Both the position numbers and the translations under genes were made by a program. A stretch of 64,000 nucleotides of DNA, taken from NCBI RefSeq assembly GCF_026151205.1, contig NC_087083.1:5558460-5622459 (forward strand), written 5' to 3'. Under the pieces are notes generated by a model. The model had not been told where the DNA came from, ran no database searches, and saw nothing but the letters and a program-made list of their open reading frames with translations. Shown here in pieces: positions 1 to 64,000 of the stretch. How positions within the stretch are numbered: position 1 is the stretch's first letter; every line of letters starts with the position of its first letter. Source of the stretch: Bolinopsis microptera (lineage: Eukaryota; Ctenophora; Tentaculata; Lobata; Bolinopsidae).

Positions 1-842
1 GAGATTCCTGCGAATAATGGGTACTGAGATTTAACATTTTTGTCCTCCACGGCAGAAGGTATGCCCCCCTCGCTGCTCCTTCTCTTTTTCTTGTTCAAGA
101 TCATAGAGCACACTGATAGGGATTGTTCTTGGTTTTGGACTTCTGCTGCTGCCTCCACACTTACACGTTGTTTTCTTGTACAGGTGGATTTTGGGATTTT
201 AAATATTTGATTGGGAGAACGAGGTTCTGGTTTTAAAGAAAGTCTCATCGGAGATTTGGAATCTTTTCTCTTGGATGGCTGAGGGCTATTGGGGCTTTTA
301 ACTTTGACTGGGGTTGCAGGCTTTTCTTTTGAAACTGTATTTTTTCTTTTGGGCGGAGTCAAAGGAACATCAGGAGCCAGGGAAGCTTGTTTATTTTGCT
401 TCTTGGATTTTGTATTTGTTGCATTGTTGAGACGCAACACAAACTCATCTGTTCCTGGATCAGTGCTGGACTGCCTTCTTCCCACCTCATAGACTAAACC
501 ATCAGGTGTTACTTTCGTTACTTCTTCAGAATCAATGCTCTTGTCAAGTCTGCTTCTCTTACTTTTCCTAGAACTTATTTGTTGTTTACTTTCTGTTTCT
601 TGTTTCACTTTCTTTGGTAAATTATCCGGATCTTGCATTGGTTGTTTCCTCCTTTTTGCTGCTTTGGGTGTGTTGCTATTTGTAAAGCCAGTCTTTCCTG
701 GTGACTTGGTTGTTGGAGTTTCATTTTCCTTGTCCGATTTTTTGGGCGTTTTTGTTTTGATTAATTCCACAGCAGTATGTTCTTTGTCTTGTGCTACGTT
801 ACATTGCCTTTGCAACCGTGGCCGTCTTCTCAAGGTTACCAT
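1..842 (-). CDS. Basic Lys/Ser/Pro-rich nuclear-type protein, first ~280 codons, cut by window edge
   Basis: One uninterrupted minus-strand frame runs from ATG at 842-840 to the window edge (about 280 codons, no stop). It begins MVTLRRRPRLQRQ. I do not recognise the family. It is strongly basic and low in hydrophobic residues, with repeated S/T-P-x-K/R sites of the cyclin-dependent-kinase type (TPKK, SPGK, TPKAAKRRK, TPPKRK, TPVK, SPMR) and several lysine/arginine clusters that could serve as nuclear localisation signals (AAKRRK, KKKRR). No membrane segment or cysteine cluster is visible. The start codon follows a possible splice acceptor (ATTTATCTCAG at about 850), so the true start could lie in an upstream exon. 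A chromatin or cell-cycle role is inference from composition only. Confidence 0.6.
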   Translation of the reverse strand, partial: MVTLRRRPRLQRQCNVAQDKEHTAVELIKTKTPKKSDKENETPTTKSPGKTGFTNSNTPKAAKRRKQPMQDPDNLPKKVKQETESKQQISSRKSKRSRLDKSIDSEEVTKVTPDGLVYEVGRRQSSTDPGTDEFVLRLNNATNTKSKKQNKQASLAPDVPLTPPKRKNTVSKEKPATPVKVKSPNSPQPSKRKDSKSPMRLSLKPEPRSPNQIFKIPKSTCTRKQRVSVEAAAEVQNQEQSLSVCSMILNKKKRRSSEGGIPSAVEDKNVKSQYPLFAGI

Positions 843-1237
843 CGCCTGATCTGAGATAAATTGATAACACCGCATACCATAAATGTGAAACGATTTAAAA
901 TTATTTATTAATGCTATCAGGATAAGTATAGCTCCTTATATCAACACTAAATTGGAAACAAAATTAGGTTAACCGTTCTATCAAGACAGTGGACTCACAA
1001 AATTATATTCTTATATTCAATTCATGAAAGTCATCTTTGAAACTAAACAAAATTCAATCGATAATATGCAACACTCAAAAACCATATAATACCCGTGCCA
1101 TGCTCATTATATAATATTAAATATACAAAATGTCATGGTATTCTCAAAACAGTCAATAGCTAAGCTTATCTGTAACAGTTTATCTACTAGATCGAAATTT
1201 TAATCTTCTTCCGTGGGATCTAAAGAAGCTAGAATCA
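843..1237. other. Intergenic, no gene seen
   Basis: AT-rich sequence between the start of the basic protein and the stop codon of the PLOD-like gene; both genes lie on the minus strand, so it holds the PLOD-like 3' UTR and the upstream region of the basic-protein gene. I see no convincing exon and no canonical AATAAA for the minus strand. Confidence 0.5.
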
Positions 1238-4200
1238 TTAATTAAGGCTTAATACACTGACATATATCCCAACATTTCTGGATTCAGTAGCGATGAGGTT
1301 AAGCATCTTTTCTCCGGTGTCCTCTATCACGAGTAATGTTCCAGAAGGGAGGTGAGTTTTGCAGGATCTATCCATGAAGTTTATCCCCTGTTGTGGTTTG
1401 GCTTTTATTGGTTGAGTAAAAAAGGTTTAAATGTAGCAGGTCTACTTAATAACTAAGGTGACAGTGTCTGTAGCTCTTCAGATCTGGTTAATTATTACAA
1501 TTAGCTATTTAAATAGTCATATTTTATGATAATCTACAATATGGTATCTGTATTATCCGTGTTATCTGCATTTCCACGAAGGTAATTATTAAACATTACC
1601 TGATTAAGGTAATTACTAAACATTACCTGATTAAGGTATTTACTAAACATTACCTGATTAAGACTGTCAGTCCAGAACCAGATCACATGAAAAGCTCGCA
1701 GACCTTTCTTCTGTCCACGTTTCAGGTAGAATTCTGTGTTATCGTTCGGCTCCTGTATAAACAGGACCATGTCTTCGTGTGGGATATCAAATGTAGTCTC
1801 TGGGATGGAATGCTTCATTAAGATTTTAAATATTATATGATGTTTCTGCAGTCCCACATAGATTGAAAAGGTGAAAAAGCTCAAACACAAATAAAGTTGC
1901 TGCAAAGATATCTATATAATATCTGACATAGCTATAATGGATCCTGGTGGACGAGGAATAGGAATTGATGTGTGGACAATCTACAAATTATCAAATACGT
2001 ATAAACAAATAAGAGGATCAACTAACCAATGTTAAACAACATTTTGATATAAGGAACAACACTTTTGGAGATAACACCCTCAACAATCAGTTGATAACGT
2101 AGTTCCATAACCAGTAACGTTTGCACTCGGGAAGTTGAGGTGTTTGCCCACGAGTAGGATGAGAAAGCCCTCAAGAATGCTTTGCAATACACCTCTGAAC
2201 ATATTGATTTGCCTCAAAATTGTGCATGGTGAAATTTTGAAATAGTTTTAAACCATACAACTACATATAATTACATAATATAAATCTTTTCTTAATTGAT
2301 ATTTCCAACAGAAATTGACAATTGTCAGCACGATAAAGCTAAAGGTTATTCTTGCTAGATCAATTTCTTATTAAAAACATCTATCGTACCTACGCTAAAT
2401 GTAATACAGTAAAACCCCGATTTACCGCAGAGTTTGGGAGAAAGGAAACAACCACGGTAAATCGGGGTTTGCAGTAAATCGGGGGGGGGGGGGGGGGGGG
2501 GGGGGTGGTAAATCGGGGTTTTACTACTTAATTACAAATCCTAACATCTCCCTATCTTACCAGTAAACAAAGGCAACACAAGCGCATCTTCAGAGCATCC
2601 TCCAATCACCTCCTCAACTGGCAGCACATTGAATGCTACAGGTTTATTCAGAGTAAATTCCACCCAGGAATGCCAGTTGGTCGCTGCAGCGTATAAGTCT
2701 GAGTTTGGTAACGGTAGAGTGGAGTCTGGTGGTGTCATATCCTGCGGAGGGGTGATATTTTAAACAGTGAATTAGGTGATACTCATGAGGTTACTTATAG
2801 GCTATAATTAGTTACTTAATAAGTTACACTTTGTTGTTTACATATATATTTTGGTTTATTTTTCATATATAATTGTATAATTACATGTTTATAATTGCTG
2901 CGTTAAACTCATCAGAAGCATTGCCAGCTGACTGATACTGAATATTACAAACACAATTCCCTTTAAACAAACAAATTCTACATTAAAATCCCTTAAAGCA
3001 ACAACAAAAAGTCCCACATCACACCTCTACTACACGATATATCTCACTGTATAAAGCGCACAGTTGAGGGTGGTTACCAGCCACATTAGGGTGGTTTTGT
3101 TTCTGTAGTTAGCACACATTGCCATGTCTGTGTCACTGTACCATAGTTATTATAAATAATGAAGGGAAGTCATTCATTAAAAGAGAAGTTATTAATATAC
3201 TCTGAAACTTTAGTAAGAATTTCCCGTAATATTAGCCATGGCCATAAGTATTTCACTGACCTTTATAAATCATGTTATTGCTCATTGTAAATATTTTGGT
3301 CTGATGTAAATGTAATACATTGTCATAAAATTATTTGAATTTTGAAATTATAAACATAATTAATCATCAGTACAAGTACAAGTACAATAGCTTGCTAAGT
3401 ATCTTTCTTACCTGTCACTGTATTTCTCATGTCCTTGATAATCAGGGAGGGCATCTGACCGAGTCAGGTACATAAGTTTGATATATGGTACAACAAATAA
3501 CCCCCAGGCGCCACTGAAAGTGAGTTATTATAAGTTGGACAATCGAAAACAAGTAATTTAACAACTGATTCAACAATTTTACTTTTAATATGAAGTCTTC
3601 TGTAATCTGTATAGAGTTCTAGAAACATAAAATATAACTGATACGATTCAGAAGCTTTTTAAAATTATACAATAAGTAAAACCACACCAAGATTTAGATT
3701 TAACTGATTAGGAACAGATCGAATGTAATGATAGCTGATGAAACTCACTCGATAATTTCAAAGTAGTCAGGTGAGCGCCTATACCATCCTCCCTCAGTAA
3801 TATCACCCCAAAAGTTTGAGCGCTCTCTTCCAAAAGTAACAGGTGCTGTTATGACGGATTTGTTAAATTGGACCAAGTGAGAGATTATGTTGTTTCGAAG
3901 GAGGGCCACCTGAAGGAATTTATGAGTTGATATATACACAGTAAAACCAAGATTTACTGTGTAGTTTAGGGAAAGGGAAATAGTGCAGTAAATCGGGATT
4001 TTTTAACTTTTGAATCCCGTCGGATTACATGGTTTGTCTCCGCACTGTATTGGTTACCAACTAGGGCTTATGGTTCACAAGCACTCAAGTAATTGTAAGG
4101 GGTAATTAGGGGAAGACACAAGCTTTAAGGGACCTTGATATCAAACTAAAAATTTACACTTTTTCAAACATTTTGGGGGTAGGGAAGATGTGTAACAGTA

Positions 4201-7200
4201 AATCAGGGTTTACGGTAAATCGGGGTTTTGCTGCCAATTTCTTGTGGTTGAAAATTGACTTCAATCATACATTTTTTATTTTCAAGAAAACTTGAATTCC
4301 TTAACTTGATTAGTGATCAGATTAGAAAAATACCTCACTGTCAACAGTAAACAAGTACTGGCATTCCAGAGCTGAGCACATTACAGCAGAGTGTCCTCTT
4401 ATGTCACTTAAATCTTTGTCTCTGTAACACAAATAATTGTCAGATCAAAGAAAAGAAAGACAACATTTGAAGGTTCACAGAACCAAAAAGGAGTATCATA
4501 ACTTCATACAAAATGTAACTGTATAAAGAGTTATATTTATACTAGATGTAACATGTAATCAGTTGTAATAAAAATAATAATAATACAATTTGGTAGCTTA
4601 AACACAAACTCTAAGCCCAGTGGATAAACCACAAAACTTATGCTCTATTGTGTGAAAAAAAGATACTAGATCAAGATAACTATCAAGGAGTGTATGCATA
4701 GGACATAAAAAGTTTTGGAACGAAGATGACATGCTTATGAAGCGAGCTAACAGTCTAATTGCTAATAAGTTCAAAAAGATCATGACATTAGGTTGCATCC
4801 TAAACAGTTTAAGCAAATAACATAAAATTATATTGTCAATTAATCGCTCAAGCCATAACTTTTCTTAAACAGGTGAGTTTTTAATAATGTTTTGAACATA
4901 TCAACATCAGAACAAGTCTTAATTTCAATTGGTAGTTGGTTCCAGATTTTCGGAGCAACAGTCTGAAACGCTCTTGGGTGCGATCTTGTAGATCCGACAG
5001 GTAGGTGTAAGGAGGAAGTTCTTCTGCTACTCGAACTAACAAATGTTACTAGATCACACAGATATGCAGGAGCAACACCATTGACTGCTTTGAAAATCAG
5101 TAAACATAACTTAAACTCAATCCTTTCCTTCACCTTGAGCCAATGAAGGGATTTTAGCTTCTCCTCGACTGAGTCTCTCTTCTTTAATCCAAAAACCAGA
5201 CGGCATGCTCGGTTCTGAATGTTCTGCAGCTGCGTAATTGAGGCTTGACTACAACCATAGTAAAGCGCATTGCAGTAGTCAAGCGATGAGATTACAATTG
5301 CTTGAGTCAGTGTTCCCATCTGTTTGGTTGTGAGGAATGTTTTCATCTTAGCAAGGTCTCTTAGTTTCAGAAAACACGATGTTTTAAGTTGCTTGATTTG
5401 CTCACCAAAGTTTAGTTGAGAGTCGAGACGAAATCCGAGGTTCTTTGCAACAGGTGACAGCCTGACACACGTCTCAGAGTTAACAAACACGCCCCCTATA
5501 GACAGCTGCTGGAGAACAAGCGGTGTCCCAAAAACAAGAATCTCAGTTTTTCCTGCATTGAGCTGTAGATAATGTTTTTTCATCCAGTCATTAATTTCTT
5601 GGAAACATTTGGGAACATCGTTGATAAGGACGGTGGGCTCCTCGTTTGGCTTGAAACTTGTATACAGCTGATGATCGTCGGCGTAACCTAATATATAAAT
5701 AAATAATATATAATAATAAATAAATATGTAAATAAATGCAACTCACTTGAAAAAGGAGGTTCCAAGAACCAGACCATCTAAACCCTCTAAACTACTGGTA
5801 AACTCCTTGATTACCTCCTCATGCTCAGTCACGTTGTTGTATATGATGTAAAATATCTTGGATTTCACCTCTTGGTTCAGTAATGTAGACAGCCACTGTA
5901 ATTGTTGAATGTTATTAATAAATCATTTGAGGTATGCGTATTCAGTTCTCTTAAGGGAAGCGATATAGAGATATAGACAAACATGGACAATGCTAATTTA
6001 TGAAATAATAATTTATGAAATAACATAAAGCATGAAATTAATGTTAGAAATTGTTTATTTTTTAGATGATTAATAAAAACAAATAAAATCACAACTTTTA
6101 AAAAATTTGTAAATACCAACTTACATTGTACAAGAGTGGAGTCCACTGGAATATAAACCCAGCAATGACAATAAGTCCATCCTTCTCAAGTTTTGTAGGA
6201 GACTTGAGGATATCATCACAAATGTGACAATAACCATGCCAGTTGAAGGAGTCTGGCCACGTTACTGCTGCATTTACACGGGGAACATAATTTGCAAACC
6301 TGTAATATTATCATTGTTTATTATTTAATTTTACAACAAAGATATATATTATATTTTAAAATATATTATTTTAATGACCATACCAGTTCAGTAATTACAC
6401 ATTCGTTGCTAGTAAATTGAAGCTCTGTTATGGCTTAGCTTATCTCTTTTTATCCCGCACGGCTTGTTTAGGCGGTTGTTAACAATTCAAATCCCTTGGC
6501 ATTTTCTGGATGATCCTGGTTTTTTCTTCAAAATTGTCTCAGTATTATATCAAAAAGAGGCAACAAAAAAAATATATATATGAACTGTGGTCAATTTATA
6601 AATAACCTGAAAAGTATGTTTAACTTGTCTCTTGGTGCAGACAAGATACAAGGGCTGGTACTCCTCTTATAGTTGTATAGACTGTTGTTCTCCCTCATCC
6701 CAACAGCAAAACCTTCATCTAAAAGGTAAATGAAATCCTCGTCCACAACAGTCTGCAATTTATGAACAAATAAGATAAAAGCTTGATTAAATTCATCATT
6801 TATTTTCATTAGTTTGATAATTGAATATTTAATTGAGCAATCAAGCAATGGGATCAATTTACATCTTTAAACTTCATAACCATTTAGTCTTCAAACAGAT
6901 AAAAATTGTGTTTCAAAATACACTAGTCTCTTTCAAACTGGACATAAAAAACTGTTTCATAATCATAGTAGTTTGAGTGAAATTTAGACTAACCTTAACT
7001 TTTTTAGCCCCTAACTGGTGGTATAATCTGATTTTTTCCATGGGCCCTATCAGAATGTTTGGGTCTGCAGCATCTGAAACGATTGAACTGTATAAATGAT
7101 GTATATTTGGCCCATTCGTTTTTTTGCACTGATTGGATTTCTTGAAGAGCTCATGGAGTGGCTGTTGGGCACATTTTGCCATTTGAAGTTAGCACTGCAT

Positions 7201-7772
7201 TGTGTTAAAAATTTGAAATCAAATCGACTCCCAAGATTTTGAGGCTCTAATTCATTCAGGAGCAAGGTAACGATCATGGAAAGTTTCAGTTACATTCTCT
7301 CGAAGAGGCAAATTTAAATCTATTATTATTATTATTTAATTTAAATTGAAAATAATGTTTCATATAGTCGTGTTCACCGTCAGCATATAGTTTGTTGTTC
7401 TGTTTTGGCAAATGATCCAGGAGAAGATCTTTGCTGCAAACATTGATGCTTGTTGGTCTCAAAATGAAAACAACCAGCTCATTTTCATCAGTACTGTCAA
7501 GTCCTGTAAAAATTGACTGTAAGTATCAAAGTGTTCACACTGCTAACTCAGTCATCATCAGGGTGACTTATAAAATCCCAGGTGTATAACTATCTATTTA
7601 TGATACTTTTTGTCAACAAATTACCTGTATTTTCGATGGGAATGTCATTCTCTATCCACGAACGCTCAACAATATCAAGTATCTCTGATTGAGGCAGTTG
7701 GTGCAACACTTTCATGGAAAGGCTACACTTAACCATCACCAAGAGGATAATTTGAAGAATTGACATTACCAT
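1238..7772 (-). CDS. Procollagen-lysine 5-dioxygenase (PLOD)-like protein, 14 exons, 635 aa, predicted inactive
   Basis: Exons (transcription order): 7772-7625, 7503-7378, 7073-6994, 6752-6607, 6299-6125, 5895-5747, 4421-4334, 3909-3749, 3513-3412, 3135-3048, 2741-2561, 2194-2027, 1799-1654, 1387-1238. All junctions are GT-AG and keep phase; the sum is 1908 nt. The protein opens with a signal peptide (MSILQIILLVMVKCSLS). Blocks collinear with animal PLODs: FANYVPRVN with CHICD (family NYVP and CTLC), YLFTVDSEV (YFSVDADV), SNFWGDITEGGWYRRSPDY, WGLFVVPYI, DMAMCAN (DMALCRN), DLYAAATNW, and the C-terminal dioxygenase fold. The glycosyltransferase half is about 90 residues short with no DxD. In the dioxygenase domain the HxD register reads K-x-G and the distal histidine is absent, so iron binding and lysyl hydroxylation are not expected. 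Secretory-pathway location is inferred from the family. A LINE sits in intron 6. Confidence 0.85.
1573..1660 (-). promoter_or_regulatory. Triple tandem 5' splice donor in PLOD-like exon 13
   Basis: The end of exon 13 is a 27-bp unit (CTTAATCAG followed by GTAATGTTTAG) present three times, each copy carrying CAG|GTAATG. Donor use at 1654, 1627 or 1600 keeps the reading frame and adds 0, 9 or 18 residues (unit LNQVMFSKY or near copy). Exon 14 then continues in phase 0 with GINFMDRSC. Confidence 0.7.
2407..2527. mobile_element. Tigger/pogo-like MITE, copy 1, with poly-G
   Basis: Hairpin with inverted ends CAGTAAAACCCCGATTTACCG / CGGTAAATCGGGGTTTTACT next to TA. A 25-base G run (2481-2505) lies inside. 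It sits in the PLOD-like intron just below exon 11. Related copies at 3939-4233 and 55490-55571. Confidence 0.6.
3939..4233. mobile_element. Tigger/pogo-like MITE, copy 2
   Basis: Starts CAGTAAAACCAAGATTTACTG and ends GTAAATCGGGGTTTTGCTG, the same inverted ends as copies 1 and 3, with a longer interior. It occupies most of the PLOD-like intron between the exons at 4334-4421 and 3749-3909 and begins about 30 bp from the splice acceptor. Confidence 0.55.
4567..5690 (-). mobile_element. 5'-truncated CR1/jockey-type LINE in PLOD-like intron 6
   Basis: A minus-strand frame from about 5690 to 4840 encodes the end of a non-LTR reverse transcriptase: the YADD box (GYADDHQLYTSF) followed by QLNAGKTEILVFG, LGFRLDSQLNF, SSLDYCNALYYG and the C-terminal RVFQTVAPKIWNQLP-type block. 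An open 247-residue frame (5583-4840) remains. The 3' UTR ends in an (ATT)n tail on the minus strand (about 4567-4590). The endonuclease and RT N-terminus are missing, so it is a dead 5'-truncated copy in the same orientation as the host gene. Confidence 0.8.
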
Positions 7773-8129
7773 ACAACTATTCAGTAGTTTTTATGTAGTA
7801 ACGATAATAAATATAATATCATCTTCAATGTAATAGTTCAGCTCACATTGGAATTAACCAGATAATTTTTAAGGGCATGTTCGCATGAAAATATCCCAGT
7901 TAATAGATGGCATGGCCTGTGAATAAACATGTGTATTGTTTCATTGTAAACAAATTTCTTGTTTCATCGAAATATCAGACGGTGCTAAACTTTGCTTGGT
8001 TATTAATCAACACTAATTTTTAATTCACTAGTGATGCATCCGTCAGCACAATGAAATCACAATTTTATATTTCTAAATTTCTGAATATTCGTTTGTGTTG
8101 CAAAATGTTATGCTTTTAAAAATAATTTT

Positions 8130-9560
8130 TTATTTTGCTCGTTCAACACATTTGTCGAATATTGAAGTTATCCAGAAAAGAGCGATCAGATGAATCAATG
8201 GAGAACAGTTTGATCATTATAATTTTTGACAATATATCTAGAGGAAACTATGGTAACATCAAACAAGAGTTGAAATTAGTTATCAGATGGCTTCAGGCTA
8301 ATAAACTATCCCTGAATAATGAAAAAACAAAACTAATGATCCTTGACTCTAAGCCTAACCTTGATGCCATCCTTGTTGAAATTTGTGATGACCTTACTTT
8401 GGTAATCTGTGAAACTAAATCCCATAAGTACCTTGGACTTATAGTTGAGCAGGACTTATAGTTGACAGCAGATTGACATTTAATGAACATATTGATAACA
8501 TTAAGAAAAAGATATCCAAAAGAATTGGTGCTATGTATAGATCAAAAAAAACTTCTCCCTCTTAAGTTCAGGAAGATGTTTGCTAATGCACTTATGTTGC
8601 CACATTTTGACTACTTAGACAACATCTGGTCAAGAACATATAAAAAACGACTAGGACAGTTAGATATCATGTACAAAAAGGTTGCTAAAATAGCCCTAGA
8701 TGTAAACATCAGAGAGAGGTCGGTTAATGTATACAAAAATATGGGATGGCTTCCTCTCCATTTGAGACGACAGGTTCATCTTAGCTCATATATGTACCGT
8801 ATAATCAATGAAACATGTCCAAAGCATTTTATCGGGAAATTCTCGTATATTTCTGGTGGATCACGTGAGGCAGAAAACTGCAATCTTTATACTCCTAAAT
8901 CAAGATCTCACAAGGAGTTTAACTATCTAGGAACTAAGGCCTGGAACATATTACCAAAGTCCCTTAGAGAGTGTGACGACGTTAAGAAATTTTCTAAGTT
9001 ATACAAAGAAACTCTTATGAATATGGTGCTAACTGATGAGAATTACCAAGGGGATAACTCTTACGATAAATTCATGATCCCACCCAACACTAGCCAATGT
9101 ATCTAGGCAGTTATGTTATTTCGGTTAAGTTATCTCAGTACATAAGTGAATCCAATCCATCCCCTGCAATCAAAGTATTTCCATGCCTATTAAGCTATTA
9201 CAGGAAATTAGGAACATCAGTGGAAAGGTGCACTGTCAATCATTATTGCTCCATACCTCCAGTCCTCCTGTTATGTGCAATTCTCACTGCTATGTATGCT
9301 CCTCATTTGTATCAATTATATTGATGCTACATTGTTATTGAATATGAAATAATTTTCAACCGTATTAATTTATTAACTTATTGTAAATAGCAAGTTTGAC
9401 AAAGGGATTACGTTTATTTTACCCGGAGTTCGTTTAAGTTTAGTATTGTAAATAGTTAATTTGACGAAGGGAATACGTCTATTTTACCCTGGGTTATGCT
9501 TTAGTTCAATCTTGACACAATTTTAAAATTATAATTTAATTATTTTATATATATGTATTG
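8130..9560 (+). mobile_element. Frameshifted LINE reverse-transcriptase relic
   Basis: Two overlapping frames carry non-LTR RT C-terminal sequence: 8135-8458 (LQANKLSLNNEKTKLMILDS, SHKYLGLIVE) and 8483-9106 (FDYLDNIWS, GWLPLHLRRQVHLSSYMYR, LGTKAWNILPKSLREC). The join at 8455-8560 needs at least one stop bypass and a frame change (INKKIS-like coding lies in a third frame), so it is a pseudogene. The palm YxDD region is degenerate. An AT-rich 3' UTR follows to about 9560. Confidence 0.7.
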
Positions 9561-10800
9561 TTCATAACTAGGGTGGCCTGCTAACAGAACCATGATCTGC
9601 CTTGATTCATCCTTCAGCACAGAGAAAAGCTCCCTTTTTTATACATTATGATTACAGAGGATCTGATATTAAGATATATATTGCTGTGCTGTAAAAATTG
9701 ACTTTATTTATTTATTTATTTATTTATGATATTGTATTTTATGAGAAGCAGAAAGACCTTAAAATGTTCCCGATTATATCTAAGTTCATCCATAATTCTA
9801 TCACTTTTTGTTATTGTTGGAGACTGGCCCAAAGTGACAGCCAATGTTTATTCAAAATGTATTATGTGATAATTATTTAATGGCGCAGGTTATATCTCCA
9901 CCGAAAGCACACTCCCCAAATTGCATGCATTGCTCATTGCTGTAACTAATTTCAAACTTCATAAATCGAGATAAAATCTTTAGCAATGTATTCAGAATAA
10001 TATATAATGCAGGGGCGGCTCGTGTGGGCATGTGGGCGTTCAGACGCGCCCACATGATTTTTCAACTTAAAAATTAAAGAATTTTTGATTTAGATTTGAT
10101 GAAGTCGCGTAAAATGTTAACGCGCACAGACTAGTATAGCGACACCATAAAGCCGTGCAATTTTGGGGCAATTTAGACACTCAAAATTTGACTTGCGAAT
10201 CGAGCGCTATGCGTGGGCGATTTGAAGCACCCACAATCTCAAATTGTACGTGTAATTTGAAGTAGGGGCTGGCGGCTTGTGAATCTGAGTGCAGATGTGT
10301 ATTTTAATGTAAGGTGGGGTCGTCAACACCCTCACTTTTTCTCGCTATCTATTTGAACGCCTATTACTAGCTTCAATCTTCACTTATCGGCAATTTCACT
10401 ACATCTACCAACAAATCGCATCCTCCTTGTAGACGTGGCAACTGGCAAGGGACGTGTTTATTTAATCCATAGCATGTTAATCGTTGATATCACTTCCGTG
10501 AAAAGCTTTTCTGAGACGTTGTTTGTTTGAAAGTCGTGTTTCTCTTGGTGCTTGTAAAAGGTATATACCTTCTAGTCAATCTCTTGCTACTCCAAGTCCC
10601 CTAAGATATCTGATCTAAAGTTCGTGCTAGTTATATATATATAAAATATATTTTTGTCTGCTTTAATTGATACTAAATAAAATTGTTGTTTTCTTGAAAA
10701 ATTGTTGTTTTCTTGCTAGCCTTTTAGACAAATTACTACCTGACCAGCCTTCAGTAAACAGGAGGTTCCGAGTTCAAATCCCAGTTGAACTAAAGCAAGT
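9561..10800. other. Repeat-rich intergenic stretch
   Basis: No gene seen. Contains a (TTTA)n tract at 9703-9726 and a GC-richer block at about 10010-10400 around GGGCGGCTCG and CGCGCCCAC. The motif TATATCTCCACCGAAAGCACA at 9893-9912 recurs inverted at about 17720-17740, suggesting the end of a dispersed repeat. At 10765-10790 AGTTCAAATCCCAG resembles a Pol III B box, without a matching A box. Confidence 0.4.
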
Positions 10801-10820
10801 TAATAGATGAATCATGAATA

Positions 10821-11637
10821 CGGGTATTTGCCTCACAGAATGGCCAAAAAAAAGGAAGGTCTCTCAAAGTCACAAAACACACTTTATTCCAGTTTTTATC
10901 TCATAAGAAGCTAAGTTGACACTCGTATTTTTCTTCCCGGGGTTCATTTAATCTCATAACCATTTTTTCTTTGAGAAAAATTGGCCGGAAAATCTTCCTC
11001 CAAAAAAACATGCCTCACAGAATGGCCAAATCTGAATTTCTATAATTTTGATGATGGAGATACTTTTTAAATTTCTATCACCACACGTTCTTAGAAAACC
11101 TATTAAGGAATGGGGTAATAACCTAAAACTCACGAAAAAACTGAGCTGTGAAAAATTATTTCACAAAAAAGAAAAAATGCCTGACAAAATGGCAAAAAAA
11201 AAAAGAAAACGAGAAAATTTTATTTTTCTAAAACCTTTGGCTCTTGTTTCAGGCATGCTGCTGGTATCAATATGCCTTGTTAACACCCCCATATAGGTGA
11301 AATTTCTTAGAACTGAATAAAAAGGGCATAATTTCCTACACCAAAAATGGCCATTTTGTGTGGCGTTGTTCATATTCCCTGATTTCATGATTTATAACCT
11401 TCATTCGGCTGTAAAAACACTCCATCTGGGGTGTTATTGTATGATAAATAGCTTGTGAATACTTTAGACTTATGGTTTCATTGAATAAAAGGAGTTTTAA
11501 ATTTTGGCCATTTTGTGAGGCATATTTTGGCCATTTTGTGAGGCGTTTAGCCATTTTAACATTTTGTTTCTTCCTAAATTGAGATTTACAAATTTGGCCA
11601 TTCTGTGAGGCTAGCCATTCTGTGAGGCATTTACCCG
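10821..11637. mobile_element. Foldback element F1 (TA-flanked, GCCTCACARAATGGCC family)
   Basis: Begins CGGGTATTTGCCTCACAG after TA (10819-10820) and ends CTGTGAGGCATTTACCCG before TA (11638-11639). The interior carries repeated GCCTCACAAAATGGCCA words in both orientations. No transposase is recognisable. Most of its left part (10821 to about 11500) is the near-identical inverse of 13270-13960 in element F2, so the short open frames here are mirrored there and are not genes. Confidence 0.7.
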
Positions 11638-11661
11638 TATAGAAAAAAAAAAGAAAAAAAA

Positions 11662-11776
11662 GGGGGGACCCCCAACCCATGTAGCTGAGACACCTCACAG
11701 CAAGTAGACCAAAGTGGCTCTTGCTTGTGAAAGGTGCGTCAACTACCCGCCAAAGCGGTGGGTTGGGAGTCCCCCC
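11662..11776. mobile_element. Small hairpin MITE between F1 and F2
   Basis: 115-bp segment with 18-bp imperfect inverted ends: GGGGGGACCCCCAACCCA at 11662-11679 and TGGGTTGGGAGTCCCCCC at 11759-11776 (one mismatch). Non-coding. Confidence 0.5.
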
Positions 11777-11820
11777 TGAGATCATTTCGTCCGTAAAATT
11801 ATATACAACATAAAATAGTA

Positions 11821-13960
11821 CGGGTAAATGCCTCACAGAATGGCTAGCCTCACAGAATGGCCAAATTTGTAAATGTTTTTGTAACTAATTTTTTATAAAA
11901 GACTGGTAGGTTTTGTGGATACCATATGAAACAAAAGTCTTCTGGCAACACTTCCTGTGGTGAAATCATTAACTAGGACCACATTTTCTGGCATAAATAT
12001 GACTGTTTATGTAGAAATTTTGAGCACTGAAAAATTTGTTTTCAAATTTTTGAACTAAGTTTACATTTTGGTGAGAACTTCTGGCACCAGTATGACAGAA
12101 GATGTTCAAAGAATAGTATTCATCAAACAAAACGAACATTGTTCAATATAGGAAGAAAAAAATGCTAAAATGGCTACACGCCTCACAAAATGGCCAAAAT
12201 ATGCCTCACAAAATTTGTTTTCAAATTTTTGAACTAAGTTTGCATTTTGGTGAGAACTTATGGCACCAGTATGACAGAAGATGTTTAAAGAATAGTATTC
12301 ATCAAACAAAACGAACATTGTTCAATTTAGAAAGAAACAAAATGTTAAAACGGCTAAACGCCTCACAAAATGGCCAAAATATGCCTCACAAAATGGCCAA
12401 AATTTAAAACTCCTTTTATTGATTGAAATAAATTTTCGTGCACATACAGAATGAATGGTTAATAATTTAATATATATGTAGACCAAGCTCTGTGCACGGG
12501 ATGCTTCCTGGAAGAATCCAGTTCTTTTAGCGGGGCACCCTACCTAAAGCCAAATTGAGATATAATAATCATATTCCTAGAGAAATAATCAGAAATCGAA
12601 TACCAATCAAATAATATGATATATATGAGTAGTAACCATATTTACTATGCAAAATGCCCCAACCACATAGTGTAAATTTATATAGAATTCAAATTCCATA
12701 TCATCATTAAACCTCAATACCTAGTCAATATAATAGCCCAAGCAAAATTAAATAACTTCTTATTATATACCTTACTGTCATACTACAAATTAATTAAACA
12801 TTTGATTTCTGTTGACCAGAGAATAAATTTCTAAGCCTAATGCAAGTGAAATAATTTAGATGCAATAATGAATGCCTAATGTGAGTATCATTTGTCAATG
12901 TCCTTGTAAAAAAGTCTGTACAAGAGATATGAGTAACTAATATAGAAGAAAAAACAGGAAGTTGTCGTCTGTTGTAAAATAAATAAAATATCTTGAATAT
13001 AAATTAGAATATAAAATAACATTCAGTCAATGTGTCGTCAATAAACTGTACAATTATCAAATGTTCAAACTGGGTGATACAGTCACCAAAAAAAAATACT
13101 AAGTACGATAAGTTAATAAATTAAATGTGGTCTATAAAACTACCACTAAGTATAATAGGTCAATAAATTAAAAGTGGTTTATAAAACTACCACTGTGGGA
13201 ACCCCTTCTCCAGTTAAAACATGTCAGTCATGTGCAAAATCAATCAGAATGGTAAGGTGGTAAAAAAGGGAATATCTTTTCGATACATCAATTATTCAAT
13301 GAAACCATAAGTCTAAAGTATTCACAAGCTATTTATTATACAATAACACCCCAGATGGAGTGTTTTTACAGCCGAATGAAGGTTATAAATCATGAAATCA
13401 GGGAATATGAACAACGCCACACAACATGGCCATTTTTGGTGTAGGAAATTATGCCCTTTTTATTCAGTTCTAAGAAATTTCACCTATATGGGGGTGTTAA
13501 CAAGGCATATTAATACCAGCAGCATGCCTGAAACAAGAGCCAAAGGTTTTAGAAAAATAAAATTGTCTCGTTTTCTTTTTTTTTTTGCCATTTTGTCAGG
13601 CATTTTTTCTTTTTTGTGAAATAATTTTTCACAGCTCAGTTTTTTCGTGAGTTTTAGGTTATTACCCCATTCCTTAATAGGTTTTCTAAGAACGTGTGGT
13701 GATAGAAATTTAAAAAGTATCTCCATCAACAAAATTATAGAAATTCAGATTTGGCCATTCTGTGAGGCATGTTTTTTTCGAGGAAGATTTTCCGGCCAAT
13801 TTTTCTCAAAGAAAAAATGGTTATGAGATTAAATGAACCCCCGGGAAGAAAAATATGAGTGTCAACTTAGCTTCTTATGAGATAAAAACTGGAATAAAGT
13901 GTGTTTTGTGACTTTGAGAGACCTTCCTTTTTTTTGGCCATTCTGTGAGGCAAATACCCG
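11821..13960. mobile_element. Foldback element F2, inverted relative of F1, with nested insertion
   Basis: Starts CGGGTAAATGCCTCACAG after TA (11819-11820) and ends CTGTGAGGCAAATACCCG before TA (13961-13962). The interior has a tandem duplication of about 170 bp (about 12035-12200 and 12210-12375), each unit ending in GCCTCACAAAATGGCC words. The F1-like sequence is interrupted after CTCCTTTTATT at 12420 and resumes at about 13298 (CAATGAAACC), so roughly 880 bp of foreign sequence sits inside, bordered by a possible TTATT duplication. Confidence 0.65.
12421..13297. mobile_element. Uncharacterised insertion inside F2
   Basis: Non-coding AT-rich segment that splits the F1/F2 homology. It contains a two-copy tandem repeat of about 50 bp at about 13095-13195 (unit with TAATAAATTAAA and AAAACTACCACT). 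No transposase or RT motif seen. Confidence 0.4.
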
Positions 13961-13963
13961 TAC

Positions 13964-14850
13964 AGTAAAATATCAAAATTTACATTTTGAATATTTACTA
14001 CATGAATATACAATATAGTAAAATCATGTATTCATTCATTTTAATGATAAACTATTTTACTAATCTTAGACGATTATCAGTACCTACTGCCTCAACTATT
14101 GACCAACTAAAATTCGAGTCGCAGCAACTTCTCACTGCGGTATTTTATTCTGCAATTTCGAAAATCAAAAATTACCCCCGCAAATGTTAACAATTACTCT
14201 GATCGAAAACCTCGCTGAATTCCACTTTAACGTGAATTCAGTGGCCTCTGGTGCGTTCTAGAACCCCTAAAATCGCCGGGCGGTAGGGGGGCGAGCCCCC
14301 CAATCCCCCCGAGCGGGACCCCGCACTCGCCCACCCAACTAAGGCGAGGTCTGTCACGAGCCGCCTCTGATATAATGCACGTAAACAAATCACCTGGAAT
14401 ACTTTTTAAAGAAAATAACAAGCTCAAAAACACCACTGACGTATTTCTCTGTGAACTATTACTGAGAAATATTACCACCACAAAGAACAAAGAGGGAGTA
14501 TCCTGGACCCCGAAATCCACCACTTTTCTGTACTTTCAGAGGTACCAATGTGGCAGGAAACCAGGGCTCATGCTGCCGCTGAGCTAAAGCAGTAGACGGG
14601 ATGGCGGCTTCTCTAGGATCTAACACGTCCTGAAGCAGACCAACACTATGTCCCAACGCACTGGTACGGTGTTGGGATGTCTGCCCCCGGTGCCTGTCCG
14701 GGTCAATAAAGCAGTCAAGCATCATGTATGTTATGTTGAGCATTCTCAACCAACAAATGTGGGAACCCCCACGAAAGACCAAAACAGATCTAAAGAGACA
14801 CTTAAAAACATTGGAAAATAGACTTCAATTTGTTTATATAATTTATAAAG
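13964..14850. other. Gene-free stretch with GC-rich SINE-like block
   Basis: 14260-14370 is unusually GC-rich (GCCGGGCGG, GGGGGGCGAGCCCCCC). On the minus strand at 14591-14560 TAGCTCAGCGG fits a Pol III A box, but no B box at proper distance was found, so a SINE is possible but unproven. No coding exon supported. Confidence 0.35.
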
Positions 14851-17460
14851 CGTATATGCATGGGTGCTGTATTCATTTGTATGCTGATGACACCCAGCTG
14901 TATTTCACTCTTGATTCTGATGACCCATCACAGCTAGAGCACAATATGGAACACTGTATGTCTGATATCAAGAAATGGATGACAAACAATTTCCTTCAAC
15001 TGAATTCTTCTAAGACTGAAGTCATCGTTATATCCTCTAAATTTGACTCACAAAATATTCCAGCCTCTCTACAGATTGTTAAGGATCAAGAGCCACATGT
15101 TGTTAGTGGAACTGTGAAGAGTCTTGGGCTGTATTTGGACAGTTATCTTTCAATGAGTGATCAGATTACGTCAGTGGTTCAAGCATGTAATATTCAGATC
15201 AGAAATTTGTGGTTTATTGCATCAAAACTGTCTTTTAACCTTAAGATTCAGCTTGTTCATGCTCTAGTACTCTCTAGAATTGATTATTGCAATAGCGTAT
15301 ATTTTGGACTGAGCTCTTATGATTTAAGTCGTTTACAGAAGGTGCAAAATTCTGCTGTAAGATTTATTTTCGGGAGAGGAAGAAAGGCACACACTACTCC
15401 ACTACTTAAGAAAGTTCATTTTCTACCAGTTAGATTTAGAATAGATTTTAAGATTGCCCTACTTGCCTACAATAATAATAATAATAATTCTATACAGTTA
15501 CATAATTGAAACAATTATGGCCCCTTATTGTGGGCAGAGTATGTGTCTTTATTGAATTGTCCTGATATAAACTTATCTGAGTGACTGCATTAAAATAATT
15601 TAAGGTGAGTTCTCTTAAAACTTTAAGACAATAGGAATAAATACTAGGACCTAATAAAATGAAAACAAAATGCAGCCATCTAATTAATTGTTGAGCTTTC
15701 TCTTCTCCTACGGTTGACTAGAGGAACCATCTTTGGCGAAATTAGGAACTTAGACCATTACAAAAACCGTGCTGTAAGTTTGCAAGGCATGTGGACTAAG
15801 TGGGTCGAGAGTACTCAGCTTGAAAGTGGGTGTTGAGAATCCTCAACTATACTAAAGATAATGATGTTCAGAAGATGAGGCAGTAGAGTGAGTAGTAGAG
15901 GCTGAAGAAGAATAAATGTCACAAGAGATGAGCACTATAATAATCATCTTTATGATAGTTCACCAATGGCAATTTGTGCTAGAGAGCGGAAGGCAGTGAT
16001 GCTGTTATCACTATCATCTCTTAAGATAGACCATGATGGTTGGTCATTAAAGGAATGGTCCTGCAGGGTTTCCCTGTAAGAGCAGCTGCACAGTGGACAG
16101 TAGAAGAGTCTGTGATAATTGGTGTCCAATACCTTACAATTTGGACACTGAGGGTCGCAGTTGTTGGCTACCCTTGCCTGGAAGGCTGCAAAGGTGATGT
16201 CATGGCCATGTAGGAGAGACATAACCTTAGTATCCGTGTTTCTGCTTGAGTAGCGAGGAAATAATCGTTTGCTCCTTTCATCAATGTTATCCAGTATCTG
16301 ACCCTCACTCTGATTTATTCTTGGGTTCAGCAGGAGATGTTTATTCCAAGTAAACTCCATGAAGCGGATTATTTCTTCTTTTGAGTAGCTGACAACATCG
16401 TTCTGGACACTAGTCAGAAGGTCTATTTTGCTTCTGTTTAGTTCTTTGGACCCAGTTTTCCACGTTAGAAACTTACGTATCTCGTCAATATGGTGCTGGT
16501 ATCGGTGGGCCTTTGCCTCCTCTAGCTGCAAGATGAGCCCTTGCATAAATGGGTCACTTGTAAGTGCTTTTATTATAAATTTTATAGTGACCATCTTGTA
16601 GGATATCTCAAGGGGTGGAATCCCAAGCGCAACAGAGGTCAAATCTTTGGGAGGATGGTGAGTGGCCCCGCTTATCTTCAAGAGGACCCTGGCATAAAAG
16701 TCTTTGAAAGTGTCGAGGTTATCTTTTAGCCATATAGGAGCAGCATATAGAAGTTTTGTGAGTACCACTGTTCTGAAGAGCATTCTGAGTGAGCTTGTAT
16801 TCAGACCTCTGTGGCGGGTGGAGTTTTGGGTGATCCTGTGCCAGGCAAACCAGCATTGCTTGAGTTTGAATTTTGCGTGACCCTTGAATGTGAGCTTGTT
16901 GTCGATTGTTAATCCGAGAACAGTTGATTGATGCGTATAGGTTATGGGTCTGCTGCCAATAATTAACGGACTTAAGGTTGCCTACAGGTGTTTAAATAAT
17001 ATAGCCTACAAGTGTTTAAATAATATAGCTCCTCCTTACTTAAAAGAGTTGATATCTCCTAGGCAGCAAAGTTTTAAAAATGTACGTCTTGATAATGATT
17101 ATTTTTACCTTAGTTTTCCGCCCTCTCCTAACTATGTAAACACAGAGAAAGCTTTTAGTCACTGTGCAGTTAAAGTATTTAATTCCTTGCCATACGACAT
17201 AAGATCAGCTGAGTCAGTTACATCTTTCAAGACCAAACTTAAAACATACTTCTTTTCTCTAGCATTTGATTGATTTTGCATTTACATAGGTAAAATGAAC
17301 TTGTCATGTCTAATTTTCAATTAAACTAAGCTCAGTTAATGTAAGAGCCGCTTTAGAAAGCACTGGAGTTTATCTCCAGGATTAAATTATATCGAGTTAT
17401 ATGATTTAGCTATAAGGCGGTTTATAAATGTTGTATTTATTATTATTATTATTATATTAT
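14850..17460 (+). mobile_element. LINE A: CR1/jockey-type LINE, split by LINE B
   Basis: The RT C-terminal half is read at 14860-15471 (LYADDTQLYF, QLNSSKTEVIVIS, LGLYLDSYLSM, SRIDYCNSVYFG, FLPVRFRIDFKIALLAY) and continues at 16978-17273 (CLNNIAPPYLKELI, VFNSLPYDIRSAESVTSFK) to a stop. The 3' UTR ends in a (TTA)n tail at about 17440-17460. The 5' end is truncated within the RT palm. The frame resumes exactly across the LINE B insertion. A 24-bp stretch encoding CLNNIA is duplicated at 16983-17029. Confidence 0.8.
15472..16977 (-). mobile_element. LINE B: non-LTR retrotransposon nested in LINE A
   Basis: Open minus-strand frame from 16977 to 15950 encodes an RT thumb and C-terminal region: LGLTIDNKLTF, LLYAAPIWLKDN, LGIPPLEISYKM, and a CCHC-like zinc motif CPNCKVLDTNYHRLFYC. 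The 3' UTR ends in an (ATT)n tail (15472-15489, minus sense). The element is flanked by a perfect 9-bp duplication TTGCCTACA at 15463-15471 and 16978-16986. It is 5'-truncated just after the palm. Confidence 0.85.
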
Positions 17461-18170
17461 TGCCCACGTTAAGGGGCCTGTCAATAATTTACTAAATTAT
17501 TAGCTATTTTAGATTTAATAATAATAATAATAATCTGTGAACGGCACAATAGCGTGGGTACGGTAGCTTCTGTCGAGGTGCCTCGAAAGTGATTTGTGAT
17601 TGTAAACGATTCTCCGTTCAAAATTTTGGTCGTTGAACGCCAAATTTGTGCAGAATCAAAAAAATTATAAACATATTTTATAGTTTATACATTCTACGTA
17701 TAGAATTGGATGTGCTTTCGGTGGAGATATAATATAACTTGCTCCTTCTTTAATATTTACCAAAGGTTAAAACTCACGGCACAGGAAAATTAAATTATAT
17801 CAAATTGTCGAATACCGCGTTATAACGCAAATACCGCGTTATAACGCGTTACAGCTCAAATTGGCTGCTTTTGACCATTGTTAATGGTATGGCCCAAGAA
17901 GAAAGCGGCTTAGCCGTGCGCGCGGCGCTACTTCGAAGAAATTTAGACGAGTAAGTGTAACATCCGTCAACTGGGCGCGGCGCTCAGACTGCACTGTCAT
18001 TCTAGATTCCACCGCAAATCTTTATGTTTATGAACATTATTATTTTGCAAAGCTCCTAGTTCTTTATTAGTATTACGCGTACGATCATGATCATCAATTT
18101 ATATCACGTTTCGATTAAATTTTTCGAAACTTTCTGATGTTCATGTTATGATTATATTAATATGTTCTTT
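17461..18170. other. Gene-free stretch
   Basis: Holds an AT-rich microsatellite (ATA repeats near 17520), a palindromic CGCGTTATAACGCG at about 17836-17849, and a GC-rich patch at 17900-17990. No exon or RNA gene seen. Confidence 0.4.
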
Positions 18171-18615
18171 ACTGGGCCGCGCTCAGCCTGTCATTCCGCC
18201 TAATTTCTATTCTATTCCGCCTAATCTCTATTCTATGAATATGATAGCCTGAGGTCCCCAAGTAATATGTTGTATGTCTTGAGACATAATCCACAATCAT
18301 TAAATAGTTTGTTGGAGTTGGACTTGGACTGTCCATTGAAAAAATTATATTTTTATCAGTGGCTGGCTTGATTCACGATGTCAATCCTTCGCATCTCGCC
18401 GATCTGTGGTTGCGAGAAGCATTATTGGATGCGCGCGCGCGACCCAGTACTAGTAGTGCATCGCGCTACAAGTGGCTGGCCAACAAATCAATTGTTAACG
18501 TAACGCGAAAGTTTAATAATTCAATTGTTACTTTACCTGGGGACCTCAGGCTATCATGTTCATAAACATATTAATAGAGATTAGGCGGAATGACAGGCTG
18601 CTAGCGCGGCCCAGT
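18171..18615. mobile_element. Foldback MITE, ~445 bp
   Basis: Left end ACTGGGCCGCGCT plus CAGCCTGTCATTCCGCC; right end is its inverse (GGCGGAATGACAGGCTG, AGCGCGGCCCAGT). The arms run about 95 bp and also share GATAGCCTGAGGTCCCC with GGGGACCTCAGGCTATC. The interior has no transposase; the 68-residue frame at 18359 is incidental. Confidence 0.65.
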
Positions 18616-18929
18616 GATTAAATTGTTACTTGGTACTACTACTACTAAACGTAGTTATACCTTGACACGGCCGGGCCGTTTCAAAGTCAAAGTACTAAAT
18701 CAAAGGTAACCAAAAGTTACATAATATCCATCAATAGTTTTTAAAATTTCATACGTTCACAAAGTGTAAATTCAACCAGTGTTAAAAATTTATTCATTCT
18801 ATATTTATACGGCGAAGTAAGTAACTAAAAATTGGAGACAGGTGTCGGGTTCTATAAGTATAAACAAACAAACAAACTACAAATGGATATGAAAACGACA
18901 GTGTTGTATATATTTTTATTATAGTTATA

Positions 18930-19700
18930 CAGGGTGGGCAAAAGTCAGTGGGCATACGTTGGCCTTAATTATAGCTCCGATGTGTTTTACATTTGAGAGC
19001 TGTTGCTTTGCAGATGGCATACTGTACTTACTGGTTCGAGGATTCCGTCGTCAAAATTTGAAAATTCGAATATTTTAGACCACACCCATTCGATATTAAA
19101 ACACCTATATTGTTTTCTCTGAACATGCTGAACGCCTATTTTTTTCAGAGACGGTAGATTATTAAATGTTGCATATGATCTGAAAACATGAGGAAAAAAC
19201 GGATTAGAAATGACGAAGTTATCAAGCATTTTCTGTATCTCGTTAACAACATTGACTGGGTGATTATGTGACACCGTGACACGACACATTAATTGGGCAC
19301 CCTTAAAAATTTCCTTAATGTTTAACGGAGTGGTTAACGGGGTCACCTAATCACGTGATTAGGTAAACCAATCACCTGATCACACGTAATGAATAAACTC
19401 GTTTTGCTTCATATCTCTGTCATCTGAGAAGCTACAGTTCTAATTTTTTTCAGGACAAACGTAATTCGAATGGCCAAACACAATTTAATCAAATTTAGCT
19501 CGATTCGACTATCCAAACTATCAAATAAATGCAAAAATGAACCTTCATCCGAAAAAAATTAACTCGAATATTTATCGATTTGACAAATTCCTCGAACCAG
19601 TGGTAGTAGTAAGTCATACCAGAAATAATTATTACAATTGGGCACTCAGTGACTGAGCTATTAAGGCCAACGTATGCCCACTGACTTTTGACCCACCCTG
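18930..19700. mobile_element. Non-autonomous mariner/Tc1-like element
   Basis: 771-bp element with ends CAGGGTGGGCAAAAGTCAGT and ACTGACTTTTGACCCACCCTG, about 40-bp terminal inverted repeats running to AACGTATGCCC/GGGCATACGTT, and TA on both sides (18928-18929, 19701-19702). The CAGGGTG terminus and TA duplication are typical of Tc1/mariner elements. The 119-residue minus-strand frame (19346-18987) has no DDE/D signature that I can see. Confidence 0.75.
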
Positions 19701-20269
19701 TAGTTAAAAGAAACATGGCAAAGTTGCCATCATGTAATTTGTGTTCATCTTAATGGCAGTGAAATATTAATATTATACGCTAATCTAACTGCGTGTAATG
19801 CGATTACACTATTAATTTCACGAGGCGCAGCAAGTGCAAATTGATACAATAAACGCACGAGGCAAAGCCGAGTTCGATTATTGCAGTTATTTCACGAGGT
19901 GCAGCCGAGTGCAATAACTGGCGTAATGCAGTTAGATTCGCGTAACGCTCCACGCTTCTGGTGCAGTGTTATACTTATAATCAGTATTCAGCTAGTGCGG
20001 TTAGTTTATAATCGCACGGATTGTGTTGTTAGTTGCTCTAAAAACAGTGAGATTATACACTAATCGAACTGTTTTGATAGCACTAAGCAACTCAAAGAAC
20101 AGCGCACTTCAATCTGAAACATTCTCCGAGAAACGAAGTGACGTCATCCGCCGACTATCTCTCAGTTGATTTGTACAATCTAGTAGTAGTAGTTCCATAA
20201 AAATGTCTGATAACCATCTCAACAGAGAGTCAAATACAGATAAGAAAAATAAACATAGGATAACCGTCC

Positions 20270-20350
20270 GATCCGACCAATAACATAACAGGAGAAATGA
20301 GCATCGGATCCAATGCTAATTTCTCCTGTTATGTGATTGGTCAGATCTGA
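20270..20350. repeat. Imperfect hairpin
   Basis: Inverted arms CGACCAATAACATAACAGG (about 20276-20294) and CCTGTTATGTGATTGGTC (about 20325-20342) around a short loop containing CATCGGATCCAATG. Probably a tiny MITE. Confidence 0.5.
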
Positions 20351-21315
20351 GTCAGATGTCATGACTCATCGATTGCTATTGGCCACTACGATGGGATGGA
20401 CCAAGAATCGGCCCGTTCGGGTGACCGACAACTGAACCCAATTGAACCTAGTTCCCACGCAGTTAACAGGCACCCAGTCAGCTTAATTGCAAATTGGGTG
20501 ACCAACCAGCTTGAATCCCAAAACGACAACTGAATCCAGGTCATATCACAACTGCACCGAAATCGTAAATACGATAACTGAACCCAACGATCGGATTTTC
20601 AGGTTCTCTTTCTTCGCAGGGGTCTGTGGTCATTTATCATTATCATTATAGGAATGATCATGACCACTGTAATTTAGAGCATTGGAGCCCTGTGCTTACC
20701 CCGGTAAAATATTAATAAGTGGACAAAAAAGTTAAAATTCGTTTTCTCCGCATTTGGCGAATCGTTTTGTGTTGCTTGTATAAAGGCGATCATCCTTGGT
20801 AGTGAGAAATTATCCACTATGTCTGTCACACTAAGGTAGAAGGAGTCAAAGTATCCTCCTCGTTGGTAAGACCACTTCTGGAACTGGCCAATAAAGTGGT
20901 TCATTGTCTCCTCTTCCATGTTTCCATACTCGTTTAAAATGAGTGTTGGGCAACGTTGTCCATCTTTCCCTTATTGTGAGAGCCTTTTTCGGTAAGAAAG
21001 TCTGCATTTTCGTTACCTGTCAGGTTACTTGGCTCAGATCTCGTGTCTTCTGATGCTTTGGGGGGGGGGGGGGGGGGGGCCTGCCATGGTTGATGGTTCA
21101 GATCCCGAGCCTTGGGTCGGATTTTGATGCTTGAGGAGCAGTGGATCGTATCCTTTTTTGCACGCTTCGTGATAGTCGTGAACACGTAAGCTTGATAGAT
21201 CAGATCTCGCGATCGAAAGGCACCTGTGACCTTGTCATCTATTAGTACGCTTGTTATACAGATCGGATCAATACATAAGGAAGAGAGATGCCGATGGTGG
21301 TCACAGTATCGAATC
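20351..21315. other. Gene-free stretch with possible exon and poly-G tract
   Basis: 20900-20690 on the minus strand has an open frame (MEEETMNHFIGQF... HLLIFYRG) ending at a good donor (GGGGTAAGC near 20700); it could be a first exon, but I cannot match it to a family or find the next exon. A run of 20 G lies at 21060-21079. Confidence 0.25.
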
Positions 21316-21783
21316 ATGGTTGTCTTCAGCAAGTACGTCAACGGACAAAGAGGAGCTCAACTACTTCTGGACACAGACGGTTTCCTCTACACCCGGAGAA
21401 AGGATCGAGATACCCCTTCTACCTCTACCTGGAGATGCCAGAAGTACAGAATCAAGAAATGTCCTGCTCATGTAATCCTTGACCATGGAGATCAGTCCTT
21501 GGCCAGCGGTGCCAAACCTCATTCCCACGACCCTGACAACTTAGTAGCTGAGAAAGCAGAGTTCAGAGCAGAATTGAAGCGTAAAGCTGCCGACCAACAC
21601 CTCTCAGCAACACAAAACCTCCTCGCCGAAGCCCTATCTACATGCCCACCCGAAATCAACGTGGAACTACCAAAACTAGAGTCCCTCGCGAGAATTGTCC
21701 AAAGATCACGAGCAACAAAGTCCGGATCTGCCAACCTCCAAATCCTCGTCCAAGAGACGGAGGAAAACGAGCTCGAACCTTGA
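21316..21783 (+). CDS. FLYWCH-type zinc-finger protein, ~155 aa
   Basis: Single-exon frame from the ATG at 21316 (FSKYVNGQRG follows at once) to TGA at 21781-21783. Residues about 3-60 fit the FLYWCH zinc finger: F-x-N-GQRG, L-x-x-D-GFLYTRR, S-TWRC, KKCPAHVI, then H-x-H (PHSHD). These supply the C2H2 ligands. The rest is charged and probably helical (AEFRAELKRKAAD), with no second finger. FLYWCH modules are DNA-binding and in many invertebrates come from MULE-type transposons. A MULE transposase relic lies at 57615-57800, but no transposase is joined to this frame. In-frame sequence extends upstream to 21226; I prefer 21316 because homology begins there. It may be a domesticated gene or a transposon remnant. 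Confidence 0.6.
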   Translation: MVVFSKYVNGQRGAQLLLDTDGFLYTRRKDRDTPSTSTWRCQKYRIKKCPAHVILDHGDQSLASGAKPHSHDPDNLVAEKAEFRAELKRKAADQHLSATQNLLAEALSTCPPEINVELPKLESLARIVQRSRATKSGSANLQILVQETEENELEP

Positions 21784-24660
21784 GCTATATGATATATGTA
21801 CTAAGTTTGACAGTTTTGTATTATCTTTTTGTCATCGTTAAGTGCTCTGGACACGATGTTGCTGCTTAAGCAGAAATATTATGATGACTTTGTGTGAGAT
21901 TTTAAGTAATAATTATTATATTGATGCTTTTCATACAAACAAGTTAAAACAAATTCTTTATGTCGTGCATCCTGGATTTGGACAGGATATACCCGCTTAA
22001 AATACTTCCATCGCGTTACATTACATTATTCTCAATAAATGTAATAGTGATGTAATTAGTTTACAAAGAAAACTCCATTTACGGACGTTAGGACTCCTCC
22101 AACTACATTAAATCAATTCCTTCTGTAACGTCCTGAATAAAATATATAATTACTAAAACAGAATTTACTAAACCTTTTAGTCAGTGTTCATCTTGGCAGT
22201 GAAATATTGAGACTAATGTAATTATAGCAGCGTTTCTGTGACTATTCTCTTAATTTATAAACTAGTCGACCCCTTTATACTCTTTACCTTTATATTACTA
22301 ATTATCAAACAAATTAAGCGTTTCGAGGATTTCAGTGTTTGGTACAATAAACCTTTTATTAGAGTACATCATGACGTGGCAGATAAGCTTTCTTTATTCT
22401 ATACTTCAAGTTCTATGGCCATGGAGTTGTCAAATAAGTATCTGCTATTTTAGCAAATGTTATTGAGTTAATAGCCATTATGACCGTAAATTAACGCCTA
22501 AAAGCTGCTATAATCGTCAATGGAAGACTCTAAGTCTAAGTCTGATCTTGGTCAATTAAGCTATTAGCTTTCAATGTACCCGCTACTTCTATATTCTGTG
22601 TGTTTAATGACGCAAGCTTTGCAGGTCTACATTTGTCATTTGATAGTCATTATATTAAACAGTATTAAACGAATAACGATATAATTCGTTCTAAAACTCA
22701 GCGATTTCGCGGCTTTATCATAAAATATAATGGGATATTATTAGTATTTCAATACTATTCAGATCTTACAGGAAATAATGTGTAACAAGAGTGTGAGAAG
22801 ACTCAATATTTATCACCTGTGATGTATGATGTTTGTACTTATGAATAAACAAACAAGCTTAGCTCACAGACGGCTAGTGCATATGTTTGAATAGAACGAC
22901 TGTTTCAACAATATTTTGTATTTGCACTTTCTTGAACACTTCTTGATCAGTTGGATTGTGATAGGCTTGCCTTGTAATTGTGTTCTTTTATAAATTATAC
23001 CTATAGAAAAGGTTATGCTATCCAAAGTTTTGAATTGCAACGCCTTTACCAGGAAAACCGCTTCAACCCTTAGGCTAGCACACTATCCATAATACTATAA
23101 TACTGTGCAAATCTCAGAGGTTAATACTATTGTATTAAGCTCCGACGACATGTTACAAACGACTAAGGAAGTGACAGCTTATCTGCACAACAATACAACC
23201 TTCTAGAACATTCTGTAGCTTGGGGAGGATCAGCAGTTTATAATAACACTCTTACACTCTCTGAGAGGATGAAAGTTACAACTTTCAATTCCATGGTATC
23301 ATAAACTTGCAAACAAATAATGTGAATAACTTATACTGAGGTTTAAAATGTTAGATCATCATCATGCTTCAGAGTTCAGCGACTGAAAATAGTTTCAAAG
23401 GCCAACTACAAATTATCTTACTCCGTAAACAATACATATAATATTGTCACTGTTCTAAATCCAATAAGAACTTAATGAGGTTTAGGGTTTATGTAGGAAT
23501 ATGTTACGGTAAAGGGTCAGTGTAATAATATTATTAATAACTTTTAGATCTTAACGCAGAATAAATTTAAGCAAAACCAAAAGTAACGGTCACTAACGAT
23601 TTTATATTCAACGGAAAGGATAAAGGATCTGAGAGCGATTTCCAAGTAAGGTTTATCAAATTAAAACCTCGAATAAGACTATAAATGACAATTTGAGGTG
23701 TTATTCATTAACGTATGTGTATGATATTCTAGAGGGAAAATTTCCCGAAGAAAATGCTTTTTAATAAAGGTCCGTATTATCGACTATTAGTATTCAAATT
23801 TTATATTTTTCTTTCGAATGTTTGATCTTCGGTAGAGGATGTGTTTTTACTTCTACGGATCATTTGACCGCTTCTAATTCTTTAAGAGTAACTAAATTCT
23901 CAAACTCGTTAGTTTGTTGACGTAGAGGACTAGTGACTTGCTAACTAGTGTCACTAGTAGTGACTTGCCAGAAAGTTGCCGTGCTCCACAGTAGCTGTTC
24001 TCGAGAAATTTCAGTATTTGTCTTACAGGCTTATCATGTAGTTATTGTTATTGAGAAACAAACGTGTCAGGAGCCAGACGAGCTAATCCAGCTGAGACAC
24101 AATACTTGAATATCAATAACGTCACGCTCAATTGTCAGGCTGTGACATCTATTATTTTGCAACTGGTTTTAACGTGTGACGTCACAGATATCAGCCTCCC
24201 TCGCTCTAGCCACATGAGCTGGTGGCAGGTTCATTGTTCGTTCTCTGGCGTATTATACGTTAAAGTACTTCAAAATGTGTTACTTCATAGTTATCAGAGT
24301 GTGTTCAACTAGCTTCGTTCGTCGGAGAAATAGACCTTTGACATTAAAATATTACCGAGAACCTTTTGTTGTAGCATCTTAATTTCAGCCGAGCGAAAGA
24401 CAAAACATATTGGTAATTTATCCTTCGTCGACTAAACCCGCAGAAAAACATATTTGTATTTACAAAATGTACTTATATACCTCAAGCTGCACTTCAAACT
24501 CATGTTTTTTTGTCTGTTGTTGTGTTCGAACCTTTTGTCTTACTAGTTACCTTACATTCTCAGACTAACGTATAATAAACAATTACTGGACCCCTGTCGT
24601 ACCGTTATACAGCTAATATATAAAATATCTGTAGCTAAATAAAGCGACAGAGTCCTCGAA
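21784..24660. other. Long AT-rich intergenic region
   Basis: About 2.9 kb without a supported exon, RNA gene or clear transposon. A small direct repeat ACTAGTGTCACTAGTAGTGACTTGCC lies near 23935-23970. The frames at 22238 and 24064 lack splice context or family resemblance. Confidence 0.45.
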
Positions 24661-24679
24661 GCTCAATGCCAGGTGCAAT

Positions 24680-24990
24680 TGAACGGGTCACGTGGTCATA
24701 GTAACGGGTCACGTGACCATAGTACCAGGAGTCACGTGACCGAACGTCGTCCCACGTGCGCCTCATTAAATTGCGAGGTCGTTGTTTCCACCTGTCCCTC
24801 ACGGACGTAAGGAGATGTTGTTATTTATATTGTTGGGGCGTCCTCTTTACGCTCATTTGTTGATCGCGGTTAAGTTTGGTTGTTTGGTTTTCTCATCTGA
24901 CGGTGGTTAGAAGATCTGGGGGATCCGGACTTATCTATCAGGAAGATTCAGAGAATTGGGAGACCCGTATACACTATTATACAAGGTATG
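24680..24990 (+). promoter_or_regulatory. E-box promoter island with putative 5' UTR exon
   Basis: Four CACGTG boxes at 24689-24694, 24710-24715, 24733-24738 and 24753-24758, with start-to-start spacing of 21, 23 and 20 bp, two of them inside the fuller palindrome GTCACGTGAC. About 225 bp downstream, ACAAG|GTATGT at 24985/24986 is a good donor, so a non-coding first exon may end there. CACGTG is bound by bHLH-zip or bHLH-PAS proteins (Myc/Max, USF, TFEB, CLOCK types). Which gene it drives is unknown. Confidence 0.45.
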
Positions 24991-27900
24991 TTTTGATGTG
25001 TGTTAGCATTGTCTTGTCCCTACGTTAAAGGTACCTAAGCCTTCACTAATTGTCAGAGTTAGGAGTACCAATAGGAGCTTATTATAACTTTATTACTTCA
25101 ATAATAATTGGAAATCGCTGTATTCCCCATTAAAAACTTCCTAAAATACTGATTATTATGAGATCTTCAAAAATGCGGATAATTATGAGTTCTGAAACGG
25201 AACGCCCATTTTGTCCAATTGAAGTAAATCTTACTGCATAGGGACAAAGACAGTTTACTGCTTTTGAAGCAATCGGCGTTCACTTGGTGGTAAATATATT
25301 AGCGGAATGGTCAGTGGTCAGCTGGCGAATGAGCAGAGCCAATGATCAGTCTTAATACAGCATTTCAATATTAGGGACGGTCATTTTAAAATACGATTTC
25401 AGTCGATAGCAAGTGGATGCAGCAAATCTAAAACGATAAAATGTGATTTATCGGTTTTTAATGTGCGCCGACCAAAAATTTTCGGCGCAGCTGTGAAATA
25501 ATTACCATGGCGGTGTGCAACAATGTCACTACACAACTCACCACTGCACTTCATTGAGACATTTCAATTAAGCCATGGGTTAAGTTTTACAATGTACCTG
25601 TTCCTCGTTTTTCATCATTGACAAGGTCCTTTCAGTGGCATAATTAGCATAGGTGACACTTATATAATAGATCCAGTATGATGCTGATGGTACTGTTGCA
25701 TTGGTGGCACTAATAAACCCAGTATGATGCTGATGGTACCTAAGATGAGAAGTACGGACTCGTTTAGGGGGAAAAGTACGTACTTGTACCCAACTTTGAA
25801 AAGTTCGACTCATACGACGTACGATACAGATAGAATTTTTTTGTTTTTGAATTATTATCATCGGGGCCGTCGTAAAATGTAATTGTTTGCCGATGTTAGA
25901 GAAAATATACCGTTCGCGAACAAATTAAACACACAATTCTTAGGTCAGGCAAGCATTTAAAAGTAAAACAAAAATTCTAAAAAATTACTAGACAATTTAC
26001 TTATTTAAACAGCTTGTTTCTCTTAAAGTAAAACTTTAAGTTAATCGACGATTGGAATATATAGAAACGCAAGTTTTTGAAAACGCTCAATATTAGTCCG
26101 TAACATGCGATTTAGAACTCTTCCATCGATTTCCAGAAGGAGAACTTTTCAGTAGAATTGAAAAGTACGTACGATACGAGTAAATTGAAAAGTTCGACTC
26201 ATTCGTACTTCTCATCTTAGGATGGTACTGTTGCATGTTTGATGTATTCATGACCGCTTTATGGCAAAACGGTGATATTTTGCTAGAGGTGTCATACGTT
26301 TTAGGAAAATAAGAGTCATAATAAAAAAGTTTTGCCAATAACTCGACTTACTCGACTTAGGGCGGCTTTTTCCAAATCTGTCTATCCAGCATGAGTTTGT
26401 TCATCTCCTTGCTGTCGTCAAGCCCCGTGTCCCTCCGCCAATAAGTGACGTCAATTTGAATTAGGATAATCCCTTTTTTGATCCATTTGGCGATTTGCCA
26501 AGTTGTCCTTGCAAAATTTTGGTAAATTGTCATCGACTCAACAAGTTTTCACAAATTTCTACAATTAATGGACACTGCTTTAGTTTTACAATCATTGCAA
26601 CTGCAATGCTTCATTGTTACATTACTCAATCTTAGGCACACTGTTTGTATGACATCGACATCATTTTATCTGTTTTGCCCAGTTGGAACGTGTTATTTGT
26701 TATTAATACTATGGTCACAGACTCACGTGTTATTATTGGGTTAATTCTGTGAGAATGACGAAATAGCACGGGAATATTTAAAAAATAAACTTGGCTACAT
26801 TCCATGATAGTTAGTATATGTAGATAATACGCGACTACATTTATATAACCGGGCAGTTAATTCAGGGAGCCCACTAGGTTCAGCTAATAAACCCACAATT
26901 TTATTACTGAAACGCACGAGTGACGATGCTCTCATACTCTGCGGCCCAATATGCACTTTACTTTCGTTTCCTTCCCAGTCCATAATGTAGCGTTATAAAT
27001 CACATCCGTTATATTTACGTGGGTTCTAGCGCAGTTCAATGCTCGGCAACTAGTGGTGTAAGAATAATATGGATTAGTTACCGCTGAGGAACCAGACTGC
27101 AGACGACCATTTCGCCGGTAGCAATATATTAATATTATGTAGGTAAACTGATTTGTGTTGTATATTATATACGCGTATATGATCGTGTCCTCAATAGAAG
27201 TACAATTCGTATGATTTGTAATTTTGTTAAGGCAGTTACTAAACGAGTGTGAGGGTGGCTGGAAGGAGGGTACAACATTAAACTATCTCTTTTAAAATTA
27301 GTGATTTGTTTAGTGATTTGTTTCTTGTTTTAAAGTCAAACCGACGCCCGACGTTATAGTTTGCGAATATATTCAGCTTTCGTTGCTAATTTTCTAGTTG
27401 AACTATTCACAACCAGTGAGACATACTTCATACTCGGATCTACTTTATTTCTTAGTTCCTCGCACCCCGTGACCCGTACTATAACAAGATAAGATAAGGC
27501 TCGTGCTGACAGCTCTAACTCTATAAGTTGACAACAGCCTCATTGAGTAGGCACGTGCCTCACCATGCTGTAGCAGGGTTGAAGGAAGCTGTGCAGCGCC
27601 GAGCTGTCGATTAGCAACAACCCTCTTAACTACCCCTCTTGAATAATCCAGGCGATTTAAGATGAGTTGGAGCTCAAATCGTTGGTTTATTCAAGACAAG
27701 GCAAGCTGGCCCGGGTTTACCCCCGTTATTGTGTACCGAGGCTGATGTAATACAATGCAGCTCTCGTCTACCTGGACTGAGCTGGATAGCTATGCTGTCA
27801 AAGCACATGTTCTCAGCCTATCCAGGTGCTGGGCCCAGGCTCACGTGACTTCAACTAAGCGACACGTGACCTCACGAAGTCCCTGCTAACCAGAGTTAGA

Positions 27901-28085
27901 AATGACATTAGCCAGCAGAGGGAGCTCTCTCTCTCACCTGCTCTTTCTCGCTAGTTCTCTTGCTCTCTCCATCTCCCTCTCTCTCTTAGATAATCCTTCC
28001 CTCCCACACACCTCGTTATCTCGTTTGTGATGTAAAACAGGGAAGGCGCCCCAGCAAATTCTAAAAGTAGCATCTAATCGTCCTC
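24991..28085. other. Gene-free region ahead of the CCAAT island
   Basis: No supported coding exon. Two related 25-nt words containing CAGTATGATGCTGATGGTAC repeat at 25673-25692 and 25719-25738. 27480-28080 is richer in CpG and has a CT-rich tract (27925-27985). On the minus strand GAAAGAGCAG|GTGAGAG near 27940 could be the donor of a 5' UTR exon transcribed away from the CCAAT island. Confidence 0.4.
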
Positions 28086-28089
28086 GATC

Positions 28090-28460
28090 ACTGCTCATTG
28101 GTTGCCGGGCAACATGGATTTGGCTAGGCAACCAATGAGAGTCAATAGATCACGAATACTGAGTGACCATTGGTCAGCCCATTAGAGCTCGAGGTGTTCT
28201 AAGCGATCCGATTGGTCAGTCCGTTATCTACATGCGCTGCCATTGGTCCAACTGTGCTCAAGGAAGCAAGCAGCTCACTGCTGTATGCTCATGCACCGTT
28301 CCTCGATTTCTATTGGCTGCGCATCCGAGTTCTGACCGCTCATTGGCCAGTCCCGGGCCACGTGTTCAGCTCATTCGATGCTGCACTGAGTTGCACGTGT
28401 AGCTGCGCAGCCAATGGGAACAAAGAGCAAGGAGATGCACGACTGTCATTGGCTAGATTC
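28090..28460. promoter_or_regulatory. CCAAT-box array (nine NF-Y-type sites)
   Basis: Nine CCAAT/ATTGG pentamers in 356 bp: 28097, 28132, 28169, 28211, 28242, 28312, 28342, 28411 and 28448. Start-to-start gaps are 35, 37, 42, 31, 70, 30, 69 and 37 bp, close to one or two steps of 35 bp. Seven read ATTGG and two CCAAT on the plus strand. Most have the extended NF-Y context (ATTGGYY, CCAATGR). The block is GC- and CpG-richer than its surroundings and has CACGTG at about 28361 and 28395. It precedes candidate exons at 28575-28749. TATA is not evident. Confidence 0.65.
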
Positions 28461-28574
28461 ATGCAGCAAGCATCTGGGACAGGCAGAGAGGGGTAAGAGG
28501 GGTTACCTCAGTTCTCAGTGAGCAGTTGTGGTTTGAGGATCTCTGGAGCTGAAGAGACGGACAAGCTGGTGGAG

Positions 28575-28749
28575 ATGATCAGCAGCGGGGATCTCAATCG
28601 TCCAGCTCAGGTGATAACACTTCGCCAGCTTTTCGTCTAAAACTCCGAATATTTAACTGATAAACCGTACAACAAATATAAATAATACCCCAACAACAAC
28701 CTCAAACTAATGATTATTATTTCAGAAATCGATTAAAGACGAGGTATCT
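28575..28749 (+). CDS. Two tentative first coding exons below the CCAAT array
   Basis: ATG at 28575 opens MISSGDLNRPAQ and ends at CAG|GTGATA (28610). A 24-nt microexon, 28726-28749, follows a TTTCAG acceptor and reads KSIKDEVS before GTAAGT. Both are phase 0 and the joined frame is open (upstream frame EETDKLVE is also open). No family match and no third exon identified. Not obviously part of the adhesion GPCR, since it lacks a signal peptide and the next recognised exon needs a different phase. Confidence 0.3.
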
Positions 28750-30520
28750 GTAAGTACGCTGAACCAGCTATTTTCTTCTACGAGACCCATCTCTATTTTA
28801 AGTTAAAGTAAGGCTGTCAGATCTATAATATAACTCTCCATAAAAATATGAAGGCTCCTAGTTTTCAATCTACTTCTAGCAGTGTGCTCCTTATAAATTT
28901 CGCATGATATTGTTCTTCTTTTGCTACAAGCAACCCGATTATAATTCAAACTAATAATCGCATTAAAAAATAAGTCGTAAAAAAAGATGCTCGCCTGCAT
29001 TGTGTCCACAACAAATCACCCCAACGCAAACTACGACCGGTCTGTTTCGCTTCCAATTTTCACAAACAATGAACTTACTATTTTGATTTATCAAACTTAA
29101 GTTCTTTATTGTTGAGTTAACAGCAATTAAAAGAGAAAGTTTGATGAGGCCTCTTAATTCCTAAAATTACACCTCGAAAATACCGGCGTATCGTTTGGGT
29201 GGTTGGACTTTTTGCAAGACATGTAGGGCCCGTACTGACTCTAAGAGCAGTCCACCCTCGAGCGGTAACTGGAACATAAAGTCTCGACCCCGGCCTGCTG
29301 ACAGCTCTATTGTCAAACACTGTTGGCTCTCTGTTGTTGAGTTGGTGTCTACTGTCTGAGGCTTTAGCAGTTCTTTGCATTAATTCCCTAAGTTCATGTG
29401 TGATCCTTTGAAAGCGTTGCAAAACCTGAAATCATCAAAAACTATAATCACGATCAATTATACCGTTGCACAATGAGAAAGAGCTCATAACATCATCTAA
29501 TTTAGCACTCAAAGTGTGCGATGTAAGACTGGACACCGACTCCAACAGTTAGAATCAGTTGTGGGTGACAAGTATAGAGGTATGTTGATATGGAAACCTT
29601 TGATCGTGCCCTAAGATCAAAGTAGTCTGGGTTTCTGGGGTCAACTTCTGTTTCAGGCCAATACATGTCTAAAATTTACATGTATTAGCACTATAATTGG
29701 TTTTAAATTTGAACGCTTGACTTTGATACAAATAATGGGCGTACAAGGAAATCCAACAAATGATTTTTTCAGATATATCCTATAAGCTTAATTCACGGGG
29801 TATAGCTGTGCAGTTCTGATGGGAAATTCAGTCAGGAATTCTTCCTAGCAGTTACAGATAAAAGTAAATAAATGTCTTCTTAACGACTAGATTTTCACTC
29901 CAAAACTAAGATTTATCGTTTCATAATTCACCTTTTCTATTAATACCGAACGTCTTCAATTCGGTCAACTGAAAGCTATACGCCCTGCAGCTATAAATAT
30001 ATTACAAACCCTCTCGTTTTCAGATACACAGATAAGCTGCAACTATAAGCTCGAACTATACTCATCTCTAAGGATATTGCATGTGGTAACGGGCAGGCTA
30101 CATCAAAAGAAGATGCCCATTTGCAACATGTCCCAAATTTAACTCTTTCAGCTTAACTTTATCTGTCGCAGTCTCCTTTAAAGACAGTTAACATATAATC
30201 TTGTTCGTAAATAATCCATATCGTAATTGAAACTGCTTTGCCGTTATATAGTAAGCTGAGAGAGTAGGACTTGTTGCAAGACATGTTGGGTCCGAAGCTG
30301 AGAACCAGCTCACCCTTGGGTGGAAGCAATGAGGGACTGCGCGGCGCCACCTGCTTGTGCACGTGCACATAGATTTGTGCACGTACACAGACCGGGACGC
30401 TCCAACTTTTGCCCTAGGGGTTGAAAGTGTCTGGGAGGTTTGCTGGGTGCTCCCCCGTTGACAAAATCATGTCTCAAAATCTAAATTAGGGCTAGGTTTG
30501 AATACTTGATATTTACTAAG
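28750..30520. other. Gene-free or intronic stretch with a repeated segment
   Basis: Probably intron or upstream region of the adhesion GPCR; its signal-peptide exon was not found. A segment sharing TTGCAAGACATGT plus flanks occurs at about 29205-29275 and again at about 30262-30330 (direct orientation, roughly 70 bp, diverged). Confidence 0.35.
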
Positions 30521-33500
30521 AAATAGAAACTTTGATGATTAAAAACTGCGATATCACAGAGCTTGAGGCAAAAGGAACCGTCTTTCTCGAGAGCAACGCA
30601 GCTGATAAAAAGATATCCTGCGGCCTGACTAGTCCCGGAGAATGGATAACTCAGACAGTCGAACTCACTCTCGAAAAAGTTAACGATTCCACTGAAAAGA
30701 CTATTTGCAAGACGGATCCGGATGACGGATTCAGCTGCATCGGCAAAGCAGCAGGAATTGCATCCGTTACTGAAAGTACGGATGGTGTTTCGATGACTGC
30801 CACTCTGGATGACACTGTGCTTACCTCTACTGTCGCCTACCGTTGCTCCGTTGAAGTCGGGGAAAACGAAGACGAGAAAGCAACCGACACCAAACTGATC
30901 TATGTCCAGAAAATACGTAAGTTTCGCAGCTAAAACAATCTCTTTTTTTATCAGCGCGTTATTATGAAATGATTAATGTGGATGTCAATTAAATGGCTGG
31001 TTAAAACTAAGATGCATGTAGGAAATTACTTTAATAATTTCTTTTAAATTACTTAAAAAAGAATATTACTAGTGTTTAAACATGATGGATCGTTAAGGAC
31101 ATCTTAGAAGAGATGATTGATTACATAATTCTACAGGTGTAAAATATCGGAATGACAACCTAGACGAATACCAAAAGATGACTACGGATGACGAGTTAGA
31201 AGTATCAGTCTACGGAGATGACGCCTATGCTCTGCAACCTGCAGTCTCCAACTGTAAACTAAAACAGAACAATGTAGATGCAGGCACTGGGGTTTTCATT
31301 TCTTCAAAATGCACAGTAAGTTGAATGAACTGGAACAGAAAGATGAATTTACACTTAACTTCCAAATGCTAATTTGTTTATTTTGAGCTTTTTAATTGCA
31401 CTTACAGTTACATACGATATGTGTTACACGATAATTGGTCTTTAGTAAAAGGCTATGGTCACTCACAGACTGACTTTATTCAGATCCAGACGCTCACAAT
31501 TACGGGTAAAGATTTGAAACTGGTTTGTGATCTACGGTTTAAGGACAGCGAGGTTACTGATGGCGGAGTAGTCACTTATGAATTACCTAAAGACACTACC
31601 TTAACAGTCACTGGTAAGTTATTTATATCTGTATATAGCAGGTTTTATCTTTTCAGAGTATCAGCAGTATGTTCTAAAAAGTTAAAAGCCAGATTTGATA
31701 TATTGTCACAACTAGTGAATTGTGTGTTGCTAAAATTAAGTGACATGGAATGATAATCTCGCCATGGAATGATATCGGGCTCTCATTATGTGCTAATCGT
31801 ATATGGTTATATGTTAATTTAAATTATGCATGACTATATGCAAGCGTCGAGATTTTGAAACGAATTGTTTCAGCGGTGTGTGGTGCGGGACAATTCGAAC
31901 AGTTACAGGGATGTGTAGATTGCAGCAGTAACAACGGATATAGGGCTCTAACTATGTCACAGTTTGGAAATTGCCGGATGTGCCCATCAGGAGAGGAACC
32001 AAATGATACTAAAAATGGTTGTAAAACTTGTGGATCAGGAGTAAGTAAAACTTGTTGAGATCCTTTCTAACTATGTTTCCAAATATTTGTATTAAATGAC
32101 ATTTTACGTGTATCGGAGGAGTTATTTTGAAAACTGATTAACATATGAAAATCTAAGTGTATTTCAAATCAATAAACTCATTTTTTTTTCAGTTCAAATC
32201 CACCTCAGACACCAGATGCATTGCATGTGATGCCGGAACAATTCTCGTCGGTACCACCTGCGAGCCCTGTCCTGCTGGAGAGCACCAAGTTAATTCAGGG
32301 CAGACCAAGTGTGACGCGTGTCCTGCAGGAGAATACTCTACTGTCCCAGGCTCCAAAACCTGCACTCTGTGTCCTTCCGGAACTATCCCGACAGAGGGTG
32401 CGAAGATAATTTGCACTCCCTGTGGAGCAGGAGAGAAATCTAACGAAGATCGGACTGCTTGTGAGACTTGTGATGCTGGTAAATATTCTGTTCCGGGCTC
32501 ATCTGAGTGCTCTGATTGTCCTGCCGGAACTACCTCTGTTGCTGGGGGAATATGCACGAAGTGTCCAAAAGGCAAGTTCAACAGTAACGGCGGAGAATGT
32601 GATCAATGTGGAAGTGGCTCTTACTCGGCTTTTGAGGGCTCAACATTCTGCCTTACGTGTCAAGGGTTAGTAATAACACACATTTTCATTCACTTGTGGG
32701 TTCAGGAAATATCATGCCTATTGAAAATGTATAATTCATTAATTTGTCCGAAATTAAACATGTTGAGGCGGGAATTTTTGTTGACATTTGACCATCTATA
32801 TCTAATATTCATGTATGGTTGTCTGACCAACTGTTGAGGTCTTGATAATGATTTTACTACAGGCACTTACTAATAAGTCAACAATACTTCAGGGAAATTT
32901 CTAACGAACAAGACAGCTGTGAAGTGTGTGAAGCAGGAACGAAGTATTATGAAGGCAACTGTGTCACGTGTGAAAAAGGAGAAGTTTCCGAAGCTGGCAG
33001 TGCAACCTGTAATCTCTGTCCTCCCGGAAGATTCAAAGGTAATTAACTCTGAGCGTTCAACTATTCATATATTTCCAATAGCAATTTGTCTTCTTAAGTA
33101 AAATGAAACTTTAAAAAACTAATCGAAGAAAACTTCCAGACAGTGTATCCACGTGCAAGCTATGTCCAAAGGGAAAAAAACAACCTGTTGGCGGTCAGGA
33201 GGAGTGTATCCTATGTGACGTCCAAAGAGGAGAGTTTCAAACACAAGAGGGTTCAACCTACTGTAAGACCACCACACCTGGGCACCAGCTAAATCTGGAG
33301 AGCAATACAGGTATGGATATTTATAAAGTATAAACCTATCGACCTAATATTTGGTCAGCCCATTTGTTAAAAAAATGCTTTTATTTTATATGAAAACCCA
33401 TGATTTGTAAGTCCTCTGTAGTAATGCATTAAGGTAACAATTAACAATATCAATAATAATAATCACACCTCAGAGGACGAAGTACCGTGCGAGAAGAACT

Positions 33501-36500
33501 CTTATTCGACTGGAGGAGCTAGTAAGTGCAGCAAGTGTGAGTCTGGTAAGGGGGAGTATACGGACAGTACCGGCTCTACCTACTGCAACGTCTGTCAGTT
33601 CAACCTCGACAGTGCTGGCAATTGCGGAAGTAAGTTTCTTAAGTTACTGTTAAACAATGAAAAGTTACTGTTAAACAATGAAAAGTTGACAGCCATCAAA
33701 TCAAAGTTTTATAAGTAGTTAGCTACACACTTTCAGCTATAAAACTAATTTCACATATTTTGTTTCTCAATTGACATTGCTTCATATTTCGCAGCAATAA
33801 GCTGCAAGGGGAACAAGATAGAGCTGGAAGGCATTGGATCAGGCAACTTCACCTTCCCGGATACCAGTGCTGGTGGCACGGCGAGCGTTAAATGCGACGA
33901 ATCAAATGAGGGAGCGGACGGCGAGATGATAACGAGATACTGCCGGTATAATGCTCTGACTAAGGAGGTGGAGTGGGCCAGTGCAGACTCCTCAGCGTGC
34001 AGCAGCAAGTTCACGGAGGACGTCAAAGATAAAGTCAACAAGATGAATGATGTTAATGTAAAGGTAATTATTATGTAATTATTATGTAATTATCATGTAA
34101 TTATTATGTAATTATTATTTGTATACCGTTCTGTGTAGTCGAGTTCCGTCTTGTGAGAGTAATTTGTGTACTGAACTTTTATCAAACTTTTTGTCTACAA
34201 GTCACTTTTCAGGATCCATCAGCGACGAAGGCAGCTGTGAAGGGCATGCAAGACTTAGCAACTAATGCTAATGCGATGGCTCCCAAAGATCTGTCCAACA
34301 TCGCTACAAGTTTGAGCACCTTTACCGATAACCTTGCAGAACAAGGCGTCGAAGTGGACGAAGAGGAGGTAAAAAAATTTCAAATAATATTTAAATGAAT
34401 GTTCAAAAGTAAATATATTTTTAATAAATGTTTAATAAATGTTTTAATAGACCATTAAACAAAAAATTAGGTAAAAGAACTCGCTTTGTTTTATTTTTTC
34501 TTTGAAACAGGATGCATTATAATTATATTGAACTTAGATTTTAGAAAATCCTGATCATTTAAGTGAAAACATCTTTCAGGCATCAGGGTTGGCCTCCACG
34601 ATTGGCTCTGTTGCTGGAGCTGGGGAAGAAAAGATGGCCTCTGTCTCCGAAACAGAGAAAACAGAAATGCGGGGTTGCGTCACCACCATCGCTAAGCAGC
34701 TTAAAGAGTCAGTTCCCGTCAAACTGATTCTATCGGAATGCAAAAGTTCTCCGTTGCGGACATGGACTCAGAAACTCCACTCACTCTTCCAAAACCAAAA
34801 AATGACACCGTATCTGCTCCCACACTAAAGATGAAAGGCACACCAAAGGCAGATGGACTGACAGTTGCTCCAACGGTTGCCGTATTCAACAAAAAGACTG
34901 CCGCAGCTATCTTCCCGATGCCATCTACTCCTTCAGATGAAGAGACCAACTCTGATGGAGGATCGACAAAATCAAAGAACATCACCTACGCCATCGATTC
35001 ATCCATCGTCTCATTGGAAGTAAGTAAATTTTGACTTTTAATAGTTAGATTCATATTTGACTTTTATAAAATGATATTTGTTCTTTACCCTTCATACTCT
35101 ACTAGTGAGATGTTACATGTGCACTTAATGTATCCTTTATTTCAGTTTGCTGGTACTACTGAACTAGATATAGAAATAGAAATAGCTGTTGACACATCAA
35201 AAGACGTCGAACAATCTTCAAGGTAAATACAAATCTTTCCAGTTCTAATGTCTAAATGTTTATCAGCTTTCTAAACAATAAACATCAAATCCCACATGCT
35301 CAACTTGATAATATTAACTTAATAAAATCTCTCCATGAAATAGGTTTGAAAACCCCATAATAACACTAACATCCCAGGAACGTTGAACGAATCAGAACCT
35401 GTAAGTTCTACAATGAAACTGCAAAGGAATGGAGCACGAAAGGATGCGAGACAAAAGAAGGAGAAACTATCAGCGGAGATGAGAAGCATTATCTCTGTGC
35501 CTGTCAGCATAACACCAGTTTTGCTATTATCCTGGTGAGAGGGCTAACTTTTAATTCAATCAAATGAGGAGAATTAGGAATCGAGATGGAATGAAAACTT
35601 TTCTGTATTTATGCAAGCATCGAAAATACAGCACTTTTGTAAAATATGTAACTTTCGGTTTTCTTAACCAAATACTTTTCAGAGTTCAGCTGAAATAGCA
35701 GATACAGTCCAATCGACAGTTTCTTCAGTGCTGAACGTGATAAACCTCGTTTTCCTCGGCTTAACCTTCCTGTGCATCGCTCCCTTCAAGCAGTTCCAGG
35801 CCAGACGTCTCATTCAAATCCAGGTAAATTTTAAGTTAAATTGAATATTAAATAATTACAAGTATGAATAAATATTTACGCAATTAATATCATTGCGTCA
35901 TCGAGTACAGAAATTTCACAAATCTTAATACTTACCTAACGCAATTACTGCAATTCACGCAATAGTTATTAAGCACTGACATTCTCTAATAGTAACATAC
36001 CGATCTCTAAAACTGCACAAACCCTTCAGACCCAACTGTGCATCGCCCTCTTCGTCGGACACATCTCCTTCCTTATCCTGGGGACAACAAACGCCTCCAA
36101 CAAGGCCTGTGTTCCGGGTGTCATAATTGTGCAGTATCTGTTCCTGGTAGCGGTAGCTTGGTCCGTTTGTGCTTCCGTTACTCTCTACGAAAAGGTGGAC
36201 ATTTTGATTGTATGATTTAAAAAGATAAATAGTAAATACTGAAATGAACCTGTAAAAGATGAATATCTGGCTGACAATTTCCAATTTTGCAATGTTTCGA
36301 AGTTAAAAAACTGTCTCTCAGATCGTGAATGCCCTGAAGTCGTTCGGAAAGCAGGACAAACACTACTTTGTGAAGTGTCTGGCAGGATGCTGGTCAGCGC
36401 CCTTGTTCATGGTTCTGGCTGCCTACATTACTTCCATCTCCCTGGACGCCAACCTGCCCTATGTCACTGCCACTGGTTAGTTCCTTTTAATTATACTATA

Positions 36501-38846
36501 TATAATTAATATTATTTAAAATAAATTGATTAGTGCCTTCGTATGGAGCAACTAAAAAGGAACCTGACATTCTGAATATATATTGTCTCGTATTTCTGTC
36601 GAAATTGACATAAGATAATTGAGTTTAACACAAAATAACGGGTATAATTAACACTAGGAGAACTGGACGATGACAAGACGGAGACGTGCTGGGTTGCCAG
36701 CCCGTGGAAGTGGGTCGGCTTCATCATCCCTGTCTATCTCTGTCTGGGAATAAACGTCATCCTCTTCGTCATGATCGCCAGAATCATCATCAGAGCCGGG
36801 AAGAGCGGTTCTAACACTAGCCATGCTGTGAGTTCATTGAAACTAAATTGTTAATTAAAGTAAAATAAATGAATGAAATCGCTCATTGCATTAATTTATG
36901 GATGTTTTTCTCAGTCCATGAATATAAGAACAGCTTTTAAAACATTCATTTTTGTCTTTAAATCACTTTGAATTTTGATGCTAGTTGTTGACACCTCCCG
37001 ACTTTTCAGCGCGAGATAAAAGCAATCATGTCCATTGCCACAACTGTTTGCCTACCCTGGCTGGTTGCTCTCCTCATGGCCGGACCTCCAGCCATGGCCC
37101 AGATCTTCCAGTGGGTCTTCATCATCGTGACCGCATCACAAGGACCTACCATGTTCATCTGTTTCGTCATCTTCCAGGAGGATGTGCTGACCAATCTGTT
37201 CTCGCTGTTCGGAAAGGAACCCCCACAAGTTCTCTTGGCTCCCAAGTCTAGCAAGGCCAGCAAGTCTGCCGCCTCAGAAATCAGCAGCGTCAAGCCAACA
37301 ACTGCTGCTGTCAAAAAGGTTTGGATTTTAGTTTTACTTTTCAAGATTTCAGCACTTTTTAAAGTTTAAAATCAAGCTGACAAGTCTGATATTCAATAAT
37401 GTCATTTTTTTGGGAATTTTGGGAATTTTTTTGGGAATACTTTAGCTTCACGAGGTTTCGATGTAATTTAGATGATTTCCAATAATTCCCTGCTAACACC
37501 CTTACTGTTCAGGAGGAGAAGAGCGACATCGTGCATGTCAAGAACCCGGAGTATAACGACCCAGCTCAGGAGGAAGAGAACCGCCAGTCTGAGGAAAACA
37601 TTTACAGCAAAGTGTAAGAACCCAAACATAATAATTAAATATAATAATTAAAGTTCAACTTGTTAAACCCTCTGGGGATCAGTGGTAAGAACTTGATATC
37701 TGTGGTGTGTGGAGCACACCTCAGCAGTGTATTCAATAGTTCGAGGCATGCCAAGTATAGACAATATACATTATTCACTGACTGCTTTTGTCTATTGGCG
37801 TGTAGGCAGTGTTACTTGACAAAGGAAGCGCACTGACAAGAATCTCGATAAGCCACTATTTGAATAAGTCATAAGCCATCGTAGCAACAGAGTTTAGGTG
37901 TATTAAATCCAATAGCAAGATACATAATGCAGGATATGATTGTAGCTACAATACAGTCCCCCAATTTTCAGGGTACTTCAAATAGAGAGTTTCTCTCAGA
38001 GACGCGCGTTAGAACTATTATACTCTGTGTAAGCGATTAGGGCTGTACGTCACAATGTGATCAAACACCTTGCACAATGTGATCAAACACCTTGCACAAT
38101 GTGATCAAACACCCTGCACAATGTGATCAAACACCCTGCTGTTCCGTGATTCTATTCTATAGATCTGATCTCTAGAAACTTAGACCAATCAATCTGTTTA
38201 ATAAACTGTTATCTGATCAAAATTACTCTTCACTATGATAAGACCTGGACGATCTCTTTTCCACCACAATCAATCAATATTTGAGAATAAAAGCACATTA
38301 TTCACTGTTGGCACTGCCCTTGTTACATAAATAACTGCTCTGAATTTACTCACAGTCGTATAATTCTAATATCCTCCCCCCGCAGTGACGAGGAGGCTCC
38401 AGCCGTGAAAGACGACACGATAAGTCGTGGTAGTGTGAGCAGCAAGCACATGTACGAAGCTACTTCCTTTACCCAACACGGGTCAGTACTTAGTAATCAT
38501 TCGATAATATTCTGTAATTGCTCTTAAAAACACTTAATACTTATGCCTAAATATTCGATGTGAGATCTTATCCACAAAGACATCTTTTTTTCTTTCTGAT
38601 ATCGGATAAAATGTAAGTTTTAATTTGTTTAACTCTAACGCCTATTGAATTGCTGATGTGATCCATTTTTGTTCATCTTACCAATCACGAGATAGGTTTT
38701 ATCTTTACGCATTATATTTCAGAGACAAGAACGACAACATAACTCCAGTTCCAGCAGTCGAACAGGGCGAAACCTACGAAAACAACGCCGCAAACGACCT
38801 GGACATCGCTCAAAACTCCTATCCACACGTGCCACAGCTCGTTTGA
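30521..38846 (+). CDS. Adhesion GPCR: Ig-like, GCC2/GCC3 Cys repeats, HRM-like, GAIN/GPS, 7TM (5' end missing)
   Basis: Exons: 30521-30916, 31137-31315, 31484-31613, 31874-32040, 32193-32665, 32893-33038, 33140-33310, 33474-33629, 33795-34063, 34213-34368, 34580-35019, 35146-35222, 35378-35534, 35683-35823, 36030-36194, 36322-36475, 36658-36827, 37010-37318, 37513-37613, 38386-38481, 38723-38846. All GT-AG and phase-consistent except 34580-35019, one base short. About 1390 residues. Order: two Ig-like segments (exons 1-3); some ten ephrin-receptor-like C-x-x-C repeats (CPAGEHQV, CPAGEYSTVPGS; exons 4-8); HRM-like block (FPDTSAGGTASVKC, EVEWA); GAIN; GPS with CKFYNE, EWSTKGC, CACQHN then TSFAIIL; seven helices; tail with NPEY, IYSKV, TYENN and C-terminal PQLV. 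A cell-surface tethered-agonist receptor. The first exon start (acceptor at 30519-30520) is weak. Ligand unknown. Confidence 0.85.
34580..35019 (+). pseudogene. GAIN-domain exon with apparent 1-bp deletion
   Basis: The exon enters and leaves in phase 0 but is 440 nt. The first frame (ASGLASTIGSVAGAGEEK ... KQLKESVPVK) is open to 34825; the second (DSIGMQKFSVADMDSE ... NITYAIDSSIVSLE) takes over at about 34720-34740 and fits the neighbouring exons. One extra base near 34718-34730 would join them. No canonical slippery heptamer or intron-sized GT-AG interval lies between. Either an assembly/sequencing error or a disabling allele; the intact downstream exons favour an error. Confidence 0.6.
35453..35560 (+). 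other. GPS cleavage site and Stachel of the adhesion GPCR
   Basis: Read from exon 35378-35534 into 35683: YLCACQHN followed by TSFAIILSSAEIA, matching the family C-x-C-x-H-L/x | T-S-F-A-V-L pattern. The residue before the expected scissile bond is Asn instead of the usual Leu. The N-terminal tethered agonist TSFAIIL is well preserved. Confidence 0.7.
38052..38142. repeat. 22-bp minisatellite in adhesion GPCR intron
   Basis: About four copies of ACAATGTGATCAAACACC plus CTTGC/CCTGC, in the intron between exons 37513-37613 and 38386-38481. Confidence 0.8.
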
Positions 38847-39445
38847 GCCGACAAGGACTTCACAGTTATTGATTAAATGATTAATTAGCTTTCGATTAAG
38901 TAATTAGTTAACAGATGACAAAAGATTGATGATGGATGGTACTAGCCAGAGACCGTTTAATTACGTGCGAGTGAGCGTTAACATCAAATGACAATGAATG
39001 GGAATTTTAATATTGATCGGGTGATTACGATTTTTTGATCACAATATTTTGATTAATTTAATTTCAGAAACTAAGAAAAAATGTAGATTTGTGTTTTTTG
39101 TAATTTGGGTACAACCTTTTAGAATGTAGTAATAATAGTTTGTAGATCTCAGTTTTTAGTTGCAGTAAGTGATTTTTTAATAAGTTATTTTGATTTAGAA
39201 TCATTTTAATGTTGTTTTATACTTTTTTTAAATAGCATTGTTACCGATATGTGAATAGTTGAAAAATGTCAATTTTATTTTTTTCAGTCTCAGCGATTTG
39301 AGTCTTTTAACTTTGTGAAAAAATGAAACATTGCTTCGAGCAATCATAAAAGGAAGTCTTAGCAGCAAAATCAGATTTATACAGTAATCAGTATAAACTA
39401 TACTCATTCCAAATGGTATAAATAGATTTTTATTTAGCTGAACAT
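38847..39445 (+). other. Adhesion GPCR 3' UTR / intergenic
   Basis: AT-rich, non-coding, follows the TGA at 38844-38846. No canonical AATAAA recognised. Confidence 0.45.
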
Positions 39446-39448
39446 CCT

Positions 39449-40123
39449 ACACATGTTCCCAATAACTTCTTCCTACAAATGTTCCCAATAACTTCTTCCT
39501 TCACATGTTCCCAATACCTTCTTCCTACACATGTTCCCAATAACTTCTTCCTACACATGTTCCCAATAACTTCTTCCTACACATGTTCCCAATAACTTCT
39601 TCCTACAAATGTTCCCGATAACTTCTTTCTTCATATGTTCCCAATACCTTCTTCCTACACATGTTCCCAATAACTTCTTCCTACACATGTTCCCAATAAC
39701 TTCTTCCTACAAATGTTCCCAATAAATTCTTCCTACACATGTTCCAAAAAATTCTTCCAGCACATGTTCCCAATAACTTCTTTCAACACATGTTCCAAAT
39801 AACTTCTTCCAACACATGTTCCCAATATATTATTTCTACACATGTTCCAAAAAACCTTTTCCTACACATGTTCCCAGTATATTATTTCTACGCATGTTCC
39901 CAGTCACTTCTTCCTACACATGTTCCCAATAACTTCTTCCTACACATGTTCCCAAAAACTTTTTCCAACACATGTTCCCAATATATCATTTCTACACATG
40001 TTCCCAAAAACCTTTTCCAACACATGTTCCCAATATATTAGTTCTACACATGTTCCCAAAAACCTTTTCCTACAAATGTTCCCAATATATTATTTCTACA
40101 CATGTTCCCAGTCACTTCTTCCT
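39449..40123. repeat. 26-bp minisatellite, about 26 copies
   Basis: Unit ACATGTTCCCAATAACTTCT plus TCCTAC. Later copies vary to ATATATTATTTCTAC and AAAAACCTTTTCC. It gives Cys/Met/Phe-rich open frames (MFPITSSYTCSQ) in more than one register, which are repeat artefacts. Lies downstream of the adhesion GPCR and CNRIP1 (convergent 3' ends). Confidence 0.9.
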
Positions 40124-40316
40124 ATAACAATCCTAAGTTTTTCTCAGGATGTCTTGACGGAAGATTTTGTTTTTCATCTTGTTGTCTTGTTACTGTCAAG
40201 AGGACCGCCTTCTTTAGCTGGGGTAGAAGGTGTTAGCAAGATAAGCATAATATAAAATAAACATCAATCGTTCATGTGATTTTTAACAAACATTAATCGT
40301 TTATCTTTGCTTAATT

Positions 40317-42043
40317 TTACAGTGAATTGTCAAAGATTTTAACCTGAAATGTTTTTGCACCGTTCCGTGAAGTCCCAGAGCGGTATTGTACAAGAATGCT
40401 GTCCAGGGGGATACCCATGCGTACTTTCTTTGACAACTCTTTTCTGAGGTAATGCCCGATTACGATTGTAAAAACAAATTTGGATGCCAATTTGTTTAGG
40501 ATTTATTTGGAATTCAAAAAACGATGTCCAACATATTTTTCGATTATCAACCACAAATCCTCAGTTATACACAATCTAAAAAACAGTTTCAAGTTTGTCT
40601 AAATAAACTGTAACCTACGAATAGTATTTAGTCTGGATTGGCACCATGAGAGCACCAACTCCCTCTAGGTGAGCACAGATTATTAAAGTGTCTCGTTCCG
40701 AATTCTGAGTAAGTCGCACCGTGTTCGTGTCAAATATAGCTTTGTAAACGTTACTCTGCGAAGAAAAAAGGTTTCAGAATAAATGTTATAACCAGTGTTC
40801 AGTTGGTGGGGGGGGGGGGGGGGGGGGGGGGGGGGTGGGTCTGGAAACATATAATTATATAATTGACACTATATCATGGTGTTGTTTCAAAAGCGTTATA
40901 CTCTGGACGAAATGAAACTCGGACCATCAAAGTTTCCGATTTTTGCAAAAAGTGCCGAAACTTTTATTGCTAACTTTCTGGGTGCCACGAAACGTCTTAA
41001 AAACTCGAAACCATTGATGACCTAAATTTAAATAATTTGTAGGAGTTTATTCTCGAATCAAAGGTGATCCCAAGATTAGTCAGATAATATAATACATAAT
41101 ATAAAACTTACGTTACTTTTAATATTCTCCCCGACATCAAGCACTGATAATGGTATTGAGTTAACGAGCAGGGTAGTCAACGTTCTCGACCTCTGACCAA
41201 CCTATAAGGGTGCAAGGGTGGTAACAATGATAAGTACAAACCATTAGCTATCTGATAAGCATGTTGTAATTTATTTGTAACTATTAATGTTACTGAAGTA
41301 CTAAGCTGAAGGATGTTCGTACTTAAACAACATTTAAATGAAAAGCGTGAATGTAGGTGCCCGTGTAACTCACTGAGTAACCAACTTAGTAACTCACTGA
41401 GTAACCAACTTAGTAACTCACTGAGTAACGAACTTAGTAACTCACTGAGTAACCAACTTAGTAACTTACTGAGTAACCAACTTAGTAATTTACTAAGTAA
41501 CTTAGTAACTCACTGAATAACCAACTTAGTAATTTACTGAGTAACCTACTTAGTAACTCGCTGAGTAACGAACTAAGTAACTTACAGAGTAAACAACTTA
41601 GTAACTCAATGAGTAACCAACTTAGTAATTTACTGAGTAACCTACTTAGTAACTTGCTGAGTAACCAACTCAGTAACTTATTGAGTAACCAACTTAGTAA
41701 CTCCGTTTTTGTCACCAACTTACATCTAACCTCTATGTGTATCACGTATGAAGTGTTCACTTCAAGCTTCAATGTTCGACCATCAGTAAACCGTGTTCCA
41801 TCACTCTTTACAAACACCTGTAAATATTATTATTCAGTTTATAACTATCTCGATTTATAACAATTCGGGTGGCGAAAATGATTGACAAAGACAGAGGACA
41901 TTCTAAATAGGGGAAGCTATTCTCCCCCTAAATAAATTATGTAACGGTACGGAAAGCTTTGTTAGATTTCAAACCCTGGAGCCCTTTGAATCTTCATCAG
42001 GAACTTTATTGATTTGAAAGAACAGCTCTTCCTCCTCCGACAT
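40317..42043 (-). CDS. CNRIP1: CB1 cannabinoid receptor-interacting protein 1, complete, 5 exons, 169 aa
   Basis: Exons: 42043-41975, 41817-41731, 41201-41112, 40755-40619, 40443-40317; all GT-AG, phases match, total 510 nt with stop TAA. Start MSEEEELFFQINKV. Collinear with animal CNRIP1 (164 aa in mammals): VFVKSDGTRFTDGRTLKL matches the family VFYKVDGQRFGQNRTIKL, NTSYVIHIEV (SSYKVEVKI), SVLDVGENIKS (VPLELKSKE), KAIFDTNTV (TGTYDTEGV), NSERDTL (KSGERQPI), then IQTKYYSKEL (QVKFYNYHK) and an FDNSL end near NKESFL. CNRIP1 is a small soluble beta-sandwich protein that in vertebrates binds the CB1 receptor tail; older lineages lack CB1, so the partner here is unknown. Without the phase-2 splice to 40443, the frame would stop early at 40614. 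Confidence 0.88.
40808..40835. repeat. Poly-G run, 28 bases
   Basis: Uninterrupted G28 in the CNRIP1 intron just above exon 40619-40755 (poly-C on the transcribed strand sense). Similar runs at 2481-2505 and 21060-21079. Confidence 0.8.
41368..41703. repeat. 24-bp minisatellite in CNRIP1 intron 2
   Basis: About 14 imperfect copies of AACTTAGTAACTCACTGAGT plus AACC. It ends about 30 bp from the donor of exon 41817-41731 and yields Leu/Ser-rich frames on both strands that are not genes. Confidence 0.9.
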
Positions 42044-42807
42044 TACAGAGAGCAATTCTCTGTGAAAGCTGTGAGGTGATACATTCAGAATAAATCATAT
42101 TTTTCGAATATCTACCGCGAGTATGATAACAGCTGTAGAGATATGTTAAAAATGGGATGGACAAGAGAACTTGCTGTGATGTAAGTCCTTCCTAACGAAA
42201 AAATGTCTATTTTAATTATTCAGAACCTGTGTAAAGATAAATTAAAAGTTATAAATTTAACCGATAGAATCCTCATACCAAACATACGAGTGCAATATAC
42301 GATTTTGTAGTTATCATGACTTACTGCTACGCTTACATTTCATTGTATACTGTTGTTCAAATTAAACTTTTTTAGTCCAAATTTTGGATATTGTTGAAAC
42401 ACACGAGAAATTGGCCAAAATATTGCCTTATAACATGAGTAATCTAACTGCACTCTTACAGTCATTGTTATGCCAAAGTTTACAAAGTAATTTACACTGA
42501 TGGCTCACAATTTATTTGATTTATGTTTCCTTCTCCTTCAATTAAATAGCTTGTAGAAGCTTTAAACACGTTCTTTAACGTAAAATGGTCTGTTCCTCTG
42601 TAAATGCAATGTATAACTAATAGATTTGAGTAATGATGTCAGCATTGATGCCTTTTGGACAACTACAACAGATCAGTTTTCTCGTTTTTTATGAGAATAA
42701 TGAGGGTTGTCAGGCAAATTGGAACTCCGATATGCAAAAAAACAAATAAAACCAACCCTTTATCTCTAAAAATGAATAAATATATTTTGAATTGTTTCAG
42801 TGAATGA
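42044..42807. other. Intergenic between CNRIP1 and the Cys-rich gene
   Basis: AT-rich; contains the upstream region of CNRIP1 and the downstream region of the last alternative exon of the Cys-rich gene. No further exon recognised. Confidence 0.45.
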
Positions 42808-43885
42808 TCAGCAGTCGTGCGGCATTCCCGTCTGCCTATCCCACAACACACCTCTACAGGATAGACAATCTCTGAAGTTGAGGAATAATGTAAAAGATGC
42901 AAGATGTTTTTGTGAAACTCCGGTTATAATTATCAATCAAATTTACAAAATGATATCCCCATCCTACATAACAATTTATTTTAAGCCGATAATTCAACTC
43001 AAACCTTAAACCTGACAATTGCAATCAATTAGTAAACATTTATTAATGGTTTTTAAACCAATGGGGTTGATTCTTAACTCCTTACATTTTTGCTGACAAT
43101 AATAATCTAAATCCCTTTCTTTAATTGAAAATTAAAAAACATTCGCAGTCTAAACGTGAAGTATACATTTGGATTCTGTGGTGGACATGTGACAGCAATA
43201 AACCGATCAGATTCAAATATAAGTGTCACAGTGTCACAGTGTCACAGTGTCACAGTGTGACAGTGCCACAGTGTGACAGTGTGACAGTGTCACAGTGTCA
43301 CAGTGTCACAGTGTCACAGTGTCACAGTGTCACAGTGTGACAGTGTGACAGTGTGACAGTGTGACAGTGTGACAGTGTGACAGTGTGACAGTGTGACAGT
43401 GTGACAGTGTGACAGTGTCACACTAGTGTCACAGTGTGACAGTGTCACAGTGTCACAGTGTCACAGTGTCACACTAGTGCCAAAGTGTCACAGTGAATGA
43501 TCTAGCAGTCGTATGGCATTTCCGTCTGCATATCCCACAGCACACCTCTACAGGACAGACAATCTCTGAAGTTGTGCAATAATGAAAAAGAGCCGAGATG
43601 TTTTTTTGAAACTTCGGTTATAATTTTCAATCAAATTTACAAAATGATATCCCCATCCTACATAACAATTTATTTTTAGCCGATAATTCAACTCAAACCT
43701 TAAGCCTGACATGATTGCAATCAATTAATAAAATTTTATTAATGGTTTTAAAAACCAAAAAGAAATAATCAAAGCAGAACTCACGGTCCCATGTATCCAC
43801 CGATGTCACAGAAAAGATCGTGTCTGTAACACCCGTTGTGCAGACAGCAGTCGTTACATACCCATTCCCAGCACGAGGTGCACAC
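42808..43885 (-). CDS. Alternative terminal exon cassette B of the Cys-rich gene
   Basis: Exon 43885-43785 (VCTSCWEWVCNDCCLHNGC, YRHDLFC) parallels exon 46399-46305 and enters in the same phase 0, leaving in phase 2. Two last exons follow: 43565-43502 (DCLSCRGVLWDMQTEMPYDC, TAG) and 42871-42808 (DCLSCRGVLWDRQTGMPHDC, TGA). Each is 64 nt, like 46070-46007 of cassette A. Splicing exon 47642-47573 to 43885 would give a 292-residue isoform. No upstream exons for a separate second gene were found between 43886 and 46006, so mutually exclusive 3' ends are the simplest reading; an unfinished tandem gene duplication is the alternative. Confidence 0.6.
43223..43485. repeat. 8-bp array GTGTSACA between the two duplicated last exons
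   Basis: About 31 units of GTGTCACA or GTGTGACA in blocks: C-type first, then about ten G-type in a row, then mixed. The array separates the two copies of a 270-bp duplication (42800-43075 and 43495-43765). Confidence 0.9.
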
Positions 43886-44318
43886 CTGAGGGAAATATTT
43901 TTAAATTTGTGCTATTTTAAAGTCATATTCACAATTAAGTAGAGGCGATGCGGTTTTAGCAGACGTATATTGAATTTTGGTCAAGTCTTGATATATTTTG
44001 AATTTAAAAGTTTGAAATACTTTGTACCACAATTAAAACTCTTGAAAAAGCGGTTATTGGATGATCGGATGACCCTGAGTACTAGTTTGTGGTGATGTGG
44101 TTCTAATGATATGGTTTATGTCGTTCAGTCCCAGTATTTGTTTATTTATTTTTTTCGTTAAGTATTTTTATTCCCTAAACTCCAACCTTAATCTTAGCTC
44201 AAACCCTATGAATACCCACAACTCCATTAGTAATTAGTGCATTTAATTGAAGAACGAGACACAATCCTTCGTATTATGCAGTTAGAATTAGGACTGAATA
44301 CAACACAACAGGAGTTTA

Positions 44319-44722
44319 AGGTGAGCAAGTTTTTAGGTGAGCAAGTTTTGAGGTGAGCAAGTTTTTAGGTGAGCACATTTTGAGGTGAGCAAGTTTTAAG
44401 GTGAGCAAGTTTTGAGGTGAACACGTTTTGAAGTGAGCAAGTTTTAAGGTGAGCAAGTTTTGAGGTGAGCAAGTTTTGAGGTGAGCACGTTTTAAGGTGA
44501 GCAAGTTTTGAGGTGAGCAAGTTTTGAGGTGAGCACGTTTTGAGGTGAGCAAGTTTTAAGGTGAGCAAGTTTTGAGGTGAGCAAGTTTTGAGGTGAGCAA
44601 GTTTTGAGGTGAGCAAGTTTTAAGGTGAGCAAGTTTTGAGGTGAGCAAGTTTTGAGGTGAACACGTTTTGAGGTGAGCACGTTTTGAGGTGAGCACGTTT
44701 TGAGGTGAGCACGTTTTGAGGT
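44319..44722. repeat. 16-bp minisatellite in Cys-rich gene intron
   Basis: About 25 copies of GTGAGCAAGTTTTGAG with variants GTGAGCACG and GTTTTAAG. Each unit begins GTGAG, so on the plus strand it is donor-like; on the gene's strand it reads CTCAAAACTTGCTCAC. The Leu/Thr/Lys/Ser-rich frames here are repeat artefacts. Confidence 0.9.
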
Positions 44723-46006
44723 GGGTGACGGTCACTATACATGGTTTAATAGAATTACATAACATTTCATACAGTCAGATTAGCCTCATGCAATTCGGGT
44801 TTAAAATGTATCCTACAAATACTAGATCTTGGGCGGTAATCTACACATGCTGCAATTTTGTACGCCGCCTTATTTTTTTAGTTGATCAATCATCATGACA
44901 TCATAGACCAGTTCAAGGTGTAGATCTATAGTAATATGCACTATGATTATGTTGGATTTTATTTTGAATTGTATATTAAGTATTTCCTAAATCGTTAACT
45001 TTTGGTCTTTGAGGGCCGCAAAAGTTTATAAATTATTGGCCGGAGGTCCAGAAATAAAGCACTGGAGAGAAGATGGTTCAGATGTCAGTAAAAGAAACTT
45101 GATCGTCGTCCTCCTCCGTGGGATGAGGAGCTGTTATGATGTTTTGTCTCAGCTTATCCCCACATTGTTCCATACAAGCCTTATTATATATAATGGCCTT
45201 ATTATATATATTGGGCATTTTTGCTCTTTCTGCTGTTTCAGCCCTCTGATCTGGTAATTTTTTGCTCCCTATCATAAAAAGTTTCCAATTTTAATCTTTA
45301 TTTTAATTTTAATCTTATTTTCCAATTTTAATCTTACTTTTTTGTGTACAATATATACTTTTTGACTTTTGGGTAAACTTAATTTTTATATTGGGTCAGA
45401 AATTACCATTGTAATTTGACTTTTGATAAGTTAATATTCCTGCCGAGCAAATGCTGAGAGGAATTGAATGTTGCAGATTTTTGCCGCCAAACCGTTATTA
45501 ATATAGAGCATTCTGGAGCTGCTGAGATCGATATCTCTGTTAAAGTGTTAACAACCCAGAAATCAGCTAGACCTCGTCACTTATCAGGACCTTTAAAGTT
45601 TATCACACTGATATCTGCAGATATCCTAGTGTCAACAACACTTGCTGTTTGATTATTGTGTTGTTACCGGTTCATTTAGTTTGAGATATTAAAACAATTG
45701 AGTTGCTGGAAAGATGATAAAGATAATGAAGTTAAATTGTATTTGACAAGACGTAATGATTCAATAAATAAATATCTAATTTATTAAGCATAAAAATAAA
45801 TATGATTGAAATTGCTGAACTTTAAAGGTTTAAAATTGTATATCGTAGGTCTGGCATTTGAGATTACCCTAGGATAAAATCTAACACTATCTAAACAACT
45901 GTTCACTAATAACATATGGGTTTAAAAACTATTTGATGGTGATCGAATTAATCGGCGAGAATCTAATCATCCGCCATCTGATTCGTCAAAGATGAGTGAA
46001 ATTGAT

Positions 46007-49000
46007 CTAGCAATCCATAGGAGTGTCCGTTATGGTATCCCAAAGCACTCCTCGAGCAGTTAAACAGTCCCTGAAAAAGAAATAATCAAATTTTGTAATT
46101 AATATTTAATAATTCAAATTGTTGATGAGAAGAATTAATTAATTTGTTTGTCGTACATGTTTTAGAGCTTTGGTGACATCAAATATGACAAATTTATCAG
46201 GTTAAAGTTTTGCTGGCCTCAAAGAAGTATCAAAGAAGGGGTAAAATTAAATTTCGAATAAAATCACGCCATTAAGTTTGAGTAAGTAATTGATAATAAC
46301 ATACGACGAGAAGTAATTGGAGCAGAAGTCGTCGTGTCGTTTGCAGCCTGTGTGCATGCAGCAGTCTCCACATACCCACAACCAACATGCAGAACATACC
46401 TTGATATTATATCAATTATATTAATTATCTCAATTAAATTAATTATTTCAAATATATTATGCTTCCTTGATGTAAGAGCACGGTATGTTTATTATTACTA
46501 CTAGCAGGAACCCGTCTAACCCTAAAGTGGTGTCAAGACTCGAGAGACTAAAATAATTATTACCTATTTAATTCGCGTTTTTGACACCACTTGGGAGTCC
46601 AAATTTTGGGCACTAAAATTATTATTCCTTGGCCAATTTTTTATTTTTTCATGCTGATTTGAAGGCCATTAAAGCATTTAACCCAGTCAAAAAAGTTTCA
46701 GTTGTATATCTTTTACGGTTTTTGCGGAAAGTTGCGTTAAAGTTGATGCCGTGGTGTCAGTAAAATGGCACAGATATATATATATATATATATCGTCTCG
46801 CTTTATATATAGTAAGATTTAGTAAATGATGATAATTAACCTACTTTGTTCTAGCCTCAAGGAATGACGGTGGTATGATTAGAATAAATGTTGCTTTTTA
46901 AACATTTCTTTAAGTTGCTTGATCCTTAAATTTATTAAGTTTATTAGAAAAATGTATGATAAGATTTCTCTCTGATTAAGATAATGTGTATCAAATTTTT
47001 ATTCGACTACAATTTAATTTTATTAGTATTAACTTAGTTTACTGTCTTAATAGAGGCTGTTTCTTTTACTATCTTGTCGTAGACGGTTTTGCAGGGTACA
47101 AATGTTTATTTTATATCGAATCAGTGATCGTCCAGAATTGTATTTAATTTTACTTAGTTTAGTTTTATTTCATATTTTGAAAAAGTGAATAACTACACTC
47201 ATGACCTTCTAGTTTGTGTTTAAATAAATGACTTCATTTTGAAGACATTTGACTAATCTGACTGAATTTGTGCGATCTTTTAAAATGAAATGAATAATGA
47301 GATCTTTTTAAACGTAACGATAATGAGTAATCACGTGATAATGATAAAGAGATTAGTATTACGTGACATTTTTGTTACTTATGAATATGATCGAACCTTT
47401 GCCGTAGTTTGATATTTTAGAATTTAAAATTGTTTACTTATGCATCGTGCCCATAGTTATAATAAAAAAATGAAGATATGTTAAATAAATTTTGATATAT
47501 TGAACATATTATGTTAGATGTTAATATGTTGAATGTTGATATGTTGATTATGCAATGTGAAGAACCGATTACCTGTCCGCAGACACCTCTACACTCGTTA
47601 CTTATGAGATTGTCCATGCTTGGGTCCGACCATCCGTTATATCTGAAATTAATTAAAAGTTAATTAGTTAATTAGATTAACTAAATGATTAATCGATTAA
47701 GACGGGTAAATTATATTTTCAGGTGGTAACGAATAATACTAAAACAGATATGTGCACCCTGTACAGTAAACCAATTCCAAAAGTTTTAGTAAAAGTAAAA
47801 CAACTCTTTTGCTAATAGCTAATAATAGCAGGTCTTTGCAAACTCCCTAATTATTGGAATTCTTCAGATTTTTAACCATTGTGAGGAAAGATATAATTTG
47901 ACTTACGTGCACTTCTTAGTTGGATTACTGCCGTGATACTTATATGTGTTGGGGTCAACTGCAATTTGTTCTTTTCCCCAACCAAAAAGTCTTTTCTTGA
48001 GCACCGTATCACCTTTTTTGTTCTTGGGGATGTTAACTACGTTAACTACGTTAACAATGTAATTTATCTGCGCTAACTTTACATGTTTGTATAATGCACA
48101 CCTTGCCGGAGTTTGTTTGGTGGGATATCACACGTGGGCGCTGGAGGGCTCAGTGCCAAATAATGTGACCGTCCGTGCAATGTCCGCAAACGCAAAGTCC
48201 ACTCAAATAAAGTTCAATTAGGTATACTCCAGTAGCAGGGAGGGGTTGAGTGTGCACTTCGATGTATAGAGTTTTTTGCTACTGAATCGGGTTAAATAGG
48301 TCATTGGTAACTCAAATCACCGAGGGGCGCATTTTGTATCGCTAGTCCCAGTCCTACAGGGCGAAATTTCTAAATTGCCCTCAGGCGAAAATTTGGGATT
48401 TTTGTATCTCGGCTTCTAAAAGACTTAGAGATTTGAACATTGGCTTAAAATAACCGCAATAGCCTTATTTATATACAAGTTATGAAGCAATCTAAGGTCT
48501 CAAGTGCCTAGTTTTAAAGATATTCACGAAAAACCGTTTTTTGGCTCATCGCAGCCTGAAATACCGGATTATTTTTTATCTCGAGCTAGAAAGGTCGTAG
48601 AAACTTCTCCTATATTGAAAAATATGCGCAATGAGCACATTTATATAAGACTTATGAATCATTATATGCTCTAAAATGCTTATTTGTAGAGATATTAGCA
48701 AAAATCAGTCATTTTGGTTACACCAATACAAATTTGGTAATTAATTTTGTCTTTTTGTTGCAAATATTCACGTTGCAATTTTCAAGATGCGGTTTGTTGC
48801 TATCGATAGGGCTTTATATGCTATTGCATGGTTTTGATACAATCCTTCAGCACCTGACATAGGCAATAGGGGTCACAAACCCTGAAATGTCAGGAACTGG
48901 GCAGTGGCCGAGATAAATATTTGATAATTACTTGGACTCTTGACTCACATACATCTTTTCAACGGTTAGTTAGACATCTTAAACCAGTATTGAACGTTGA

Positions 49001-52000
49001 GTAAAACTTCTGATCCATTTGTAGCTCAGGTGATGTGCCCCAAAACCTCACGCCTGAGTGACAGTGGGCCTTATCGATCATGAGCAGCAAATCACAATGA
49101 CTTTGGGCCTCAGAGACAAGGGCATTCGTACTCTTGGCTTAAATTGGTTCTTCGTTAGTATCATCGATCAGGTTTCTAACTTCTATATCATCTGCCTGTC
49201 CAGTGTCCATCCGTCTCTTTGGGATTCATTATTACTTCAAGTTCAGCCATTTCGCTTCTGTTCAACTGTAGGCGTAATGAGGGACTTCAGTCCAGCAATA
49301 AAGTCAATATCTCTAGATTTAGCAATATCTGGTTTCGCTACTTTTAAGGTAATTGTGTTCAGCAAGCAAGTTTGTAAGTTTTCAGTCGTACTGCCCCAAA
49401 GTATTGGCCCCCAGGGCACCAGTAATGCTGGAGCACTGGTAATGCACATGGTAATTATGCTGATTTTTTGCTTAACATAGCTCATTTTTAAGTTCCTTTT
49501 TCAGCAGTCTTCCCTATCATACTGGCAAAAAACAGATTCACCTCCTTTATCTTTAGGGGGGGGTGTCATGTCCGTCTATGTCCGCCTATGTCCTGTCCTT
49601 TTTGGATTCTATGAGACAACGGACGTGTTTTTTGGGACATTGGCGGACACGGACGGACATTGGCGGACTCGGACGGACATTGGCGGACTCGGACGGACAT
49701 TGGCGGACCCGGACGGACATTGGCGGACTTGGACGGACATTGGTGGACATTAGCGGACATTGGTGGACATTAGCGGACAAACATTTTGAGGACTGAAGAG
49801 TACTGAGGAGGATGGCTGAGGAGGATGGCTGAGGAGGATGGCTGAGGAGGATGACTGAGAGGGAGAAGAAGGATCAGGAAGACCCAGGAGCCAGGAGGAG
49901 GAGGAGGAGGAGGACCCAGAAGGAGGACATAGGAGGAGGAGGAGGATAACTGAGGAGGAGGAGGACTCAGGAGGAGGACTGAGGAGGACTGAGAAAGAGG
50001 AGGACTGAGGAGGATGGCTGAGGAGGATGACTGAGAGGGAGGAGGAGGAGGAAGAGGACTGAGGAGGAGGAGGAGAAGGACTGAGGAGGAGAAGGAGGAC
50101 CCAGGAGGAGGAGGACCCAGGAGGAGGAAGACCCAGGAGGAGGACCCAGGAAAAGGCCCCAGGAGGAGGAGGAGGACTGGGGAGGAGGAGAACTGTTGAG
50201 GACTGATGAGGAGGACTGAGGACGAGGAGGAGGAGTAGGAGGAGGACTGAGGAGGGGAGGAGGAAGAGGACTGGGGAGGATCAGGAAGACCCAGGAGGAC
50301 CCAGGAGGAGAACCCAGGAGGAGGAGGAGGACTGAGGAGGATGGATGAGGAGGATGGCTGGGGAGGATGGCTGAGGAGGATGACTGAGGAGGATGACTGA
50401 GAGGGAGGAGGAGGACTCTGGAGGAGGACTCAGGAGGAAGAGGAGGAGGAGGACGGGAGGAGGACTCAGGAGGAGGACCCAAGAGGAGGAGGACTGAGGA
50501 CCGAGGAGGAAGAGGAGGAGGAGGACCCAGGAGGAGGAGGACTGAGGAGGATGGCTGAGGAGGATGACTGAGAGGGAAGAGGAGGAGGAGGAGGAGGACT
50601 CAGGAGGAGGAGGAGGAGGAGGACTGAGGAGGACTGAGAAGGAGGAGGACTGAGGAGGATGGCTGAGGAGGATGGCTGGGGAGGATGGCTGAGGAGGATG
50701 ACTGAGGAGGATGACTGAGAGGGAGGAGGAGGAGGACTCAGGAGGAGGACTCAGGAGGAAGAGGAGGAGGAGGACTCAGGAGGAGGACTTAGGAGAAATG
50801 AGAAGGAGGAGGAGGAGGAGGAGGAGGACTGAATAGGAGGAGGAGAAGGAGGGGGACTGGGAGAGGACTTGGGAGGAGGAGGACTGATGAGAAGGATGAA
50901 GAGGAGGACCCAGGAGGAGGAGGACTGAGGACTGAGGAGGAAGAGGAGGAGGATGAAGAGGAGGAGGAGGACCCAGGAGGAGGAGGACTGAGGAGGATGG
51001 CTGAGGAGGATGACTGAGAGGGAAGAGGAGGAGGAGGAGGAGGAGGAGGACTCAGGAGGAGGAGGAGGAGGACTGAGGAGGACTGAGAAGAAGGACTGAG
51101 GAGGAGGAGGAGGAGGACTGAATAGGAGGAGGAGGATGGGGACTGGGAGAGGACTGAGGAGGAGGATGGAGGACTGAGGAGAAGGAGGACTGAGGACTGA
51201 GGAGGAAGAGGAGGAGGAGGACCCAGGAGGAGGACCCAGGAGGAGGACTTAGGAGAAATGAGAAGGAGGACTGAGGAGAACTGAGGAGGAGGAGGAGAAG
51301 GAGGAGGACTGAATAGGAGGAGGAGAAGGAGGGGGACTGGGAGAGGACTGGGGAGGAGGAGGACTGATGAGAAGGATGAAGAGGAGGACCCAGGAGGAGG
51401 AGGACTCAGGAGGAGGACTGAGGAGGATGGCTGAGGAGGATGACTGAGAGGGAAGAGGAGGAGGAGGAGGACTCAGGAGGAGGAGGAGGAGGAGGACTGA
51501 GGAGGACTGAGAAGAAGGAGGACTGAGGAGGAGGAGGAGGACTGAATAGGAGGAGGATGGGGACTGGGAGAGGACTGAGGAGGAGGATGGAGGACTGAGG
51601 AGAAGGATGAGGAGGAGGACTGAGGAGGACTGAGGAGGAAGAGGAGGAGGAGGACCCAGGAGGAGGACCCAGGAGGAGGACTCAGGAGGAGGAGGAGGAC
51701 TGGGGAGGAGGAGGACTGTTGAGGACTGATGAGGAGGACTGAGGACGAGGAGGAGGAGTAGGAGGAGGACTGAGGAGGGGAGGAGGAAGAGGACTGAGGA
51801 AGATCAGGAAGACCCAGGAGGAGGAGGAAGAGTAGGAGGAGGAAGCATCTAAATGTTATTTCCATTTTTGTCCGTTTTTGTCCATTTTTGTCCGCTCTAT
51901 TTTTTGTCCGTTTTGAAAATATAGGGTACCGAACGGACAAAAAACATGATCCCCCTATAACAGCAAAAATTGAACATTTTATTTAGCAATTTAGGTGTCC

Positions 52001-55000
52001 ATTAATGTCCGCCTATGTCCGCCTATGTCCCCCTATGTCCGTCTATGTCCGCCTATGTCCGCCTATGTCCGTCTATGTCCGCCTATGTCCGCCTATGTCC
52101 GCCTATGTCCGCCTATGTCCTGTCCTTTTTGGATTCTATAAGACAAGCGGACATAGACGGACGTGACACCCCCCCCTCTTTAATATAATCTTGAACCTGG
52201 GCTATACAGGTTATCGAATGTCCTCCAACCTCGTGCCCCAATTATTGTCAGCCCCAGGACCTCTGGCACCTGCAACTTTGGGTCCCAAAACTTGAAGAAC
52301 TTCGGGCCCAACGATACCTGTCCTTCAGTGACTCTGTGCCCCACATAATTCTAATTTATGACTCAATGTAAATTTTAAATGCTAAGATGGACATTCGATA
52401 ACCTGTAGAGCTCAGGTTCAAGATTATATTTAGAGATAAAGGAGGTGAATCTGTTTTTATTGCCAGTATGATAGGGAAGACTGCTGAAAAAGGAACTTAA
52501 AAATGAGCTATGTTAGCATAATTACCATGTGCATTACCAGTGCTCCAGCATTACTGGTGCCCTGGGGGCCAATACTTTGGGGCAGTACGACTGAAAACTT
52601 ACAAACTTGCTTGCTGAACACAATTACCTTAAAAGTAGCGAAACCAGATATTGCTAAATCTAGAGATATTGACTTTATTGCTGGACTGAAGTCCCTCATT
52701 ACGCCTACAGTTGAACAGAAGCGAAATGGCTGAACTTGAAGTAATAATGAATCTCAAAGAGACGGATGGACACTGGACAGGCAGATGATATAGAAGTTAG
52801 AAACCTGATCGATGATACTAACGAAGAGCCAATTTAAGCCAAGAGTACGAATGCCCTTGTCTCTGAGGCCCAAAGTCATTGTGATTTGCTGCTCATGATC
52901 GATAAGGCCCACTGTCACTCAGGCGTGAGGTTTTGGGGCACATCACCTGAGCTACAAATGGATCAAAAGTTTTACTCAACGTTCAATACTGGTTTAAGAT
53001 GTCTAACTAACCGTTGAAAAGATGTATGTCAGTCAAGAGTCCAAGTAATTATCAAATATTTATCTCGGCCACTGCCCAGTTCCTGAAATTTCAGGGTTTG
53101 TGACCCCTATTGCCTATGTCAGGTGCTGAAGGATTGTATCAAAACCATGCAATAGCATATAAAGTCCTATCGATAGCAACAAACTGCATCTTGAAAATTG
53201 CAACGTGAATATTTGCAACAAAAAGACAAAATTAATTACCAAATTTGTATCGGTGTAACCATAAATGACTGATTTTTGCTAATATCTCTACAAATAAGCA
53301 TTTTAGAGCATATAATGATTCATAAGTCTTATATAAATGTGCTCATTGCGCATATTTTTCAATATAGGAGAAGTTTCTACGACCTTTCTAGCTCGAGATA
53401 AAAAATAATCCGGTATTTCAGGCTGCGATGAGCCAAAAAACGGTTTTTCGTGAATATCTTTAAAACTAGGCACTTGAGACCTTAGATTGCTTCATAACTT
53501 GTATATAAATAAGGCTATTGCGGTTATTTTAAGCCAATGTTCAAATCTCTAAGTCTTTTAGAAGCCGAGATACAAAAATCCCAAATTTTCGCCTGAGGGC
53601 AATTTAGAAATTTCGCCCTGTAGGACTGGGACTAGCGATACAAAATGCGCCCCTCGGTGATTTGAGTTACCAATGACCTATTTAACCCGATTCAGTAGCA
53701 AAAAACTCTATACATCGAAGTGCACACCCAACCCCTCCCTGCTACTGGAGTAGTAGGCACTAGGCATAATATCATGTTATGTGGCGCAGTGTTTGCGCGA
53801 AGATAGAGCAAACTGTCAAACAAAGTCTTCCAGTCCATAGTATGAGCAGAACTAGAATTTAAAATAAATTGATAGGTGGTTAAGCATTGGGAGGATACCA
53901 CTCAACTTACTATTTTGGTGTGGTAGTTCTCAGCTGCGATACCCATTCTGTAAAGAAACATGACAGCTGGAGATTCCCAACCTTTCAACTGAAGCTGGTC
54001 ATGAATAAGTCGAACAGCCTCGGGGAAAAACCTGCAAAATATTTATTCATTAATGGTGTTATTCATTCAAGAAGAATTCTCAGTCCTCTCGGTAATGTAA
54101 TTTGATTTATAATCATAAAAATAAGCTAATTTATAGATTTCTGACGAGAGGGTGTCCAATCTCCATTGTTCCAAGTAAAGCTTGGGGAAACTTACTCGAA
54201 ATCGGGATCGTCCAACAACTCTTTGAATTTTTCTCCTTCCTTTGCCTTACTCTTTTCATCTTTTGCATCGAATTGTTCTCCTGAAAAAGAACGGTCTCTG
54301 TTCTGTTCGAAATGGAAAAATCTTTTTATTTATTGTTTTTATTAAGCTGGTCAATAACAAAAAATGGGAACCCAGCGTGATTCTAACTTAGTTACATCGA
54401 ATAAAAGCAATTTGGCTTACCCTCGATAACGAGGAACATTTCCCTCGAGTTCTTGAAGTAGTCCACTGTCAGAAGGTTTCTGCCCTGTTCGCCGATTACT
54501 TTTAGTGTGGAATATGATCCTCCCTCCAGTAGGTCGATTGAAACAGTCTTTTCTGAAGAAAAATCATTTGGTAGATTTTTACGTGCCTTCCCATTAATTT
54601 TAACGCATGGAATTTGGAAACTTTTTCCATTTTCGTGAATCGGAGCACCTCAGCACCTGCAGAGCAAAATCCTATATAATCGGATAGGTTCAGCTCCATT
54701 AATGACTATGCGGTGTCTTAAAGTTAATCTGAACATTCCTTGTGTTTGGAATATGACACCACATTTTCTTCGATGTCAGTTGTTTTATATAGCTAACCTT
54801 TGTATGTCCTTACAATTTTTGTTATGTTGGTCACAGTGTTAGAACCCTTCATGAAAGAGTAATGGTCTTTCGCAATTATTCCTAATTTATACAGGGACTA
54901 TAATTATAGAGGGTAAAGAAAACGAACAAATCCCACCAGACTACAAATACGATTCTGAGACAAATCATGTGATCTATCTTTGAAAATAAAGTAACTACGC

Positions 55001-55758
55001 CCACACTTCATACTGGTCACGACCATGATCTAACAGCTCCAAAAGAGAACTAACAGCTCCAAAAGAGAACTAGCAGCTCCAAAAGAGAACTGACAGCTCC
55101 AAAAGAGAACTGCAGACAGCTCAAAAAGAGAACTAACAGCTCCAAAAGAGAACTGACAGCTCCAAAAGAGAACTAACAGCTCCAAAAGAGAACTGACAGC
55201 TCAAAAAGAGAACTAACAGCTCCAAAAGAGAACTGACAGCTCAAAAAGAGAACTAACAGCTCCAAAAGAAAACTAACAGCTCCAAAAGAAAACACTTACC
55301 ACCGCATCCGACTCGAATGAGCTTTCCGTCCGCAGCCGTGGGACTGACCTCTAAGATCTGGCAGGCCTCAAGAGCGGGCCCTGTTTGTGACACCTGGAAT
55401 ATTCTCGATTGAAGTTTTTATTATTATTTCTCAAAGGCCTGTAACTAAAGTGATAGAACACCATTAAAGATTAGCGTTGAAAATGAATACAGTTAAACCC
55501 TGATTTACCGCGGAGTTTGGGGAAATAAAAAGCCGCGGTGAATCGGGGTGCAGTAAATCGGGGTTTTACTGTATACTGTTTTAAATTATCCAGAAGTTTG
55601 GAGTTCAATCATATTAAATTGTGGTATTAAGAAGTAACTATTGATGAAATTGAGGAAATAAAATAAAGCTTATTAAGAGAAAAGTGGAAGTAGTTAAGGA
55701 TCTTTACCGTAATGAATGTCAAACAGAGAACAAAAACAGAAACCCCAGCTGTGACCAT
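46007..55758 (-). CDS. Secreted cysteine-rich protein, 9 exons, 290 aa (isoform A)
   Basis: Exons: 55758-55708 (signal peptide MVTAGVSVFVLCLTFIT), 55393-55300, 54552-54421, 54280-54196, 54031-53911, 48067-47907, 47642-47573, 46399-46305, 46070-46007; all GT-AG (acceptor of the eighth is AAG), all phases match, 873 nt with stop. The N-terminal half is a small globular region (RVGCGEKTVSIDLLEGG, VIGEQGRNLLTVDYF), then a charged linker and helices (FFPEAVRLIHDQLQLKG). The C-terminal half is cysteine-rich: KKRLFGWGKEQIAVDPNTY, ECRGVCGQVCSACWLWVC, GDCCMHTGCKRHDDFC, ending DCLTARGVLWD...MDC. I do not recognise the family. Extracellular location follows from the signal peptide and even cysteine spacing. 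A 5.5-kb foldback element occupies intron 5. Isoform B uses other terminal exons downstream. Confidence 0.72.
49556..52178. mobile_element. Nested satellite-bearing element inside the giant foldback
   Basis: Bounded by inverted ends GGTGTCATGTCCGTCTATGT and ACATAGACGGACGTGACACC; both ends also contain GCCTATGTCCTGTCCTTTTT in direct orientation. Inside, in order: a 20-bp array GGACATTGGCGGACTCGGAC (49635-49780), about 2 kb of GAGGA-type polypurine, and a 10-bp array TGTCCGCCTA (about 52000-52120). Confidence 0.6.
49798..51845. repeat. 2-kb GAGGA-type polypurine tract
   Basis: Nearly all-purine on the plus strand, built from GAGGAGGA, GACTGAGGAGGA, GACCCAGGAGGA and GATGGCTGAGGA words arranged in longer repeats of a few hundred bp. 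The Pro/Ser-rich minus-strand frames (50482-49967, 51940-51473) are products of the repeat. Confidence 0.9.
55027..55291. repeat. 20-bp minisatellite in Cys-rich gene intron 2
   Basis: About 13 copies of CTAACAGCTCCAAAAGAGAA with variants CTGACAGCTC and CTCAAAAAG. It ends less than 10 bp from the donor of exon 55393-55300. Confidence 0.9.
55490..55571. mobile_element. Tigger/pogo-like MITE, copy 3
   Basis: 82-bp hairpin CAGTTAAACCCTGATTTACCG ... GTAAATCGGGGTTTTACTG with TA on both sides (55488-55489, 55572-55573), in intron 1 of the Cys-rich gene. Confidence 0.7.
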
Positions 55759-56799
55759 TGTTACCCTGGAGATCAAATTATGAATTGGTCAGATTTTGGG
55801 CGTCGGTAAAAACGTTCGAACGAATAATGAAATCCGTTCGAACGAATAATGAAATCTGTGTCAAAAATTCGTGACGATCTTCCAGTGACCACGCAGTTTA
55901 CTGGGGGCTTGACCGAAGTTAATTGATGTGTTATTATATTATAGCTTTATTGTCAGAAAAAAATGACTCATAAAAAAACATACAGAAAAGCTTAACTGAA
56001 CACTATTCACTGTAGTCTGTACTAAATCAGAGGCTAAACTTCTGTGCAAATCGTTTGCGTTCTAAGATTTTGATATTGATCCTAATATACGAATAACAAT
56101 CAAATAAAAATGAAAGAAAATGTACAGTTTGAAACCGAACGGAAAGCCTCCAGTGCCTATTTGTGAAGAATGAAGATGTATTCACATCATTATAGTTCCA
56201 TTACATGGAACTAATGTCACGTTTACGTGGTCTGTTTATACCACATATCACCATTATAAGGACTTATGTATGTCCATGTTTCTATACCAAGGTCAAAACC
56301 GCCCCCTCACAAAATCTTGTCAAGGGGCGGAAAGGGGCCAACATTTTTAGACTCATTTGGCCAATTCGCCATTGCATTATCCAAATTGCGTTACTGCTAA
56401 AGACAAAGTGTAGTCCAAATTTACATTCCTCATGCTAAAATTCCTTCTTTTTTAAGCAAATTGTCCAACAAAATTGCAGATTCTCCCTCTTTGCACCCTT
56501 TTTGAGACCTATTACAGCTGTAAGTATATTTTCAAAATTGAAAAGACTTTGACCCCTTATATAAAATTGGCAAAGCGAAGCCAAAACCTTGCTAACGTCA
56601 GCAGAAATGTAACGTGAATTTTGGCAAACATTTTTGTTTCAAATCAATTTTATTAATAATAAAACTTTGCTAATTTCCTTAATATTAGTACTTCGGTGAA
56701 CTAAGCTCTGTTGACAAACTGCTTAAATCAGTCGCATAATAACTTTCCCTGCCTACACCCGTCAACATTTTTATACGAAAAACTTACTAGTCGTAGAAA
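55759..56799. other. Upstream region of the Cys-rich gene
   Basis: Holds a 20-bp direct repeat (CGTTCGAACGAATAATGAAA, 55812-55850) about 60-90 bp above the ATG at 55758, otherwise AT-rich with no exon seen. Confidence 0.45.
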
Positions 56800-56908
56800 T
56801 TTTCAATTTCTACGTTTTGAGTACGCCTTGACTTAGAGAGTTGATCAGTACGACTCGTACTGATCAACTCTCTAAGTCAAGGCGTACTCAAAACGTAGAA
56901 ATTGAAAA
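56800..56908. repeat. Perfect 109-bp palindrome
   Basis: Arms of 54 bp around a single centre base at 56854 (AGTACGA-C-TCGTACT). The left arm starts TTTTCAATTTCTACG, the right ends CGTAGAAATTGAAAA. Non-coding. Confidence 0.9.
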
Positions 56909-56913
56909 TGAGT

Positions 56914-57156
56914 TCAAAGTTTAGTAACAAATTGGAAATGATATGGTTTATTAAGTATAACTGAGGTCAGTTTACTATCGCCCTCATCAGATACAAATTT
57001 CACGTGCGTCAGGGCAATTGTTTCATATTCTAGCTCAAACTCGGTTCTCCTTAAAAGCTGTTGGTTTTGTTCCCGTAAACTCTTAATAACTTCACGTCTT
57101 TGTTTTTCGGAGTCGCAGTCGATACTTTCCCTCATCGCATCATGTCCTAATACCAC
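56914..57156 (-). CDS. Possible small terminal exon, coiled-coil-like
   Basis: Open frame of about 80 residues after an acceptor-like TCTGACTAG (about 57160): SIDCDSEKQRREVIKSLREQ ... SDEGDSKLTSVILN, ending TGA. Charged and helix-prone in the first half. No family recognised and no upstream exon found. Confidence 0.2.
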   Translation of the reverse strand: MVLGHDAMRESIDCDSEKQRREVIKSLREQNQQLLRRTEFELEYETIALTHVKFVSDEGDSKLTSVILNKPYHFQFVTKL

Positions 57157-57614
57157 CTAGTCAGAGTATATAATATAATTATGATAGGACACTATAATTA
57201 GTAATATTATAGTTGACACACCATATTAATATTATTGTGCGCCAACTAATTATATCCATTCCATTGGTCTCGACGTGATGAGGAACAGTCTACGGTAAAC
57301 GTGCTGTAGTTCGACACGTATAACTGTGGTGCGAAACCTGAAGTTCGACAAGACCTCCATCTTTCGCACTTGAGTTCATATCGCACTACAGTCCAGATAG
57401 CGTACTGTAGTGCGACACCGGATCCTGTCATATTTGTGATTCGTCGGGTAAGTTCACGTCACATATTTCGAAGTGCGAAGTGATCCATTAAGTCCTTCCG
57501 GTCGGTTCAAGCCACGTATGTCGAAGTGATCCACTGAGTCAGTCGTATTAAGCAGCAGATAAAGACATATCAAGTTGCGATAACAAATTCATATGCTTGG
57601 GCCATATCTGACGA

Positions 57615-57800
57615 ATGGAGAAATCCCTCGTATCCGGCTTACTCCCCAGAAAGACGCAAGCTAATTACGAAGCCCTCCTGGATGAGATCTTTGCCTTCGC
57701 AGTCAGCCATAAATCTGTCTGTGACTACGAGAGAGAGAGCCCTGATCAACGCTGTGGAGGCGACCTGGCCCATTACTACCAAAAGTAGTAATAACCGTAA
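57615..57800 (+). pseudogene. MULE-type transposase relic
   Basis: ATG at 57615 opens MEKSLVSGLLPRKTQANYEA LLDEIF-like sequence typical of MULE/FLYWCH transposases just before the catalytic Asp region. It reaches CDYER and then loses frame at an AG repeat (57731-57739); the next frame reads ALINAVEATWP, the usual continuation. One indel in the AG run explains the break. No zinc finger or other transposase parts nearby. Confidence 0.5.
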
Positions 57801-59480
57801 CTCGAGTAAAGACAATGACACAATATGAACTTTATGTTTCTATTCTTATCAGTTAAAAAAAACCTAGTTCGACTTGATACGTCGTTGCGTATCACAAATC
57901 GCCTTCGACGGCGCGAAAAGTGGCATGCAACGTATGTCAAGACATGACTACAAAGCTTAAAACGGATGAGCCTTTTAAAAAATTTCGAAGTTCCATTGTA
58001 GAGTGATTTATTACGCTTAGGCTATAACTTTAGAGGTCGTTTACACATTACGTAGTGGATGAGAAGGAGTTTGAAGTTTTATGTGTAGAACTTTAATTTC
58101 TACACATAAATATTTGTAAAGTAGGCAGGGAGAGGGAGGGATATAATACTGCTAAGTAACGTGATTTATTTACCTTTATAATAAGGTTATATACACTGAA
58201 TGAATTAAGAAAAAAGCAGAACTTTTATCAAAAGAACCTGCATCAAATGAGACTCAATAACAATGTACGAGAATATAAACGTATTCAGCCTGGTATGACT
58301 TTGTTCAGTCTGTTATAGAGTGTAGAGTGTATAAGTTTCATGAGATCAATATATTTTGTGAAGGAATACAATTAGCTTACTAGTTATGACTCCATACAAA
58401 ACAAAACATTTCCGAAATATATTGATAATACAGGATGATCACGAAACATTAAGGTACGGTTTAAGCTCTTATTTTCTTTGTGAACGGTTACAAAATTTGT
58501 GACAACCAGTCCGTATATGAAATTTTTTACGGCCAATTTCCAAACTAGTTAAAAAATAGTAAAGTACGCAACAGATTTGAAATAGCAACTTAATCCAAAT
58601 TTCGACATGAAATTATTGAACACCGCAGAACATTAAGTTATTTTCCAGGTATCTAGAATGTTGAACTGTTCCTTTTTTCAACCTTTTATCAGCTTAAATC
58701 AAGGAAAACACCTGGCAACCTCGAATACCATCATTTATCGATGAACTAGTAACCGGGTCACGTTATTTGACTGCCACGTGACTGTCAAGTCACGTTGATT
58801 TCTGAGCACTTACTCCTAGCTTAATCACTAGATGTGCCTGTTTAATTAGGGGTTGACAATAGTATTTGAGTTGATACAGACTCAACGAGTCTTTTGAGAT
58901 CATTGTGTCCATTTAGGACACCGGTTGGTGATTATTGATTATCGGATTCTAATCATGGACACTGTTTATGGCACGTGATAGTCATTCCGGGTTTTGATTA
59001 GTCGCTACTGAAAATTAATTGGCTGTAAATAACTGTCACTTTCCACCAGCATTTGTTTTTGTTCAGGTGTCAGACACTCCGCTAGACGATGCTCAATTTT
59101 CCTGACAATGGTTTGATCACGTGATGTGAATTTGATCACGTGATGTGATACTAGGGAGGCGGCTAACTTTCAGCTTCTCCGGGCACTCCGTACATCTTCA
59201 GTAACTAATGAATACTAATGTTCAAACAGATGCAAAACTGAGATTGATAAAATCCACTGTGAAATAACCCCACAGTTACAATTACAAAACATGGTCTATT
59301 GATATATAAACCACAAAATCTAGAAGTGGACTACAGGCACAAATTAACAATTGAGATCCGATAAAGAGAACGATCATTTGTTCAGTTTTAACTTTTAAGG
59401 TTCGGTTCGTTTATCACACGTTCGTACAAATTGCACCTGTTAGCAAATACATACTGAAACGAAGGTGTGGCCGCTTTCGC
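57801..59480. other. Gene-free region with CACGTG/TCACGTGA words
   Basis: No exon supported. GCCACGTGAC (about 58773), GGCACGTGAT (about 58970) and two copies of GATCACGTGATGTGA (59117 and 59135) cluster at 58770-59150. Confidence 0.4.
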
Positions 59481-59483
59481 AAC

Positions 59484-59561
59484 ATGGGTTTTATACCGTC
59501 TACCAAGCTTGCTGATCAGTTGAGTCGCTTGAGAATTGGTTGTAAGAAGATAATCTTAAAG
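59484..59561 (+). CDS. Tentative first exon (MGFIPSTK...)
   Basis: ATG at 59484 opens 26 codons, MGFIPSTKLADQLSRLRIGC then KKIILK, ending AAG|GTAACT (phase 0). The MGxxxSTK start would fit N-myristoylation. No following exon was identified, so support is only start plus donor. Confidence 0.25.
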
Positions 59562-59682
59562 GTAACTTTTCTATTTTAATCTATATGATGCGAAATTTGT
59601 ATTTTTAATTAAACTTTAATTGCCAAATTTTTAAACAATCGATCATCCTAAACGGTAACCGCACAATTATTTAAAAATACTA

Positions 59683-59836
59683 CAGTTAGCGTGGCCGCAA
59701 CAGTTTATCAATACTAATTATAGTGTAATATTATATATAGAATATGATAGGTTACTTTGTCTTAATATTGAACCTATCATATTCTATATATTACACTATA
59801 ATTCATATCGATAAACTCTCGCGGCCACGCTAACTG
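59683..59836. mobile_element. Hairpin MITE with TA duplication
   Basis: 154 bp, inverted ends CAGTTAGCGTGGCCGC and GCGGCCACGCTAACTG, TA on each side (59681-59682, 59837-59838). Long inner arms continue through TATAGTGTAAT and AGAATATGATAGGTT, so almost the whole element folds into one hairpin. Confidence 0.85.
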
Positions 59837-60109
59837 TATAGCTGTAGGCTTTTGACATGGGCAGCGTAATTTGTGTTTCGGAGACTATGCACCTCCCAAC
59901 ATAAAATTGATTTTGATCAGGTTGCGTACGTGTTCCCAATTCCTTCCGCGATTATCGAGGATGATAACAAGCATTCCAAATAGCCCGGGCTGCAATACCA
60001 GGGGCTTAATACTCGCCGTGCTCGCTACTGATCCTACAGAATAGTGAACACGAAGACAATATTTACGAATATCTTCACTGTTTTAGCCACTCGAGTCTTG
60101 AAAAAGTCT

Positions 60110-60375
60110 GGTAAAGTCTAGTTAGATCCAGTTCAATTTGGTAAATGGCAGTTTAGTTAAGTCCGGTAAATTTCGGTAAGTCCGGTAAATTTCGGTAAAG
60201 TATGAGCGAGTCCAGTAAGGGCCAGCGAAGTCCGGTAAAGTTCGATTAAGGACAGTAAAATGGTTAAAATTAAATCCATTTAAGTCCGAATTCCGATTCA
60301 GTCCAGTAAATTGTCCATTAAGGTCCGTTAAAGTCTGTTAAAATCCGCTCGAATCTACTTGATTTACCTGACCTG
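60110..60375. repeat. Degenerate GTCCGGTAAA-type short tandem array
   Basis: Many diverged copies of AGTCCGGTAAA and TTCGGTAA in a row (for example 60159-60205). Non-coding. Confidence 0.6.
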
Positions 60376-60799
60376 ACTTTACTTGAACGCTTGCGGAGGC
60401 CTTACCGTTCATTTTAATGACCGTTCAAATAGATTTTCTCCGTTTTCTCTGTCGAAATTGTTCCCAAAAGTATTCCACTACGAACTTATTGTCCAGGGTA
60501 TGACTACTTTTTAATTTCGGTCTATATCTATCCTATTGGACTAAATTATATCAACATTTTTAGTGCTTAACAACTGATTTTCTTGCTTATTGTATTACAA
60601 ATCGATTAAAAAATTATTTGCTACAATTTGAAGGAAAACAAACGTTCGGATTTTTAATGGTTTTGAATATTTTGATTTTAATGAAGGCATTTTAACGAAC
60701 GGACACGAAAATTAATATGATCATTAATCACTCTACACTCAACTGTCACGTGACTTTTTCATAACCCATTCTTTAGCTGGTCCTGAACGACTATTGGAA

Positions 60800-60890
60800 A
60801 CCCTAACCCTCTAATCTGATCCCAACCCTAACCCTTACCCAATCCTTAACAAAAGCATATGCTGAAAACCTAACCCTAACGAGAAATTAG
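60800..60890. repeat. Interstitial telomere-like patch (CCCTAA)
   Basis: AACCCTAACCCTC, CCAACCCTAACCCTTACCC and CCTAACCCTAACG within about 90 bp, i.e. degraded TTAGGG repeats. Confidence 0.6.
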
Positions 60891-62446
60891 ATTAATTTTC
60901 TTATACGGTCATATCACGTGATCGAGACAGTTTTTCGCCAATATCTCGTCAGGGGCGCATTTTAACTTTATGTCATGGGGTGATTCGGAATCAGCACCCG
61001 AAAATACATCGAATGAAGTTGGTTTCAACTGTCGTTTTAGAACAATCTCGAAGATCGACTGTAAAGTGATTTAGCACGCTCGCGAAAATTATGTCCGTTT
61101 ACGTAATATTCGGTCAAATAACGTCCCATAAAGTAAGTCTGCATGCTGTAATAAAATAATTTGACTTCATACACATCTTGCTCATCTTCCCACTCATTTA
61201 ATTTCGTTCTCGTACAGTTGATATTGGGAATCTCAGTTAGAACACGGCGAGCGCACCTTGAGGTCACGTGACATACTTGTGACCCTCACCCTTCTCCCTC
61301 CTCCTCCTAATGCACTCGTACAAAAATCCAATTAAATGTCACCAAGTGCTGTGTGGGATCAAGATCTCCGTCACTATCACATATTTTGAATCTGCAGCTT
61401 CTTGTGCGAAACTGCTGATTTGCACACCTTGTATAAGTGCTAGTGAGACATGTTTGGAGCACTTACCAAGGGAAAGTTTAATGTTGAACCCTAATTGTGG
61501 TCATAGATGTCAAACTGGTAGAGCTTGAAATAAAGAAGCCAGATCTTTTTAAAAAAATTATAGTTAGCATACGAATAATCATTTCTTACTTTGCTATAGT
61601 TTATAACTTTATAAGCTGTGCAAGTGAAAAATTTCGCCGTATGCGGCAATATAAATAACAAACAAAATAAACCGTAACGATATTGAATCACCAAACGAAA
61701 TTTGAGATTTGAATTGTATAACTATAAACTATTACATAACTTAATAACAATAAACAAAATGTGAACAGTGGACAAAATTATTAAATTTTGAATTGACGAG
61801 GAAGTTCAAGACCTGTGGATGCAAATGAGCAGTATTCAGTAAAGATGTAATTTCGAAAACGCTTGGATCTTGAAACTGTGAGCTAATAAATCCATAAGTT
61901 GTCTTATGTGTTTGCAAATAAATATTAAACAGGAACATTGCATTTTCAAAATCCACAAGCGTATACCATAACGTTTTGTGTTATCAAAAAATAAAAAATT
62001 GCTGTCTAGCGCTCCCTCGAATTATATCAGTACGTTGGCTGATCTGACAAATATTAAAATTGCGATCTTCAACACAACAGTTACTAAATAATGTACATGG
62101 AATTGGCGTGGCTTTAATTCAGCATCAGCAGATGGCTAGCCATCGAATTTAGCACCATCAGGGATAATTCCATTAACAAATCGACCTTAAAGACCAGGTG
62201 AAAATTCTGAAGCACATTTAACTCCATTTAACATTTGGACTCGACTCGATTTACACGAAATTTTCTGTTTGACTTATTATTTTATATAATACACCGCAGT
62301 GTAAAGATTTCAGACGAAATTATGAAATAATTCTTGACTCGACTAGTTAACTAGCACCATAAAAAGAGGATCAATTGAAATTAATCTGTTGAAGAGTTCC
62401 GTGTTTGATCATGAACTGTTCATAAAATGTAACATCAGAGAAACCT
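60891..62446. other. Gene-free region below the GALNT-like gene
   Basis: 3' UTR of the GALNT-like gene (about 62446 downwards) and AT-rich intergenic DNA. A Cys-containing frame at 61310-61528 lacks splice context and family resemblance. Confidence 0.4.
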
Positions 62447-64000
62447 TCACGGAGGAATAATCTGGAAGGTAAACTGTTGACTAACAGTCTGCTTACACAA
62501 CACATAAAACAACAAATTATTCCCATGTCTGTACTCCAAACACAGGTCCTTGTATATGAGATACCCAACATTTGAACCCTGCGAAACAGGCTCCCACCTC
62601 CACTCGTGGCCCTCTGAGCAGTAATCCAAGGTAAGCACATCATGCCAATACTGGTCACTCATCAGACACTTTCCAGTCTCGGTCTGAAGTTGTTTACCAC
62701 GGTTGAGGTAGAGCCACCGTTGAGAATGCCCCCCGTGACAGGTATAAAACTCGGGTCTTCCTGGACTGAACCGTCCCTCGTGTCCCATGGTGTCCACACA
62801 AGCGTCCCCCTGGGTTGATTTAATGGTTCCTTGTCTCATTAGCTTGTCTCCGTAATTCCAATCTACTGCAATATTTGTGATGAACCAGTGCATGGAGCGG
62901 CAGGAGAGAGAGGATATCGTTTGCTCTAGTCTGGTGGAGTGGGAAGCGGACTGGTATTTAGATTTAGGTACAGCCTCGTGGTAATACTCAATGTACTGGG
63001 AGCCCCACCTGGTTGCGGTACGTCGTGAGTTATAGAGCCGGTTCTCAGCTTGCTGGTGACTGGACAGAGGTGGATTCCCCAGCAAGCTTACAAAGGCTAC
63101 CTTACTGCAGGGCAGATACGCTACCTCCCCGTGACATGTCCACCACCGGATGGAAAGTTCTAGAACATCGCCCGGAACTTCAGCAGCGGTCCCCAACATC
63201 CCCTCGTCAAGCCCGCCCAGTTTGAGAAAGTGTTCTCTGCTAGCAGCCCAGGGCAGGAATTGTAGTATCGGGGTTTTGACTGGGGAAGCGTCAGGGTAGG
63301 GGAGGAGTTGTCTCCGTTTCTGTTCGTACTCAGGTATCTCAATAGAAGCTGCCGTTACGAGATCCCACCGCGGTATTGATATCAAATGCCACGGAACGTG
63401 CTCTACCTGAACGAAAGTCTCTCCATTGATCTCATCCATTGATAGGCCCGCCAAAAGAGCGGGGTTATCTGAAAATGCTTCCAGTAACGGCTCCGCCCAG
63501 CCTGGTAGAATCTCAGATGCTTCTGGAATAAAAACCAAAATGTCTCCGATAGCAAACGTGGCTGCCTCGTTCCTCGCGGCTGAAAGTGTTTTCTTTGTTG
63601 GGGAAGTTATTATTCGGACCAAATGAGACAGCTGGTGAGCGTACACGTAATCAGTCATATCAGTGGAACCTTTTTGGGCGTACACCACAATGTTCGCCAG
63701 ATTTTCAGGTTTTGTCCTTCTGATTGCACTGAAAATACCTCTCAGGACTACACTCGGGGGAGCAATATCTAAAACTATAACTATCGAGATTGTCAGTGTC
63801 GTTTTTTTGTAAGGTTTAACCTTACAGACCTCTGGTCTATAGTCCGCTAGCTGTCTGTTCAAGGGAAGGGAATCACTCCTCATTTTGTCCACTCTGTATT
63901 TTTTCAAGTACAAATCTCGTTCCCCGGACTTCTCCACCGCCGCTAACCCCCGTTTCCCTGACTCTAAAAAGTACACAGGTTGATGCCCAAACGTCTCAGC
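62447..64000 (-). CDS. Polypeptide GalNAc-transferase (GALNT)-like protein with ricin-B domain, predicted inactive, 5'-partial
   Basis: One uninterrupted frame from the window edge to TAA/TGA-type stop at 62447 (517 codons plus stop), no intron in this part. Family landmarks: SDSLPLNRQLADYRPEVC (family LNRSLPDVR..C), TISIVIVLDIAPPS (TSVVIVFHNEAWS), ILPGWAEPLLEAF (TVGWLEPLL), KTPILQFLPWAASREHFLKL (RTPTMAGGLFSIDRDYF), GGLDEGML (YDAGMD), LELSIRWWTCHGEVAYLPCS. Then a beta-trefoil lectin domain with GHSQRW, GHEWRWEP and SQQFTF. The catalytic D-x-H reads P-E-A (FIPEASE in place of FLDAHCE), the GGENLE box is PGDVLE, and the CSHVGH histidines are replaced (CSKVAF). Metal-dependent transfer of GalNAc to Ser/Thr is therefore not expected; glycan or peptide binding may remain. 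The N-terminal stem and membrane anchor lie beyond the edge. Confidence 0.82.
   Translation of the reverse strand, partial: AETFGHQPVYFLESGKRGLAAVEKSGERDLYLKKYRVDKMRSDSLPLNRQLADYRPEVCKVKPYKKTTLTISIVIVLDIAPPSVVLRGIFSAIRRTKPENLANIVVYAQKGSTDMTDYVYAHQLSHLVRIITSPTKKTLSAARNEAATFAIGDILVFIPEASEILPGWAEPLLEAFSDNPALLAGLSMDEINGETFVQVEHVPWHLISIPRWDLVTAASIEIPEYEQKRRQLLPYPDASPVKTPILQFLPWAASREHFLKLGGLDEGMLGTAAEVPGDVLELSIRWWTCHGEVAYLPCSKVAFVSLLGNPPLSSHQQAENRLYNSRRTATRWGSQYIEYYHEAVPKSKYQSASHSTRLEQTISSLSCRSMHWFITNIAVDWNYGDKLMRQGTIKSTQGDACVDTMGHEGRFSPGRPEFYTCHGGHSQRWLYLNRGKQLQTETGKCLMSDQYWHDVLTLDYCSEGHEWRWEPVSQGSNVGYLIYKDLCLEYRHGNNLLFYVLCKQTVSQQFTFQIIPP

Follow-up and report, generated by a model that had tools for sequence, protein, structure and literature searches.

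At positions 28097-28452 of the window analysed here, a stretch of 64,000 bp from the ctenophore Bolinopsis microptera (C12:5558460-5622459 of the 264.65-Mb, 232-contig assembly that was used for the genome searches), nine CCAAT boxes follow one another on mixed strands. Exact matches to CCAAT or its complement ATTGG start at 28132 and 28411 on the plus strand and at 28097, 28169, 28211, 28242, 28312, 28342 and 28448 on the minus strand, with gaps of 35, 37, 42, 31, 70, 30, 69 and 37 bp; the boxes and gaps claimed in the earlier note are thus confirmed at all nine positions. Two of the boxes are part of composite elements with a CACGTG E-box: CACGTG-N11-CCAAT on the plus strand at 28394-28415 (E-box at 28394, CCAAT at 28411, 17 bp from start to start), and CACGTG-N12-CCAAT on the minus strand at 28342-28364 (E-box at 28359, CCAAT at 28342, 18 bp). 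Two further CACGTG matches lie 5' of the ladder at 27842-27868, with no CCAAT nearby. At the 5' end of the ladder there is a palindrome, at 28101-28113, which we take to be an RFX-type X-box; it ends 18 bp before the second CCAAT. In its strict form this motif is the sole match in the 64-kb window, with two in 101 kb elsewhere, while a looser form has one match in the window and ten in the same 101 kb. Neither the E-boxes, at a spacing like that of human USF/NF-Y sites, nor the RFX-like X-box had been part of the first description of the locus.

The first confident plus-strand exon (30521-30916, score 36.3) lies 2.07 kb downstream of the ladder and opens a plus-strand gene that extends to 38828, its 3' end being approximate. 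The gene contains Ephrin_rec_like/TNFR_ELAPOR repeats and a GPS motif, followed by hydrophobic exons (Pfam: Ephrin_rec_like 5.8e-17, TNFR_ELAPOR1 1.7e-14, GPS 8.6e-8); there is no 7TM Pfam match in it, and it probably encodes an adhesion GPCR. Closer to the ladder we found a weak candidate first coding exon, from ATG to GT donor, at 28575-28610 (plus strand, score 6.4 as 28519-28610) and a weak candidate exon of 24 nt at 28726-28749 (plus strand, score 2.5). A score of 6.4 is at the level of noise, the best noise score on the minus strand being 6.2 (22-28.4 kb), and the phase of the two candidates does not run directly into the exon at 30521. Because only such weak candidate exons lie between 28.5 and 30.5 kb, the gene is a plausible, yet unproven, target of the ladder. 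It had been proposed that the ladder is a strong and perhaps bidirectional promoter. A strong promoter is plausible, but the second direction finds no support: the minus strand has no confident exon between 22 and 28.4 kb, and no Pfam match. A six-frame Pfam scan of 20.5-30.4 kb returned only a FLYWCH zinc-finger domain on the plus strand near 21.3 kb (21334-21528, within an ORF, E=2.6e-10), which is possibly transposon-derived.

We suggest that the ladder is likely to be a gene-regulatory module, most likely a proximal promoter or promoter-near enhancer of this plus-strand gene, with room for up to nine NF-Y trimers. The same DNA could also act as a distal enhancer, a chromatin barrier or a loop anchor, in which NF-Y keeps the DNA open while transcription starts elsewhere. 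This would fit the lack of any confident exon less than 2 kb from the ladder in either direction, with the candidate exon no better than noise, and it would fit the promoter-enhancer loops reported in the ctenophore Mnemiopsis (PMC12221973, in part). Against this, the ladder sits upstream of a plus-strand gene, and many promoters with multiple CCAAT boxes are described in the passages of PMC4982600, so that we consider a distal or architectural role less likely and keep to a module that serves the plus-strand gene.

Nine CCAAT boxes and their flanks

The NF-Y consensus, with its flanks, is RRCCAATSR. Eight of the nine boxes in the ladder have this full form, compared with 8 of the 141 CCAATs in the rest of the window; in 13 arbitrary 8-kb genomic loci (101 kb without N), the fraction is 11 of 174. 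The only box in the ladder that departs from the consensus is the one at 28312 (CCAATA). At the background rate, the Poisson probability of at least eight RRCCAATSR sites in 356 bp is 1.2e-16.

The bare pentamer tells a different story. The window as a whole contains 150 CCAATs, slightly below the number in shuffles (168), and in Markov simulations (4 x 30, 64 kb each) the densest 356-bp cluster held 3-6. However, the densest 356 bp of the real window holds 11 CCAATs, inside a 26-bp minisatellite near 39.5 kb, and the Poisson expectation for the whole genome is about five (overlapping) 356-bp positions with at least nine pentamers; the bare pentamer count is therefore not unique. The minisatellite, with 26 copies at 39445-40124, holds 16 CCAATs in total, none of them with full NF-Y flanks. 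The permutation check proposed earlier thus comes out in two ways, in that the flanked sites are exceptional while the count alone is not. The expected genome-wide count is what a chance cluster of a common pentamer could be founded on; since the flanks, the exclusion spacing and the E-box spacing (both discussed below) are all independent of the count, we give this explanation next to no credence. The ladder is real and very unusual: ordinary in kind, extreme in number.

Two further rungs may have decayed. One candidate, with two mismatches, lies on the minus strand at 28277-28281, midway in the 70-bp gap; the other, with one mismatch, lies on the same strand at 28373-28377, in the 69-bp gap. 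Both are weak, and a chance match is not unlikely. As relics they would make an eleven-rung ladder, a reading to which we attach little weight.

The genome encodes one subunit of the factor expected to read these sites. NF-YA was found as a full-domain Pfam match (E=5.9e-24), and phmmer matched it to the NF-YA chain 4awl_A (E=2.9e-23), which we take to be the human one; the ctenophore DNA-binding domain closely resembles its human counterpart. NF-YA-like sequence is present at three loci (C7:5786332, C11:8466648 and C4:10257949), the domain being divided between two matches in the case of C4 and C11, and paralogues may be present. A literature search for texts joining ctenophore and NF-Y, with the former as a singular whole word so that plural-only use would escape, returned nothing. 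With eight of nine flanks in the consensus form, gaps that are never below 24 bp and an NF-YA gene in the genome, the predicted NF-Y array is well supported.

Spacing, repeat character and other arrays

If boxes are placed at random between the two end boxes, the probability that no gap is below 30 bp is 5e-4. The structure-derived minimum between adjacent NF-Y trimers is 24 bp, and paired CCAAT boxes in human promoters lie about 31 bp from each other (32 bp in the inverted pair of TOP2B), with spacing maxima near 31, 41, 52 and 63 bp, according to the passages of PMC4982600. With its smallest gap of 30 bp the ladder respects the NF-Y minimum; it does not follow the human helical series. The best period of the ladder is 35 bp (P=0.009), but after allowing for a 24-bp exclusion the probability is only 0.033, which makes a strict 35-bp clock weak. 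Helical phasing is absent: R is 0.10 at 10.5 bp, and the maximum between 10 and 11 bp, 0.49 at 10.0, has P=0.51. What had been described as a near-regular ladder of about 35 bp is, then, better described by an exclusion rule, with neither a firm clock nor a helical phase. The ladder shares with human multi-CCAAT NF-Y promoters, as far as the passages of PMC4982600 describe them, the consensus flanks, a spacing of at least 24 bp and the mixed orientations; it differs in having nine boxes, in lacking the helical series and in belonging to a ctenophore.

The earlier note had further stated that the sequence between the boxes is not repeated, which is nearly right. TRF (score >=50) finds no array at the ladder, but three pairs of rungs share 13-17 nt: the first two rungs, flanks included, form a perfect inverted repeat of 13 bp (arms at 28094-28106 and 28127-28139), rungs 3 and 4 have 16 nt in common (88%), and rungs 6 and 8 have 17 nt in common, inverted (88%). 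These pairs may be local duplications. Outside the 9-mer the flanks of the rungs are slightly more alike than expected (0.289 vs 0.251, P=0.0035). A tandem duplication that produced the whole ladder was considered and finds no support, given that TRF detects no array and that the likeness of the flanks is only slight. The 421-bp ladder region matches the genome once, at its own position, in a search that skips simple repeats and common words and that is subject to assembly gaps.

Searches of the genome for three flanked boxes in the same orientation gave 676 + 980 RRCCAATSR triplets, or 138 + 90 in the all-G form; among the matches listed, nearly all of the former are, by eye, minisatellites of many unrelated units, and most of the latter are minisatellites as well. 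Mixed-orientation triplets are far fewer (1 + 2, 2 + 2 and 1 + 1 in three classes, from seven distinct loci), about 0.19 being expected from the background density for the three classes together, and the present ladder was found in two of the three. As to the other six mixed loci, the one on C10 is tandem by eye, and short TRF arrays are present at C12:7973757 and on C6. In each of the six triplet searches a control with the reversed motif gave more matches than the motif itself (35 + 33, 35 + 56 and 63 + 48 in the mixed classes, where this tells against enrichment as such), so that triplet counts alone do not prove a class of ladders; a permuted ACCAT control, applied to two of the three mixed classes, gave 0 + 1 and 0 + 0 vs 1 + 2 and 2 + 2 for the motif.

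Among the matches listed, the ladder most like that of the window is in the C9:12658410 region, where seven boxes in the same orientation (local positions 2818-3052) have gaps of 31, 32, 32, 32, 49 and 36 bp. Five of the seven have full flanks, TRF reports no array, and two CACGTG boxes lie at 15 and 18 bp. The probability of a minimum gap of at least 31 bp is 6e-5, a figure that includes sites chosen by the search itself and omits an eighth box; that box, at local position 2808, has the other orientation, lies 10 bp from the first and lacks NF-Y flanks. A six-frame Pfam scan of this region found no match. The same holds for the C12:3927360 region (minus frames of the first half, plus frames of the second half), which carries a GC-rich ladder of three boxes with gaps of 30 and 32 bp (local positions 2863-2929) and, some 290 bp away, a tandem array of seven boxes spaced by 31/34 bp (3217-3413). 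In the C12:7973757 region four CCAATs (local positions 1728-1828) are exactly 32 bp apart, partly within a 32-bp tandem repeat. AGG/TCC-rich arrays of 2-3 kb are present in the window at 49798-51843 and at one further locus (588-3797), and both lie near a 20-bp repeat that bears CCAAT (49635-49769 in the window, 3855-4004 at the other locus).

The ladder could, in principle, be an old minisatellite that grew from a unit of about 35 bp with a CCAAT in it, then drifted and is now functionless. CCAAT minisatellites do account for most of the same-strand triplets listed, and the rung pairs that share 13-17 nt, the excess likeness of the flanks and two gaps near 2 x 35 bp are what such an origin would leave behind. 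Drift, however, should hit the 9-mer and the spacers alike, whereas eight of nine 9-mers are intact and the spacers are mostly unrelated; moreover, two of the rungs have the opposite orientation, no array is seen by TRF, and the geometry of the E-boxes is left unexplained. We therefore regard a decayed minisatellite as improbable.

E-boxes at set distances from CCAAT

Two E-boxes placed at random in the ladder would both fit a distance of 17 or 18 bp with P ~0.003. In most human NF-YB/USF1 regions the E-box is followed by a CCAAT at a distance of 17 or 18 bp, as given in PMC7046753 (in part), and for USF1/2 and MITF the E-box and CCAAT are separated by 10-12 bp, as given in part of PMC7793273, a range into which the N11 and N12 spacers of the ladder fall. 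The ladder thus shares with human USF1/2-NF-Y sites, to the extent that these two sources describe them, the CACGTG 5' of CCAAT, the distance of 17/18 bp and the separation of 10-12 bp; unlike those sites, it embeds its two composites among further boxes, and its bHLH partner is putative. Most bHLH proteins of ctenophores could not be assigned to families (PMC5064789, in part). A literature search on composites of CCAAT and E-box in cnidarian species returned no paper.

Across the genome, CACGTG-N{0,30}-RRCCAATGR has 242 + 245 matches, against 38 + 34 for the reversed control. In the first 100 matches listed (C1 to part of C4), reduced to 77 by removing pairs with spacers 80% alike, 24 are at 17 bp (P=1.7e-17) and 9 at 18 bp. 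With harsher spacer filters the share at 17 bp among the matches listed is 8 of 51 (65%, P=2e-4) or 7 of 42 (60%, P=4e-4), where the filters also discard unrelated short spacers and remote relatives from transposons may escape them. The opposite order, RRCCAATGR-N{0,30}-CACGTG, has 304 + 294 matches (control 37 + 35), and here 29 of the 65 pairs that remain from the first 100 listed after the 80% filter are at 24 bp and 11 at 23 bp; after the 60% filter, 14 of 32 of those listed are at 24 bp (P=4e-13) and none at 23. At least eight CCAATs, common to both sets of listed matches, are flanked by E-boxes on both sides, not all of them at 17 and 24 bp. In a small random sample of the genome, with 19 pairs within 60 bp, two were at 17/18 and one at -23/-24. 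The E-box 23/24 bp 3' of CCAAT is thus seen in Bolinopsis; the passages of PMC7046753 and PMC7793273 mention none for human sites.

As the sum of 17 and 24 is 41 bp, the two distances allow alternating lattices of E-boxes and CCAATs to be built. A dispersed minisatellite of 41 bp has just this form, each unit pairing a single NF-Y site with a single CACGTG, at distances of 17 and 24 bp: at C2:10944000-10946800 there are 14 E-box/CCAAT pairs at +17 and 15 at -24, and at C9:521000-523500 there are 16 at each. A search for heterogeneous triplets gave 4 + 2 matches (control 59 + 56), three of the six being from this 41-bp family; it was also this search that led to the seven-box ladder of the C9:12658410 region. 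In the human LTR12/ERV9 elements, the U3 region has its NF-Y sites in 5-17 repeat units, each about 41 nt long, according to part of PMC11853044; the unit length is that of the Bolinopsis minisatellite, presumably by convergence. The LTR12 U3 enhancer and the ladder have in common a row of many NF-Y sites, but LTR12, as described in that source, belongs to a repeat family and is made of tandem units of about 41 nt, while the ladder is a single match with no clear tandem repeat. That the ladder is the promoter of a mobile element resembling LTR12/ERV9 seems very improbable to us: a dispersed 41-bp repeat with NF-Y site and E-box does exist in this genome, but the ladder region, simple repeats, common words and assembly gaps aside, matches the genome only once, and by eye it has no unit in common with the 41-bp family.

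A putative NF-Y control module

Returning to the view that the ladder is a regulatory module of the plus-strand gene, we think a strong control element probable and propose the following mechanism from its architecture. Up to nine NF-Y trimers would bind side by side; with gaps of at least 30 bp, neighbouring trimers would not clash. NF-Y, which has a histone-like fold, could thereby keep about 350 bp, roughly the space of two nucleosomes, free of nucleosomes. In the 3' half of the ladder, two trimers would help to hold a bHLH factor, such as USF or MITF, on the E-boxes 17/18 bp 5' of their boxes, as described for human cells, fixing two bHLH dimers at the preferred distance. The plus-strand gene as the target and the direction of transcription are likewise inferred.

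A precedent for such recruitment is the Txnip promoter, where NF-Y on two CCAAT boxes is required to recruit the bHLH pair Mondo/MLX (PMC2791861, in part). Its two CCAATs, one of them inverted, lie with E-box-type elements, and NF-Y recruits a bHLH partner, as we propose, on a larger scale, for the ladder; it differs in that it is a vertebrate gene with two boxes only, in which the elements are ChoREs bound by Mondo/MLX, as described in the same source.

At the 5' end, an RFX factor may use the X-box. Modules of RFX and NF-Y in MHC class II are mentioned in PMC7793273 (in part). In such X-Y modules the X-box and a CCAAT in inverted orientation are a constant distance apart. As in the ladder, the X-box of MHC class II lies beside a CCAAT, but the MHC modules keep a fixed distance, while here the X-box overlaps the first CCAAT by one base.

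Taken together with the lattices, it is possible, if somewhat short of an even chance, that the E-box 23/24 bp 3' of CCAAT is a second fixed geometry, that lattices are found among minisatellites as well as in unique modules, and that multi-site NF-Y ladders are a type of promoter or enhancer of this lineage. The spacing rule for E-box and NF-Y, for its part, looks common to ctenophore and human. Since regulatory sequence seldom aligns between distant animal phyla, a shared regulatory grammar is hard to show; the spacing may be a hint of a wiring rule of great age. If the exact spacing is indeed common to ctenophores and humans, it would suggest that a physical contact between NF-Y and a bHLH partner has constrained DNA since the root of the animals, a rule that can be put to the test with ctenophore chromatin data. 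The nine-box ladder is a natural extreme, on which one can ask how many NF-Y trimers are usable and whether minimum spacing or helical phase sets their arrangement.
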